From contig NZ_GL890780.1 in NCBI RefSeq assembly GCF_000211415.1, positions 113,814 to 177,813 on the forward strand: a stretch of 64,000 nt of DNA. Direction: 5' to 3'. Of this stretch, positions 1-64,000 are shown piece by piece. Every line of letters starts with the position of its first letter. The first letter of the stretch is position 1. The position numbers and the translations under genes were made by a program. The notes beneath the pieces are model-generated. The model made no database searches. It worked only from the letters and a program-made list of their open reading frames with translations, and was not told the origin of the DNA. The stretch is from Enterobacter mori LMG 25706 (GTDB lineage Bacteria; Pseudomonadota; Gammaproteobacteria; Enterobacterales; Enterobacteriaceae).

Positions 1-175
1 CGCGGCAAACCCAGCCGTAGCCGCAGCCGAGATCGACAACCGATTTGCCGGTTAAATCCGGCAGCATGGCCTTAAGCGCGGGCCACTCCGGTGCGCCGTC
101 GAGCCCCTGAACCGAGCGCGGAAGCTGGGCGTAGCCTTCGAAAAATGCCGGGTTGTCGTAGATGTTTTGTGCCAT
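1..175 (-). CDS. class I SAM-dependent methyltransferase, N-terminal part only
   Basis: The first 58 codons of a gene that runs off the left edge of the window. The translation contains VVDLGCGYGW at about residues 46-55, the glycine-rich motif I of Rossmann-fold methyltransferases that binds S-adenosylmethionine. The ATG at 175 is preceded by a good ribosome binding site (GAGGGA). It lies downstream of the amidohydrolase gene on the same strand, separated by a REP-type repeat, so it is probably not part of the same operon. The substrate cannot be judged from this fragment. Confidence 0.75.
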   Translation of the reverse strand, partial: MAQNIYDNPAFFEGYAQLPRSVQGLDGAPEWPALKAMLPDLTGKSVVDLGCGYGWVCR

Positions 176-217
176 GGCAGATCCCTCTTTAAGATTGTGA
201 CTGCCAGTATAAAACAT

Positions 218-293
218 TGCCGGGTGGCGCTGCGCTTACCGGGACTACAAAATCTCCGAACCGTAGGCCGGGTAAGCGCAGCGCCACCCGGCA
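218..293. repeat. REP-type palindromic intergenic repeat
   Basis: Two arms, TGCCGGGTGGCGCTGCGCTT and its reverse complement, flank a loop of about 30 bases. The same GCCGGGTGGCG...TTACCCGGC unit recurs at 25490, 40618 and 51214, always outside genes. This is the typical make-up of enterobacterial REP/BIME elements, which can form stem-loops at the 3' ends of transcripts. Confidence 0.85.
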
Positions 294-298
294 CCACA

Positions 299-1678
299 TT
301 AGTCCACCGAGCCCCAGACAAGGTTACCCTTGTGGAACGTCGCGGTACGAGGTGAAATGCGCGCCACCGCTTCGGCGGAACAGGAGGCATCCACCAGCAC
401 AAAGCTGGCGTCGTCCTGCGCTTTCGGCCACACGCGCTCGCCTTTGTCGTTCAGCGGCAGCACGTCGCCGGTGGCGATACCGAGCGCGCGGGAGAGCGTC
501 TGCTCGTTCGGGCGAATGTAGAGCTGCGCATAAAGATTCGCTTTTTCCAGCATGTCCCCCAGACCGTAGGGCGACCAGTGGTCGATCACGCTGTCGGTCC
601 CCGTCATCACGAACACGCCCTTCTCACGCAGCTGCTTCAGCGGCATATGCAGAGTGCCAATCGGCACGGTGGAGGCGATGGTCACCTGCTGCGCCGCCAT
701 GCGGGTGGCGATCTCATCCACCTGCTGCTCGTTGAGCGTCGCCAGCGCGAAGGCGTGGCTGATGGTCAGTTTGCCCTTCAGCTCCGGCGTTTTCTCCACG
801 GTTTCGACCATGTAGTTCACCGCCGCCACGCCCGCCGGGCTGGTTTCGTGCAGGTGAATATCCACCCCTTTGTCGTAGTCCAGCGCGATCTGGAACATCA
901 GATCGAGAGATTTCTCCATCGCACCGTCAACGTTAGTCGGGTCCAGCCCACCCACGTAGTGCGCCCCGGCCTGCATCGCCTCGCGCATCAGCTTTTCAGA
1001 ATTCGACAGCAGCAGCCCATGCTGCGGGAAGGCGACGATTTCGCAGTCAAAACCCGCTTTGCGGCGCGCCAGCACTGCCTGCAGATTTTCCAGGTTTTTC
1101 AGGCCGGAAACCGGCTCAATATTGCAGTGGCTGCGGGCGATGGTAGAGCCTTTCGACTGGATCAGGTCGATCAGCTTTTCCGCGCGTTCCTGGGTGTAGG
1201 GTTGCAGCTCCGGCAGCATTTTTTGTTCCAGGCGGATCATGTCCTGAATCGTGGTACCCGCCGGACGGTTCAGCGAGCGCCACGGGCCGCCGTAAAAGGT
1301 TTTATCCAGGTGGATGTGCATGTCGCGCATCGCCGGGAGCATCAGCTTGCCGCCCGCGTCATAGTGCGACAGCGTGGCGTCGGCATGGCTTTTATTGTCG
1401 CGCAGGGCGACGATCTTGCCGTCTTTGATTTCCAGCGTTTTCAGCTCGGTGCGGGTGCTTGTCGCCACGCTGCCGTCAACGTTAAACCCGGCTTCGAGCA
1501 GCACGTTGTCCAGATAGTAATGCTTAGCGGTGATGTTCATCAGTTTGCCCGTCTCGCAGGTTGGCTTTGCGGTATCCGCAGCATACGCGACGGAGCCGGT
1601 AGCGCCAAACAGCGCGCAGGCGGTGACCATTTTGCCGCTCTGGCTGATGAATTCGCGGCGGCTTTTGTATTCACTCAT
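299..1678 (-). CDS. Tat-exported CodA-like amidohydrolase
   Basis: A 459-residue metal-dependent hydrolase of the cytosine deaminase (CodA)/amidohydrolase superfamily. Visible metal or catalytic residues are HIH at 121-123, HLHE at 275-278, His308 in ISHAF, and TDSVIDHW at 361-368, which matches the CodA block holding the catalytic Asp. The N-terminus has a twin-arginine motif, SRREF at 6-10, followed by a hydrophobic stretch ending AYA/A near residue 34, so the enzyme is predicted to act in the periplasm. I chose the ATG at 1678 because GGAAG lies just upstream; an in-frame ATG at 1693 has no site of its own. It is the last gene of the island operon, one base after the carbamate kinase stop. 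Substrate unknown; a ring amide or a deamination is likely. Confidence 0.85.
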   Translation of the reverse strand: MSEYKSRREFISQSGKMVTACALFGATGSVAYAADTAKPTCETGKLMNITAKHYYLDNVLLEAGFNVDGSVATSTRTELKTLEIKDGKIVALRDNKSHADATLSHYDAGGKLMLPAMRDMHIHLDKTFYGGPWRSLNRPAGTTIQDMIRLEQKMLPELQPYTQERAEKLIDLIQSKGSTIARSHCNIEPVSGLKNLENLQAVLARRKAGFDCEIVAFPQHGLLLSNSEKLMREAMQAGAHYVGGLDPTNVDGAMEKSLDLMFQIALDYDKGVDIHLHETSPAGVAAVNYMVETVEKTPELKGKLTISHAFALATLNEQQVDEIATRMAAQQVTIASTVPIGTLHMPLKQLREKGVFVMTGTDSVIDHWSPYGLGDMLEKANLYAQLYIRPNEQTLSRALGIATGDVLPLNDKGERVWPKAQDDASFVLVDASCSAEAVARISPRTATFHKGNLVWGSVD

Positions 1679-1679
1679 C

Positions 1680-2636
1680 TTATCTTCCTTCATTAACAAT
1701 ATGGGTACCGGTTTCTCCGCGCAGCGCCGCGGGCAGGCAGTCCGGCGAGGTGATAATCACGCGCTTGCCGCCATGGTGTAAAAATTCCAGCGAGGCGACG
1801 ATTTTGGGGAGCATGCTGCCCGCCGGGAAGTGGCCCTCTTCCATGTAGCGCGCCATCTGCGCCACGTTTACAGCATCCAGCGCCTGCTGGTTTGGCTTGC
1901 CGAAGTTGACGCATACCTTTTCCACGCCAGTGGTGATCACCAGCACGTCGGCGCGGATCTCGCGCGCCAGCAGCGCGGTGGAGAGATCTTTATCAATCAC
2001 CGCGTCGACGCTCTGATAATCCCCCTGCTCACTGCGAACAACGGGGATCCCCCCGCCGCCCGCGCCGATTACCACAAAGCCTTTTTGCGTCAGCGTCTTG
2101 ATGGCGTCGGCCTCAACGATGCGCAGCGGCTGGGGTGAAGCCACCACACGACGGTAGCCCCGACCGGAATCCTCAACAAAATGCCAGTCCGGGTGCGCGC
2201 GCTGCAGCTCGTCGCGCTGTGCCTCGCTGAAAAACGCACCGATCGGTTTCGTCGGGTGCGTAAAGCCGGGATCGTTTTTATCCACCTCTACCTGCGTGAC
2301 GACCGTGACCGCTTTTTGCTCTCCGCGCGCGGCAAGCCGGTTATTGAGCGCCTGCTGGATCAGGTAACCGATGCCGCCCTGCGTATCCGCCACGCAGTTT
2401 GCCAGCGGGGTCAGCGGCAGCCCTTCCCGCTCGTGGGCGATTTCGGCACGGCGCAGCTCCAGCCCCACCTGGGGGCCGTTGCCGTGGGTGAGAACGATGT
2501 CATAGTCGGAGGCCAGCATTTCCAGCACCGACTCGGCCACCGCTTTCACCGCCTGCGTCTGATGTTCAACCGACTGGCTGGCGTTGTCTTTGATAATGCT
2601 GTTGCCGCCGATGGCGACGACCATAAGCTCTTTCAT
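1680..2636 (-). CDS. carbamate kinase (ArcC/AllK family)
   Basis: A 318-residue amino acid kinase-fold protein that catalyses reversible transfer of phosphate from carbamoyl phosphate to ADP, giving ATP, CO2 and ammonia. Family features are VAIGGNSI near the N-terminus, THGNGPQVG at about residues 50-58, GAGGGGIPV at about 192-200, and DKDLSTALLA. Length matches carbamate kinases (about 300-315). The start overlaps the stop of the permease gene (ATGA), and the stop lies one base before the amidohydrolase start, so the three genes are translationally coupled. With no ornithine carbamoyltransferase or arginine deiminase nearby, the carbamoyl phosphate most likely comes from the FdrA/DUF1116 proteins encoded in the same operon (inference). 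Confidence 0.93.
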   Translation of the reverse strand: MKELMVVAIGGNSIIKDNASQSVEHQTQAVKAVAESVLEMLASDYDIVLTHGNGPQVGLELRRAEIAHEREGLPLTPLANCVADTQGGIGYLIQQALNNRLAARGEQKAVTVVTQVEVDKNDPGFTHPTKPIGAFFSEAQRDELQRAHPDWHFVEDSGRGYRRVVASPQPLRIVEADAIKTLTQKGFVVIGAGGGGIPVVRSEQGDYQSVDAVIDKDLSTALLAREIRADVLVITTGVEKVCVNFGKPNQQALDAVNVAQMARYMEEGHFPAGSMLPKIVASLEFLHHGGKRVIITSPDCLPAALRGETGTHIVNEGR

Positions 2637-4213
2637 TTTGTTTCCTTTAGAAGGTGCGTTCTGCTGCCCTCACCCCGGCCCTCTCCCACAGGGAGAGGGG
2701 GATTAACAGAGATATCCAGCACATGCTTCACCACAAACATGCCGCCCATCATCAGATACGCGGTGACGAACATCAGCGAACTGCCTTCGGCAAATCCCAC
2801 CACCGGGGCATGGATCACCCCAAACAGCGCCAGCAGCGCCCCGCCCGCAGCGGCGACAGCCCCGCGCAGCGGTTTGTTGATGATGGCGAAGATGGCGATA
2901 CAGCCCCACAGCATGCTGGCGAGCGGTGCGCCGTTGCCGAGATGCATCAGCCCTTCGTAGTAGATCCCTTTGCTGTGCAGCACGTCGGTGCCGATTTTCC
3001 CCGCGCTGGTGCCTGCGGCGCTCATCACGCTGTTCATCATGGTCAGCGCCCAGTTGGCGATCCACGGGAACAGGCAGATGAAGATGACGGGCACCTCCAC
3101 TTTGGGCGTTTCCCTCACCACCTGGTTGGCCGTCACGACGCCGATAAACACCAGAATCGGCACGATGGCGGTCATCGGTATGATGGCGAGCATAAACGCC
3201 CCCAGCCCGAACAGCGGCACGATGAACATGGTCACGCCCGAGGCCAGCGTGTAGCCGATGCTGGCCCCCATCGCTTTCCAGCCGGGATGGCCGACGTAGA
3301 CCGTGACCGGGAACGGGTTCCCCATCAGGCAGCCGAGCATCGACGCCAGACCGTTCGCCAGCATCACCTTGCGGGTCGGGTATTCATCCCCCGCCGCATG
3401 GGCGCTTTCGATGTTTTCCAGGTCAAAGATGTAGTTCGCCAGCCCCAGCGGTACGGCAGAGGCAAGATACGGCAGCGCGTGCGGCAGGCCCCGCAGGAAG
3501 CCTTCTACGTGCACCTGCGGCGGGTTAAAGCCGAAGGAGGACATGGACGCTTTAATCGCTTCCGGGCTTTGCAGACCCGAGAGCCACGCTAGCGCCGTTC
3601 CTGCAACCAGCAACAGCAGACCGGTCGGGATTTTGGCGAAAATGGGCTTTTTACCGAACCAGTTAATAAAGATCAGCAGCAGCACGATAAACGACACGGT
3701 CGGTGCTTCGAACGCCTGCAGCATCGGGTTCATCGCCAGCAGCAGCAGGCCCAAACCGGAGAGGCACGACAGCAGCACGGTGCGCGGGATCATCTTGCGG
3801 ATGGTCTCACCCAGGAACGAACCGCCCGCCAGGATCATCGCCTCAACAAAGCACCACACCAGGCCAATCTGAATGGCGAACTCCGCATCGCCCGTTTGCT
3901 GATACACCGGCATCAGCACCAGGAAGGTTACGGTAAAAATTGACGGCGCGCTGGGGCCGGACGGCAGCGCGGTGACATCCGTTCGCCCGGTGGCGCGCGC
4001 CATTTGCATGCCGAACCAGGCGTAGCAAATACTTGCAACCAGCACCGCCAGCCCGAAGGCTGGCGCGATGCGCCCATAAACAATCTCCTTCGGGATGCCG
4101 ACGACAAAAATGAGCAGCCCCATCATGGTCAGCAAATTGGTCAGGTTGTTGGTCATCAACCCGAAATACGCCGCCCAGTCACCTCTTTTCCACTCCAGTT
4201 TCATGTTTTTCAT
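2633..4213 (-). CDS. NCS2/xanthine-uracil type permease
   Basis: A 526-residue inner-membrane protein with about 12 to 14 hydrophobic segments. Its sequence resembles uncharacterised permeases related to the NCS2 nucleobase family (polar helix signatures TALPSGPSAPS and NPFPVTVYVGHPG). It is presumably the uptake system for the substrate of the island. The last 23 residues, starting NPPLPVGEGRGEGSR, are encoded by an intergenic repeat that also fixes the overlap with the carbamate kinase gene. This tail is unlikely to be an ancestral part of the transporter. Start at 4213; an internal ATG (Met4) is also possible. Confidence 0.85.
   Translation of the reverse strand: MKNMKLEWKRGDWAAYFGLMTNNLTNLLTMMGLLIFVVGIPKEIVYGRIAPAFGLAVLVASICYAWFGMQMARATGRTDVTALPSGPSAPSIFTVTFLVLMPVYQQTGDAEFAIQIGLVWCFVEAMILAGGSFLGETIRKMIPRTVLLSCLSGLGLLLLAMNPMLQAFEAPTVSFIVLLLIFINWFGKKPIFAKIPTGLLLLVAGTALAWLSGLQSPEAIKASMSSFGFNPPQVHVEGFLRGLPHALPYLASAVPLGLANYIFDLENIESAHAAGDEYPTRKVMLANGLASMLGCLMGNPFPVTVYVGHPGWKAMGASIGYTLASGVTMFIVPLFGLGAFMLAIIPMTAIVPILVFIGVVTANQVVRETPKVEVPVIFICLFPWIANWALTMMNSVMSAAGTSAGKIGTDVLHSKGIYYEGLMHLGNGAPLASMLWGCIAIFAIINKPLRGAVAAAGGALLALFGVIHAPVVGFAEGSSLMFVTAYLMMGGMFVVKHVLDISVNPPLPVGEGRGEGSRTHLLKETK
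2667..2701. repeat. CCCTCACCC...CTCTCCC repeat inside a coding region
   Basis: An imperfect inverted repeat (CCCTCACCCC, then CTCTCCC ACA GGGAGAG). The same family is present at 20401, 28091, 40558, 44721, 61416 and 61463. Here it lies within the 3' end of the permease gene and is read through as protein. Confidence 0.85.
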
Positions 4214-4224
4214 GGATGCTTGCC

Positions 4225-5640
4225 TTATAAAAAGTAGCGATCGCGGAAGGTCAACAGCGCCTTTTCAAAACAGCTAAACGGCGGGTGAACGATGCCCGCC
4301 CCAATCATGCCGATGCCCGCGTCTTTATGGGCAATGGCGGTGTTAATGACCGGCAGAATGCCGCTGCCCGCGACTTTGGTAATGTCGATGGCGGTTGGGA
4401 TGCCCATAAACGAGAGCAGCGGAATGGTGACGTTCGGGTTTTCGCCGAGGGTGATTTCGCGCATCTGACGGGAGAAGTCGATGGCTTCGTCCACCGTCCC
4501 ACCCACCAGCGCAACGATTGCCGGAGCCGTCGCCATCGCAAAGCCGCCAATGCCGTAGGTTTCGGTGATGGCGCTGTCGCCGATATCCAGCCCGGAGTCT
4601 TCCGGCTTATAGCCCGCGAACATCGGACCGATCACCTGCTGCGCCGGGCCGGTGAACCACTGCCCCGGCAGGCCGGAAATGCGCAGGCCGAACTCGTAGC
4701 CGTTGCGCGCCATGGTGGTGACGACGGTGCTGTACTCAATGCCGTGAGCGGCGTCCAGCGCGGCCTTGCACATCGCCATCCACGTCGGGCCGGAGAAGTA
4801 GTCGCTGCTGGCGACAAACTCAAATACCTCGCGCTGCTGCTCCACCGGATAGCCCGCCTGGATCAGCCCCGGCGTCAGCGCCTGGATCAGCAGCGTGGTG
4901 CCCGCGTTGTTGCGGTTGTGGCACTCGTCGCCCATGTGCAGCGCCTGCGCCAGCATCAGGCGCAGGTCGATTTCGCCGATAATCTTCATCGCGTCGCGCA
5001 GCATCGGGCCGAGCACGTCGCGCATCCAGTTCAGGCGGTCGATGACGCTCTGGTCGTTGGCCCCCATGCGCAGGATCTTCGCCATCTGCTCGCTGAGGTT
5101 GGTGAACGCGCGGTTGCCGTAGGTTTTGTTTTCAACGATGTGCATAAACATCGACGCGGAGGTGACGCCCGCCATCGAGCCCACGCAGTCATGCTCGTGG
5201 CACGGCGAGAACGTAATATCTCCGGAGGCGGCGAGCCTTGCCGCCTCGTCCAGATCTTTCGCCAGCCCTTCAAACACCAGCGCCCCGGTGACCGCACCCT
5301 TCATTGCCCCGCACATGTTTTCCCAGGAGACGGGCGGACCGGCGTGCAGAATGGTGGTGCGGGTCATCCCCGGAACAACGTTAATGGCCTGGTCATAGCC
5401 CACCAGTACCGGATGGGACTGAATAATGCGCTCAAGCGCAAGCTTGTTGGCGGCGGCGATTTTCTCCGCCAGCGGTTTTTCGGCCAGCTGGTCGAGCGCC
5501 TCAACGACCTGCATATTGCCCTGCCCCGGCGGCGTCCAGTCGAGCTGGGTGACGGGAACGTGCTGTTTTTTGAGGTCATCGCTGAACATCGCAATGCCGA
5601 CGTTAATGACGTTCAGCGGCTGGTTGAATAAGGTCGTCAT
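4225..5640 (-). CDS. DUF1116 protein, AllG/YlbE-like
   Basis: A 471-residue protein of the DUF1116 family, whose E. coli member YlbE (AllG) is reported to be part of the oxamate carbamoyltransferase of allantoin degradation together with FdrA and YlbF. A conserved-looking block, SPCHEHDCVGSMAG, lies at about residues 158-171 and includes His and Cys that could be catalytic or bind metal. The start ATG at 5640 overlaps the fdrA stop (TAATG), which implies coupling and a complex with the FdrA-like protein. No DUF2877 (YlbF/AllH) gene is found anywhere in the island, so this complex may have a different subunit make-up. Activity is inferred, not shown by the sequence. Confidence 0.85.
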   Translation of the reverse strand: MTTLFNQPLNVINVGIAMFSDDLKKQHVPVTQLDWTPPGQGNMQVVEALDQLAEKPLAEKIAAANKLALERIIQSHPVLVGYDQAINVVPGMTRTTILHAGPPVSWENMCGAMKGAVTGALVFEGLAKDLDEAARLAASGDITFSPCHEHDCVGSMAGVTSASMFMHIVENKTYGNRAFTNLSEQMAKILRMGANDQSVIDRLNWMRDVLGPMLRDAMKIIGEIDLRLMLAQALHMGDECHNRNNAGTTLLIQALTPGLIQAGYPVEQQREVFEFVASSDYFSGPTWMAMCKAALDAAHGIEYSTVVTTMARNGYEFGLRISGLPGQWFTGPAQQVIGPMFAGYKPEDSGLDIGDSAITETYGIGGFAMATAPAIVALVGGTVDEAIDFSRQMREITLGENPNVTIPLLSFMGIPTAIDITKVAGSGILPVINTAIAHKDAGIGMIGAGIVHPPFSCFEKALLTFRDRYFL

Positions 5641-7181
5641 TATGCTTTCTCCCCTTTGCAGACAAATTCGCGTGCCAGTAATCCGGTGTTGGTACTGCTG
5701 CTGGCCCAGATAACGCCAGCGTCGGTCAGCAGCTGGCACTGCTGCGCCAGCGACTGCGGATCCTGGTCGGTACCGAGCACGTAGCCGAGAATTTCCAGAG
5801 GACGGTTATCCGCCTTCGCGATGGCCTGCGCCTCCTTAATGGCATCAAGCATCACCCCCACCGGATCCTCATGCGCGCCGAAGCCCAGCACGAAGTCCAT
5901 CACGATGACGCCCACCTCTGGATCGCGCGCCTCCTGCAGCAGGCGGCTGATGCGGTTGGTCGGGTCGATCATCGGGTGCGGCTTGCCGTTGGTGAAGTCG
6001 TCGTCGCCAAAGTCGAGGAAGGTGTGGGCTTTACTGACGCTGATGTCACTCAGGCGCCTGGCCGGATCAGGCTGAATGTTGCTGTAGACGTCGTCGAATT
6101 TCGCAAGCGCCGCAAACATCGCCTCGTCGCACAGGGTGCCGCCGCAGAACAGGCCGCGAATGTACTTCTGCTGCGGGGTCAGGCGGGCGCGCACCTCTTC
6201 AATCAAAGGCCAGTTGAGCGGATGCAGGTCCAGGGACTCTTTTTTGATGCCGGTAAGCAGGACTGCCTTCAGAGCCGCCTCTTTGGTGCCGCGGGCAAAC
6301 TGCAGGCCGTCTTCATCGGCGGGCGGTTCGCTGCGGCCGAGGAAGCAGACGACCACCGGCTTGCGGCAGGATCTGGCGCGGGCCAGCACTTTTTCTGCCA
6401 CCGCTGGCGCTGGCGGTTTGGAGATCAGCGTGAGAACCTGGGTGCCCTCGTCGGCTTCCAGCATGTCGATGGCGTCGAGCATCATCAGGCCGCCAATTTT
6501 CTCGCTGAGATCGCGCCCGCCGGTACCAATCAGCTGCGACACGCCGCCGCCGAATTCGTGAATGCGCACGCTCAGCTCCTGGCTGCCGGTGCCGGAAGCG
6601 CCGACGATGCCAATCGAGCCGCGGCGCACCGCGTTAGCAAAGCACAGTCCCGCGCCGTTGATGATGGCGGTGCCGCAGTCCGGCCCCATCATCAGCAGCC
6701 CTTTCTGGTGCGCGAGCTGCTTCAGCGCCAGCTCGTCGTCGAGCGACACGTTATCGGAAAAGAGCATCACGTTAAGATCGTTTTCCAGCGCCTGGCGCGC
6801 TTCGCGGGCGGCGAAGGTACCGTTGACGGAAATCACCGCAAGGTTTGCGTCAGGACGATGGGTTTTGGCGCTGGCAATCGTGGCGTAGCGCGCTTCATGG
6901 GAGCCTGCGCTCTCTTTACGGGTGAACAGCGCTTCGATGGCCGCCAGCGTTTCATCATTCGCCGCGTCGCCTTTAATCACGATCATCAGGTCGCCGTTTT
7001 TGGCTTCGGCTAATTCTGGCGTTAATAGCCCGAGGTTTTTTAATACGCCTTTGTTCATTTCCGTTGCCATAGCCACAAACGCCTGCTCGACGCCCGGCAA
7101 TTTATTGGCTTTGGTGGAAACGGACATTAATGATACGGAGTCAAAATAGGTATTCTTTTTAATCACGATTTTCGTTGGCAT
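5640..7181 (-). CDS. FdrA/AllF-like acyl-CoA synthetase-fold protein
   Basis: A 513-residue homologue of FdrA (AllF), built like the alpha and beta parts of succinyl-CoA synthetase. The nucleotide/CoA-binding region contains MGPDCGTA and GIVGASGTGSQE, followed by GTGGRDLSEKIGG, the equivalents of the SucD signature. In E. coli FdrA works with YlbE and YlbF in oxamate transcarbamylation. The ORF can be extended upstream to 7232, but the ATG at 7181 has the good ribosome binding site (AGGAGA, 5 bases). It is the second gene of the operon after the ankyrin gene, separated by about 107 bases holding a hairpin. Confidence 0.85.
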   Translation of the reverse strand: MPTKIVIKKNTYFDSVSLMSVSTKANKLPGVEQAFVAMATEMNKGVLKNLGLLTPELAEAKNGDLMIVIKGDAANDETLAAIEALFTRKESAGSHEARYATIASAKTHRPDANLAVISVNGTFAAREARQALENDLNVMLFSDNVSLDDELALKQLAHQKGLLMMGPDCGTAIINGAGLCFANAVRRGSIGIVGASGTGSQELSVRIHEFGGGVSQLIGTGGRDLSEKIGGLMMLDAIDMLEADEGTQVLTLISKPPAPAVAEKVLARARSCRKPVVVCFLGRSEPPADEDGLQFARGTKEAALKAVLLTGIKKESLDLHPLNWPLIEEVRARLTPQQKYIRGLFCGGTLCDEAMFAALAKFDDVYSNIQPDPARRLSDISVSKAHTFLDFGDDDFTNGKPHPMIDPTNRISRLLQEARDPEVGVIVMDFVLGFGAHEDPVGVMLDAIKEAQAIAKADNRPLEILGYVLGTDQDPQSLAQQCQLLTDAGVIWASSSTNTGLLAREFVCKGEKA

Positions 7182-7259
7182 TATTTTCTCCTGAAAGCGG
7201 ATAAAAGGGGGCCGCCGTCGTGCAAAATGCACGTCGGTTAAAAATACTTTTGAATTAAC

Positions 7260-7281
7260 GGCCAGCCGGAAAAGGCTGGCC
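7260..7281 (-). terminator. hairpin between ankyrin gene and fdrA-like gene
   Basis: An 8-bp perfect stem (GGCCAGCC/GGCTGGCC) with a 6-base loop, 7 bases after the ankyrin stop. There is no real T-tract in either direction, so this is either a weak attenuator or an mRNA-processing/stability hairpin that lowers expression of the genes after the ankyrin gene. Confidence 0.35.
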
Positions 7282-7288
7282 GAATGCG

Positions 7289-7894
7289 TTATGCGCCTGC
7301 CGCCAGCAGCAGCTCGGCTATCGCATCGAAGCCTTTTTCCCGCGCCAGCTCGAGCGGGGTTTTGCCATATTTGTCGGTCATGTGCGGGTTCGCGCCGTGA
7401 TCCAGCAGCAGCTTGACGATCTCCTGCTGCTTCGCGCCGCCGTCGTTAAGCACGATCGCTTCCAGCAGCGGCGTCCAGCCGACAAAATTGGTGTGGTTGA
7501 CGTTGATATCCGTTTTTTTCAGCAGCTCGCGCACGATCTCCACGTGCCCTTTTTCACTGGCAGGGGTAATGCCCACGCCGCCAAAGCGCGTCAGGCGGTC
7601 AAGATCCGGGTTTGCCGGAAGCACAAGGCGCAGCAGGGTAATATCGTTGGTCAGGCAGCTAATCAGGAAGGGGTTAAAGCAGGTCTGGTCCTGTTTATCA
7701 ATATCCGCACCGGCGGCAATTAATAGCTCCACGCAGGAATAATGCTTTTTCAGGCTGGCAATAATAACCGCGGTTCTTTTCTGACGGTTGGTGGCGTTAA
7801 TATCCACGCCTTTCTCCAGACAGGCTTTTAGCGCATCGCTATTGCCCTCTTCTGCCGCCAGCAGAAATTCAGTAACGAGTTCAGTTTCAGACAT
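7289..7894 (-). CDS. ankyrin-repeat protein
   Basis: A 201-residue protein made almost entirely of ankyrin repeats (about five to six). Repeat signatures are visible: GVDINATNRQKRTAVIIAS, LLIAAGADIDKQD, TPASEKGHVEIVREL, GWTPLLEAIV and KYGKTPLELAREKG. No signal peptide is seen, so it is probably cytoplasmic and works through protein binding. It is the first gene of the island operon, with GGAG upstream of ATG 7894, and is divergent from the LysR gene. Why a catabolic operon begins with an ankyrin protein is unclear; it may scaffold or inhibit one of the enzymes (inference). Confidence 0.85.
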   Translation of the reverse strand: MSETELVTEFLLAAEEGNSDALKACLEKGVDINATNRQKRTAVIIASLKKHYSCVELLIAAGADIDKQDQTCFNPFLISCLTNDITLLRLVLPANPDLDRLTRFGGVGITPASEKGHVEIVRELLKKTDINVNHTNFVGWTPLLEAIVLNDGGAKQQEIVKLLLDHGANPHMTDKYGKTPLELAREKGFDAIAELLLAAGA

Positions 7895-8214
7895 ATTCAG
7901 ACTCCGATGTTTTTTATTTCTGTTGACCTGAGAATAGCAACAGCCTGGTCATAAAAGAATCCGCTTAAAAATGATTCATCGACAGTCAATTCATTGTTGA
8001 GTTAAATTCAATAAACCGGTTAAAACGTGCGTCTGTGCAACCTTTTTCTTATGTTTAACCGCGTTTTAGCGCGCGAAGCTGCATTATGCTTATGCCTGAC
8101 GAAGCCTTACCGAGTGCGGCCTGCAGCAAATAGTCAGAACTGTGACCGGCTTCAAATGCGTTGTAACACCGTTGTTAAAATATGTTCAAAACTGATGGCT
8201 GACGGGAGTGAGAT
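7895..8214. promoter_or_regulatory. divergent regulatory region, island operon / LysR gene
   Basis: A 320-base AT-rich intergenic stretch between divergent genes. It contains ATTG-N12-CAAT at about 7993-8012 within an AT-rich patch, compatible with a LysR-type site. The small ORF at 8027-8218 overlaps this region but has no family match I recognise and no good start. I could not fix promoter elements with confidence. Confidence 0.45.
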
Positions 8215-9144
8215 ATGAATTCCATCTTTACCGAAGAGAACCTGCTGGCCTTCCCCACCGCGGCGCGCTTTGGCAGCTTCAGCAAAGCCGCCGCCGAACT
8301 GGGCGTGACGACCTCCGCCATCAGTTACACCATTAAGCGCATGGAGACCGGGCTGGACGTAGTGCTGTTTGTGCGCAACACGCGCAGCATCGAACTGACC
8401 GAGTCCGGCTTTTACTTTTACCGCAAGGCCACCGACCTGCTAAACGACTTCCATGCCATCAAGCGCGGGATTGATACCATTTCGCAGGGCATTGAGGCGA
8501 GGGTGCGCATCTGTATTAATCAGCTGTTGTATACGCCGCGCCACACCGCCAGGCTGCTGCAGGTGCTGAAAAAACAGTTTCCGACCTGTCAGATCACCGT
8601 CACTACAGAGGTCTACAACGGCGTCTGGGATTCTATTATCAACAACCAGGCCAATATCGCGATTGGCGCACCGGACACGCTGCTCGACGGCGGCGGGATT
8701 GATTACACGGAAATTGGTGCTATTCGCTGGGTCTTTGCCATCGCGCCGGAACATCCGCTCGCCTTTGTTCCCGAACCGATAGCGGAGAGCCAGCTGCGCC
8801 TGTATCCGAACATCATGGTGGAAGATACCGCGCATACCATTAACAAAAAGGTTGGCTGGCTGCTGCACGGGCAGGAGGCGATTCTGGTACCGGATTTCAA
8901 CACCAAATGCCAGTGTCAGATCCTGGGGGAAGGGATTGGCTTTTTGCCGGAATACATGGCGAGAGAGGCGGTGGAGGATGGACTCCTGGCGACGCGACAC
9001 ATTAACAACCCGCGCCAGGATTCGCGCATGCTGCTCGCCACGCAGCATGCCGCGACCGGTCAGGTGACGCGCTGGATCAAACAGCAGTTTGGTCCAGAAG
9101 GTGTGCTGACCGGGATCTACAGCGATTTACTCTGGCGTGCTTAG
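8215..9144 (+). CDS. LysR-family regulator, AllS-like
   Basis: A 309-residue LysR-type regulator. The N-terminal winged helix-turn-helix spans about residues 5-65 (FGSFSKAAAELGVTTSAISY). The effector domain shares the arrangement of AllS, the activator of the E. coli allantoin genes, notably the stretch INQLLYTPRHTARLL followed by YNGVWDSI. This similarity is judged from memory of AllS and supports a ureide-type inducer. It is divergent from the catabolic operon, as LysR regulators usually are from their targets. The ATG at 8215 follows GGGAGTGAG. Its stop codon overlaps the yqaE stop on the other strand. Confidence 0.88.
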   Translation: MNSIFTEENLLAFPTAARFGSFSKAAAELGVTTSAISYTIKRMETGLDVVLFVRNTRSIELTESGFYFYRKATDLLNDFHAIKRGIDTISQGIEARVRICINQLLYTPRHTARLLQVLKKQFPTCQITVTTEVYNGVWDSIINNQANIAIGAPDTLLDGGGIDYTEIGAIRWVFAIAPEHPLAFVPEPIAESQLRLYPNIMVEDTAHTINKKVGWLLHGQEAILVPDFNTKCQCQILGEGIGFLPEYMAREAVEDGLLATRHINNPRQDSRMLLATQHAATGQVTRWIKQQFGPEGVLTGIYSDLLWRA

Positions 9145-9299
9145 CTTTTGGTTTGCACCCAGAACGCGTGGATAAGGCCGGGGAAGTAGCCCAGAATGGT
9201 CAGCAGGATATTCAGAATAAATGCCCAGCCAAATCCTTTACCAAGCAGCACCCCCAACGGCGGGAGAATAATCGTAAAAACAACGCGCCAAAAACCCAT
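9141..9299 (-). CDS. yqaE: YqaE/Pmp3 family small membrane protein
   Basis: A 52-residue protein with two hydrophobic helices, typical of the UPF0057/Pmp3 family (FTIILPPLGVLLGKGFG, then a helix ending in a WVQTK tail). Such proteins sit in the inner membrane and influence membrane potential under stress in other organisms. The ORF could be extended upstream to 9377, but the family length fits the ATG at 9299. It marks the point where the shared enterobacterial gene order resumes after the island. The 3' end overlaps the LysR gene by 4 bases. Confidence 0.9.
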   Translation of the reverse strand: MGFWRVVFTIILPPLGVLLGKGFGWAFILNILLTILGYFPGLIHAFWVQTKS

Positions 9300-9438
9300 A
9301 ATGACTCCGTGCAAGCTAACTAATTGAATAAAAAGAGAACACTCTCTAAGCGTAGCCAGTTTACCCGGCTGTGCCATTGCCCCACCGTTCTTTTACCCTC
9401 TTTTACGATTTTGACACTGGCTTAACGCGCACTTTTAC

Positions 9439-9470
9439 TTTAGCATTTACTTAATTAAGGAAACGCTAAA
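9439..9470. promoter_or_regulatory. 32-bp palindromic operator upstream of ygaV
   Basis: A near-perfect palindrome centred on CTTAATTAAG, with outer arms TTTAGC and GCTAAA; only two positions per arm fail to match. It ends 5 bases before the ygaV ATG and contains its AAGGA ribosome binding site. An ArsR-family repressor binding here would block its own transcription and perhaps translation. The likely binder is YgaV itself (inference). Confidence 0.65.
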
Positions 9471-9475
9471 ACAAA

Positions 9476-9775
9476 ATGACTGAACTTGAACAGCTACAGG
9501 CCAGCGCTGAGCAGGCCGCAGCATTAATGAAAGCGATGAGCAACCCGCACAGGCTGCTGATCCTCTGCACACTTTGCGGCTCACCGAATACCAGCGCGGG
9601 CGATCTGGCGCGCGCGACGGGGCTCAGCGCGTCCGCCACGTCCCAACATCTTGCGCGCATGCGTGAGGAAGGCTTGATAGGCAGTACGCGGGATGCCCAA
9701 CGCATTCTCTACGCCATTAAGAATGACGCTGTATACCAGATTACCAGCACCCTCAAACACCTCTATTGCCCGTAA
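9476..9775 (+). CDS. ygaV: ArsR-family redox/sulfide-responsive repressor YgaV
   Basis: A 99-residue winged-helix protein of the ArsR/SmtB family. The recognition helix lies at about 49-62 (TGLSASATSQHLARM). Cysteines at 31, 34 and 98 are present; the E. coli protein and its BigR relatives use a cysteine pair to sense sulfide or redox state. It is followed 9 bases later by ygaP, a rhodanese, so the pair forms a sulfur-handling operon under its own repressor. The operator at 9439-9470 overlaps the ribosome binding site. Confidence 0.9.
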   Translation: MTELEQLQASAEQAAALMKAMSNPHRLLILCTLCGSPNTSAGDLARATGLSASATSQHLARMREEGLIGSTRDAQRILYAIKNDAVYQITSTLKHLYCP

Positions 9776-9784
9776 GGAGCCGCC

Positions 9785-10306
9785 ATGCCTCTTCCTCTGA
9801 TTACGCCACAGCAGGCAACTGCGCTTATTGCTGAGGGCGCTAAACTGATTGATATTCGCGATACTGATGAATATGCCCGCGAGCATATTGCCCTCGCCCA
9901 CTCCTTCCCGCTGGATTCCTTACCCGGCGCACTTCAGGCTCAGGCAGGGGAAACGGTGATTTTCCACTGTCAGTCCGGTGCGAGAACGTCGAACAACGCC
10001 GCGCGTCTGGTACAGGCGGCCTCTCCCGCGCGGGCATACATCATTGAAGGTGGCATTCAGGGCTGGAAACAGGCCGGGCTGCTGACCGTCGAAGATAAAT
10101 CACAGCCTCTGCCCCTGATGCGGCAGGTACAAATTGCAGCGGGGCTGCTGATCCTGCTCGGCGTGGTGCTGGGCTACACGCTCTCAGGCGGCTTTTTCCT
10201 GCTGAGTGGTTTTGTGGGGGCGGGCCTGCTGTTTGCCGGTCTAACCGGTTTTTGCGGCATGGCGCGGCTGCTGAAGATCATGCCGTGGAACCGTCGTACC
10301 TCGTAA
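9785..10306 (+). CDS. ygaP: membrane-anchored rhodanese YgaP
   Basis: A 173-residue protein with an N-terminal rhodanese domain (about 1-105) and a C-terminal transmembrane hairpin (about 118-160). The catalytic loop is HCQSGART with Cys62 as the persulfide carrier. In E. coli YgaP is an inner-membrane sulfurtransferase with the catalytic domain in the cytoplasm. It is co-transcribed with the regulator ygaV, which fits a role in sulfide or persulfide handling. Confidence 0.93.
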
Positions 10307-10384
10307 GCAGTACCAGACCGTTTAATGCTGTACCCTTTGCACGACGTGGGCTAAGGTGAAGATCGCTAAATGAGAGGAGGTACT

Positions 10385-10564
10385 ATGTTTTCTGTTGGTG
10401 ATTATGTGCAGCCGCGTCAGGGCGGTCCAAAACTGAAAGTGCTCGACGTGAAGGACGACAGCATTGTGGTCGTGCAGGCCAGCAATGAACAGGGCGAGAC
10501 ATTTACCCTGAAAGCCGCAGAGGTGACGTTATATACCGAAGCCGGTGATTTTGGCGTCTGCTGA
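10385..10564 (+). CDS. small DUF2158 (YodC-like) protein
   Basis: A 59-residue protein starting MFSVGDYVQPRQGGPKL, the pattern of the YodC/DUF2158 family of small beta-rich proteins of unknown function. The ATG at 10385 is chosen because AGGAGG lies 5 bases upstream; an in-frame ATG at 10370 would put that site inside the gene. It sits between ygaP and stpA, where E. coli has no such gene. Function unknown. Confidence 0.8.
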   Translation: MFSVGDYVQPRQGGPKLKVLDVKDDSIVVVQASNEQGETFTLKAAEVTLYTEAGDFGVC

Positions 10565-10602
10565 TTGTAAAACCGGGCGGATACGCCCGCCCGGCTTAAG
10601 AC

Positions 10603-11007
10603 TTAAATCAGAAAATCATCCAGTGTTTTACCGTTTGCCAGCGCATTGGCAATCGCCTTTGGCGTGCGGCCCTGGCCGGTCCACGTTTTCTCTTCGCCAT
10701 TCACATCGATAAAGCGATATTTCGCTTCACGCACTTTGCGTTTTTTCACCGGTTTGCCCGCCTGCACGCGTTCAGTACCGAGCAGATCGGAAGGTGAAAT
10801 ACCGTCGGCTTTCATCCGTTCCAGCAACGCATTAATTTTATCCTGCTGCTCTGCACGTTGCTGCTCGAATTCCGACTGCTCGTGTTGTTTTTCTTCAACA
10901 ACGATCCTGACCTTCTCCAGCATTTCTTCAAGAATGTCGACGGATAATTCACGTGCCATTGCACGCAGCGTACGGATATTATTAAGATTCTGTAACGTCA
11001 AAGACAT
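10603..11007 (-). CDS. stpA: H-NS paralogue StpA
   Basis: A 134-residue nucleoid protein. The N-terminal coiled-coil oligomerisation region (about 1-65) is followed by a basic linker and the C-terminal DNA-binding domain with the AT-hook-like loop WTGQGRTPKAI at about 109-119. StpA binds curved AT-rich DNA, partners with H-NS and has RNA chaperone activity. The position beside alaE matches E. coli. The long AT-rich upstream region may itself be an H-NS/StpA target (inference). Confidence 0.95.
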   Translation of the reverse strand: MSLTLQNLNNIRTLRAMARELSVDILEEMLEKVRIVVEEKQHEQSEFEQQRAEQQDKINALLERMKADGISPSDLLGTERVQAGKPVKKRKVREAKYRFIDVNGEEKTWTGQGRTPKAIANALANGKTLDDFLI

Positions 11008-11499
11008 AATAATTAAAAACCTTTTCTTTGGAGTAAACCGGAAATCAGCCGACAGAATAATTCATTTTGCACGCAATATCTACCCATCAGCGCGAGAGGA
11101 CAATTTTGTAAATATTTTAAAATAAATAATTTATATATCTGCCGAGAGAACCGCATGCGTCTCGGGAATTAATTGCCGCATCAAAATATACGGTTACCTT
11201 TGAGCCAAATTGTAGAATATCACGCGACTCTCAAAGACGCGGTTACGGCCTCTGAAAGGATTTCACATAACCAATTGATTTATAAATACAAAAATACATG
11301 AAGAAGAGAAAATAACGAAGCGAGCAAAAAACAGACAAATTTAGAGCATTTTGTGGAATAAACGCCAACAAATAAAAATTTATCACTAGTTGTTAGTTCA
11401 AAGCCAGAGAGATACGCTATACACGTCAAACAAACCAATCTAAATCACTAAGATTTACCGATAAAACATCACCTTTTGTGCTTCTCAAGGAGTTCAGAC
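11008..11499. other. AT-rich intergenic region stpA/alaE
   Basis: A gene-free stretch of 492 bases between the divergent genes stpA and alaE. It is much richer in A and T than its surroundings, with several A and T tracts, as expected for regions silenced by H-NS or StpA. I find no ORF with a ribosome binding site and no clear RNA gene; both promoters must lie here. Confidence 0.6.
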
Positions 11500-11949
11500 A
11501 TGTTCTCACCGCAATCACGCCTGCGCCATGCGGTAGCGGATACCTTCGCGATGGTTGTCTACTGTTCCGTCGTCAACATGCTGATTGAAATTTTCCTCTC
11601 TGGAATGACCTTTGAGCAGTCACTTTCATCTCGTCTGGTGGCCATACCGGTCAACATCGTTATTGCCTGGCCTTATGGATTATATCGCGATGCGATTATG
11701 CGCTTTGCCCGTCGCATTAGCCCGGCAGGTTGGATTAAAAATCTGGCCGATGTGCTGGCGTATGTCACATTCCAGTCACCGGTTTATGTGGCTATTCTGC
11801 TGACCGTGGGCGCAGACTGGCATCAAATCGCGGCGGCGGTCAGCTCAAATATCGTGGTTTCGATGTTAATGGGTGCGGTCTACGGCTACTTTCTCGACTA
11901 CTGCCGCCGTCTGTTTAAAGTCAGCCAGTACAGCCAGGCAAAAGCATGA
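11500..11949 (+). CDS. alaE: L-alanine exporter AlaE
   Basis: A 149-residue inner-membrane protein with four predicted helices, including [12 protein letters not shown] and [15 protein letters not shown]. AlaE exports L-alanine and protects the cell from toxic alanine build-up. Length equals the E. coli protein when the ATG at 11500 is used; it has AAGGAG upstream. The upstream in-frame ATG at 11476 lacks a ribosome binding site. Confidence 0.93.
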
Positions 11950-11981
11950 GGTGGGGCGACTGGCTCATGCCAGTCGCAGAC

Positions 11982-12326
11982 TTACTGAATGTCGCCAAAC
12001 AGTCCCTTCAGAAAACGCTCCAGCGCCATCCGTGAACTGAAACCGTGCGGAATACCATAATGCTCATGCGTCTCACCGCCTAAATAGAGCGGAAATTGCT
12101 GATAATGATCGCAGGTTTTAATATCCGAGGCAGGCTCAGCAAAGGACAAACTTCTGTCTTTCAGGGTCGGGTGAATAATGAGAGCGGTGCGCCCCATTCT
12201 CGCTTCACGGTTTACGTAAACATAATTCTCGCCACGGCGATATCCATACGCTTTAGATGTCACCTCATCCATGGTGAATCCTTCTTTTTCAAGAACGCGC
12301 GCCACCTCATCGGGTCGTAAATACAT
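11982..12326 (-). CDS. ygaC: DUF2002 protein YgaC
   Basis: A 114-residue cytoplasmic protein of the small DUF2002 family, recognised by [17 protein letters not shown] and the motif [17 protein letters not shown]. In E. coli the gene is under Fur control and has no known biochemical role. It converges with alaE, 32 bases away. Confidence 0.92.
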
Positions 12327-12486
12327 ATCTCTTCCTCGTTATCTTTTCCTGCCCGGCAACCTTACAGTATTCAGCATTAGCAGGGCTTTCAGAATATTCC
12401 ATAAACTGTTCAATAAGCCGTGACTCGCTTCAGATATTAAATTTCTGAACTAGACTAAACGGGAACGCAAAATTATGGAGGATCCT

Positions 12487-12813
12487 ATGTTTAACAGACC
12501 GAACCGAAACGATATTAATGATGATGCCCAGGATATTCGTAATGATGTCAGCCAATTAGCGGACACGCTAGAGGAAGTGCTGAAGTCCTGGGGAAGTGAC
12601 GCGAAGGATGAAGCAGATGCCGCAAAACGTAAGGCTCAGTCTCTGTTGCGTGAAACCCGTGCCCGGATGCATGGTCGTTCTCGCGCTACGCAGGCGGCCT
12701 GCGACGCGGTGAGCTGTGCCAATACCTTCGTCCGTGAAAAACCGCTATGTGCACTGGGTACGGTTGCCGCCGTCGGTATTTTTGTTGGTGCCCTGCTCAG
12801 CCTGCGTAAGTAA
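12487..12813 (+). CDS. ygaM: ElaB/YqjD-family ribosome/membrane protein YgaM
   Basis: A 108-residue DUF883 protein: a charged helical N-terminal region (about 1-80) and a C-terminal membrane segment with a glycine-rich patch (about 88-104), ending LSLRK. Relatives ElaB and YqjD tether to the inner membrane and bind ribosomes in stationary phase. The start at 12487 follows GGAGG directly; the upstream ATG at 12475 would place this site in the gene. A CTAGACT-like -10 upstream (about 12450) resembles sigma-S promoters. Confidence 0.9.
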   Translation: MFNRPNRNDINDDAQDIRNDVSQLADTLEEVLKSWGSDAKDEADAAKRKAQSLLRETRARMHGRSRATQAACDAVSCANTFVREKPLCALGTVAAVGIFVGALLSLRK

Positions 12814-12825
12814 ACACGACTTATC

Positions 12826-12860
12826 AGCCCCGGTTGCCTCAGGCACCGGGGCTTTTCTTT
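12826..12860 (+). terminator. rho-independent terminator of ygaM
   Basis: The stem AGCCCCGG/CCGGGGCT is extended by an inner TGCC/GGCA stem and followed by TTTTCTTT. It lies 12 bases after the ygaM stop and is a convincing intrinsic terminator. Confidence 0.88.
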
Positions 12861-12953
12861 GTCCGAACGCCTGTAAAACCCGTACAGCACGCCCTGCCCC
12901 GTTGTGCTCATCACACGGGCATTATCAATCTAAATTTCCCATATCTTGTATGG

Positions 12954-12965
12954 TTGATAATTATC
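12954..12965. promoter_or_regulatory. Fur-like element upstream of nrdH
   Basis: TGATAATTATCA is a palindrome resembling the core of a Fur box. It lies about 90 bases upstream of nrdH. The nrdHIEF operon is known to be repressed by Fur with iron in E. coli, so the position makes sense, but the match covers only part of the 19-bp consensus. Confidence 0.4.
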
Positions 12966-13055
12966 ACAACTACATCTAGTATTCCTTTAGCAACAGAGAC
13001 ACAACCTGACGCGTTCAATCGCGCCGTTTTCTTATTCTAAATGGAAATACGAATC

Positions 13056-13295
13056 ATGAGCATTATTATTTACACTCGTAACGATTGTGTTCAGTGCCAC
13101 GCAACCAAACGTGCAATGGAGAGCCGCGGCGTCGCGTTTGAGATGGTAAATATCGACCTGGTGCCCGATGCCGCCGATACCCTGCGCGCGCAAGGTTTCC
13201 GGCAGCTTCCGGTGGTCGTTGCCGGAGAGACCAGCTGGTCTGGCTTTCGCCCGGACATGATCAACCGCCTCGCCGCTCAGGCCGCCCGTGCATGA
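13056..13295 (+). CDS. nrdH: glutaredoxin-like protein NrdH
   Basis: A 79-residue thioredoxin-fold electron donor for the class Ib ribonucleotide reductase. The redox motif CVQC lies at residues 11-14, and SGFRPDMIN near the end is a typical NrdH signature. It is the first gene of nrdHIEF; its stop overlaps the nrdI start (ATGA). The ATG at 13056 gives the usual length; the ATG at 13041 would add five residues. Confidence 0.95.
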
Positions 13296-13702
13296 GTGGG
13301 CTGGTTTTCTTCTCCAGCAGCTCGGAAAACACACTCCGCTTTATCGAGCGCCTCGGGCTGCCTGCGATCCGCATCCCGCTTAACGAGCGGGAGCGAATTC
13401 GGGCAGACGAACCTTACATTCTGGTGGTGCCCAGCTATGGCGGCGGGGGTACGGCGGGGGCGGTTCCCCGTCAGGTGATCCGCTTTCTCAACGATCCCCA
13501 TAACCGGGCACTGATCCGCGGCGTTATTGCGGCGGGTAATCGCAATTTCGGCGATGCCTTTGGCCGCGCCGGGGATGTCATCTCTCAAAAATGCGGCGTG
13601 CCGTATCTCTATCGCTTCGAACTGATGGGGACACAGCAGGACGTAGAAAACGTGCGTAAAGGAGTGAACGAATTTTGGCAACGACAACCGCAGAACGCGT
13701 AA
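13292..13702 (+). CDS. nrdI: flavodoxin-like protein NrdI
   Basis: A 136-residue flavodoxin-like protein that delivers an oxidant to the manganese centre of NrdF to build the tyrosyl radical. Family features are FFSSSSENT (FMN phosphate loop) near residues 6-14 and VPSYGGGG at about 46-53. It overlaps nrdH at its start and nrdE at its end (28 bases), so the operon is tightly coupled. Confidence 0.95.
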
Positions 13703-15819
13703 TGCAGGCAACGCCTGATTACCACGCATTAAATGCGATGCTCAACCTCTATGACCGCGAGGGGCGCATCCAGTTTGGTAAAGACCATGATGCGGTGGAC
13801 GCCTTTTTTGCCGCCCACGTTCGGCCTAACACGGTGACGTTTGGCAGCCAGCATGAGCGTCTCGACTATCTGGTTAAAGAAGGCTACTACGAAGAACGCG
13901 TGCTGACCCGCTATGACCGCACCTTTGTGGTGAAGCTGTTTGAACGCGCGCATGCCAGCGGTTTTCGTTTCCAGACGTTTCTTGGCGCGTGGAAGTACTA
14001 CACCAGCTATACCCTGAAGACCTTTGACGGCAAACGCTACTTAGAGAGCTTTGAAGATCGCACCGTGATGGTGGCGTTAACCCTGGCGCAAGGGGATGAA
14101 GCGCAGGCTGAACGCTTGATGGAGGAGATCCTCTCCGGCCGCTTCCAGCCCGCCACACCGACCTTCCTCAACTGCGGCAAGGCCCAGCGCGGCGAGCTGG
14201 TCTCCTGTTTCCTGCTGCGCATCGAAGACAATATGGAGTCGATTGGCCGAGCGGTGAACTCGGCGCTGCAGCTCTCTAAACGCGGCGGCGGCGTGGCGTT
14301 TCTGCTCTCGAACCTGCGCGAAGCGGGCGCGCCAATCAAGCGCATTGAAAACCAGTCCTCCGGGGTTATCCCGGTAATGAAGATGCTGGAAGATGCCTTC
14401 TCCTATGCCAACCAGCTCGGCGCGCGTCAGGGCGCGGGTGCGGTTTACCTGCATGCGCACCACCCTGATATTCTGCGCTTTCTGGATACCAAGCGCGAAA
14501 ACGCCGACGAAAAAATCCGCATCAAAACCCTGTCGCTCGGCGTGACTATCCCGGATATCACTTTCCGGCTCGCCAAAGAGAATGCCGAGATGGCGCTCTT
14601 CTCGCCCTATGACATTGAGCGTATTCACGGCAAAGCCTTTGGCGACGTGGCAATAAACGACCTCTACGACGAGCTGGTGGCCGACGAACGCATCCGTAAA
14701 AAGTACATCAACGCCCGCGATTTCTTCCAGACGCTGGCGGAGATCCAGTTTGAGTCCGGCTATCCCTACATCATGTACGAGGACACGGTGAACCGCGCGA
14801 ACCCGATTGCCGGGCGCATCAACATGAGCAACCTGTGCTCGGAGATTTTGCAGGTCAACAGCGCCTCCACCTACGACGAAAACCTGGACTACGCGGACAT
14901 CGGGAAAGATATCTCCTGCAACCTCGGCTCGCTGAATATTGCCCACACCATGGATTCCCCAGACCTTGGCCGCACGGTGGAGACCGCCATTCGTGGGCTG
15001 ACGGCGGTGTCCGACATGAGCCACATCCGCAGCGTGCCGTCTATTGAAGCGGGCAACGCCGCGTCCCACGCCATCGGCCTGGGGCAGATGAACCTGCACG
15101 GGTATCTGGCGCGGGAAGGCATCGACTACGGCAGTCCGGAGGGGCTGGATTTCACCAACCTCTATTTCTACACCGTCACCTGGCACGCGCTGCACACCTC
15201 GATGATGCTGGCGCGCGAGCGCGACCAGCGCTTCGCGGGCTTTGAGCAGTCGCGCTACGCGAGCGGAGAGTATTTCAGCCAGTACCTTGAAGGCGACTGG
15301 CAGCCGAAAACCGAAAAAGTGCGCGAGCTTTTTGTCCGCGCGGGGATCGTTCTGCCGACGCGCGAGATGTGGCAGCAGCTGCGTGACGAGGTGATGCGCT
15401 ACGGCATTTATAACCAGAACCTGCAGGCGGTGCCGCCGACCGGATCGATTTCCTCCATCAACCATGCCACGTCGAGCATTCATCCCATCGTGTCGAAAAT
15501 TGAAATTCGTAAAGAAGGCAAAACGGGGCGCGTTTACTACCCTGCCCCGTTTATGACCAACGAGAACCTGGCGCTCTATCAGGACGCGTATGAGATCGGC
15601 CCGGAAAAAATCATCGATACCTACGCCGAGGCGACGAAGCACGTGGATCAGGGGCTGTCGCTGACGCTCTTCTTCCCGGATACCGCCACCACGCGGGATA
15701 TCAACAGGGCGCAGATCTATGCCTGGAAGAAAGGCATCAAAACGCTCTACTACATTCGCCTGCGCCAGCTTGCGCTGGAAGGCACCGAAATCGAAGGCTG
15801 CGTGTCCTGCGCGCTGTAA
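13675..15819 (+). CDS. nrdE: class Ib ribonucleotide reductase large subunit NrdE
   Basis: A 714-residue alpha subunit that reduces ribonucleoside diphosphates. It uses a TTG start within the nrdI coding region (AAGGAGTGAACG just upstream), which matches the E. coli N-terminus [11 protein letters not shown]. Recognisable parts include [10 protein letters not shown] (active-site Cys), NLCSEI, the radical-transfer tyrosine pair in LYYIRLRQ and the C-terminal redox pair CVSC (709/712) recharged by NrdH. One oddity is [12 protein letters not shown], where NrdE proteins I know have Tyr in place of the fifth residue Ser. Confidence 0.96.
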
Positions 15820-16788
<969 letters not shown>

Positions 16789-16879
16789 TGTATGAATTAA
16801 CGTTCATTAATTAAATATAAATCTCATTATTTCCATACCAATATTTCACCAGGCACTACACTGTAATTCCCCCGTCATA

Positions 16880-16908
16880 TTCGCCTGAATCATACCGATT
16901 CAGGCGAA
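16880..16908. terminator. hairpin terminator after nrdF
   Basis: A 12-bp perfect stem (TTCGCCTGAATC/GATTCAGGCGAA) with a 5-base loop, followed by ATTTC. It lies about 90 bases after nrdF and separates the nrd operon from proVWX. The T-tract is short, so efficiency is uncertain. Confidence 0.6.
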
Positions 16909-17025
16909 ATTTCCCGATGCAGCAGCAAAAAATTGAGAAAAATTCAAAAAGCCCTCAGCCCTTTACTCATGGGAAATTCAGCCGTTTCGCTTGCGTCAAA
17001 ATTCTGACTTCAGACCACCTCAGGG

Positions 17026-17053
17026 TTGTCTCAGATTCTCAGTATGTTAGGGT
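17026..17053 (+). promoter_or_regulatory. proU main promoter (P2-like)
   Basis: TTGTCT and TAGGGT, 16 bases apart, about 70 bases upstream of proV, lie in a stretch that matches what I recall of the E. coli proU P2 promoter, including the preceding TTGCGTCAAAATTCTGAC. In E. coli this promoter is induced by high osmolarity and silenced by H-NS. Confidence 0.7.
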
Positions 17054-17121
17054 TATGCCCGTTAACAATTTACCATGGTAATCATATCGACATAAACTAA
17101 TAACAGGACACTCTCTATTGC

Positions 17122-18324
17122 ATGGCAATTAAATTAGAAGTGAAAAATCTTTATAAAGTATTTGGCGAGCATCCGCAGCGCGCATTCAAATATATTGAGA
17201 AAGGCCTTTCGAAAGAGCAAATTCTGGAAAAAACCGGGCTATCGCTTGGCGTGAAAAACGCCAGTCTGGCCATTGAAGAAGGCGAGATTTTTGTCATCAT
17301 GGGGTTATCCGGTTCGGGTAAATCCACTATGGTTCGCCTTCTCAATCGCCTGATTGAACCCACCCGCGGGCAGGTGCTGATTGACGGCGTGGATATCGCC
17401 AGAATATCAGACGCAGAGCTTCGCGAGGTGCGCAGAAAGAAGATTGCGATGGTGTTTCAGTCATTCGCGCTGATGCCGCATTTGACGGTGCTGGATAATG
17501 CCGCCTTCGGTATGGAATTAGCCGGTACGCCCGCTCAGGAACGGCATGAAAAAGCCCTTGATGCACTGCGTCAGGTCGGGCTGGAAAATTATGCCCACGC
17601 GTATCCGGATGAACTTTCCGGCGGTATGCGTCAGCGTGTAGGATTAGCCCGCGCGTTAGCCATTAATCCAGACATATTATTAATGGATGAAGCCTTCTCG
17701 GCGCTCGATCCGTTAATTCGCACCGAGATGCAGGATGAGCTGGTAAAATTACAGGCTAAACATCAACGTACCATTGTCTTTATTTCCCACGACCTCGATG
17801 AAGCCATGCGTATTGGCGACCGTATTGCCATTATGCAAAACGGTGAAGTCGTGCAGGTGGGAACACCGGATGAAATTCTCAATAATCCGGCGAATGATTA
17901 TGTCCGCACCTTCTTCCGCGGCGTGGATATTAGCCAGGTGTTTAGCGCCAAAGATATTGCCCGTCGAACTCCGAACGGCATTATCCGTAAAACGCCAGGC
18001 TTTGGCCCGCGCTCGGCGCTGAAGCTGCTGCAGGATGAAGACCGTGAATACGGTTATCTGGTTGAACGCGGCAATAAATTTGTCGGCGTTGTCTCCATCG
18101 ACTCCCTGAAAACGGCTCTCACTGAGAACCAGGGGATCGATGCGGCGTTAATTGACGCTCCGCTCGCCGTGGACGCAGAAACGCCGCTCAGCGAGTTGCT
18201 CTCTCACGTGGGTCAGGCGCCATGCGCCGTACCGGTCGTTAGTGAGGAACAACAGTACGTCGGCATCATCTCAAAACGGATGCTGCTGCAGGCTTTAGAT
18301 CGCGAGGGGGCAAACAATGGCTGA
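17122..18324 (+). CDS. proV: glycine betaine/proline ABC transporter ATPase ProV
   Basis: A 400-residue ATPase of the ProU osmoprotectant importer. Walker A is GLSGSGKST at 61-69, the signature is [10 protein letters not shown], and Walker B is [13 protein letters not shown]. The C-terminal part (about 275-400) has two CBS domains that couple ionic strength to transport in this family. Its end overlaps proW by 8 bases. Confidence 0.97.
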
Positions 18325-19387
18325 TCAATCTAACCCGTGGGGTACCACTGAAGCAGCGGACAGCGCTGCACAATCTGCCGACGCGTGGGGTTCCACGCCA
18401 GCGCCGACCGATGGCGGCGGTGCGGCAGACTGGCTGAACAGCGCGCCCGCGCCTGCGCCAGAACACTTCAACATTATGGATCCGTTCCACAAAACGCTGA
18501 TCCCGCTGGACAGCTGGGTTACGGAGGGGATCGACTGGGTGGTCACCCACTTCCGTCCGGTCTTCCAGGGGATCCGCGTCCCGGTGGATTACATCCTGAA
18601 CGGCTTCCAGCAGCTGATGCTGGGCATGCCAGCACCGGTGGCGATTATCCTGTTCTCCCTGATCGCCTGGCAGTTCGGTAGCGCGGGCATGGGGGTCGCC
18701 ACGCTGATCTCGCTGATTGCCATTGGCGCGATTGGCGCGTGGCCGCAGGCGATGATCACCCTGGCACTGGTGCTGACCGCCCTGCTCTTCTGCGTTGTCA
18801 TCGGCTTACCGATGGGGATCTGGCTGGCGCGCAGCCCGCGGGCCGCGAAGATTATTCGTCCGCTGCTGGATGCGATGCAGACCACGCCGGCGTTCGTCTA
18901 TCTGGTGCCGATCGTGATGCTGTTCGGCATCGGCAACGTGCCGGGGGTAGTGGTGACCATTATCTTCGCCCTGCCGCCGATTATCCGTCTGACCATTCTG
19001 GGGATTAACCAGGTGCCAGCGGATCTGATCGAAGCCTCACGTTCCTTCGGCGCCAGCCCGCGTCAGATGCTGTTCAAAGTTCAGCTTCCGCTGGCGATGC
19101 CGACCATCATGGCGGGCGTTAACCAGACGCTGATGCTGGCCCTGTCGATGGTGGTGATCGCCTCGATGATCGCCGTTGGCGGACTGGGCCAGATGGTGCT
19201 GCGCGGTATTGGCCGTCTCGACATGGGGCTGGCTACCGTCGGCGGCGTCGGCATCGTGATCCTCGCCATTATTCTTGACCGCCTGACTCAGGCCGTCGGT
19301 CGTGATTCACGCAGTCGCGGCAACCGTCGCTGGTATACCACCGGCCCCGTCGGGTTACTCACCCGCCCTTTCACGAAGTCAAAATAA
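18317..19387 (+). CDS. proW: glycine betaine/proline ABC transporter permease ProW
   Basis: A 356-residue inner-membrane permease. A long hydrophilic N-terminal region (about 1-95, rich in Ala, Ser and Trp, e.g. [12 protein letters not shown]) precedes the membrane domain, and the EAA loop [20 protein letters not shown] contacts ProV. It is translated from an ATG inside the end of proV. Confidence 0.97.
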
Positions 19388-19396
19388 GGAACAACG

Positions 19397-20392
19397 ATGC
19401 GACATAACGTCCTTTTTGCCACAGCGTTTGCCACCCTTGTCTCCACCAGCACGTTTGCGGCTGAGCTGCCTGGCAAAGGCATTACCGTACAGCCGGTGCA
19501 GAGCACCATTTCGGAAGAGAGCTTCCAGACGCAGATCGTCAGCCGCGCGCTGGAGAAGCTGGGCTACACGGTCAACACGCCGAGTGAAGTGGATTACAAC
19601 GTGGGCTACACCTCGATTGCCTCCGGTGACGCCACCTTCACCGCGGTGAACTGGCAACCGCTGCACGACGACATGTATGCCGCCGCCGGTGGCGACAAGA
19701 AGTTCTACCGCGAAGGCACCTTCGTCACGGGCGCGGCGCAAGGGTATCTGATCGACAAGAAAACCGCCGATCAGTACCACATCACCAATATTGAACAGCT
19801 GAAAGATCCGAAGATCGCCAAACTGTTCGACACCAACGGTGACGGTAAAGCCGACATGATGGGCTGCTCGCCGGGCTGGGGCTGTGAAGCGGTGATTAAC
19901 CACCAGAACAAAGCCTTCGATCTGGCGAAAACCGTCGACGTGAGCCACGGTAACTACTCCGCGATGATGGCCGACACCATTGCCCGCTTCAAAGAGGGTA
20001 AACCGGTGATCTACTACACCTGGACGCCGTACTGGGTGAGCGACGTGCTGAAGCCAGGTAAAGACGTGGTGTGGCTGCAGGTGCCGTTCTCCTCCCTGCC
20101 GGGCGAGCAGAAAGATATCGACACCAGGCTGCCGAACGGCATGAACTACGGCTTCCCGGTGAACACCATGCATATCGTCGCCAACAAAGCCTGGGCAGAG
20201 AAAAACCCGGCGGCGGCGAAGCTGTTCTCGGTGATGAAGCTGCCGCTGGCGGACATCAATGCCCAGAACGCCATGATGCATGCGGGTAAATCGTCAGAAG
20301 CGGATGTGAAAGGCCACGTGGACGGTTGGATCAAAGCCCACCAGCAGCAGTTTGACGGCTGGGTGAAAGAGGCGCTTGACGCGCAGAAGTAA
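19397..20392 (+). CDS. proX: glycine betaine-binding periplasmic protein ProX
   Basis: A 331-residue binding protein with a Sec signal peptide; cleavage is likely after STFA (about residue 21). The mature protein holds the tryptophan cage ([20 protein letters not shown]) that binds quaternary ammonium groups. It completes the proVWX operon and is followed by a repeat cluster. Confidence 0.97.
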
Positions 20393-20400
20393 AACATTTT

Positions 20401-20477
20401 CCCTCACCCCAGCCTCTCCCGAAGGGAGAGGGTGTTAGCGTTCCCTCTCCCTTCGGGAGAGGGTTAGGGTGAGGGGT
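20401..20477. repeat. paired CCCTCACCC repeats after proX
   Basis: Two head-to-head copies of the CCCTCACCC...CTCTCCC family, each with its own GAAGGGAGAGG-type hairpin. Transcripts from proVWX would end in a long stem-loop here, which may help termination or mRNA stability. Confidence 0.85.
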
Positions 20478-20579
20478 TAAACCGCACAAACACACACATA
20501 ACAATCCCCCAACATTCACCATCATTGGTTATTATGGTTTCCGGAAATATAATCACTCAACTAACGATTCCTGAAACTA

Positions 20580-21764
20580 ATGACAAAAACAACTCAGGGG
20601 CTTAGCCCCGCACTCATCCTTTTAATGTCCGTGGCAACGGGTCTGGCAGTCGCCAGCAACTACTACGCGCAGCCTCTTCTCGACACCATCGCCCGCGCGT
20701 TCAATCTCTCAGCCAGCTCCGCAGGCTTTATCGTCACTGCCGCCCAGCTTGGCTATGCCGCCGGGCTGCTGTTCCTGGTGCCGCTCGGCGATATGTTTGA
20801 ACGCCGGATGCTGATCGTCTCCATGACCCTGCTGGCGGCCGGTGGGATGTTGATCACCGCCAGCAGCCAGTCGCTGACGATGATGATTATCGGTACCGCC
20901 CTTACGGGACTGTTTTCCGTGGTGGCGCAAATTCTGGTGCCGCTGGCGGCAACGCTCGCTTCACCGGAAAAGCGCGGCAAAGTGGTAGGCACCATCATGA
21001 GCGGCCTGCTGCTGGGGATTTTACTGGCGCGAACCGTCGCCGGGCTGCTGGCTAGCCTCGGCGGCTGGCGCACCGTTTACTGGGTGGCGAGCGTGTTGAT
21101 GGTAGTGATGGCACTGGCGCTGTGGCGCGGGCTGCCGAAAGTGAAGCAAGAGAACCATCTTAACTACCCTCAGCTTCTGGCCTCCGTGTTCAGCCTGTTC
21201 ACGCACGATAAACTGCTGCGCACCCGCGCTCTGCTGGGGTGTTTCACCTTCGCCAACTTCAGCATTCTCTGGACGTCGATGGCCTTTTTGTTGGCCGCAC
21301 CGCCGTTTAACTATTCCGAAGGGGTGATTGGTCTGTTTGGTCTGGCCGGTGCGGCGGGCGCGCTGGGCGCACGACCGGCGGGTGGGCTGGCTGACAAAGG
21401 CAAATCGCACATGACCACGACTGCCGGGCTGGTTTTACTTCTGCTCTCCTGGGCGGCTATCTGGTACGGGCACGTCTCCGTGCTGGCGCTGATCGTCGGT
21501 ATTCTGGTGCTCGACCTGACCGTCCAGGGCGTGCATATCACCAACCAGACCGTCATTTACCGCGTGAAGCCAGAAGCGCGAAACCGCCTCACGGCCGGAT
21601 ACATGACCAGCTACTTTATCGGTGGTGCTGCAGGTTCGTTGATTTCTGCTTCCGCATGGCAGCATGCGGGCTGGACAGGCGTGTGCGCCATCGGCGCCAT
21701 CATGGCGGTGCTGAATCTGCTGGTCTGGTGGCGTGGCTATCACCGCCAGGAAGCAATTCACTAA
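20580..21764 (+). CDS. ygaY: MFS transporter YgaY, intact
   Basis: A 394-residue major facilitator with 12 predicted helices. The motif-A loop GDMFERRMLIV lies at about 64-74 and ASNYYAQPLLDTIAR is near the N-terminus, features shared with drug/sugar exporters of the YgaY type. In E. coli K-12 the gene is interrupted (pseudogene); here the reading frame is complete. Substrate unknown. It lies just before the emrRAB drug-resistance operon but has its own upstream region. Confidence 0.85.
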   Translation: MTKTTQGLSPALILLMSVATGLAVASNYYAQPLLDTIARAFNLSASSAGFIVTAAQLGYAAGLLFLVPLGDMFERRMLIVSMTLLAAGGMLITASSQSLTMMIIGTALTGLFSVVAQILVPLAATLASPEKRGKVVGTIMSGLLLGILLARTVAGLLASLGGWRTVYWVASVLMVVMALALWRGLPKVKQENHLNYPQLLASVFSLFTHDKLLRTRALLGCFTFANFSILWTSMAFLLAAPPFNYSEGVIGLFGLAGAAGALGARPAGGLADKGKSHMTTTAGLVLLLLSWAAIWYGHVSVLALIVGILVLDLTVQGVHITNQTVIYRVKPEARNRLTAGYMTSYFIGGAAGSLISASAWQHAGWTGVCAIGAIMAVLNLLVWWRGYHRQEAIH

Positions 21765-22078
21765 GATTTACACTGCTTTAGGCCTCCTGGGGTGTAAAGG
21801 GGGCCTGCATCTGTTAATGTTAACGCAATTATTTATTCCAGAAATTTTAATGTGGGTGACATATTTAGTATACGCATGAATAGCTCAGCCCCCCATCCTC
21901 ACCTCCCCTCTTCAACGGGTTCATACCCTACGCTTTCTGTGCTCACCGGGTCACGGACTTACCCGGCGCTTTCTGATGGTGACATACGTTTGGCGGATAT
22001 AACCGCACAAATAATTGATTTACATTATTTGTCACTGTCGTTACTATATCGGCTGTAATTAATGAGGTTATGCCCAAA
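21765..22078. promoter_or_regulatory. ygaY-emrR intergenic region
   Basis: 314 bases. It contains an inverted repeat TTTACAC...GTGTAAA near 21767-21799 just after ygaY, possibly a weak terminator, and an AT-rich section before emrR that must hold the emr promoter with its EmrR operator. The ORF at 21852-22058 has no recognisable product and is dismissed. Confidence 0.5.
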
Positions 22079-22609
22079 ATGGATAGTTCGTTTACGCCCA
22101 TTGAACAAATGCTTAAATTCCGCGCCAGTCGTCATGAGGACTTCCCTTATCAGGAAATCCTGCTGACTCGCCTGTGCATGCACATGCAGGGTAAGTTGCT
22201 GGAAAACCGTAATAAAATGCTGAACGCTCAAGGGATTAACGAGACGTTGTTTATGGCGTTAATTACGCTGCAGTCTCAGGAAAACCACAGCATTCAGCCG
22301 TCTGAGCTGAGCTGCGCGCTGGGTTCATCCCGTACCAATGCGACCCGTATCGCTGATGAACTGGAAAAACGCGGCTGGATTGAGCGCCGTGAAAGCGACA
22401 ACGACCGCCGCTGTCTGCACCTGCAACTGACCGATAAAGGTCACGAATTCCTGCGTGAGGTGCTGCCACCTCAGCACAATTGCCTGCACAAACTCTGGTC
22501 TGTCCTCAGCACCGCCGAGCGAGACCAGCTTGAGCACATCACTCGCAAGCTGCTCACCCGCCTGGACCAGATGGATGAAGACGGCGCCATCCTTGAGGCG
22601 CTGCGCTAA
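22079..22609 (+). CDS. emrR: MarR-family repressor EmrR (MprA)
   Basis: A 176-residue MarR-type winged-helix repressor of the emrAB pump. The start [12 protein letters not shown] equals the E. coli N-terminus, so I use the ATG at 22079 rather than 22070. The recognition region [19 protein letters not shown] at about 85-103 is unchanged. Uncouplers and salicylate-like ligands relieve repression in E. coli. It precedes emrA by 128 bases on the same strand. Confidence 0.96.
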
Positions 22610-22737
22610 CGCGACGACACGCTCGAATATCCTGATTTAAAAAAGAAAACTGACAGGCCAGCACGTCAAACTGCTGGCCTTTCTGACAACAGGTCGGCTC
22701 AGCCGATGTGAAAATAAGAAGATCGTGGAGAACAACA

Positions 22738-23910
22738 ATGAGCGCAAATGCGGAGAATACCAACCCGCAGCAACCGGCCAACAAGAAAGGCAAACGTAAG
22801 AACGCCCTTCTTCTGTTGACCTTGCTCTTTATTATTATTGCCGTGGCATATGGGATCTATTGGTTTTTAGTATTGCGTCATGCTGAAGAGACTGACGATG
22901 CATACGTGGCAGGGAACCAGGTTCAAATTATGGCGCAGGTGTCGGGCAGCGTGACGAAAGTCTGGGCTGACAATACCGACTTTGTGCAAAAAGGGGATGT
23001 GCTGGTCACGCTCGATCCGACCGACGCCCAACAGGCATTCGAAAAAGCACAGACAGAGCTGGCCTCCAGCGTCCGTCAAACTCGCCAGCTGATGATCAAC
23101 AGCAAACAGCTTCAGGCCAGCATCGACGTGCAGAAAACCGCACTGGCGCAGGCGCAGAGCGACCTCAATCGTCGTGTTCCTCTCGGCACCGCCAACCTGA
23201 TTGGCCGTGAAGAGCTGCAGCACGCCCGCGACGCCGTTGCCAGCGCGCAGGCTCAGCTGGACGTGGCGATCCAACAGTACAACGCGAACCAGGCGATGGT
23301 GCTGGGCACCAGTCTGGAAAACCAGCCAGCCGTTAAGCAGGCGGCGACCGAAGTGCGTAACGCATGGCTTGCCCTGCAGCGTACCAAAATCGTCAGCCCG
23401 ATGACCGGCTACGTCTCCCGTCGTTCCGTGCAGCCAGGCGCGCAGATTGGCACCACGACGCCACTGATGGCGGTCGTTCCCGCGAACAATCTGTGGGTGG
23501 ATGCGAACTTCAAAGAGACGCAGCTTGCACATATGCGTATCGGCCAGACGGCGACCGTTATCAGTGACATCTACGGCGATGACGTGAAGTACACCGGTAA
23601 AGTGGTCGGCCTGGACATGGGGACCGGCAGCGCCTTCTCCCTGCTGCCTGCGCAGAACGCCACCGGTAACTGGATCAAAGTGGTTCAGCGTCTGCCGGTG
23701 CGTATCGAGCTGGATGCCAAACAGCTGGCGGATCACCCGCTGCGTATCGGTCTTTCCACGCTGGTGACGGTCGACACCGCCAACCGCGACGGTCAGATCC
23801 TCGCAAGCCAGGTGCGCAGCAGCCCGGCTTATGAAAGTAACGCCCGTGAAATTAGCCTCGATCCGGTCAACAAGCTGATCGATGACATCGTGAAGGCAAA
23901 CGCCGGTTAA
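22738..23910 (+). CDS. emrA: multidrug efflux membrane fusion protein EmrA
   Basis: A 390-residue periplasmic adaptor with a single N-terminal membrane helix (about 26-46), a coiled-coil hairpin (about 95-215) and a barrel-sandwich/beta-barrel domain. It links EmrB to TolC for export of hydrophobic uncouplers and nalidixic acid. The ATG at 22738 has GTGGAG upstream. emrB follows after 16 bases. Confidence 0.96.
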   Translation: MSANAENTNPQQPANKKGKRKNALLLLTLLFIIIAVAYGIYWFLVLRHAEETDDAYVAGNQVQIMAQVSGSVTKVWADNTDFVQKGDVLVTLDPTDAQQAFEKAQTELASSVRQTRQLMINSKQLQASIDVQKTALAQAQSDLNRRVPLGTANLIGREELQHARDAVASAQAQLDVAIQQYNANQAMVLGTSLENQPAVKQAATEVRNAWLALQRTKIVSPMTGYVSRRSVQPGAQIGTTTPLMAVVPANNLWVDANFKETQLAHMRIGQTATVISDIYGDDVKYTGKVVGLDMGTGSAFSLLPAQNATGNWIKVVQRLPVRIELDAKQLADHPLRIGLSTLVTVDTANRDGQILASQVRSSPAYESNAREISLDPVNKLIDDIVKANAG

Positions 23911-23926
23911 TCCGAAGGTGAGCGTT

Positions 23927-25474
23927 ATGCAACAGCAAAAGCCGCAAAAACCGCTGGAAGGCGCGCAGCTGGTCATTATGACCATTGCGCTGTCTCTGGC
24001 GACATTCATGCAGGTGCTGGACTCCACCATCGCAAACGTGGCGATCCCTACTATCGCCGGGAACCTTGGCTCATCGCTGAGCCAGGGAACCTGGGTCATT
24101 ACCTCGTTCGGGGTGGCAAACGCCATCTCCATTCCCATCACCGGCTGGCTGGCGAAGCGCGCCGGCGCAGTGAAGCTGTTCCTGTGGTCAACGGTATTGT
24201 TCGTTCTCGCCTCCTGGGCGTGCGGCATGTCCAACAGCCTGACGATGCTGATTTTCTTCCGCGTCATTCAGGGGATTGTGGCAGGGCCGTTGATTCCGCT
24301 GTCGCAGAGTTTACTGCTGAACAACTACCCGCCCGCCAAACGCTCCATTGCGCTGGCGCTGTGGTCAATGACCGTAATTGTCGCGCCGATTTGCGGACCG
24401 ATTCTCGGTGGCTACATCAGCGATAACTACCACTGGGGCTGGATCTTCTTTATCAACGTACCGATTGGTGCGCTGGTCGTGTTCATGACCCTGCAGTCTC
24501 TGCGCGGTCGCGAAACGCGTACCGAGCAGCGGCGAATTGATGGCGTGGGGCTGGCGTTGCTGGTCGTCGGCATTGGTAGCCTGCAGATCATGCTCGACCG
24601 GGGTAAAGAGCTGGACTGGTTTGCCTCGTCGGAAATCATCGTCCTCACGGTCGTTGCCGTGGTCGCTATCAGCTTCCTGATTGTGTGGGAACTGACGGAC
24701 GACAACCCGATAGTCGACCTGTCGCTGTTTAAGTCGCGAAACTTCACCATCGGCTGTCTGTGTATCAGCCTCGCCTACATGCTCTACTTCGGCGCGATCG
24801 TTCTGCTGCCGCAGCTATTGCAGGAGGTATACGGCTATACCGCGACCTGGGCGGGGCTGGCCTCTGCGCCTGTGGGGTTAATACCGGTTCTGCTGTCGCC
24901 GATTATTGGTCGTTTCGCCCATAAGCTCGACATGCGCAGGCTGGTGACGTTCAGCTTCATCATGTACGCCGTCTGCTTCTACTGGCGCGCGTATACGTTC
25001 GAACCGGGAATGGACTTTGGCGCGTCCGCGTGGCCGCAGTTTATTCAGGGCTTTGCCGTGGCATGCTTCTTTATGCCACTGACCACCATTACGCTTTCCG
25101 GCTTACCGCCTGAGCGCATGGCGGCGGCATCGAGCCTGTCGAACTTTACCCGAACGCTGGCGGGCTCCATCGGGACGTCGATCACCACGACGCTGTGGAC
25201 CAACCGGGAATCATTGCACCATGCGCAGTTGACCGAAGCAGTGAACCCGTTCAACCCGAATGCTCAGCAGATGTATAGCCAGCTGGAGGGAATGGGGATG
25301 ACGGAGCAACAGGCGTCCGGCTGGATTGCTCAGCAGATCACCAACCAGGGGCTGATTATCTCGGCAAACGAGATTTTCTGGATATCAGCGGGGATCTTTA
25401 TCGTCCTGCTGGGGCTGGTGTGGTTTGCTAAACCCCCGTTTGGCGCCGGTAGCGGCGGCGGCGGTGCGCACTAG
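23927..25474 (+). CDS. emrB: multidrug efflux MFS transporter EmrB
   Basis: A 515-residue DHA2-family transporter with 14 predicted helices. The N-terminus QLVIMTIALSLATFMQVLDS and motif C (APICGPILGGYIS) fit EmrB. I use the ATG at 23927 (E. coli-like start MQQQKP), with AAGGTGAG upstream; a GTG at 23918 is possible. The C-terminus ends in a glycine-rich tail (FGAGSGGGGAH). Confidence 0.96.
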   Translation: MQQQKPQKPLEGAQLVIMTIALSLATFMQVLDSTIANVAIPTIAGNLGSSLSQGTWVITSFGVANAISIPITGWLAKRAGAVKLFLWSTVLFVLASWACGMSNSLTMLIFFRVIQGIVAGPLIPLSQSLLLNNYPPAKRSIALALWSMTVIVAPICGPILGGYISDNYHWGWIFFINVPIGALVVFMTLQSLRGRETRTEQRRIDGVGLALLVVGIGSLQIMLDRGKELDWFASSEIIVLTVVAVVAISFLIVWELTDDNPIVDLSLFKSRNFTIGCLCISLAYMLYFGAIVLLPQLLQEVYGYTATWAGLASAPVGLIPVLLSPIIGRFAHKLDMRRLVTFSFIMYAVCFYWRAYTFEPGMDFGASAWPQFIQGFAVACFFMPLTTITLSGLPPERMAAASSLSNFTRTLAGSIGTSITTTLWTNRESLHHAQLTEAVNPFNPNAQQMYSQLEGMGMTEQQASGWIAQQITNQGLIISANEIFWISAGIFIVLLGLVWFAKPPFGAGSGGGGAH

Positions 25475-25489
25475 TCCTGTGCGCAGGAT

Positions 25490-25571
25490 GCCGGGTTGCG
25501 GCTACGCCTTACCCGGCCTACGATAACCGGGCCATCATTCGTAGGCCCGGTAAGCGTAGCGCCACCGGGCA
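25490..25571. repeat. REP-type palindrome after emrB
   Basis: Two inverted arms, TGCCGGGTTGCGGCTACGCC and a matching CGTAGCGCCACCGGGCA arm, of the same family as the repeat at 218-293. It marks the border between the emr operon and the accessory leuA-like gene. Confidence 0.85.
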
Positions 25572-25671
25572 ACCGCCCCGGCTGTCCAGTACGCGACAGC
25601 AATTGTCAGTTTCGATAAAGCAGCGCGCCTGAAATCGATTCACGATAGTGAAAAGACAACAGGAGCGCATC

Positions 25672-27327
25672 ATGCTGAACACACCCGCCGACAAGTACCA
25701 ACCTTATCCCACGCTTTCCCTGCCTGACCGCCGCTGGCCGGAGCAACGCATCACCCGCGCGCCGCGCTGGCTCTCAACCGACTTACGCGACGGCAACCAG
25801 GCGCTTGCCGAGCCGATGGACAGCGCACGCAAGCTGCAGTTCTGGAACCTACTGCTGGGCTGCGGATTCAAAGAGATTGAGGTGGCCTTCCCGTCCGCCT
25901 CCCAGACCGACTTCAATTTTGTGCGTCAGCTGATTGAAGAAAACCGCATTCCGGATGACGTCACGATTCAGGTGTTAACCCAGGCGCGGGAAGATCTCAT
26001 CCGTCGCACTTTTGAATCCCTGCGCGGTGCGAAACAGGCCACCGTCCATCTGTATAACGCCACCGCCCCGCTGTTCCGCCGCCTGGTGTTCGGCATGGAG
26101 AAAGCGCAAGTCGTCGAGCTGGCAACGCGCGCCACGCGCCTTATTCGTCAACTGTGTGAAGAGAACCCGGATATCCGCTGGCAGTACGAGTACTCCCCGG
26201 AGACCTTCTGCTTTACCGAACCGGCGTTTGCGCTGGAGATTTGTGAAGCGGTGGCGGAGATCTGGCAGCCGTGCGATGCGCGGCCAATGGTGATTAATTT
26301 ACCCGCAACCGTCGAAGTGAGCACCCCGAACGTCTACGCCGATCAGATCGAGTATTTCTGCCGCCACTTCAGCCGCCGCCGCGATGTCTGCATCAGCGTG
26401 CATCCGCATAACGACCGCGGCACCGGCGTCGCCAGCGCGGAGCTGGCCATGATGGCAGGCGCAGACCGCGTGGAGGGCTGCCTGTTTGGCAACGGCGAGC
26501 GCACGGGCAACGTCTGCCTGGTGACGCTGGCGATGAATCTTTACAGCCAGGGCGTTAGCCCGAATCTGGACTTTAGCGACATGAACCGCGTAGTGGAAGT
26601 GGTGGAAGCCTGTAACCAGCTGCCTGTGCATCCGCGCCATCCGTGGGCGGGGCGGCTGGCCTATACCGCCTTCTCCGGCTCGCACCAGGACGCGATCAAA
26701 AAAGGCTTTGATGCCCGTCAGCCTGGCGAGCGCTGGGAGATGCCCTATCTGCCCGTCGATCCGCAGGATATCGGCTGTACCTATGAAGCGGTGATCCGCG
26801 TGAACAGCCAGTCGGGCAAAAGCGGCAGCGCGTGGCTCATCGAACAGAACCATGGCCTGAAATTACCCCGCGCCCTGCAGCAGGATTTCAGCCAGCACGT
26901 GCAGCAGGAAACCGATCGCCACGGGAAAGAGATGACGCAAAATGCGCTGTGGCAGCTGTTCCGCACCCGCTACGGCCTGATAGCGACACCGCAGTATGCG
27001 CTGCAATCCTACCGCAGCGACAGCCAGCAGGACGGCCAGCTGCACTTAACGGCAAGCATCTATACGCAGGGGGGAACGCGCCAGCTTGAGGGTCAGGGTA
27101 ACGGTCTGCTTTCTGCCGCCGCTCAGGGCTTAAGCCGCTGGGTCAACGCCCTGTTCGTGATTAAGGATTACCACGAGCATACGTTAGGCGAACGCAGCGA
27201 CAGCCGCTCGGTGGCCTACATCCGCTGCCTGTTCCAGGACGGCAGCAGCCGCTGGGGCGTGGGCATTGACAGCGACGTGGCGCGCGCGTCGCTTCAGGCG
27301 CTGTTCAACGCCGTCAGTCGTTCTTAA
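25672..27327 (+). CDS. LeuA-type 2-isopropylmalate synthase, long (LeuA2) form
   Basis: A 551-residue member of the DRE-TIM aldolase family that condenses acetyl-CoA with a 2-oxo acid. Active-site elements are DLRDGNQA at 37-44 (catalytic Arg and metal-binding Asp), HPHNDRGTG (metal His pair) and GNGERTGN. The overall pattern (DKYQPYPTLSLPDRRWP at the N-terminus, C-terminal regulatory domain from about 420) matches the actinobacterial-type LeuA rather than the enterobacterial leu-operon enzyme. So this is probably a second enzyme with a different 2-oxo acid or a special growth role (inference). The ATG at 25672 follows AGGAGCG. Its 3' end overlaps the AraC gene by 14 bases. Confidence 0.88.
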   Translation: MLNTPADKYQPYPTLSLPDRRWPEQRITRAPRWLSTDLRDGNQALAEPMDSARKLQFWNLLLGCGFKEIEVAFPSASQTDFNFVRQLIEENRIPDDVTIQVLTQAREDLIRRTFESLRGAKQATVHLYNATAPLFRRLVFGMEKAQVVELATRATRLIRQLCEENPDIRWQYEYSPETFCFTEPAFALEICEAVAEIWQPCDARPMVINLPATVEVSTPNVYADQIEYFCRHFSRRRDVCISVHPHNDRGTGVASAELAMMAGADRVEGCLFGNGERTGNVCLVTLAMNLYSQGVSPNLDFSDMNRVVEVVEACNQLPVHPRHPWAGRLAYTAFSGSHQDAIKKGFDARQPGERWEMPYLPVDPQDIGCTYEAVIRVNSQSGKSGSAWLIEQNHGLKLPRALQQDFSQHVQQETDRHGKEMTQNALWQLFRTRYGLIATPQYALQSYRSDSQQDGQLHLTASIYTQGGTRQLEGQGNGLLSAAAQGLSRWVNALFVIKDYHEHTLGERSDSRSVAYIRCLFQDGSSRWGVGIDSDVARASLQALFNAVSRS

Positions 27328-28078
27328 AGTAATCGCTGGGTGAAGTTCCCATCACCCGGCGGAACATCGCCGTAAAGGCGCTGTGACTGCCATAACCCAG
27401 ATCCAGCGCCACACGCAGCACCGGCTGGCCCTGCGCCAGCCGCACTAAGGCTTCCAGCAGGCGCGCCCTTCTCACCCACTCACCGTAGCTTAATCCTGTC
27501 TGCTGCTGAAAATGGCGGTTCAGGGTACGCTCGCTCATCCCTACCATGCTCGCGGCCTGCACGCTGCTCCAGCTTTCCCCTGCTTTTTGCCGGATTTCCA
27601 GACACAGATGGCGTAATGCCTCACTTTCTGGCTCCGGCAGATAAAACGGCAATGCCGGCATCATGCGGATTTCATCGAGGATCAGCTCATAGACACGTTC
27701 ATCCCGGCTGCCGGGTGAGTACGATTCAGGTAAAGCAAGGGAGACGAGGATCAGCTCGCGCAACAGCGGCGTGATCTGCACGATCTGGCAGGTGGCCGGG
27801 AGATCGGCGCGGGCCAGCGGATCGATAAACAGCGTGCGGGCTGCGACATTGCCGGTGATTCGAAGAGAGTGCTGTGTCCCGGCAGGGAGCCAGACGCCGC
27901 GACCGGGCGGCACTACCCAGCTGCCGGATGCGGTATCGACCCGCACTACGCCAGTCAGGCTGTGCAACAGCTGAGCGCAGTTGTGCTGGTGCCACGGCTC
28001 GCTGTCGCCGTGAACGTAATCATGGGCAAACGGAACGAGGGGGCGATGGGTAAAGGAGAAGGTTGCGGTTGTGGTCAT
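27314..28078 (-). CDS. AraC-family regulator, NimR-like
   Basis: A 254-residue regulator with an N-terminal cupin sensor (about 10-95; WHQHNCAQLLH) and a C-terminal double helix-turn-helix (about 150-254; MVGMSERTLNRHFQQQTG and LGYGSHSAFTAMFRRVMG). It resembles NimR/YeaM-type repressors that control neighbouring exporters. It converges with the LeuA2 gene, which may be a target or only a neighbour. Confidence 0.88.
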   Translation of the reverse strand: MTTTATFSFTHRPLVPFAHDYVHGDSEPWHQHNCAQLLHSLTGVVRVDTASGSWVVPPGRGVWLPAGTQHSLRITGNVAARTLFIDPLARADLPATCQIVQITPLLRELILVSLALPESYSPGSRDERVYELILDEIRMMPALPFYLPEPESEALRHLCLEIRQKAGESWSSVQAASMVGMSERTLNRHFQQQTGLSYGEWVRRARLLEALVRLAQGQPVLRVALDLGYGSHSAFTAMFRRVMGTSPSDYFKND

Positions 28079-28090
28079 GGGGTTAAACCA

Positions 28091-28122
28091 CCCTCACCCT
28101 ACCCTCTCCCGGTGGGAGAGGG
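28091..28122. repeat. CCCTCACCC repeat between araC-type gene and luxS
   Basis: One copy of the CCCTCACCCT/CTCTCCC...GGGAGAG family, directly upstream of the AraC-type gene and 11 bases after luxS. Confidence 0.8.
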
Positions 28123-28132
28123 AAAAGGTGCA

Positions 28133-28648
28133 CTAGATGTGCAGTTCCTGCAGTTTTTCTTTTGGCAGGGCCAGCTCGTCGTTGCTGTTCACGCGAACGT
28201 CGCGTTCGATGATGTGGCGCGCGATTTCCTGCGCTTCTTCCAGAGAGTGCATCTGGTAAGTCCCGCACTGGTAAACGTTCAGCTCAGGGATCTGGTTCTG
28301 CTCTTTCACCTTCAGCACATCTTCCATCGCCGCTTTCCACGCATCTGCAACGCGCGTCTCGTCAGGCACACCAATCAGGCTCATATAGAAACCGGTACGG
28401 CAGCCCATCGGAGAGATATCGATGATCTCAACGCCGTTGCCGTTCAGGTGGTCGCGCATGAAACCGGCGAACAGGTGCTCCAGCGTGTGAATGCCTTTCT
28501 CTGGCATCACTTCTTTATTTGGCACGCAGAAGCGCAGATCGAAAACGGTGATCGTGTCGCCGTGCGGGGTGTGCATGGTCTTCGCCACGCGGACTGCAGG
28601 TGCTTCCATACGGGTATGGTCGACAGTAAAGCTATCTAATAACGGCAT
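28133..28648 (-). CDS. luxS: S-ribosylhomocysteine lyase LuxS
   Basis: A 171-residue enzyme that splits S-ribosylhomocysteine into homocysteine and DPD, the precursor of autoinducer-2. The metal-binding HTLEH motif is at 54-58, Cys83 (catalytic) is in MGCRTGF, and Cys128 completes the metal site. Length equals the E. coli protein. The divergent sRNA gene micA lies in its promoter region. Confidence 0.97.
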
Positions 28649-28685
28649 ACGTCACCTCCGATAGTGATTTTTTTTAAAATAAACT

Positions 28686-28712
28686 GAACTCTTCTACAGA
28701 ATGCGCGTCTGA
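28686..28712 (+). promoter_or_regulatory. sigma-E promoter of micA
   Basis: GAACTC and TCTGA separated by 16 bases match the sigma-E (RpoE) consensus GAACTT-N16-TCTGA. The expected start point is about 7 bases further, at the first G of MicA. This couples MicA to envelope stress. Confidence 0.85.
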
Positions 28713-28718
28713 GTATAT

Positions 28719-28792
28719 GAAAGACGCGCATTTGTTATCATCATCCCTGAATTCAGAGATGTATATTTTGGCCACAGCGATGTGGCCTTTTT
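28719..28792 (+). ncRNA. micA: MicA sRNA
   Basis: A Hfq-dependent sRNA between luxS and gshA. The 5' end GAAAGACGCGCATTTGTTAT is the conserved seed that pairs with ompA and other porin mRNAs. A terminator hairpin (GGCCACA/TGTGGCC) followed by five Ts ends it. The central loop differs slightly from E. coli (an extra short AT stretch). It is transcribed opposite to luxS and gshA. Confidence 0.93.
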
Positions 28793-28802
28793 CTTTTTCA
28801 GC

Positions 28803-30347
28803 TCAAGCCTGCTTCGCCAGAAACGCCTCAAACGACTCCGTATCCGCCGCCTCGACCTCTTTCTGACGCAAAACGGACGCATCGCGTTCCGCTACAAAAT
28901 CCGCTTCGCTCAGCACTTCTAACGGCTCCTGCATCAGCATCTCACGGTACTCCGCTGAGAGTGAACGCCCCGTGCCGCCAATGCCCTGATCAATCATAGA
29001 ACGCAGAATGCGTGCTGAGAACGTCAGTTCAGGATTATCAAAGCTTTCAACCAGCTGGTCGCAAACGGCCTGATACGCTTCACCACCGTATACGCTGTCC
29101 ATCGTCTGGGCCACGCGCTTCAGGTCGTGGAACAGATCTTTACCCACCTTAGCGAGCGGGAACCGTGCCGTTTCACAGCCGATGCCTAACGTCAGGCCAG
29201 GCTTGCGCCCTTCCAGAATCACGCGATTCCAGTTGGTGCGGGTACAAAGCAGTTCGTCTGAACTCATTTCCGGCGCATCCGCCAGCACGCACCAGACCAT
29301 AAACAGATCGAGGAAGCGAACCTGCTGCTCGTCGACGCCAATCGGCGAGAACGGGTTGATATCCAGCGAGCGTACTTCAATGTATTCAATCCCGCCGCGC
29401 TGCAGCGCGTCCGACGGCGTTTCACCGCTGCGGGTAACGCGTTTTGGACGAATCGGCGCATACAGCTCGTTTTCAATCTGCAGCACATTACTGTTGATTT
29501 GCAGGCGCTTGCCGTCTTTTTCGAGGCCGATTTTCTCGTACTCTTCGGACGGGGTTTTGATCGCCCGCTTCAATCCTGCCACATACTCGTGCAAATCGTT
29601 AAACGTAATACCGAGATTGCTTTGCGATTTATTGGTATAGCCAAGGTCGCTCAGGCGCAGAGAGGTCGCGTACGGCAGGTAATACATCCCGCACTCGGTT
29701 TTCTCGAATGGCAGCGTGGTCGGTTTTCCCTGCAGGAAGGAAGAACAGATCGCCGGAGAAGCACCAAACAGATACGGAATGATCCAGCCAAAACGATAAT
29801 AGTTGCGGATCAGGCGGAAGTAGCCCGCTGAGATCGCGTCTTTATCGGTTTCGCCGCATTTAGCCTGCCAGAACGCCATTGGCAGTGAGAAGTTGTAATG
29901 CACGCCTGAAATCGTCTGCATCAACGCGCCGTAACGGTTTTTCAACCCTTCGCGATAAAGCGTCTTCAGTTGACCGATATTGGACGTGCCGTATTGTGCC
30001 AGTTCAATCTCCTGCCCCTGCTCGATATAGCACGGCATGCTGAGCGGCCACATGCGCTCATCGCCCATGTTGCGGGCAGTAAAGCGATGAATGTCACGCA
30101 AAATGGAAAGCATATGATCAACATCACCTTCCACCGGCGTGATGAACTCCAGCAGCGCCTCAGCAAAATCGGTTGTCACCCATTTATGTGTCAGCGCCGA
30201 GCCTAACGCCTTCGGGTGACCCGTCGTCGCTAAGCTACCGTCCGCGTTAACGCGCAGCGTTTCACGCTCAAGACCACGCTGAATACCCTTCAGAGCCTGA
30301 GGGTGGTTTTCCAGCCAGGCCAGCGCCTGAGATACGTCCGGGATCAA
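28803..30347 (-). CDS. gshA: glutamate-cysteine ligase GshA
   Basis: A 514-residue ATP-dependent ligase, the first step of glutathione synthesis. It uses a TTG start at 30347 (GGGAGG upstream), as in E. coli, giving [13 protein letters not shown]. Conserved blocks are [20 protein letters not shown] and [16 protein letters not shown]. It is 4 residues shorter than the E. coli enzyme. Its 3' end lies 11 bases from the micA terminator on the opposite strand. Confidence 0.97.
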
Positions 30348-30430
30348 ATTGACCTCCCGCCTGTCAAAGTAATGTTACTCAGCATAATTGTAATGGTTGA
30401 CGATTGAAGGTCGCGTATTCATTCCACCAA

Positions 30431-30859
30431 TTAGTGCCACCACGTCATACCCTGTAGTGTTGCCCACGCCACGAGAACATAGCGCAACGCCTTGCCAAGG
30501 CACAAAAAAAAGAGCACCGGTCCCCAGGAGATGCGCATCCATCCCGCCAGCAGACACAGTAAATCGCCTATTACAGGCATCCAGCTTAATAACAGCGTGG
30601 CAGCGCCATAGCGTTTTAGCCAGCCGACTGCCTTTTCCTGCCAGCGCGACTTTTCGCGCAGCGGAAAGAAACGCCCAAGAATAACGTTAGTCAGCCCCCC
30701 AAGGCTATTACCCATTGTTGCTATTAATACGAGCAACCAGGGCTGACTCACGCCGGACAACAGCATCGCCACCAGTACCACTTCCGAATTTCCCGGTAAC
30801 AGCGTGGCGCTTAAAAAACTGCTGGCGAATAATGAGGCGAGTGACAGCGCGTCACTCAC
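30431..30859 (-). CDS. yqaA: YqaA membrane protein (DedA-like)
   Basis: A 142-residue inner-membrane protein with about four helices and the pattern LLPGNSEVVLVAMLLSG, distantly related to the DedA/SNARE-associated family. Function unknown. Its start overlaps the yqaB stop (ATGA), so the two genes are coupled. Confidence 0.92.
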   Translation of the reverse strand: MSDALSLASLFASSFLSATLLPGNSEVVLVAMLLSGVSQPWLLVLIATMGNSLGGLTNVILGRFFPLREKSRWQEKAVGWLKRYGAATLLLSWMPVIGDLLCLLAGWMRISWGPVLFFLCLGKALRYVLVAWATLQGMTWWH

Positions 30860-31422
30860 AGTAAGCGCACATCCACCGCGTCCATTCCGGCATCACGCGC
30901 GGCCTGGATACCGAAATCGGCATCTTCAAACACAACGCATTTTGCCGCTGGGACGCCCATTAACTCTGCACAGAGCCGGAAGGTGTCCGGTGCGGGCTTG
31001 TGATGTTTAACATGATCGGCGGCAACTACGGCAGAAAAATAGTGGCGAAGGCCAAGATGGTTGAGTAATGCTTCAGCAATCGCACTTTCGCTGCCTGTTC
31101 CTACCGACATCGGGCGGTGCCCGTGCCACTCTTTTACCACGTCAATCAGCGGCAGAGGGCGTACGGTATCTAAAAGCATGGCTTTTACCGCATCGGTTTT
31201 TTCACGTGCGAGCAGGTGCGGGTCGAGATCGGCCTGATTCAGTTCAATCACGGCCTGCGCAATACGCCAGGTGGGGGATCCGTTGAGGGCAATCATCGCC
31301 TGAAGGTCGAAACGCATACCGTAGCGGCCCAGAACGTCAGTCCAGGCTTTACGATGCGTAGGTTCGGTATCCAGGAGAGTGCCATCCATATCGAAGATCA
31401 AACCGTCATACTGTGCGTACAT
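30856..31422 (-). CDS. yqaB: fructose-1-phosphate phosphatase YqaB (HAD)
   Basis: A 188-residue HAD hydrolase. Motif I is DMDGTLLDTEP at 11-21 (nucleophile Asp11), motif II is GTGSES, and KHHKPAPD and FEDADFGIQAA hold motifs III and IV. In E. coli it dephosphorylates fructose-1-phosphate and 6-phosphogluconate. It lies just downstream of the tRNA operon. Confidence 0.93.
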   Translation of the reverse strand: MYAQYDGLIFDMDGTLLDTEPTHRKAWTDVLGRYGMRFDLQAMIALNGSPTWRIAQAVIELNQADLDPHLLAREKTDAVKAMLLDTVRPLPLIDVVKEWHGHRPMSVGTGSESAIAEALLNHLGLRHYFSAVVAADHVKHHKPAPDTFRLCAELMGVPAAKCVVFEDADFGIQAARDAGMDAVDVRLL

Positions 31423-31547
31423 CGTGCTCTCGCTAACCGATTAACAAAGCATTACTTTATCGTAAATGGTGGTTTTTGTCGCTGATTGCGAAGTGATAAC
31501 TACGAGAGTGATTAAGAACTAAACATCGAAGGGAATAACAGAAGAGA

Positions 31548-31624
31548 TGGTGCATCCGGGAGGATTCGAACCTCCGACCGCTCGGTTCGTAGCCGAGTAC
31601 TCTATCCAGCTGAGCTACGGATGC
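31548..31624 (-). tRNA. argQ: tRNA-Arg (ACG), argQ position
   Basis: A 77-base tRNA including encoded CCA. Acceptor GCATCCG pairs with CGGATGC, the anticodon loop is CTACGAA (anticodon ACG, normally edited to ICG), and the T loop is GGTTCGAATCC. It is the last of four identical copies; the symbol is given by its order in E. coli. Confidence 0.97.
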
Positions 31625-31653
31625 ATCGGGGAAATGCTTTTAGAAACAGTAAA

Positions 31654-31730
31654 TGGTGCATCCGGGAGGATTCGAACCTCCGACCGCTCGGTTCGTAGCC
31701 GAGTACTCTATCCAGCTGAGCTACGGATGC
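31654..31730 (-). tRNA. argZ: tRNA-Arg (ACG), argZ position
   Basis: Identical in sequence to the copy at 31548. It is separated from it by 29 bases; that spacer resembles the one at 31872-31900, which suggests duplication of a tRNA-spacer unit. Confidence 0.97.
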
Positions 31731-31794
31731 ATCGGGATTTACTACTGTACTGCTCGATATTCATATCACTTCTAAAGCAATATGAAGTAATAGA

Positions 31795-31871
31795 TGGTGC
31801 ATCCGGGAGGATTCGAACCTCCGACCGCTCGGTTCGTAGCCGAGTACTCTATCCAGCTGAGCTACGGATGC
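31795..31871 (-). tRNA. argY: tRNA-Arg (ACG), argY position
   Basis: The third identical copy of tRNA-Arg-ACG. The 64-base spacer to the next copy downstream (31731-31794) is the longest in the cluster. Confidence 0.97.
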
Positions 31872-31900
31872 ATCAGGGAACTGCTTTCAGAAATAGTAAA

Positions 31901-31977
31901 TGGTGCATCCGGGAGGATTCGAACCTCCGACCGCTCGGTTCGTAGCCGAGTACTCTATCCAGCTGAGCTACGGATGC
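31901..31977 (-). tRNA. argV: tRNA-Arg (ACG), argV position
   Basis: The fourth identical copy, only 4 bases after tRNA-Ser in the transcript direction. Confidence 0.97.
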
Positions 31978-31981
31978 AAAA

Positions 31982-32074
31982 TGGCGGTGAGGCGGGGATT
32001 CGAACCCCGGATGCAGCTTTTGACCGCATACTCCCTTAGCAGGGGAGCGCCTTCAGCCTCTCGGCCACCTCACC
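31982..32074 (-). tRNA. serV: tRNA-Ser (GCT)
   Basis: A 93-base class II tRNA with a long variable arm and encoded CCA. Acceptor GGTGAGG, anticodon loop CTGCTAA giving anticodon GCT for AGC/AGU codons. First gene of the tRNA operon. Confidence 0.97.
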
Positions 32075-32139
32075 ACACAACGCCTCTTTCGAGTGCTTCG
32101 AGTAACTCGTTAAGAGCTTCTCGTCGCTGCGTGGCGCAT

Positions 32140-32167
32140 ATATTACTTTCTGGGACTCATAAGTCAA
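32140..32167 (-). promoter_or_regulatory. promoter of the tRNA operon
   Basis: On the minus strand TTGACT and TAATAT are 16 bases apart, followed by a GC-rich discriminator (GCGCCACG). A GC-rich discriminator is the usual mark of stable-RNA promoters under stringent control. The start would be about 60 bases upstream of serV. Confidence 0.75.
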
Positions 32168-32385
32168 ACAATTTTCCACAACCTTTTATCGTTTGCACAA
32201 ATCGCACGCAATTCGCATGTAAAAGCCGCAAAGAGGGTGTTTTATAAGCGGATTTTGCAGACATCTTCACAGAAAACTCTTGTGAGAAACACGCTGTCAG
32301 GACGAGATAAGAGTGAGGGAGTGGTTAAAAACAGAGCGATTGAAATAGAACGGTAACTTTATGCAGGAAAAATGGCAGGAGGGTT

Positions 32386-32409
32386 GCGTCTCGCCCGACA
32401 GCGAGACGC
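32386..32409 (-). terminator. hairpin after csrA
   Basis: A stem of GCGTCTCGC with its complement, loop of 5 to 6 bases, 7 bases after the csrA stop. There is no strong T-tract, so it may be a transcript-stabilising hairpin or a weak terminator. Confidence 0.45.
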
Positions 32410-32416
32410 GACAATA

Positions 32417-32602
32417 TCAGTAACTGGACTGCTGGGATTTTTCAGCCTGGATACGCTGGTAGATCTCTTCACGGTGGACAGATACTTCTTTAGGAGCGTT
32501 AACACCAATACGTACCTGGTTACCCTTTACCCCTAAAACTGTCACGGTGACCTCATCCCCAATCATGAGGGTCTCACCAACTCGACGAGTCAGAATCAGC
32601 AT
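32417..32602 (-). CDS. csrA: carbon storage regulator CsrA
   Basis: A 61-residue RNA-binding dimer that blocks or stabilises mRNAs at GGA motifs. The N-terminus [18 protein letters not shown] and the residues Leu4 and Arg44 known to contact RNA are intact. The ribosome binding site is AAGGAG. It lies downstream of alaS with about 240 bases between them, which in E. coli hold several csrA promoters. Confidence 0.98.
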
Positions 32603-32795
32603 TCTTTGCTCCTTGAAAGATTAAAAGAGTCGGGTCTCTTGTATCCCGGCATTATCCATCATATAACGCCAAAAAGTAAGCGATGACAAACACGTAAAGT
32701 GTAAGCAGTCACGGCATCACATTCTGTTAAACGTAAGTTTAGCCGATATACACAAACTCAACCTGACTTTATCGTTATCGATAGCGCAGTGAACA

Positions 32796-32825
32796 AGACG
32801 CCATAACGTTACCGCTATGGCGTCT
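32796..32825 (-). terminator. hairpin after alaS
   Basis: A 10-bp perfect stem (AGACGCCATA/TATGGCGTCT) 18 bases after the alaS stop. On the minus strand it is followed by TTGTTC, a poor T-tract, so some transcription may continue to csrA. Confidence 0.55.
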
Positions 32826-32843
32826 GCTTGTGCTTTGTAGTTA

Positions 32844-35471
32844 TTACAGTTTCGCGCTTACCCAGCTTTCAACGCTGGCCAATGCCGCAGGAAGTGCCGC
32901 CACATCCGTGCCACCGGCTTGCGCCATGTCCGGACGACCGCCACCTTTGCCACCCACCTGCTGGGCGACCATACCAATCAGTTCCCCTGCTTTGACGCGG
33001 TCGGTCACATCCTTAGAGACGCCCGCAATCAGAGAAACCTTACCTTCTGCCACTGTCGCCAGCACGATAACGGTAGAACCAAGCTGGTTCTTGAGATCGT
33101 CGACCATAGTGCGCAGCATCTTAGGCTCAACGCCAGCCAGATCGCTGACCAGCAGTTTGACGCCCTTAATGTCTACAGCCTTGCTGGAGAGGTTTGCACT
33201 CTCCTGCGCCGCAGCCTGCTCTTTCAGCTGCTGCAGCTCTTTTTCCAGCTGACGCGTGCGATCCAGCGCAACGCGCACTTTCTCGCCCAGGTTCTGGCTA
33301 TCGCCTTTCAGTAGCTGCGCGATGTCGTGCAGCTGATCGCTCTGCGCATGCAGGCTGGCGATTGCGCCTTCACCGGTCACCGCTTCAATCCGACGCACAC
33401 CTGCCGCCGTACCTGATTCGGAAACAATGCGGAACAGGCCGATGTCGCCGGTGCGCGATGCGTGCGTACCGCCACACAGCTCGGTAGAGAAGTCGCCCAT
33501 GCTCAGCACGCGAACGCGGTCGTCATATTTCTCGCCAAACAGCGCCATCGCACCTTTTTTCTTCGCGTCCTCGAGCTCCATGATGTGGGTCTCGATTGGC
33601 AGGTTACGACGGATCTGCGCGTTCACCAGATCTTCCACTGCGCGGATTTCAGACGGTTTCATCGCTTCAAAATGCGAGAAGTCGAAACGCAGCACTTTGT
33701 CGTTAACCAGAGAACCTTTCTGTGCAACGTGGGTACCCAGCACATCGCGCAGGGCAGCGTGCATCAGGTGGGTTGCAGAGTGGTTCAGACGAATGCGCGC
33801 GCGGCGTGCTTCATCAACGTTAGCCTGTACGCCCTCGCCCACTTTCAGAGAACCGGAAACCAGTTTGCCCTGATGACCAATCGCCTGACCGTATTTCTGG
33901 GTATCGCTGACGCTGAAGCTAAAGCCGTTGCCTTTCAGTTCGCCCTTATCGCCAACCTGGCCGCCGGATTCCGCGTAGAACGGCGTTTTGTCCAGAATGA
34001 CAACCGCATCCTGACCCGCGCTGATGCTGTCCACGGCTTTACCGTCAACAAACAGGGCGGTCACTTTGCCGGTCAGTTCCAGTGCTTCATAGCCTTTGAA
34101 TTCTGATGCGCCATCAACGCGGATCATCGCGTTATAGTCTGCGCCGAAACCGCTGGATTCACGCGCACGACGACGCTGTTCTTCCATCGCGGCTTCGAAG
34201 CCCGCTTCGTCAACTTTGATGTTGCGCTCGCGGCAGACGTCTGCCGTCAGGTCAACCGGGAAGCCGTAGGTGTCGTACAGGCGGAAAGCGGTTTCGCCAT
34301 CCAGCGTGTCGCCTTTAAGCTTCGCCAGCTCTTCGTCCAGCAGCGCCAGACCGCGCTCAAGCGTACGCGCAAACTGCTCTTCTTCGGTTTTCAGTACCTG
34401 TTCGACCTGCGCCTGCTGGCGTTTCAGCTCATCACCGGCAGCACCCATCACGCCAATCAGTGGCCCAACGAGTTTATAGAAGAAGGTGTCCTTCGCGCCC
34501 AGCATGTTGCCGTGACGGATGGCACGACGAATGATACGACGCAGCACGTAGCCACGGTTTTCATTCGACGGGATAACGCCATCGGCAATCAGGAATGCGC
34601 AGGAACGAATGTGGTCTGCGATAACGCGCAGCGATTTGTTGCTGAGATCGGTCGCACCGGTCACTTCTGCGACGGACTTGATCAGCGTGCTGAACAGGTC
34701 GATGTCATAGTTGGAGTTAACGTGCTGCAGCACTGCGGCAATACGTTCCAGACCCATACCGGTATCAACGGACGGCTTCGGCAGCGGCTCCATGGTACCG
34801 TCAGCCTGACGGTTGAACTGCATGAAGACGATGTTCCAGATCTCAATGTAGCGGTCGCCATCTTCTTCAGCGCTTCCCGGAGGGCCGCCCCAGATGTGGT
34901 CGCCGTGATCGTAGAAGATCTCGGTGCACGGACCGCAAGGACCGGTATCACCCATCTGCCAGAAGTTGTCAGACGCATAAGGTGCGCCTTTATTATCGCC
35001 GATGCGAATAATACGTTCGCGCGGGATACCGACTTCTTTTTCCCAGATTTCGAACGCTTCGTCATCGGTTTCGTAAACGGTAACCCACAGACGCTCTTTC
35101 GGCAGGTTGAACCAGTTTTCACCGGTCAGCAGTTCCCATGCGTACTGGATAGCATCGTGTTTGAAGTAGTCGCCGAAGCTGAAGTTACCCAGCATTTCGA
35201 AGAAAGTATGGTGACGCGCGGTGTAACCGACGTTTTCCAGGTCGTTGTGTTTACCGCCCGCACGCACGCAACGCTGTGAGGTTGTGGCGCGGGAATAATT
35301 ACGCTTGTCGAGACCAAGGAAAACATCCTTGAACTGGTTCATCCCGGCGTTGGTAAACAGCAGAGTCGGATCATTGTTCGGTACCAGGGAGCTGCTGGCA
35401 ACAACCTGGTGTCCCTTACTATGGAAAAAGTCGAGAAACGCCTGACGGATCTCAGCGGTGCTCTTGCTCAT
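32844..35471 (-). CDS. alaS: alanyl-tRNA synthetase AlaS
   Basis: An 875-residue class II synthetase. The catalytic domain starts with the tRNA/ATP site ([15 protein letters not shown], then [16 protein letters not shown]). The editing domain has the zinc motif HSATHLMH and [13 protein letters not shown]. The C-terminal C-Ala domain ([14 protein letters not shown]) is complete. Length is as in E. coli (876). Confidence 0.98.
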
Positions 35472-35602
35472 AATTATCCTGAAATCAAGCTAACGAAATG
35501 TCGCAGCAGGTCTGTATCGGTAAACCGTTGGACAGACCAGCTACTGGAAAAAGTGGGAATAAGATAAGTTTTCTTGGGTGGGAAGTAAAATCCCGCATGC
35601 GT

Positions 35603-36103
35603 TCAATCGGCAAAATTACGCCAGATATCCTGAATATCTTCCATCAGAAAGCCGCGGTAGAGCAAAAAGCGTTGGATTTTGACTTTTTCTGAAAATTCAC
35701 GCGGCAGCGGTTCGCCGTATTTCCGAATCGCCTGCTCTTTTGCCAATTCGCACCAGTCGGTATCGCATTCGCGCATCGCTTTTTCAATCGATTCACGGGC
35801 AACCCCTTTCTGGTTAAGCTCCTGCCGAATGCGCGCGGGCCCGTATCCTTTGCGGCCACGGCTGGCGAGAAAGCGGGAAGCAAAGCGCTCGTCGTCAAGA
35901 TAGTGATGCTCATAGCACCAGGCGATCACGCGGTCGTAATCTTCTGCTGTGGCATCAATGTCTTCCGGTCCGTTTTTGCTCATCACGGGTGCTGACAGTT
36001 TTCGCCGTAGCTCTTGTTCGCTGTGGTCACGCACGGCAAGGATGCGCACCGCGCGGTCCAGTAAGCGTGCATACGCGGGTCGACGTGATGTGGATTCACT
36101 CAT
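35603..36103 (-). CDS. recX: RecA regulator RecX
   Basis: A 166-residue helical protein of three tandem three-helix repeats that caps RecA filaments and inhibits recombinase activity. RYG-type motifs such as [20 protein letters not shown] are typical. It follows recA by 68 bases and is probably transcribed from the recA promoter by partial read-through. Confidence 0.95.
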
Positions 36104-36171
36104 AAAAAACCTGCAGATTCAGAAATGCAAAAAGGGCCGCATCAGCAGCCCTTCATCATTACACGAGAGAC

Positions 36172-37266
<1,095 letters not shown>

Positions 37267-37295
37267 TCACCGTGGATTTCTGTTCTGTTGGTGCA

Positions 37296-37323
37296 ATTAT
37301 ACTGTATGGTCATACAGTATCAA
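37296..37323 (-). promoter_or_regulatory. recA promoter with LexA box
   Basis: Minus strand TTGATA and TATAAT with 16 bases between them. The LexA box TACTGTATGGTCATACAGTA (37300-37319, reads as CTGT-N8-ACAG) covers the spacer and both elements. The pncC stop codon lies in the -35 element. Confidence 0.95.
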
Positions 37324-37817
37324 GTATTTTGTAGAAATTGTTGCCAGAGCGTTTTCAATGCGTATTCCGTTGCCTGGCGACGTACGCTTTCGCGGTCGCC
37401 GCTGAAGCACTCCCGGCGGGTGATCCCCTCGCCTTTGGCGGTGGCAAAACCAAACCAGACGGTGCCGACAGGCTTCACGTCGCTGCCGCCGTCCGGGCCC
37501 GCAATGCCGCTAATGGAAATTGCGTAATCTGCCCGCGCCTCTTTCAGCGCGCCAATGGCCATCTCAATCACCCCCGGTTCGCTCACCGCGCCATGCTGTT
37601 CGAGCGTCGATTCACGCACGCCAATCATCTGTGCTTTAGCTTCGTTACTGTAGGTCACAAAACCGCGTTCAAACCAGGCGGAACTCCCGGCAATGTCGGT
37701 AATCACTTTGGCAACCCAACCGCCAGTACAGGACTCTGCCGTTGTGAGGGTCGCACCACGCTGTTTAAGCGCCAACCCTACCACTTCGCTAAGCTGCATC
37801 AATTCATGGTCAGTCAT
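37320..37817 (-). CDS. pncC: NMN amidohydrolase PncC
   Basis: A 165-residue CinA-C domain protein that deamidates nicotinamide mononucleotide. Characteristic motifs are TTAESCTGGWVAKVITDIAG and SGIAGPDGG. Its last codons overlap the recA promoter. The ATG at 37817 is used; the upstream ATG at 37850 is not supported by the family. Confidence 0.95.
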   Translation of the reverse strand: MTDHELMQLSEVVGLALKQRGATLTTAESCTGGWVAKVITDIAGSSAWFERGFVTYSNEAKAQMIGVRESTLEQHGAVSEPGVIEMAIGALKEARADYAISISGIAGPDGGSDVKPVGTVWFGFATAKGEGITRRECFSGDRESVRRQATEYALKTLWQQFLQNT

Positions 37818-37946
37818 TCTCGCTCCAGGCTTCGGAAAAACGTGCTGCACAAGATAGCACTTTCTCGTTGGATATGGGGATGCGCTTGCGGTTTTACGAG
37901 GGGGCTTCAGAAAAAAGCCGATGCAGGCGCACCGGCTCTGGGCATG

Positions 37947-38825
37947 TTATTTCATGCTGTTCGCAATCGTATCGACATTGTGACGAAACGCCTTAACGTA
38001 GGTGTCTGCTACGCCGCCTTTTGACGACAGCGCTTCCGGGTAGAGTTCGCCGCCCGGCTGCGCCCCCGTAGCGCTGGCAATCTGTTTCACCAGTCGCGGG
38101 TCAAGCTGGTTTTCCATAAACCAGGTTTTTACGCCGTCGGCTTTAATCTGATTAATGATCTCAGCCACCTGCGCCGCACTGGCCTCGCTCTCTGACGACA
38201 GCCCCTGCGGGGCCATAAACGTTACGCCGTAGGCGCGGCTGAAATAGCCGAACGCATCATGGCTGGTCAGCACCTTGCGCTTATCTTTCGGGATCGCGCT
38301 GAAACGCGTTTTGGCCCAGCTATCCAGATGGTTAAGCTGTGCGATATAGGGTTTTCCGGAAGCTTCCAGCGCAGCTTTATCTTCCGGGTCAGCTTTCACC
38401 AGCCCGTCCAGAATATTTTGTGCATACAGCGCCCCGTTCGCCGCGCTGTTCCACGCGTGCGGATCGGTCACGGTTTTGCCCTCTTCCTCAAGCGTGTGGG
38501 TTTTCACCCCGGTCGACGCCACCACCAGTTGGCCTTTAAATCCTGAGGCCTTCACCAGCCGGTCGAGCCAGCCCTCCAGCCCCAGACCGTTAACCACAAC
38601 CACATCGGCCTTATTCAGCGCCGCGCTGTCTTTCGGTGACGGTTCGAAGGTATGCGGGTCGCCGTCCGGCCCTACCAGCGTCGTCACTTTCACGTGGTCT
38701 CCTCCCACTTCCTGAGTCATGTCACCCAATATTGAAAAACTGGTCACCACGTTGAGCGTTTTCGCCATCACACCGTGCGACATCATCCCCAGCGCGAGCG
38801 CCACAGCTAACCCTGTACGTTTCAT
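37947..38825 (-). CDS. zinc-type ABC substrate-binding protein (cluster 9)
   Basis: A 292-residue periplasmic binding protein with a signal peptide (cleavage after VMA, about residue 22). It belongs to the ZnuA/TroA/PsaA cluster. Likely ligands are His in DGDPHTF, His in TDPHAW, His in SHDAF and Asp in ENQLDP, a His3-Asp set that favours zinc. There is no His-rich loop like that of ZnuA. The tandem ATG ATG start favours the second (38825) by spacing from GGGG. Last gene of the operon; the order ATPase-permease-binding protein is that of aztABC systems. Confidence 0.85.
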   Translation of the reverse strand: MKRTGLAVALALGMMSHGVMAKTLNVVTSFSILGDMTQEVGGDHVKVTTLVGPDGDPHTFEPSPKDSAALNKADVVVVNGLGLEGWLDRLVKASGFKGQLVVASTGVKTHTLEEEGKTVTDPHAWNSAANGALYAQNILDGLVKADPEDKAALEASGKPYIAQLNHLDSWAKTRFSAIPKDKRKVLTSHDAFGYFSRAYGVTFMAPQGLSSESEASAAQVAEIINQIKADGVKTWFMENQLDPRLVKQIASATGAQPGGELYPEALSSKGGVADTYVKAFRHNVDTIANSMK

Positions 38826-38839
38826 CATTTCCCCTTGCG

Positions 38840-39700
38840 TTAAAAAAGCGCCCGCAGGCTGCCAGCCAGCCTGCTGCGCGTACCAAATAAAACAGAGATA
38901 AAGAACAGCGCGCTGGCGGTGAGCACGATGGATGGCCCCGCAGGCAAACTCGCCGCCCAGGAAAGGCTGAGCCCGAGCCACGCACAGAAAATACCGCTGA
39001 TGCCCGCCATCAATAACAACCCGGGTAACGTGCGTACCCAGCAGCGTGCTGCCACCGCGGGTAGCATCATCAGCCCGACGGCCATCAGCGTGCCAAGCAC
39101 CTGAAATCCGGCCACCAGATTAAGCACCAGCAGCGCCAGAAACAGTCCATGCAATAAGCCAGGTAACCCGCGAGCATTCACCTGCAGCCAGGCGGTATCA
39201 AAGGCCTCTGTCACCAGCCCGCGATAGAAAATCGCCAGCGTGATAAGCGTGACGATGCATACGCCGGTGACGAACAGCGCGGCGTCGTTGTCCACCGCAA
39301 GAATGGAGCCAAACAGCAGATGCAGTAGATCGACGTTCGAGCCGCGCAGCGAGACCAGCGTGACGCCCAGCGCCAGCGACCCAAGATAGAAACCGGCAAA
39401 GCTGGCATCTTCTTTGAGCGGCGTGCGGCGGCTGACCAGACCGGCCACCAGCGCCACGGTAATTCCCGCGATAAAACCGCCAATACTCATCGCCAGCAGC
39501 GACATTCCGCTGAGCAAATACCCCACGGCGACACCCGGCAAAATGGCGTGAGAAAGCGCATCCCCCATCAGGCTCATCCGACGCAGCTGAAGAAACACGC
39601 CGAGCGCGGTGGTGCTGACGGAGAGCGCCAGGCAAACCACCAGCGCGCGGCGCATAAACCCGTATTCGATAAACGGCTGGAAAAATGTATGCCAGATCAT
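38840..39700 (-). CDS. zinc-type ABC permease
   Basis: A 286-residue ABC-3 family inner-membrane permease with 8 to 9 helices. Family motifs include MGDALSHAILPGVAVGYLLSG, the loop that contacts the ATPase. It is coupled to the ATPase gene (ATGA overlap) and followed after 14 bases by the binding-protein gene. Confidence 0.9.
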   Translation of the reverse strand: MIWHTFFQPFIEYGFMRRALVVCLALSVSTTALGVFLQLRRMSLMGDALSHAILPGVAVGYLLSGMSLLAMSIGGFIAGITVALVAGLVSRRTPLKEDASFAGFYLGSLALGVTLVSLRGSNVDLLHLLFGSILAVDNDAALFVTGVCIVTLITLAIFYRGLVTEAFDTAWLQVNARGLPGLLHGLFLALLVLNLVAGFQVLGTLMAVGLMMLPAVAARCWVRTLPGLLLMAGISGIFCAWLGLSLSWAASLPAGPSIVLTASALFFISVLFGTRSRLAGSLRALF

Positions 39701-40350
39701 GCCACCCTCACCCGTTCGGTTTTCCACTGGGGAACGTCAGCATCCAGCCGTAAGGTTTGCGGGAAGTGGCGCGACACGCGCTCGCTGTCGTGTAAAACCG
39801 CAAGCAGCGTTTGCCCCTGCATATACATCTCCAGCATCAGGTCCATCAGCACGTTGCAGGTGGCTTCATCGACCCCGGTAAAGGGCTCATCCAGCATCAC
39901 CAGCGGCGCCTGCTGCACCAGGACGCGTGCAAACAGCATGCGCTGAAACTGTCCGCCGGAGAGTTCATCGATGGTGGATAACGCCATGGATCCCAGCCCG
40001 ACGCGCTCAAGCGCGCTGGCAATCCGCAACCGCGTCTCGCGACGAAAAGCGGTAAAAAGCGATATGCGCGGCCAGCAGCCCATGCTTACCACGTCCTGTA
40101 CGGTCAGCGGAAACTGTGCCTCCAGCGCGTGACGCTGTGCCAGCCAGCCGATTACCGGGCGCTTACCCTGCCAGCGGAAGCCGCCGCTGACTGGAGGAAT
40201 AAACCCCGCCAGCGTTTTCAGCAGCGTCGATTTCCCGCAGCCGTTAGCGCCGATAATGGCGGTCATGCTCCCCCGTTCGATCCCCCCCGAAAGAGGATGC
40301 GTAACGGGCTGGCGGTCATAGCCCGCGACCAGTTCGTTCATCACGATCAT
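39697..40350 (-). CDS. zinc-type ABC transporter ATPase
   Basis: A 217-residue ABC ATPase. Walker A is GANGCGKST at about 34-42, the signature is LSGGQFQRML and Walker B is LVMLDEPFTGVD. It lies first among the three transport genes, and its start codon overlaps the stop of a 35-codon ORF. A Zur-like box lies further upstream, supporting zinc. Confidence 0.9.
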   Translation of the reverse strand: MIVMNELVAGYDRQPVTHPLSGGIERGSMTAIIGANGCGKSTLLKTLAGFIPPVSGGFRWQGKRPVIGWLAQRHALEAQFPLTVQDVVSMGCWPRISLFTAFRRETRLRIASALERVGLGSMALSTIDELSGGQFQRMLFARVLVQQAPLVMLDEPFTGVDEATCNVLMDLMLEMYMQGQTLLAVLHDSERVSRHFPQTLRLDADVPQWKTERVRVA

Positions 40351-40454
40351 GGCAATGCCACCGCCCAGCGCACGGCCAGCCCGATAAAGACAACAAGCAC
40401 CAGCGCCAGCAACAGCCGAACCAGAGCAGACAGAGAAAAAAGGGACGTTGACAT
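40347..40454 (-). CDS. 35-residue single-helix membrane protein, leader of the zinc ABC operon
   Basis: A short ORF not normally called. It begins MSTSLFSLS, continues as one strongly hydrophobic helix (about residues 10-28) and ends RWAVALP. Its TGA stop overlaps the ATPase ATG (ATGA), the usual sign of translational coupling, and a Zur-like box sits 18 bases before its start. The ribosome binding site is weak (GGTG). It could be a small transporter subunit or only a leader that sets translation of the ATPase. Confidence 0.55.
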   Translation of the reverse strand: MSTSLFSLSALVRLLLALVLVVFIGLAVRWAVALP

Positions 40455-40471
40455 TTTGACACCAAATTAAA

Positions 40472-40486
40472 TGTTATAACATAACA
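40472..40486. promoter_or_regulatory. Zur-like operator
   Basis: TGTTATAACATAACA is a perfect 6-3-6 inverted repeat. It resembles the enterobacterial Zur consensus (GTTATA-TATAAC type). On the minus strand it also contains TATAAC, a possible -10 element, so zinc-bound Zur would block RNA polymerase. Confidence 0.65.
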
Positions 40487-40557
40487 ATAATGAAAGGCGG
40501 TTAAGATGTAAATGGCGGGTTTGAAAAGGGAGTGTGGCGAAATGTTTCTGCAAAATT

Positions 40558-40590
40558 CCCCTCTCCCGTGGGAGAGGGTCAGGGTGAGGG
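40558..40590. repeat. CCCTCACCC repeat
   Basis: A CTCTCCC GTG GGGAGAG-type hairpin followed by AGGGTGAGGG. It lies between the zinc operon start and mltB. Confidence 0.8.
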
Positions 40591-40617
40591 CATCAGGCCG
40601 CACCGTTCATGCAGCCA

Positions 40618-40650
40618 TGCCGGGTGGCGACGTTGCCTTACCCGGCCTAC
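40618..40650. repeat. single REP unit
   Basis: One GCCGGGTGGCG...TTACCCGGCC unit directly downstream of the mltB stop. Confidence 0.75.
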
Positions 40651-40663
40651 CCATCAGAATGAC

Positions 40664-41764
40664 TTACTGACTAAACGGTGACGCCGCCGGGACGCGGGCC
40701 TGAGACACCGCCAGCCCCAGCTGCCACACCGCCATTGCGTAGTGGGTACTGTGGTTATAACGGGTAATGGTGTAGAAGTTCGGCATGCCGTACCAGTACT
40801 GATACCCGGTTCCCACGTCCAGACGCAGCAGGCTCACCTGCTCGACATTGCCCAGCGGCTGCGTTGGCGTTAAGCCTGCCGCCGTCAGCTGTGCAACGCT
40901 GTATTTAGTTTTGAAGCCGTTTTCCAGACCAAACGCCTCGCCGTTTGCCTGCACCGCAACTTGCCCACCCGGCGTCCAGCCGTGCGCTTTGAAGTAGTTC
41001 GCCACGCTGCCGATGGCATCCACCGGATCCCACAGGTTGATGTGACCATCACCGTTAAAGTCGACGGCATATTGCTTATAGGAAGACGGCATAAACTGAC
41101 CGTAGCCCATCGCACCGGCAAACGACCCTTTCAGATCCAGCGGGTCGTCCTGTTCGCTGCGCGCCATCAGCAGGAAGGTTTCCAGCTCGGAAGAGAAGTA
41201 CTCCGCGCGACGCGGGTAGTTAAAGGAGAGCGTCGCCAGCGCGTCCAGGATGCGGGTTTTACCCATCACGCGGCCCCAGCGGGTTTCCACGCCGATAATC
41301 CCGACGATGATTTCAGGCGGTATGCCGTACACCTGCCACGCGCGGTTGAGCGCATCTTCATACTGATTCCAGAACACCACGCCGTTTTGCACGTTGTCCG
41401 GGGTAATAAACTGTTTGCGATAGCGCAGCCACGCGCCGTTTGGCCCGGTCGGCACCTGTGCCGTCGGTGCCTGGCGGTCCATCAGGCGCAGCACGTAGTC
41501 CAGACGCTTGGCCTGCGACAAAATTTCGTGCAGCTGCTGTCTGTCAAAGCCGTGTTTGCTCACCATTTTATCGATGAACTGTTCGGCCGCCGGGTTATTG
41601 GCGAAGTCGCCGCCCATCTGCATCATATTATGCTGCGGCTCCAGCAGGAATCCTCCGGAAGGCGCACCCGCCGTTTGCTGAACGGCTTCGGTCTTAGGTT
41701 TGCTACTACAGGCAGACAGCAGAATAAGCGCAGGCAACAGCGCTGCATAACGACGCTTGAACAT
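40664..41764 (-). CDS. mltB: membrane-bound lytic transglycosylase B
   Basis: A 366-residue lipoprotein that cleaves peptidoglycan glycan strands with 1,6-anhydro ring formation. The lipobox LLSAC places the lipidated cysteine at 19. Catalytic Glu lies in GVETRWGRVMG, and AMGYGQFMPSSYKQYAVDF is typical of GH103. The ATG at 41764 gives MFKRRYAALL, as in E. coli. Confidence 0.95.
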   Translation of the reverse strand: MFKRRYAALLPALILLSACSSKPKTEAVQQTAGAPSGGFLLEPQHNMMQMGGDFANNPAAEQFIDKMVSKHGFDRQQLHEILSQAKRLDYVLRLMDRQAPTAQVPTGPNGAWLRYRKQFITPDNVQNGVVFWNQYEDALNRAWQVYGIPPEIIVGIIGVETRWGRVMGKTRILDALATLSFNYPRRAEYFSSELETFLLMARSEQDDPLDLKGSFAGAMGYGQFMPSSYKQYAVDFNGDGHINLWDPVDAIGSVANYFKAHGWTPGGQVAVQANGEAFGLENGFKTKYSVAQLTAAGLTPTQPLGNVEQVSLLRLDVGTGYQYWYGMPNFYTITRYNHSTHYAMAVWQLGLAVSQARVPAASPFSQ

Positions 41765-41932
41765 GAGACATCCATTTAACGGGTTCGATAAGAACCCAGT
41801 ATGGTAAAGCATCCGCAACACCTCAAGGAAGCGGTACGCACTCCCCCAACGCAAATCCGCGTTTTTTTTCCACCGAAAACCATTGACCTCATCAATAAAC
41901 TTTCAAAATAATCTATTTTTCTTTCATTGTGA

Positions 41933-43536
<1,604 letters not shown>

Positions 43537-43548
43537 GAGGTTCCTGCG

Positions 43549-43911
43549 ATGACCGTGATTTACCAGACCACCATTACCCGCATCGGCCAGAGCGCAGCCG
43601 ACGCGCTGAACGACCAGATGCTGATCACCTTCCGCGAAGGTGCCCCGGCAGATATCGAAGAGTTTTGTTTTATCCACTGCCACGGCGAGCTGAACGGTGA
43701 GCTGAAGGCAGGAAGCCAGCTGGAGCTGGGCGAAGCGCGCTATGCCGTCCCCGCCGTTGGCGACGTGGCCGAGCAAAACCTGCGCGAGCTGGGCCACATC
43801 ACTCTGCGTTTCGACGGCCAGCCGCAGGCGGAGTATCCCGGTACGGTTCACGTCGCGGGCCCGGTTCCGCAGGCTGTCACCCCAGGCTGCACGTTAAAAT
43901 TTGTTGCGTAA
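43549..43911 (+). CDS. srlB: sorbitol PTS EIIA component SrlB
   Basis: A 120-residue cytoplasmic EIIA of the glucitol family. His43 or His45 in FIHCHGEL is the phosphorylation site. It is 12 bases after srlE. Confidence 0.95.
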   Translation: MTVIYQTTITRIGQSAADALNDQMLITFREGAPADIEEFCFIHCHGELNGELKAGSQLELGEARYAVPAVGDVAEQNLRELGHITLRFDGQPQAEYPGTVHVAGPVPQAVTPGCTLKFVA

Positions 43912-43925
43912 TTAAGGAGATACAC

Positions 43926-44705
43926 ATGAGTCAGGTTGCCGTTGTCATTGGTGGGGGACAAACCTTAGGCGAGTTCCTCTGCCGTGGGCTTGCCGCAGAA
44001 GGTTACCGCGTGGCGGTAGTGGACATTCAGAGTGAAAAAGCCGCCCGCGTAGCGGATACCATCAACACCGAGTTTGGCGAAGGGATGGCGTCCGGGTTTG
44101 GTGCCGACGCCACCAGCGAGCAAAGCGTAATGGCGCTAGCCCGCGGCGTGGACGAGATTTTTGGACGTACCGATCTGCTGGTCTACAGCGCGGGGATTGC
44201 GAAAGCGGCCTTTATCAGCGATTTCGCGCTGGGGGATTTTGACCGCTCGCTGCAGGTAAACCTGGTGGGCTATTTCCTCTGCGCCCGCGAGTTTTCCCGC
44301 CTGATGATCCGCGACGGCATTCAGGGGCGCATCATTCAGATCAACTCAAAATCAGGGAAGGTGGGCAGCAAGCACAACTCCGGCTACAGCGCGGCGAAGT
44401 TTGGTGGCGTGGGGCTGACGCAGTCTCTGGCGCTGGATCTGGCCGAGTATGGCATTACCGTTCACTCGCTGATGCTGGGCAACCTGCTGAAATCGCCGAT
44501 GTTCCAGTCCCTGCTGCCGCAGTATGCCACCAAGCTCGGCATCAAGGCTGAGGAAGTGGAGCAGTACTACATCGATAAAGTGCCGCTGAAGCGCGGGTGC
44601 GACTATCAGGACGTGCTGAACATGCTGCTGTTTTACGCCAGCCCAAAAGCCTCGTACTGCACCGGGCAGTCGATCAACGTGACCGGTGGGCAGGTCATGT
44701 TCTGA
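43926..44705 (+). CDS. srlD: sorbitol-6-phosphate 2-dehydrogenase SrlD
   Basis: A 259-residue short-chain dehydrogenase that oxidises sorbitol-6-phosphate to fructose-6-phosphate with NAD. The cofactor motif GGGQTLG is at about 8-14 and the catalytic YSAAK at about 156-160 follows the conserved Ser in INSKSGK. Confidence 0.97.
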   Translation: MSQVAVVIGGGQTLGEFLCRGLAAEGYRVAVVDIQSEKAARVADTINTEFGEGMASGFGADATSEQSVMALARGVDEIFGRTDLLVYSAGIAKAAFISDFALGDFDRSLQVNLVGYFLCAREFSRLMIRDGIQGRIIQINSKSGKVGSKHNSGYSAAKFGGVGLTQSLALDLAEYGITVHSLMLGNLLKSPMFQSLLPQYATKLGIKAEEVEQYYIDKVPLKRGCDYQDVLNMLLFYASPKASYCTGQSINVTGGQVMF

Positions 44706-44720
44706 TCGAGCAGCCTGATG

Positions 44721-44753
44721 CCCTCACCCTAACCCTCTCCCACCGGGAGAGGG
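44721..44753. repeat. CCCTCACCC repeat inside the srl operon
   Basis: One copy between srlD and srlM. A hairpin here probably protects the upstream mRNA and lowers expression of the regulatory genes srlM and srlR relative to the enzymes (inference). Confidence 0.8.
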
Positions 44754-44772
44754 AACAAAACAAGGAGTCGAT

Positions 44773-45132
44773 ATGGTAACCGCACTCATCACCGTCGCCG
44801 CCCTCGCCTGGCTGTGCCAGATGGCGTTTGGCGGCTGGCAGATCCACCAGTTTAACCGCGCGTTTGATGCCCTGTGTCAGAAAGGCCGCGTGGGCGTCGG
44901 ACGTTCCGGCGGACGCTTCAAACCGCGCGTGGTCGTCGCCGTTGCGCTGGACGAAAACAATAACGTCTGCGATTCGCTCATCATGCGCGGCATGACCGTC
45001 TTCGCCCGGCCGGTGAAAATCCAGGCAATCAACGGCATTTCGCTGCAGGAATTACGGCCTGATGTGATCTTTCCCCATGATCCACTCTGTCAGAATGCAC
45101 TATCATTAGCGCTTAATCTGAAACATGGATAA
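44773..45132 (+). CDS. srlM: srl operon activator SrlM (GutM)
   Basis: A 119-residue protein with an N-terminal hydrophobic stretch (about 3-20) that acts as an activator of the srl genes in E. coli. Motif GRSGGRFKPRVVVAVALDE is typical. AAGGAG precedes ATG 44773. Confidence 0.94.
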   Translation: MVTALITVAALAWLCQMAFGGWQIHQFNRAFDALCQKGRVGVGRSGGRFKPRVVVAVALDENNNVCDSLIMRGMTVFARPVKIQAINGISLQELRPDVIFPHDPLCQNALSLALNLKHG

Positions 45133-45195
45133 TTTCGTTGTGAAAGCTATAGACTTGCGAAATTATCATTTCGCAACCTAAGGAACGAAGCGCCT

Positions 45196-45969
45196 ATGAA
45201 ACCTCGTCAGCGGCAGGCGGCCATTCTCGAACATCTGCAAAAGCAGGGAAAATGTTCGGTAGAGGATCTGGCCCACTACTTTGACACCACCGGCACGACA
45301 ATACGCAAGGACCTGGTATTGCTCGAAAACTCTGGCGCCGTCATTCGAACCTACGGCGGCGTGGTGCTCAATAAGGACGAAGCGGACCCGCCTATCGATC
45401 ACAAAACGCTGATCAATACCCACCAGAAAGCGCTCATTGCCGAAGCTGCCGTAAAATTTATCCAGGACGGTGATTCCATCATTCTGGATGCAGGCAGTAC
45501 CGTCCTGCAGATGATCCCGCTGCTCAGCCGCTTTAACAACATCACGGTGATGACCAACAGCCTGCACATCGTCAACGCCCTGTCGGAGTTCGACAGCGAG
45601 CAGACCATCCTGATGCCCGGCGGCACCTTCCGCAAAAAATCGGCGTCGTTTCACGGCCAACTGGCGGAGAATGCCTTCGACCACTTCAGCTTTGATAAAC
45701 TCTTTATGGGCACCGACGGCATCGACCTGAACGCGGGCGTTACGACGTTCAACGAGGTGTTCAGCGTCAGTAAAGCGATGTGCAACGCCGCGCGGGAAGT
45801 GATTTTGATGGCAGACTCGTCGAAGTTTGGCCGCAAAAGCCCCAACATTGTCTGTAGCCTTGAAAGCGTTGATAAGCTGATTACCGACGCGGGTATCGAC
45901 CCGGCGTTCAAGAAAGCGCTGGAAGAGAAAGGAATCGACGTGATCGTAACCGGAGAAAGAGATGAGTGA
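45196..45969 (+). CDS. srlR: DeoR-family repressor SrlR
   Basis: A 257-residue DeoR regulator. The helix-turn-helix lies at about 19-45 ([20 protein letters not shown]), and the sensor domain is a sugar-isomerase-like fold ([19 protein letters not shown]). It represses srl until sorbitol is available. It overlaps gutQ by 8 bases. Confidence 0.96.
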
Positions 45970-46927
45970 TTTTCTGTTAGAAACGGGCCGCCAGACGCTG
46001 ATGCTGGAACTGCAGGAAGCCAGCCGCCTGCCGGAACGTCTGGGCGAGGATTTTGTCCGCGCGGCCAACACCATTATCCACTGCGAAGGCAAAGTGATCG
46101 TGGCGGGCATCGGTAAATCTGGCCATATCGCCAAAAAGATTCCTGCGACGCTCGCCAGCACCGGCACTCCAGCGTTCTTTGTGCATCCGGCAGAGGCGCT
46201 GCATGGCGATCTCGGGATGATTGAAAGCCGCGACGTGATGCTGTTTATCTCCTACTCCGGTTCGGCCAAAGAGCTGGACCTGATTATTCCACGCCTGCAG
46301 GAAAAATCGGTCGCCTTGCTGGCGATGACCGGGAAATCCCGCTCGCCGCTGGCGCTGGCCGCCAAAGCGACGCTGGATATTTCCGTTGAGCGTGAAGCCT
46401 GTCCGATGCACCTCGCCCCGACCTCCAGCACCGTTAACACCCTGATGATGGGCGACGCGCTGGCAATGGCGGTGACGCAGGCGCGCGGCTTTAACGAAGA
46501 AGATTTCGCCCGTTCGCATCCGGCAGGTGCGCTCGGCGCACGCCTGCTCAACAAGGTTCACCACCTGATGCGCACCGACGATGCCATTCCGCAAGTCAAA
46601 CTCGATACCAGCGTCATGGACGCGATGCTGGAGCTCAGCCGCACCGGTCTGGGGCTGGTTGCGGTCTGCGATGACAACGGGAGCGTCAAGGGCGTGTTCA
46701 CCGACGGCGACCTGCGCCGCTGGCTGGTGGGCGGCGGCAGGCTGGAAACAAAAGTGTCGGACGCCATGACCAAAGGCGGACTGACGCTCAACGCCGAGAG
46801 CCGCGCCATTGAAGCCAAAGAGGTGCTGATGAAGCGCAAAATCACCGCCGCTCCGGTGGTGGATGATGCCGGCAGGCTGTGCGGTGCTATCAACCTGCAG
46901 GATTTTTATCAGGCCGGAATTATCTAG
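45962..46927 (+). CDS. gutQ: arabinose-5-phosphate isomerase GutQ
   Basis: A 321-residue protein with an SIS domain (about 35-170; [23 protein letters not shown]) and two CBS domains (about 205-321). It interconverts ribulose-5-phosphate and arabinose-5-phosphate, a KDO precursor. Last gene of the srl operon; its TAG lies in a CTAG palindrome shared with the norR stop. Confidence 0.96.
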
Positions 46928-48438
46928 CCCTTCAGTCCCAGACGCTTCGCCAGCCTGTGCAGGTTGGCGACGTCCATCTCCAGCGCCCGCGCGCACGCCG
47001 CCCAACTGCGGTTATTCTGGTCCAGCGCGCGGGTAATCATCTGACGCTGAAACGCCTCCGTGGCTTCACGCAGATTTTCATTCGCTATCTCTGGTGCCGC
47101 CTGCGCGACAGCCGGTGCGGTTTCATCCTGAAACGCAAAATGCCGCGCGTGGATCACTACCTCGTCACCCAAGCGCGTCGCCCGCGCCAGCACCACCGCG
47201 CGGTGGATCGCATGCTCCAGCTCGCGTACGTTGCCTGGCCAGCCGTAGCTCAGCAGATGCGACCTCGCCCCCGGGCTCAGCACCACGCGGGAAAGCCCCA
47301 TCCTGAGACGGCACTGCTCGCAGAAAAAGCCCGCCAGCAGCACCACGTCGTCCCCGCGCTCGCGCAGCGGCGGCACCGTAAGCGGGAACACGCTCAGGCG
47401 ATGGAACAGGTCAGCGCGGAAGTTCCCGGCCAGTACCTCTTCACGCAGGTCGCGGTTGGTGGCCGCCAGCACGCGCACGTCCACTCTGTGACTGCGATCA
47501 TCCCCCACGCGCTGGATGTCGCCGTACTGCAGGACGCGCAGCAGCTTGGCCTGCAGCGACAGCGACAGCTCACCAATCTCATCCAGAAACAGCGTGCCGT
47601 TATCGGCCATTTCGAACTTGCCGCTGCGGTTGCTGATGGCCCCGGTAAACGCCCCTTTTACGTGACCAAACAGCTCGCTTTCCGCCACGCTTTCCGGCAG
47701 CGCGGCGCAGTTGAGGTACACCAGCGGGTTCACCGCGCGCGGCGAGGCTTCGTGAATAGACTTCGCCACCAGCTCCTTACCGGTGCCGGTTTCCCCGAAG
47801 ATCAGCACGTTTAAATCTGAGGCGGCAACAATCTCAATCTCTTTTTTGAGCTGCGCCATACCCGGAGAAAGGCCGATCATCTCCGTGTGCGTTACCTGTT
47901 CAAACGCCGCCGGGCTGCCGGGAAGAATGTTCTGGCTCTCCAGCTGTTCAATCAGCAGGGCATTGTTCAGCGCCCCAGCGGCCAGGGCGGCAATCAGGCG
48001 CAGCTCTTCGTCGCTAAAGGTGTCGAACTGGTCCGGCGACAGGCCGTCGAGGGTCAGTGCTCCGATCAGATTTTGTCCGGCAAACAGAGGCAGGCCGATA
48101 CAGGCGTGCACCTTCAGGCTCTCCTGTCCGGGAATAAGCCCGTCATACGGGTCGGGCAAGTCGCTGTCCGCCGGGAAGCGCACCACGTCACCCGCGCGGG
48201 CGATAGTTTCCAGACGCGGATGGCCTTCAAGGGTAAAACGCCGTCCGAGCACGTCCTTCGCCAGCCCGTCGATAGCCAGCGGAATAAACTGCCGCCCTTC
48301 ATAGCGCAGCAGCGCCGAGGCGTCACACGCCAGCACGTGGCGCAGCGTGGAAATCAGCCGCTGAAAGCGGTCCTGATGGCCGATACCGGTTTGCAGCTCA
48401 ATAGCGATCTTCGCCAGCACGTCGACGGAAAAGCTCAT
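46924..48438 (-). CDS. norR: nitric oxide-sensing sigma-54 activator NorR
   Basis: A 504-residue activator. The N-terminal GAF domain (1-170) binds nitric oxide at a mononuclear iron; Asp99 and Cys113, ligands in E. coli NorR, are present. The AAA+ domain has Walker A GETGTGK at 215-221 and the sigma-54 contact loop GAFTGA at 262-267. A Fis-type helix-turn-helix ends it. Start ATG 48438 with GAGG upstream. Divergent from norVW. Confidence 0.96.
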
Positions 48439-48450
48439 AGTGACCTCGCT

Positions 48451-48506
48451 GTCATTTTGACAATGCATATTGTCATATTGACACTAATTTTAATAGTCAT
48501 AATGAC
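48451..48506. promoter_or_regulatory. three NorR enhancer sites
   Basis: GTCATTTTGAC (48451), GTCATATTGAC (48472) and GTCATAATGAC (48496) match the GT-N7-AC NorR site. E. coli norV also has three sites, all needed for activation. They lie about 55-110 bases upstream of the sigma-54 promoter. Confidence 0.88.
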
Positions 48507-48561
48507 TTACCCATTACGGATCATAAGAATTTTTATCAAACAAAATCAACATATTAAAAGT

Positions 48562-48577
48562 TGGCACGCAACTTGAT
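48562..48577 (+). promoter_or_regulatory. sigma-54 promoter of norVW
   Basis: TGGCAC-N5-TTGAT, with GG at -24 and GA instead of the usual GC at -12. It lies about 50 bases before the norV start, downstream of the NorR sites. Confidence 0.8.
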
Positions 48578-48625
48578 ATAGGCAAACCATCTTATTTGAA
48601 AATGCTGTATTACGTAGAGGTTGCT

Positions 48626-50074
48626 ATGTCTATTCTGGTTAAAAATAACATTCATTGGGTCGGTCAACGTGACTGGGAAGTGCGCGATTTCCACGGGACG
48701 GAGTACAAAACGCTGCGCGGCAGCAGCTACAACAGCTATCTCATCCGCGAAGGAAAAAACGTGCTGATCGATACCGTTGATCACAAGTTCAGCCGCGAGT
48801 TCGTGCAGAACCTGCGCAGTGAAATCGACCTGAACGCCATCGACTACATCATCATCAATCATGCGGAAGAAGATCACGCCGGCTCGCTGACCGAGCTGAT
48901 GTCTTACATTCCGAACACGCCGATCTACTGCACCACCAACGCCATCGACTCGATCAACGGCCACCACCACCATCCGGAGTGGAACTTCCATACCGTGAAA
49001 ACCGGCGACGCGCTGGATATCGGCAACGGCAAACAGCTGATCTTCGTGGAAACCCCGATGCTGCACTGGCCGGACAGCATGATGACCTACATGACCGGCG
49101 ACGCGGTGCTGTTCAGCAACGACGCCTTCGGCCAGCACTACTGCGACGAGCGCCTGTTCAACGACGAAGTGGACCAGACCGAGCTGTTCGAGCAGTGCCA
49201 ACGCTACTACGCCAACATCCTGACGCCGTTCAGCCGCCTGGTGACGCCAAAAATTAGCGAAATCCTCGGCTTTAACCTGCCGGTGGACATGATTGCCACC
49301 TCCCACGGCGTGGTGTGGCGTGAGAACCCGACCCAGATCGTCGAACTGTACCTGAAGTGGGCGGCGGACTATCAGGAAGACCGCATCACGATCTTCTACG
49401 ACACCATGTCCAACAACACCCGCATGATGGCGGATGCCATTGCCCAGGGCATCAACGAAGTGGACCCGAACGTGGCGGTGAAAATCTTCAACGTGGCGCG
49501 CAGCGATAAGAACGAGGTGTTGACCAACGTGTTCCGCTCTAAGGGCGTGCTGGTAGGCACCTCCACCATGAACAACGTAATGATGCCGAAAATTGCCGGC
49601 CTTGTGGAAGAGATGACCGGCCTGCGTTTTCGCAACAAGCGCGCCAGCGCCTTTGGCTCCCACGGCTGGAGCGGCGGCGCGGTAGACCGTCTGTCTACGC
49701 GTCTGCAGGATGCCGGTTTCGAAATGTCCCTGAGCCTGAAGGCGAAATGGCGTCCGGATATCGACGCCCTGGAGATCTGTCGCCAACATGGCCGCGACAT
49801 TGCCCGTCAGTGGGCGCTCGCTCCGCTGCCGGAAGTGACGGCAAAACCAACCGAACAGCAGGAAGCCTGCGCCTGTGCCGCCGCGGCAGCCGCCGATCTC
49901 GGCCCGAGCATGCAGTGCAGCGTCTGCCAGTGGATTTACGATCCTGAACTGGGCGAACCACTGCAGGATGTTGCCCCGGGCACGCCGTGGCGAGACGTGC
50001 CGGACAACTTCCTCTGCCCGGAATGTTCACTCGGTAAGGACGTCTTTGACGAACTGGGTACGGAGGCAAAATGA
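48626..50074 (+). CDS. norV: nitric oxide reductase flavorubredoxin NorV
   Basis: A 482-residue cytoplasmic enzyme that reduces NO to N2O under anaerobic conditions. The diiron metallo-beta-lactamase domain has NHAEEDHAG at about 78-86, the flavodoxin domain starts near 254 ([10 protein letters not shown]), and the C-terminal rubredoxin has CSVCQWIYD and CPEC. The linker before the rubredoxin is Ala-rich with two extra Cys ([11 protein letters not shown]), unlike E. coli. Confidence 0.97.
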
Positions 50075-51204
50075 GCAACGGTATCGTCATCATCGGCTCG
50101 GGCTTTGCCGCCCGCCAGCTGGTGAAAAACATCCGCAAGCAGGATGCCAGCGTGCCGCTGACAGTGATTGCCGCCGACAGCATGGACGAGTACAACAAGC
50201 CTGATTTAAGCCACGTCATTAGCCAGAATCAGCGCGCCGAAGACCTCACCCGCCAGACGGCGGGGGAGTTCGCAGAGCAGTTTAACCTGCGTCTGTTCCC
50301 GTACACCTGGGTCACCGATATCGACGCCGATGCCCGCGTAGTGAAAGCGAAAGAGAAAACCTGGCAGTACGACAAGCTGGTGCTGGCCACGGGTGCCTCT
50401 GCGTTTGTGCCGCCGATTGAAGGCCGCGAGCTGATGATCACCCTCAACAGCCAGCAGGAGTACCAGGCCAGCGAAACGGGGCTTCGCGACGCTCAGCGGG
50501 TAATGATTGTCGGCGGCGGGCTGATCGGCACCGAGCTGGCGATGGATTTCTGCCGGGCGGGCAAATCCGTCACCCTGGTTGACCACGCGGCGAGCATTCT
50601 GTCGGCGCTGATGCCCGCAGAAGTAAGCAGTCGCTTACAGCATCGCCTGACCGACATGGGCGTACATCTGCTGTTGAAATCGCAGCTGCACAGCCTGAGC
50701 AAAACCGAAGGCGGCATTCGTGCCACGCTCGACCGCAGCCGCAGCGTTGAGGTGGACGTGGTTATTGCGGCGACGGGCCTGCGCCCGGAAACCTCGCTGG
50801 CGCATCGTGCAGGGGCAGAAACAGGCCGTGGTGTGAAGGTAAATAGCTATCTGCAAACCACGCAGCCGGATATTTACGCCCTGGGCGACTGCGCTGAAAT
50901 TAACGGTCAGGTGCTGCCTTTTTTACAGCCAATTCAATTAAGCGCGATGTATCTGGCGAAAAACCTGCTCGGCGGCAGCGCGCCGCTGCAATTACCCGCC
51001 ATGCTGATTAAAGTCAAAACGCCGGAATTACCGCTGCACCTTGCCGGTGAAACGCAGCGTCAGGATCTGAACTGGCAAATTACCCTCGAACCGCAGGGAA
51101 TGGTCGCGCGCGGTGCCGATAATGAGGGGCAACTACGCGCTTTTGTCGTCAGTGAAGACCGAATGAAGGAGGCTTTCGCTCTGCTGAAACTGTTACCTGC
51201 CTGA
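50071..51204 (+). CDS. norW: NADH:flavorubredoxin reductase NorW
   Basis: A 377-residue FAD enzyme that passes electrons from NADH to the NorV rubredoxin. The FAD site [15 protein letters not shown] lies at about 6-20, the NAD site [14 protein letters not shown] at about 147-160. Its start overlaps the norV stop. Confidence 0.96.
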
Positions 51205-51213
51205 CCCTCTTTT

Positions 51214-51243
51214 TGCCGGGTGGCGCTTCGCTTACCCGGCCTA
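51214..51243. repeat. single REP unit after norW
   Basis: TGCCGGGTGGCGCTTCGCTT followed by ACCCGGCCTA, same family as at 218. It sits 10 bases after the norW stop. Confidence 0.8.
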
Positions 51244-51287
51244 CAGCACGACCACGCTTACTTAACCTTTGGATTTAATTATCCACC

Positions 51288-51313
51288 GCCCCGATGTCCC
51301 GGGGCTTTTTTTT
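51288..51313 (+). terminator. terminator of norVW
   Basis: Stem GCCCCG/CGGGGC, six-base loop, then eight to nine Ts. A strong intrinsic terminator that separates the nor operon from the small ORF downstream. Confidence 0.9.
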
Positions 51314-51481
51314 ACGCATTCTATTCATCAAATAAATGCAAAGCAGGTATATCATCGCTATCAATCCCTTATTTATTATTTCCATTAATACTTAAATGCG
51401 GAACAGGTGAAAAACATCACCCTGTTTTATTATTCGCCGCTGGACTAGTCTGATAATTAATTAATCAGCCGGAGACAAATC

Positions 51482-51640
51482 ATGGCGACTTTTAATACCG
51501 AACTCAAATATCTTTCTCGTTATTTCAAAGAAGCGAAGCATGCTGAGCACATTTTATTTCGCTGGCTTTATTTGAGCCCGGAGGCGCGCATTGAGCGTCT
51601 GCGCGAGCTGATGATGCCGGTCAGTGAGCCTGAGCGGTAA
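51482..51640 (+). CDS. 52-residue protein of unknown function
   Basis: An ORF with ATG 51482, GGAG 8 bases upstream and its own promoter-like region (CTAGTCTGATAAT at about 51445) after the norVW terminator. It starts MATFNTELKYL and is amphipathic and basic/acidic with no signal peptide or membrane segment. The pattern YF-A-(10)-FRWL-LSPEAR-ERLRELM recalls the small protein SgrT, and the next gene is an SgrR-family remnant. This similarity is weak and judged from memory. Function unknown. Confidence 0.6.
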   Translation: MATFNTELKYLSRYFKEAKHAEHILFRWLYLSPEARIERLRELMMPVSEPER

Positions 51641-51738
51641 TTGCCGGGCAAAACCGGAACACTTTACGTATACCAGCACTTTTTCTTCCGCAAAAAAATC
51701 CTACACTCTCAGCATCCCTTTTTCACAGGTATGCCTCT

Positions 51739-53384
51739 ATGCGCCAGCTTCAGAAAATCCGTCAGTATCAACGGCTTTATCAGCACTACGGCGCAGCGCC
51801 AGCGTCCACGACTATCGCGGAAGTCGCGGAGGTTGCGCTGTGCAGCGAACGTCATGCGCGCACCCTGCTGCGCCAGCTCGCGCAAAGCGGCTGGCTAAGC
51901 TGGGACGCGCAGCCGGGGCGCGGGCACCGTGCCACCCTGCACTGCCTGACAACCACCAGCGAACTGAGCGCGCCGCTGATGCACGCCTGTCTGGAAAAAG
52001 GCGATTACCAGAGCGCGCTGCAGCTGGCCGACGGCGATCCGGCCAGCCTGCACCACATCATCACCCCGTTTTTAGGCGGCAAATGGCTTAAGCACCAGCC
52101 GACGCTGCGCATCCGTGTATCGCCCGCTGACTCGCTGCATCTGCCCTTCAGCGTCGCCGCGCGACAGCATATATCTGCGCGGTCACGCAGTCTGACACGC
52201 TATGCACCCGTACGCGCAGCGTAGCGGATTAGCCATCACTGGATGCCTCGAAGACCCGCTCGCTGGGCCTTTTACTGGGGCAGCGGCCGCACTGGCCTAA
52301 CCGTCAGGCCATCAGCGACGAAGATATTCTCAGCGCGATGCAGCAGGTGCTGGACGATCCGGCGCGCAGCGCGGGGCTCGCGCACGTTCAAACGGTGTCG
52401 CTTGTCGCTCCCTGGTGTCTGGAGATTGCGCTGAACGTGCCCGATGCCATGCTGGCGCATCGTCTCGCGCATCACGCCTGTCGTCTGCCGCACCCGCAGC
52501 AGCCTGATATCGGCGCGGGCCCTTTTGCTATTGCCCATCACCACTCGCATTACCTGCGCCTTGAGCGTCAGCCCTGGTACTTTGCCGCGCACCCGCTGCT
52601 ACACGCGATTGAGTTCTGGCGCACCCGCAGCGAGGCGGAAAAAACCGCGTGGATCACCGTAGGTAAAGGCGACAATGCCCGGGAGGCCGTCACCTCCACC
52701 AGCGGCGGGTTTGCCTGGCTGATGCTGAACGCCGGGCTGCCGCAGCCGCTGGCCGCGTGGCTGCGTCAGGAGATTCAGCACATTAACCAGCAGCACCTTC
52801 ACCGGGAGGATGTCGATACCCGCACGGAGATCCTGCCCGGCATCACAACGCCCGCGTTTGCGGATGCCCCCGACGTGGCGCTCCCCGCGGCCCTTTCTCT
52901 GATCTGTTACGACACGCCGGGGCTGTGCGATCTGGCCAGCATGCTGCAAACGCGCCTGAAAAAGCGCGGCTGTGACGTTAACATCCAGCGGAAAGACCGC
53001 GAGGCGTGGCATGCGCCCGACGCGCTGGCACAGGGAGATATCTTGCTGGGGGATTATCTGGCGGGTGAAGTACCGGTATTTGCGCTGGCAGAGTGGTTTA
53101 CCGAAGAGCCCGCGTGGGCCGCCGCGCTGGGGCAGACCGCCTGGCAAAAAGAAAAGCAGACGCTGATGACATACTGCGAAAGCGAGGAGACGCTAAAATC
53201 ACACCTGCCCGCTTTCTTTCAGCACCTGCTGGAAAGCGGCGCCTGCACGCCGCTGTTCCACTACCGCTATCGTCTTAACACCCTCGAAAACGTGCAGGAC
53301 ATTGTGCTGACCGCCAGCGGCTGGCTTGATTTTACCCGCGCCTGGCTGCCGCCGGTTCAGGAACGCACGACCAGCGCATCGTAG
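51739..53384 (+). pseudogene. SgrR-family transcriptional regulator, frameshifted
   Basis: The N-terminal part (51739 to about 52110) encodes a winged helix like SgrR (EVALCSERHARTLLRQLAQSGWLSW). The C-terminal part (about 52240-53384) encodes the solute-binding-like domain, from DEDILSAMQQVLDD through TASGWLDFTRAWLPP. Between about 52105 and 52300 the reading frame changes several times and a TAG interrupts it; segments such as VYRPL, SLTRY, RTRSVAD, ISHHW and RWAFY are readable in three different frames. No large deletion is needed to align it to SgrR. Either a recent pseudogene or local sequence error. Its end overlaps the nickel permease gene by 28 bases. Confidence 0.8.
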
Positions 53385-54379
53385 CCACGCCAGCGGTAGT
53401 TGACCATGGAGATCAGCCAGCAGGCAACGAACAGCCCGACCACCACAAACCCGGCGTTGCCCAGATTATCGTTTACCGCACCAATCAGATCCCAGACGCC
53501 GCCGCTGAGGGCGAATTTGTCCATCAGCAGGCCCAGCGCTTCCAGCCCGCCGATAAACAGCGCCACCACCACGGAGGTGCCGGTGATGGTCATGTTGTAG
53601 TAGAGCTTGCGCTGCGGCTTGTTAAACGCCCAGCCGTAGGCACCGACCATCAGCAGGTTGTCGAGGGTATCCACCAGCGCCATGCCGCTGGCGAAGAGCG
53701 CCGGAAAGATCATGATTGACCACACCGACATCCCGCTGGAGGCGCTGGCAGCAGAGATCCCCAGCACGCCAATCTCGGTGGCCGTGTCAAAGCCGAGGCC
53801 AAACAGGAAACCAACCAGGTACATCTGCCAGCTTTTATTCACCAGGCGGAAGGTTTTGCCGAACAGCCAGTTCATAACGCCGCCCTGAGCAGGTAGCGTG
53901 ATATCGCCCTGCACTGGCCTGCCGTGTTTCAGCGCCTGAAAACTGCGCCAGACGCCGCGCAGGATCACCATGTTCACCAGCGCCATCGCCAGCAGGAAGG
54001 TCGCCGACACCGCCGTGCCAATCAGGCTGCCAGTTTCGTGGAACCATTCCATGTTTTTCTGAAAAGCCGTCGCGGTAGCGGCGATGGCAATCGAGGCCAG
54101 CACCACGATGGTGGAGTGCCCCAGCGAGAACCACGCCCCGACGCCGGACGGGCGTTTGCCCTGCTGCATCATCTTACGCGTCACGGTATCAATGGCCGCG
54201 ATGTGGTCGGCGTCCACCGCGTGACGCAGCCCGTAGCACCACGCCAGCAGACTGGCGGCCATCAGCGCCGTGCTGCCGCTAAAGGCGTGCCATGCCCATC
54301 CCCAGGCCAGCAGGTTTGCCATTACCAGAGCCAGCAGCAGAAGCGCGGCGCGAGGTTCATTGCGTAAGAGTCGTAACAT
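53357..54379 (-). CDS. NiCoT-family nickel/cobalt permease (HoxN/NixA type)
   Basis: A 340-residue inner-membrane transporter with eight predicted helices. The signature RHAVDADHI in helix 2 binds the metal, and GLGFDTATEI and LFASGMALVDTLDN are the other NiCoT motifs. The ATG at 54379 lies one base after the hypF stop, with AAGGAC upstream, so nickel uptake is co-translated with a [NiFe]-hydrogenase maturation factor. No NikR-like site was recognised. Confidence 0.93.
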   Translation of the reverse strand: MLRLLRNEPRAALLLLALVMANLLAWGWAWHAFSGSTALMAASLLAWCYGLRHAVDADHIAAIDTVTRKMMQQGKRPSGVGAWFSLGHSTIVVLASIAIAATATAFQKNMEWFHETGSLIGTAVSATFLLAMALVNMVILRGVWRSFQALKHGRPVQGDITLPAQGGVMNWLFGKTFRLVNKSWQMYLVGFLFGLGFDTATEIGVLGISAASASSGMSVWSIMIFPALFASGMALVDTLDNLLMVGAYGWAFNKPQRKLYYNMTITGTSVVVALFIGGLEALGLLMDKFALSGGVWDLIGAVNDNLGNAGFVVVGLFVACWLISMVNYRWRGYDALVVRS

Positions 54380-54380
54380 T

Positions 54381-56597
54381 TTAAGTCCTTTGTGAACATG
54401 ACCGGGCGGCGGCGACCACCGCCTGCCCGAAGGAGATCGCTCCGTCACCTGCGGGCAGGTGCGAAGGAAAAAGAAGCGTAAAGTCAGAAAGATAATGACG
54501 CAGGCGCGCGCGCAGCAGACGGTTGTACACCACGCCGCCGCTGAGGCAGATTGTCGACAGCGATAAGCGTCGGGCATGGAACGCGGCGAGTTCTGCCAAC
54601 CCTTTTGCCAGCGTGTCGTGAAACGCCCATGCGCGCGCGCTGGGCTCAGCCTTCCAGGCCAGCCACTGCCGCCAGAAAAGCGCGAGGTTGTCGACAGATA
54701 GCGTCACCGGATGGTCGACACCCGCGCACTGCGAGGCCAGCGCTTCCAGCCTGCAGGCGGCTTCCCCCTCCCACGACTGCGCGTCGATACCGAGCGCGCA
54801 GGCGACCGCATCAAACAGGCGACCACATGACGAGGCCTGCGGCGCGTTGATGCCGCGCCCGATCGCCGTCGCCAGCAGCGGCCAGTTCTGGCGCTGTACC
54901 GCGCGCGTTTCCGGATACTGCTGCCAGTCAGGGACAAATGCCAGACAGTGGGCGAGTAAATTGCGCCACGGCTGCCGCGCCGCCAGATCGCCGCCCGGCA
55001 GCGCAACGGCAGGCAGCCCGCCCAGATGCTTGCTCGCGAGATAGTTCACCCGCAGGCACTCCCCGCCCCACAGCGCGCCGTTCTCGCCCATGCCGATCCC
55101 GTCCAGCGTGAGGGCGATAACGTCTCCGCCCTCACGCGGCCAGCCGTTTTCCGCCAGGCACGCCGCCGCGTGGGCGTGATGGTGCTGTACGGTTTCGACC
55201 GGCAGCGCCTGCGCTTGCGCCCATTGTTGCGTGTGATAGCCCGGATGGGCGTCGCACACCACGCGCTCCGGCTGGAAGGCGTAGATGTCCTGCATCGTCG
55301 AGAGCGCGCTGCGCCACTGCGCTTCGACACCTTCATCGCCGAGATCGCCAAAATGCTGGCTCAGCACCGCCTGGTTGCCACGCACCAGGCAGAAGGTGTT
55401 TTTCATCTCCGCACCGGTGCATAACATGGCGGGGATATTCTCGAAACCTGCAGGCAACGTGATGGCATCTGGTACAAAACCGCGCGCCCGGCGGAGCATC
55501 GCACCGTCCCGATCCATCACCGAATCGTCCATCCGCTGAAGAATATCGCGATTGTGCATCAGGAAGCCGTCCGCCATGTTGCCCAGTTCATCCAGCGCCT
55601 GTTGATTACTGATGGCAGGCGGCCTGCCGCTGAGGTTGCCGGAGGTCATCACCAGCGGGCGCTGGCAGTCCATCATCAGCAAATGTTGCAGCGGGTTTGC
55701 GGGAAGCATGATGCCCACGCTATCCAGACCCGGCGCGATTGCCTCGGGGAACACCGGCAGCCAGGCTTTTGGCGTGAGCACGACAGGTGCAGCGGGTGAG
55801 CGCAGCAGCGTCTGAATCGACTCAGGCAGCTTTTCCGCCTGCGGGATCATCACCGCCAGCGGCTTCGACGGTCGCTGCTTGCGTGACCGCAATGTCCGTA
55901 TCGCCTGCGGGTTGAGCGCGTCGCAGACGAGGTGAAAACCGCCCAGCCCTTTAACCGCGACTATGCCGCCGTCCTTGAGCGTCGCCACCGCCGCACGCAG
56001 TGCCGCTTCGCGGGTAGCAACAACGTCGCCCGCACGCCATTCCAGCGCTGGCCCGCAGTCCGGGCACGCCACCGGCTGGGCGTGAAAACGTCGGTCGGCA
56101 GGATTGCGGTACTCCGTCTCACAGGGTGCGCACAGGGAAAATGCGGCCATCGACGTGGCCGGACGGTCATAGGGCATGGCGCGGATAATGGTAAACCGCG
56201 GCCCGCAGTGGGTGCAGTTGATAAACGGGTAGCGATAACGGCGCTCGCCGGGGTCGCGCATTTCAGCCAGACACGCCGGACAGGTGGCGGCATCCGGCAC
56301 AATCTGGGTGTCCATCGCGCCGCCCGCACTGTGGCGGATAACAAACGCGTCCGGCAGGTTCGTCCAGGTGAACGGCTGCGTTTCAACGTGGTCAATGCGT
56401 GCCAGCGGTGGGCAGTCCTGATGCAGCCTCGCGGTAAAGGCCCCCCCATTACCCGCGAGGCGCACCAGCACGCCCTCTCCGTCGTTGCAGACATCGCCCG
56501 TTAGCTGAAGCTGATGCGCAAGCTGCCAGACGAAGGGCCGAAACCCCACGCCCTGCACCTTGCCGCGCACGCGCAGCTGTACACCGTTACTGCTCAT
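54381..56597 (-). CDS. hypF: carbamoyltransferase HypF
   Basis: A 738-residue protein that makes the cyanide ligands of [NiFe]-hydrogenase from carbamoyl phosphate. Order of domains: acylphosphatase (1-90, [11 protein letters not shown]), two zinc fingers (CPAC...CTHC and CAPC...CPDC), a YrdC-like domain (about 200-380) and a Kae1-like domain with [15 protein letters not shown]. It follows hydN by 6 bases. Confidence 0.96.
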
Positions 56598-56603
56598 GGC
56601 GGA

Positions 56604-57149
56604 TCAGAACAGCAGTGATGCTGAAGTATCGAACGCCGCACGACGGCGCTTTTCGGCGCTCATCTGCTCAAGCTTGTCGCGATCCACGCAGACCAGCGCG
56701 TGCGTCGGGCAGGCTTCCATGCAGGCCGGGCCTGAATCGCGGTGGTAGCACAGGTCACATTTGTTGGCTTCGGCTTTCTCCGCCCGCACACTCAGCCCCA
56801 AACCGCTGTTGCGCACGACCGGACGGACAACCACCTCCATCGCGCCGTACGGGCAGGCGACCACGCAGGTTTTGCAGCCAATACAGCGCTCCTGCATCAC
56901 GTGCACAAAGCCTTTCTCGCGTTTAATCGCCCCGTTCGGACAGACGTTCGCGCACGGCGCGTCTTCGCACTGGCGACAGATGGCGGCGGTAGAAATATTC
57001 ACGCCTTTACTGACGTGGATGCGCGGCAGGAACGTGTCAGGAGTCAGTGACGCGCAGTCCTGCTCCGCCTGATGGGAAACCACGCACGCCACTTCACAGG
57101 TACGGCAACCTATGCACTTACTGGCATCGGCCATTATAAAACGGTTCAT
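56604..57149 (-). CDS. hydN: electron-transfer ferredoxin HydN
   Basis: A 181-residue protein with four 4Fe-4S clusters, visible as CIGCRTCEVAC, CRQCEDAPCANVC, CIGCKTCVVAC and CDLCYHRDSGPACMEAC. It is linked to formate dehydrogenase-H and hydrogenase 3 maturation. The ATG at 57149 follows GGAG. Preceded by a sigma-54 promoter and an FhlA-like site. Confidence 0.95.
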   Translation of the reverse strand: MNRFIMADASKCIGCRTCEVACVVSHQAEQDCASLTPDTFLPRIHVSKGVNISTAAICRQCEDAPCANVCPNGAIKREKGFVHVMQERCIGCKTCVVACPYGAMEVVVRPVVRNSGLGLSVRAEKAEANKCDLCYHRDSGPACMEACPTHALVCVDRDKLEQMSAEKRRRAAFDTSASLLF

Positions 57150-57184
57150 CTGCTTCTCCAGCATTACAGTTATGCGCGGAGATA

Positions 57185-57201
57185 TTCATAAACCGTGCCA
57201 A
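57185..57201 (-). promoter_or_regulatory. sigma-54 promoter of hydN-hypF
   Basis: On the minus strand TTGGCAC-N5-ATGA, about 40 bases before hydN. GG is present at -24; at -12 it is GA rather than GC. Confidence 0.65.
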
Positions 57202-57247
57202 TTATTAACACTATGATTTTTAATGATTTTAAAAATGAGCGTGGTGC

Positions 57248-57273
57248 TGTCATCGTCACTTATGACGATAACA
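57248..57273 (-). promoter_or_regulatory. FhlA-type upstream activating site
   Basis: TGTTATCGTCA-TAAG-TGACGATGACA on the minus strand, an inverted repeat with one mismatch. It lies about 50-75 bases upstream of the sigma-54 promoter, where FhlA would bind to activate hydN-hypF with formate. The assignment rests on position and symmetry. Confidence 0.55.
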
Positions 57274-57283
57274 GCTGTCGACG

Positions 57284-58297
57284 TCACCGATGCGGACCGT
57301 CGATCACGGAGTCGCGCAGGATAAGCTCACCGGAGAAGGTTTGCTGGTATTTGAACTCACCGCCGTCAAGCATGAAGATCAGGCGGCTGATGGTCTCCTT
57401 GATCATCTCCGTCACCGGAATGCGCACGCTGGAGAGCGACGGCACCATGTAAGGCGCGATGGCCACATCGTCGAAACCAATCACCGACACCGCGTCCGGC
57501 GTGGCGACACCGCTGTCGTGCAGCTGCTTCATGGCACCAATCGCCATATCGTCATTACTCGCCACCAGCGCCGTAAAGCGTTCGCCCCGGGATAACAGCT
57601 CCGCCACTGCCGCCGCACCGCTAGCCGGGTTCCATTTCCCCTGCGCAATCAGCTCCTGGCGCAGTGGAATGCCGTGCTGCATCAGTGCTGCCCGGTAACC
57701 GGAAAGACGCTCAACGCCGGTCGGGGAATCGAGTGAGCCGGTGATAAACGCAATATCCCGGTGGCCTTTCGCAATCAGCTTCGACACCGCATCCTGGCAG
57801 GAGGCATTATGATCGGACCAGACGCTGTGGCTGCTGTTTTTCCGCAGTCGTCGGTTGAGCACCATAATCGGCTGCTCGCACTTTTCGACGATCTCGTCCA
57901 TCTCCTCGACGCTCAGGAAACGCGGATAGATGATCACCGCGTCGCAGCGCATGTCGAGCAGATATTGAATTGCCTCGCGCTCCTCGTCGGCACTGTGCTT
58001 ACCGTCCGCGAGGATCAGCTGCCGCCCTTTTTCTTCCGTCATGCGCGCGGCGTGGAACAGCAGTTCGCTAAAGTAAACGCCGTGGTAAAGGGTGTTCGTC
58101 ACCACCAGCCCCAGCGTCTGGGTACGCCTGGTCGCCAGGTTGCGCGCCAGCAAATTCGGACGATAGCCGCTCTCTTCAATGGCCTGAAACACCCGGTCTT
58201 TGGTCTCCTGGCTAACGTAGCCATTTCCCGACAGCACCCGGGAGACCGTCGCTTTCGAAACGCCTGCCCGCTTCGCCACTTCCAGCATCGTGGTCAT
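57284..58297 (-). CDS. ascG: LacI-family repressor AscG
   Basis: A 337-residue repressor of the cryptic or aryl-beta-glucoside genes ascFB. The N-terminal LacI helix-turn-helix is TMLEVAKRAGVSKATVSRVL, and the rest is a periplasmic-binding-like ligand domain (VIGFDDVAIAPYMVPSLSS). Start ATG 58297. Divergent from ascF with 213 bases in between. Confidence 0.95.
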   Translation of the reverse strand: MTTMLEVAKRAGVSKATVSRVLSGNGYVSQETKDRVFQAIEESGYRPNLLARNLATRRTQTLGLVVTNTLYHGVYFSELLFHAARMTEEKGRQLILADGKHSADEEREAIQYLLDMRCDAVIIYPRFLSVEEMDEIVEKCEQPIMVLNRRLRKNSSHSVWSDHNASCQDAVSKLIAKGHRDIAFITGSLDSPTGVERLSGYRAALMQHGIPLRQELIAQGKWNPASGAAAVAELLSRGERFTALVASNDDMAIGAMKQLHDSGVATPDAVSVIGFDDVAIAPYMVPSLSSVRIPVTEMIKETISRLIFMLDGGEFKYQQTFSGELILRDSVIDGPHR

Positions 58298-58386
58298 GTT
58301 GTTATTCCGTTTGAAACTGATGAGCGCAGTGTACTGCACTGCAAAAAAATTGTCGCAGCGGCGAAATCACGCTTTGACTGACGATA

Positions 58387-58402
58387 GGTGATCGTCATCA
58401 CG
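58387..58402. promoter_or_regulatory. CRP-like site between ascG and ascF
   Basis: GGTGA-N6-TCACG matches the CRP consensus TGTGA-N6-TCACA at 8 of 10 positions. Catabolite control of ascFB would be expected. Confidence 0.55.
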
Positions 58403-58463
58403 AATGTGAAAAATGTACAAAAAGCGATCTTGTTTCATTCAAAGAAACTCATGATGATTATGT

Positions 58464-58475
58464 GAAACCGGTTTC
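58464..58475. promoter_or_regulatory. AscG operator
   Basis: GAAACCGGTTTC is a perfect palindrome of the GalR/LacI type, as described for AscG, 36 bases before ascF. Confidence 0.75.
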
Positions 58476-58510
58476 CTACATTTCTCACAACGATAACAGG
58501 ATCACATCCG

Positions 58511-59962
58511 ATGGCCAAAAATTACGCCGCGCTGGCGAACGACGTTGTCAGCGCGCTGGGCGGCAAAGAGAACATTGTCGCCGTCACTCACTGTATGACG
58601 CGTCTACGCTTCGTCCTGAAAGACGAAAGCCTTACCGATGCCGCGCGCCTGAAAAGCATCAGCGGCGTGCTCGGCGTGGTACGCAATGACAACCAGTGTC
58701 AGGTCATTATTGGCAACACCGTTTCTCAGGCGTACCGCGAAGTGGTGAGCCTGCTGCCAGGCAGCCTGCAGCCTGCCGTACCGGAAGGCCCGCAGAAACT
58801 GACATTACGCCGCATCGGCGCCGGGATCCTCGACGCGCTGATCGGTACCATGTCCCCGCTGATCCCGGCGATCATTGGCGGCTCGATGGTCAAGCTGCTG
58901 GCAATGATCCTCGAGATGACCGGCGTGCTGGGCAAGGGCGATCCCACGCTGACCATCCTGACGGTCATTGGCGACGGCGCGTTCTTCTTCCTGCCGCTGA
59001 TGGTGGCAGCCTCGGCGGCTGTGAAGTTCAAAACTAACATGTCGCTGGCGATTGCCATTGCGGGCGTGCTGGTGCATCCGAGCTTTATCGAGCTGATGGC
59101 GAAAGCCGCGCAGGGCGAGCACGTTGAGTTCGCCTTTATCCCGGTGACGGCGGTGAAATACACTTACACCGTCATCCCGGCTCTGGTCATGACCTGGTGC
59201 CTGTCATACATCGAGCGCTGGGTGGATCGCATTACCCCGGCGGTCACCAAAAACTTCCTCAAGCCGATGCTGATCGTGCTGATTGCCGCCCCGCTCGCCA
59301 TCGTGTTGATTGGCCCGCTGGGCATCTGGATCGGTAGCGCCATCTCTGCACTGGTCTACACCATTCACGGCTATCTGGGCTGGCTCTCCGTCGCCATTAT
59401 GGGCGCGCTGTGGCCGCTGCTGGTGATGACCGGGATGCACCGCGTGTTTACGCCGACCATCATTCAGACCATTGCCGAGACGGGCAAGGAAGGGATGGTG
59501 ATGCCGTCGGAAATCGGCGCCAACCTGTCGCTCGGCGGCTCGTCGCTGGCGGTGGCGTGGAAAACGAAAAACCCGGAGCTGCGCCAGACTGCGCTAGCGG
59601 CGGCGGCCTCCGCCATCATGGCGGGGATCTCTGAACCGGCGCTATACGGCGTGGCGGTACGTCTGAAACGTCCGCTGATTGCGAGCCTGATCAGCGGCTT
59701 TATCTGCGGTGCGGTGGCGGGCATGGCCGGTCTTGCCAGCCATTCGATGGCGGCACCGGGGCTGTTCACCAGCGTGCAGTTCTTCGACCCGGCCAACCCG
59801 ATGACCATCGTATGGGTGTTTGGCGTGATGGGGCTGGCAGTGGTGCTGTCGTTTGTTCTGACCCTGATACTCGGCTTTGAGGATATCCCGGTCGAAGACG
59901 AGGCTGAAAAAGCGCGCGCCCTGCAGACCGCACCGGTTCAGAACAAAGCAGCAGAAGCATAA
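58511..59962 (+). CDS. ascF: beta-glucoside PTS EIIBC component AscF
   Basis: A 483-residue permease. The EIIB domain carries Cys26 in THCMTRLRF, and the EIIC domain (about 105-465) contains ten or so helices and the GISEPALYG motif. It imports and phosphorylates arbutin, salicin or cellobiose-type sugars. ascB follows after 18 bases. Confidence 0.94.
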   Translation: MAKNYAALANDVVSALGGKENIVAVTHCMTRLRFVLKDESLTDAARLKSISGVLGVVRNDNQCQVIIGNTVSQAYREVVSLLPGSLQPAVPEGPQKLTLRRIGAGILDALIGTMSPLIPAIIGGSMVKLLAMILEMTGVLGKGDPTLTILTVIGDGAFFFLPLMVAASAAVKFKTNMSLAIAIAGVLVHPSFIELMAKAAQGEHVEFAFIPVTAVKYTYTVIPALVMTWCLSYIERWVDRITPAVTKNFLKPMLIVLIAAPLAIVLIGPLGIWIGSAISALVYTIHGYLGWLSVAIMGALWPLLVMTGMHRVFTPTIIQTIAETGKEGMVMPSEIGANLSLGGSSLAVAWKTKNPELRQTALAAAASAIMAGISEPALYGVAVRLKRPLIASLISGFICGAVAGMAGLASHSMAAPGLFTSVQFFDPANPMTIVWVFGVMGLAVVLSFVLTLILGFEDIPVEDEAEKARALQTAPVQNKAAEA

Positions 59963-61405
<1,443 letters not shown>

Positions 61406-61415
61406 CCTGTGCTTA

Positions 61416-61498
61416 CCCCTCACCCTAACCCTCTCCCCACAGGGGAGAGGGGACAAAATACACTCTCTCCCCTATGGGGAGAGGGCCGGGGTGAGGGG
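61416..61498. repeat. two CCCTCACCC repeats between ascB and hycI
   Basis: Two copies (61416-61453 and 61463-61498) head to head, each with its own hairpin. The second runs into the hycI coding region and supplies its stop codon. Confidence 0.85.
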
Positions 61499-61945
61499 TT
61501 CAAACCCACCGTCCCCAACCCACTCCGCAAGCCGTGAATAGACCACGTCCACCGCCTCTTTCACCGGCGGCGTCATCGGGTAATAAAACCCGACGATGTC
61601 TGGCTGAATGCCCAAAAACAGCACCTCGCCCACGTCGTCTTTAATCTGATCGACCAGGTAGTTCAGCGGCATATTGTGCGTCGTCATCATAAACATCTCG
61701 GCGATGTCGTCCGGGTCAATCAGGCGGATCTCGCCGGGGTTGAGCCCCATATCGGTGGCATCGACGATTAACAGCCTGTCAGGACGCAGTTCGCGAATGG
61801 CGACCACATCGTTTTCCGGCGCGCTGCCGCCGTCAATCACTACCCAGCCGCCCTGCGGTTTCGCGGCGCACATCTCTGCCAGCAGTGGACCCGCGCCGTC
61901 GTCGCCCATCATGCTATTGCCAACACACAGTAAAACGTCAGTCAC
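61472..61945 (-). CDS. hycI: hydrogenase 3 maturation endopeptidase HycI
   Basis: A 157-residue nickel-dependent peptidase that removes the C-terminus of HycE after nickel insertion. Asp16, Asp62 and His90, the nickel ligands in E. coli, are conserved. It uses GTG 61945 with GGAG upstream, overlapping hycH. The last ten residues (FEPLTPALSP) come from the adjoining intergenic repeat and replace the E. coli tail. Confidence 0.95.
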   Translation of the reverse strand: MTDVLLCVGNSMMGDDGAGPLLAEMCAAKPQGGWVVIDGGSAPENDVVAIRELRPDRLLIVDATDMGLNPGEIRLIDPDDIAEMFMMTTHNMPLNYLVDQIKDDVGEVLFLGIQPDIVGFYYPMTPPVKEAVDVVYSRLAEWVGDGGFEPLTPALSP

Positions 61946-62348
61946 GTAATCTCCTCACCATCAGGTAGATGGCGCTCTCCTGATGAATATCGTGCAGCAT
62001 GCTAAGCAGCGTTTTGCTCCACGCCTGCTGCTCGGGGGTTTGCCTGCTCAGCGCCGCGTCAAAGGCGTTGGCGAGCATCGCAATGTGGTGGGCGTCGATG
62101 ACGATCTCGCCGTACTTCGGCACGCCCTCCATTTTGCGCCGCGCCGTGCTGCCCTCCTCCAGCGTGGCGATCCACGCCAGGTACTCGGGCCACGGGCAGC
62201 TTAACGCCGCCTCCAGGCAGTCGATCACCCCGAGGTGGTGCCCAATCGCCAGGCTGTAATAGACCACCTGCTGCGCCGCATCCGGGGTGGCATCGTTCTC
62301 ATCAATAAACTTACGGCTCAGCTGGCTGAACACCACCGTTTCACTCAT
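61938..62348 (-). CDS. hycH: formate hydrogenlyase maturation protein HycH
   Basis: A 136-residue protein needed for processing of HycE, exact role unclear. It overlaps hycG (4 bases) and hycI (8 bases). Recognised by [15 protein letters not shown]-like N-terminus (here [15 protein letters not shown]) and [19 protein letters not shown]. Confidence 0.93.
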
Positions 62349-63112
62349 CGGATACGCGCCTCATCCACAACGCTGTTCAGGTTCGCCACAATCTCGTTGA
62401 GGCGCGGATCGTTTTCCGCCTCCAGCCAGCGCGCCACCTGATGGTCGCCCTGGCTCAGCAGGCGCAGATAATCGTCGGCAATCTGACGCCCGTAACGGTA
62501 GCCAGCCAGCCTGCGCGCCGTGCGGTCCACTTTCACCCGCAGCGGCTGCACCATGTCCGGGTGCAGGATGGCCGCAGGTTGGTTGTCCAGCTCGCCCGGC
62601 TCACGGGCGTGGATTTTTTGCTCCAGCAGGCCGAGCGCCATGGCAAATCCGTACAGCGTCGCGGCGGGCGTTGGCGGACAGCCCGGAATGTAGACGTCAA
62701 CCGGCACGATTTTGTCGGTGCCGCCCCAGACGCAGTAAAGGTCGTGGAAGATGCCGCCGCTGTTGCCGCAGGCCCCGTAGGATATGCAGATTTTCGGGTC
62801 CGGCGCGGACTGCCAGGCGCGCAGCGCGGGGGAGCGCATGGCGCGGGTGACGGCCCCGGTAAACAGCAGAATGTCCGCATGACGCGGAGACGGCACCACT
62901 TTGATGCCGAAGCGCTCGGCGTCAAACAGCGGTGACAGGGTGGCGAAGATCTCAATCTCGCAGCCGTTGCAGCCGCCGCAATCCACGCGGTAGACGTAGG
63001 CCGAGCGTTTGATTTTTTTTAGCAGCGACGCCTTCATGCTGGCGATGGATTCGTCCACCGTCATCGGCACCGGAATGCCGTTTGCGTCGCGCGGGCCGAG
63101 TAAATTGTCCAT
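62345..63112 (-). CDS. hycG: hydrogenase 3 small subunit HycG
   Basis: A 255-residue NuoB-like iron-sulfur subunit. The proximal cluster ligands are in [10 protein letters not shown] at about 46-55, with further Cys in YGACGNSGG and PGCPPTPAA. It passes electrons between HycB/HycF and the nickel site of HycE at the membrane inner face. Confidence 0.96.
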
Positions 63113-63654
63113 CAGCTGGCCTCTCTCATATGGCGGGTGATATCAATGCGGTCGGACGGCAGCAGGCACTTCTGACGCTTGCACTCCGGGCAGGTTTCAA
63201 AGCTTTCACGATGATGCTCCGCGCGGGCATCGCCGTTGTGCTGCAACAGCGCGATGGCGTAGTCGATCTCTTTCTGCACGGCGAACGGGCGTCTACAGAC
63301 GCGGCAGCTGCACAGATCAAAGCGCGACTGCTGGAGGAAATCCTCTTTCTTCCACACCGCCAGCTCGAATTCCTGCGACAGGCGAATGGCCACCGTCGGG
63401 CAGACCTCCTCGCAGCGGCCGCAGAAGATGCAGCGCCCGAGGTTAAACTGCCAGGCCAACTCGCCGGTTTTGAGATCCGTTTCCACCGTCAGGGCATTCG
63501 ACGGACAGGCGTTGACGCAGGCCGCGCAGCCGATGCACTGCTGCGGATTGTGCTCCGGCTTGCCGCGAAAGTTTTTATCCACCGGCATCGGCTCCAGCGG
63601 ATAACGGCTGGTCTGCGTGCCGGTTTTGATCACTTTTTTGATAAAGGTAAACAT
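63112..63654 (-). CDS. hycF: formate hydrogenlyase iron-sulfur subunit HycF
   Basis: A 180-residue NuoI-like protein with two 4Fe-4S motifs, [12 protein letters not shown] and [12 protein letters not shown], at about 40-90. A C-terminal CXXC pair (CSCRVC and CPECKRQKC) may bind zinc or a further cluster. It overlaps hycG by one base. Confidence 0.95.
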
Positions 63655-63663
63655 GACGAGTCC

Positions 63664-64000
63664 TTATTTCAGCGGCGAGTTTTTACGCTCAATGCTGTAG
63701 CGCTCAAGCTCTTTGTACGGCACCACCTGGCTTTTCTTCTTGCGCACGTCCACGACGGTCATGCGGTCGGTGCAGGAGTAGCACGGGTCGAGGCTGCCGA
63801 TGATCAGCGGCGCATCGGAAACCGTGTTGCCGCGCAGCATGTAGCGCAGGGTTGGCCAGTTGGCGTAGGTGGCCGCGCGGCAGCGCCAGCGGTAGAGCTT
63901 CTGGTTGTCGCCGGTCATGCTCCAGTGAATGTCGTCCCCGCGCGGCGCTTCGGCAAAGCCGAGGGCAAAGCGGTTCGGGATGTAGGTAAAGCCCTCCACG
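63664..64000 (-). CDS. hycE: hydrogenase 3 large subunit HycE, C-terminal part
   Basis: The last 112 codons or so of the large subunit; the rest lies beyond the window. DPCYSCTDR holds the C-terminal nickel ligands, and the following 32 residues starting MTVVDVRKKKS form the tail removed by HycI. The processing site (Arg before Met) is intact. Confidence 0.95.
   Translation of the reverse strand, partial: VEGFTYIPNRFALGFAEAPRGDDIHWSMTGDNQKLYRWRCRAATYANWPTLRYMLRGNTVSDAPLIIGSLDPCYSCTDRMTVVDVRKKKSQVVPYKELERYSIERKNSPLK

Follow-up and report, generated by a model that had tools for sequence, protein, structure and literature searches.

The window is a stretch of 64,000 nucleotides from Enterobacter mori LMG 25706, in which six minus-strand genes lie opposite a LysR regulator gene (Table 1). 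This seven-gene layout had been described in a first-pass annotation, and every gene was found at the coordinates given there. From the FdrA gene through to the amidohydrolase gene the ends overlap or nearly overlap, and a gap of 107 nt separates the ankyrin and FdrA genes. Two hairpins are predicted in the gap, at 7259-7282 and 7215-7237, and it also contains the sequence GGCCCCCTTTT at 7203-7213. Comparison with homologues suggests starts at 5640 for AllG and at 7181 for FdrA.

Table 1. Genes and other features of the cluster, with positions in the window
Feature	Position	Strand	Basis
YahJ-type amidohydrolase (AtzC/CodA superfamily)	299..1699	-	PRK06846 694 bits, cut-off 447; best solved relative 6nbo
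YahI-type carbamate kinase	1680..2636	-	PRK12352 613 bits, cut-off 266 (curated model passed)
Permease, UapA/UraA/SLC26-like fold, without Pfam family	2633..4213	-	
AllG/YahG (DUF1116)	4225..5640	-	PF06545 300 bits; solved relative 3clq
AllF/YahF (FdrA), CoA-binding and CoA-ligase domains	5640..7181	-	PRK06091 500 bits, cut-off 433; solved relative 3dmy
Ankyrin-FdrA spacer, 107 nt, site of AllH in relatives	7182..7288	-	
YahD-type ankyrin-repeat protein	7289..7894	-	PF12796 and related
Conserved palindrome ATTGTTGAg-N5-TTCAAtAAa, candidate LysR operator	7993..8015	.	alignment of 17 chosen LysR-ankyrin spacers
YahB-type LysR regulator	8215..9144	+	90% identity to E. coli YahB

In E. coli the orthologous genes form the yahB/D/E/F/G/I/J cluster, which is uncharacterised and in which yahE encodes AllH. 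The order, orientation and gene set of E. coli yahB-yahJ, as read in strain C41, are matched in the window with the exception of yahE. Both have a divergent YahB-type LysR gene and co-directional genes for the ankyrin protein, FdrA, AllG, carbamate kinase and amidohydrolase, at 68-90% protein identity, but no yahE was found between the ankyrin and FdrA genes of the window. The E. coli cluster has yahC (DUF1097) as well as yahE and lacks the permease, the reverse of the window cluster, and it is neighboured by betT, pdeL and prpR, whereas the window cluster has other neighbours. The yah-type clusters of Citrobacter, Buttiauxella, Serratia and Providencia share the window's gene set, including the permease, but differ in that AllH separates the ankyrin gene from FdrA, its end abutting or running into the FdrA start. 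The island had been thought to be something new; E. coli carries an equivalent cluster, and most complete E. coli genomes have yah genes. We know of no activity for any yah cluster and found no function for the E. coli yah genes; the cluster probably catabolises a urea-like compound for energy and nitrogen.

Two of the original gene labels had to be revised. The amidohydrolase, first called CodA-like, resembles AtzC more closely than CodA. Its nearest solved structures are N-isopropylammelide hydrolases of the AtzC type (6nbo, E 3.8e-45) and its best score against the NCBIfam cytosine deaminase models was 106 bits, under the cut-off of 438. Its alignments contain the HxH, H and D pattern of AtzC, which we take to have metal roles. 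These solved relatives are named for the removal of side-chain amines, and a ring-opening role for the amidohydrolase is a guess. The likely start of the protein is at 1678, and it carries a twin-arginine leader (SRREFI...AYA), the RRxF motif of which is found in all 79 copies read (83 loci). A leader of this Tat type would place the enzyme outside the cytoplasm, and E. coli YahJ appears on a published list of predicted Tat substrates (PMC7549933). The regulator had been described as AllS-like, but it scored 259 bits against the AllS model NF007501, where the cut-off is 372, and also missed the PunR cut-off; the AllS-like label is not supported, and the protein is instead the orthologue of YahB. 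The permease has the UraA/UapA fold of NCS2/SLC26-type transporters. It gave two weak non-transporter rows and nothing else in Pfam at E up to 10, no match in NCBIfam at 0.001, and no solved relative in a profile search at E ≤ 1.

The first-pass annotation had also reported that AllH was missing and proposed a DUF2877 search, which bore this out. PF11392 (AllH, DUF2877) found no match in the window or the whole genome, an assembly 96.8% complete in 23 contigs, with E. coli as a positive control. A profile of 27 AllH proteins, positive in three control genomes (G226, G047 and G012), likewise gave no match in the genome at E ≤ 10. Within the genus AllG is found in 59 of 61 genomes and AllH in four, so that 57 lack it, and in those four AllH adjoins an AllG of a different, higher-scoring type; yah-type counts in the genus are by AllG scores, and DNA was read for the fetched loci only.

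To place this absence we examined 82 related loci; the 80 named loci were the best of 186 relatives, which leaves distant forms under-sampled. AllH lies between the ankyrin and FdrA genes in 58 of the 82 and is absent from 23 loci of one Enterobacter/Lelliottia/Leclercia/Silvania/Huaxiibacter clade and from Aeromonas cavernicola; it is also absent in a few other lineages. Most permease-bearing relatives among these loci also have AllH, and the combination of a missing AllH with a permease is not the distinguishing mark it had been taken for. In the tree the 23 loci of the clade and the window make up a single branch of 24 rows with support 100, which sits within AllH-bearing rows, and one locus, L120, is on a long branch, which makes its placement unsure. 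The flanks of the clade are mostly stpA/alaE, matching those of three AllH-bearing loci (L065, L081 and L116), and the ankyrin-FdrA spacer is 104-109 nt with no visible AllH remnant in all 23 loci and the window. The best explanation is a clean loss of the AllH gene (yahE) from the Enterobacter orthologue of the yah operon, although loss and gain would each cost the tree few changes. In the family as a whole AllH is near 98 of 106 AllG places, and AllG is near all 98 AllH places. A two-part FdrA-AllG set also occurs at two other loci, L117 and L118, with no AllH match in either genome; these resemble the window in having FdrA, AllG and carbamate kinase without AllH, but carry an isochorismatase-type hydrolase in place of the amidohydrolase and ankyrin genes.

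Every cluster gene in the AllH-less clade has an omega of 0.03-0.08 (FdrA 0.051, AllG 0.044), and neither FdrA nor AllG is broken in any of the 24 rows. At columns at least 93% conserved there are four clade-specific changes in FdrA and one in AllG. The strength of purifying selection and the near absence of clade-specific change suggest that the pair is functional without AllH, and the clean loss of AllH while the other genes were conserved suggests that two parts may be enough for the enzyme. An increase in omega relative to Citrobacter is common to all the cluster genes, and the AllG value exceeds that of all four AllH-bearing groups (0.013-0.033), so some relaxation is possible. Where AllH is present it has an omega of 0.19-0.23, its evolution is 3-18 times faster than that of its partners, and its start codon is mostly ATT or ATC; fast evolution and such starts are expected of a low-dose accessory subunit. 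In one species AllH is fused in frame to FdrA. Its invariant motifs, GxGxGLTPxxDDxL and SGxDxL, resemble a catalytic or binding site and count against a two-part enzyme, as does its presence near most AllG genes of the family.

The E. coli oxamate carbamoyltransferase, AllFGH, was assigned to FdrA, AllG and AllH in 2024 and is, according to its authors, unlike any other transcarbamylase (PMC11326118). In the data taken from that paper, full oxamate output in E. coli requires allH, yet a delta-allH strain still gave 1.2 mM, compared with 0 for delta-allF and delta-allG. With allFG supplied and allH missing, 7% was restored (2.9 +/- 3.3 mM, scarcely more than zero); with allGH supplied and allF missing the figure was higher, 16%, so the leak does not point to AllH in particular (PMC11326118). 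The delta-allH leak may be explained by chromosomal yahE. Like AllFGH with AllK, the window cluster combines members of the FdrA and AllG families with a carbamate kinase, but it has no AllH, a different regulator and no allantoin genes in the cluster, and adds the permease, the ankyrin protein and the predicted Tat-exported amidohydrolase. Carbamoyl phosphate released by AllFGH can yield ATP (PMC11326118).

What stood of the first interpretation was an FdrA/AllG pair with a carbamate kinase and a dedicated permease, kept without AllH, and the best reading of that pair is a two-subunit transcarbamylase. We consider it somewhat better than an even bet (about 0.55) that the window holds an orthologue of the yah operon from which AllH was cleanly lost, in which a two-subunit FdrA-AllG transcarbamylase feeds carbamate kinase and AllH was a dispensable low-dose accessory. 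The divergent operon would be controlled by YahB. The amidohydrolase, exported if its leader is a guide, would work in the periplasm on a compound with a ring or an amide, and the permease, judging from its fold, would import the product. By analogy with AllFGH, FdrA-AllG would split an N-carbamoyl (ureido) compound by phosphorolysis, giving an amine together with carbamoyl phosphate, and from the latter carbamate kinase would make ATP, CO2 and ammonia, as its family does. A stronger version, which we advance only tentatively, makes FdrA-AllG the minimal catalytic core and AllH a deliberately low-dose accessory; since the whole clade discarded it without compensating changes in its partners, the three-subunit rule from E. 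coli would fail, and the yah operon would be an energy-yielding ureide pathway starting in the periplasm.

The pair could instead have switched its reaction or its ureido substrate, for example to an allophanate-like compound, AllH being needed solely for the old substrate and hence lost. The sets at L117 and L118 adjoin proteins related to biuret amidohydrolase (below that model's cut-off), one of them fused to an allophanate-hydrolase C-terminal domain, and the window's own amidohydrolase is nearest, of the solved structures, to AtzC-type enzymes. However, the few clade-specific changes at conserved columns and the retention of the candidate operator and remaining genes argue for an unchanged substrate, and we regard a switch as unlikely. 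Replacement of AllH in trans by a protein too distant for profiles is rather less likely: AllH evolves fast enough for distant relatives to escape detection, but the 27-row profile found nothing in the genome at E ≤ 10 and the clade has the cluster genes of the others minus AllH, a comparison that covered the known cluster genes. The two-part form would be ancestral if AllH had been gained elsewhere, and AllH-less pairs do occur in several lineages; the nesting of the clade, the flanking genes common to AllH-bearing copies and the constant company of AllG wherever AllH is found make this improbable. A pathway decaying after AllH loss is very hard to credit given the low omega values and the unbroken FdrA and AllG genes, even though L079 and L120 also lack the amidohydrolase within the stretch read, G098 retains only LysR, ankyrin and amidohydrolase, and AllG omega is slightly raised.

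A natural lineage with FdrA and AllG and without AllH provides a ready test of which subunit does the chemistry, and supplies simple proteins for assay. The E. coli yah genes thereby gain a testable role.

The window carries the yah cluster of E. coli in a form without AllH. Gene reading and domain searches place all seven genes where the first-pass annotation had put them (see the table), with six minus-strand genes transcribed in the order ankyrin-repeat protein, FdrA, AllG (DUF1116), permease, carbamate kinase and amidohydrolase, and a divergent LysR gene; the starts of FdrA and AllG, at 7181 and 5640, are the probable ones judged from homologues. At 59%, the G+C content of the cluster is close to the 58% of the window and thus gives no compositional sign of recent foreign origin. 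The DNA of the FdrA gene has a match in 5370 of 5426 E. coli genomes, 5006 of them with at least 80% query coverage in one place; matches shorter than this may be to its paralogue allF. The corresponding gene of E. coli C41 sits in yahB-yahC-yahD-yahE-(fdrA/yahF)-yahG-yahH-yahI-yahJ. Protein identity to E. coli yah is 68–90% for LysR, ankyrin, FdrA, AllG, carbamate kinase and amidohydrolase, and yahE encodes a DUF2877 protein that scores as AllH (100 bits, cut-off 25). Gene order, identities and the yahE score together identify the window cluster as yah without yahE and yahC and with an added permease. The initial observation of an FdrA–AllG pair lacking AllH is borne out, and its interpretation as a distinct catabolic island is right in part: the AllH-less form is a new variant, of an operon that is itself known but uncharacterised. 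Literature searches by gene name found no functional study of yah; for a yahJ deletion in a pathogenic E. coli, PMC7549933 gives a competitive index averaging 0.70 (p 0.02).

Coordinates of the window cluster and of features in related loci
Feature	Locus	Position	Strand	Remark
Amidohydrolase	window	299-1699	-	
Carbamate kinase	window	1680-2636	-	
Permease	window	2633-4213	-	
Permease C-terminus	window	2633-2720	-	resembles translated intergenic repeat DNA, judged by eye
AllG	window	4225-5640	-	
FdrA	window	5640-7181	-	
Spacer	window	7182-7288	-	two predicted hairpins and almost invariant GGCCCCCTTTT, where AllH lies in relatives
Ankyrin	window	7289-7894	-	
LysR	window	8215-9144	+	
yahE	L001 (E. 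coli)	8134-9018		annotated start is a GTG eight codons downstream
YahH	L001 (E. coli)	12026-12322		three copies of a 31-residue repeat, at the permease position of relatives
Plasmid-borne copy	L002 (giant-panda E. coli)	538-8970		AllH, permease and frameshifted LysR; lacks amidohydrolase
AllH–FdrA frame	L091 (Zophobihabitans entericus)	9098-11551		one 817-codon ORF
Minimal LysR-ankyrin-amidohydrolase set	L136	6991-10383		lacks FdrA, AllG, permease and carbamate kinase

The permease C-terminus is variable (514–526 residues across the AllH-less clade), and YahH, which reads as three repeats, is perhaps not a protein but repeat DNA read as coding sequence. In L136 the ankyrin protein is paired with the amidohydrolase. 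Among 58 AllH genes, ATT or ATC is the sole start codon with an upstream Shine-Dalgarno-like match in 40, of which 25 have no ATG, GTG or TTG ahead of the conserved TAD motif; the remaining 18 start with ATG or GTG.

The absence of DUF2877, first noticed in the window, extends to the whole genome, where PF11392 gives no match (the E. coli control was positive in the same search) and a search with a profile built from 27 AllH proteins yields none at E ≤ 10, its positive controls matching. Across the genus AllG occurs in 59 of 61 genomes and AllH in four. Typed by AllG score, the yah-type (about 300 bits) is present in 57 of the 61, and AllH adjoins it at none of these 57 places; in the four genomes with AllH (G012, G015, G047 and G060) it adjoins a higher-scoring AllG type, which G021, G058 and G059 also carry, yet without AllH. 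Among 295 genomes drawn from the family, AllH lies at most 8 kb from AllG at 98 of 106 AllG places, and AllG is near AllH at all 98 AllH places. The eight exceptions are the three genomes of this genus included in the draw, G555, G657, G591, and one copy each in G456 and G702, which have several AllG copies, one per genome without AllH. The G555 site is at a contig end; AllH is nevertheless missing from that whole genome.

Among 82 fetched loci (the best 80 of 186 relatives plus two from E. coli), AllH sits between the ankyrin and FdrA genes in 58 and is absent from 24, namely L037–L059, labelled Enterobacter, Lelliottia, Leclercia, Silvania, Huaxiibacter or Enterobacteriaceae, and Aeromonas cavernicola L102. 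In the tree built from 85 rows of joined FdrA and AllG sequences, the window and L037–L059 fall together in one clade of 24 (support 100) nested among AllH-bearing rows, and L102 and the long-branched L120 lie outside it. stpA and/or alaE flank 22 of the 23 clade loci, L044 being too short to show its flanks, and also flank AllH-bearing loci of Trabulsiella (L065, L116) and Yokenella (L081). These flanks, shared by loci with and without AllH, point to deletion at one site; no AllH remnant is visible in the ankyrin–FdrA gap of the clade.

In this clade the gap is 104–109 nt and contains two predicted hairpins, with GGCCCCCTTTT ahead of the FdrA start. The window has the exact element, as do 21 of the 23 other clade loci, the remaining two being one base off; it occurs in 0 of 58 AllH-bearing loci, and the 282-nt gap of L102 also lacks it. 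The consensus fold has changes on both sides in 7 of 15 pairs; in 4–6 of 24 rows, two pairs of its second hairpin are disrupted or fall on gaps, which is due in part to slippage of the alignment at that point. In AllH-bearing loci the end of AllH touches or overlaps the FdrA start, and this coupling too has given way to the spacer.

Two-part pairs are found elsewhere. Of 398 genomes drawn from the phylum, 16 have AllG (15 over the cut-off), and AllH occurs in 7 of the 13 tested besides three of this genus. Of the six without AllH, G303 has a weak and broken AllG match, G253, G076, G358 and G389 have a divergent AllG (90–215 bits), and G315 has a full AllG. In G315 and G591 (loci L117 and L118) FdrA, AllG and carbamate kinase adjoin a relative of biuret amidohydrolase that falls below that model's cut-off, fused in L117 to an allophanate-hydrolase C-terminal domain. 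These sets in other lineages make the two-part pair recurrent. According to a 2025 study (PMC12625717), allFGHK adjoins triuret and biuret genes in nitrifiers, with AllH present. A biuret- or allophanate-like compound is the best lead for the substrate of the two-part type; the window cluster would catalyse a transcarbamylase reaction on a presumed substrate, after a putative periplasmic first step.

In E. coli, oxamate formed from allantoin was 17.7 mM in the wild type, 0 in delta-allF and delta-allG and 1.2 in delta-allH, and adding back allFG to the triple mutant recovered 7%, allGH 16% (PMC11326118; the allGH figure from its Table 3); its authors concluded that three genes are needed. Its main text makes no mention of yah genes. 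Chromosomal yahEFG may have leaked in these mutants, which may explain activity without allH and also activity without allF and so cuts both ways; yahF could be the source of the 16% obtained with allGH. The authors propose a complex in which AllH is less abundant than AllF and AllG, as we read a formula that prints AllG twice.

FdrA and AllG remain conserved in the absence of AllH. Median omega, our measure of selection, is 0.051 for FdrA in the AllH-less clade against 0.028–0.066 in four AllH-bearing groups, and 0.044 for AllG, slightly above all four (0.013–0.033); all cluster genes share the rise relative to Citrobacter. Considering columns with conservation of at least 93% among AllH-bearing rows, clade-specific changes number four in FdrA, two each in carbamate kinase and permease, one each in AllG and ankyrin, and none in amidohydrolase or LysR. 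AllH itself has an omega of 0.19–0.23, which exceeds the FdrA and AllG values of the same groups 3- to 18-fold. The continuous AllH–FdrA frame of Zophobihabitans entericus, in which an internal ATG is kept at the FdrA start, suggests contact between the two proteins. Together these observations fit AllH being an accessory, dispensable subunit.
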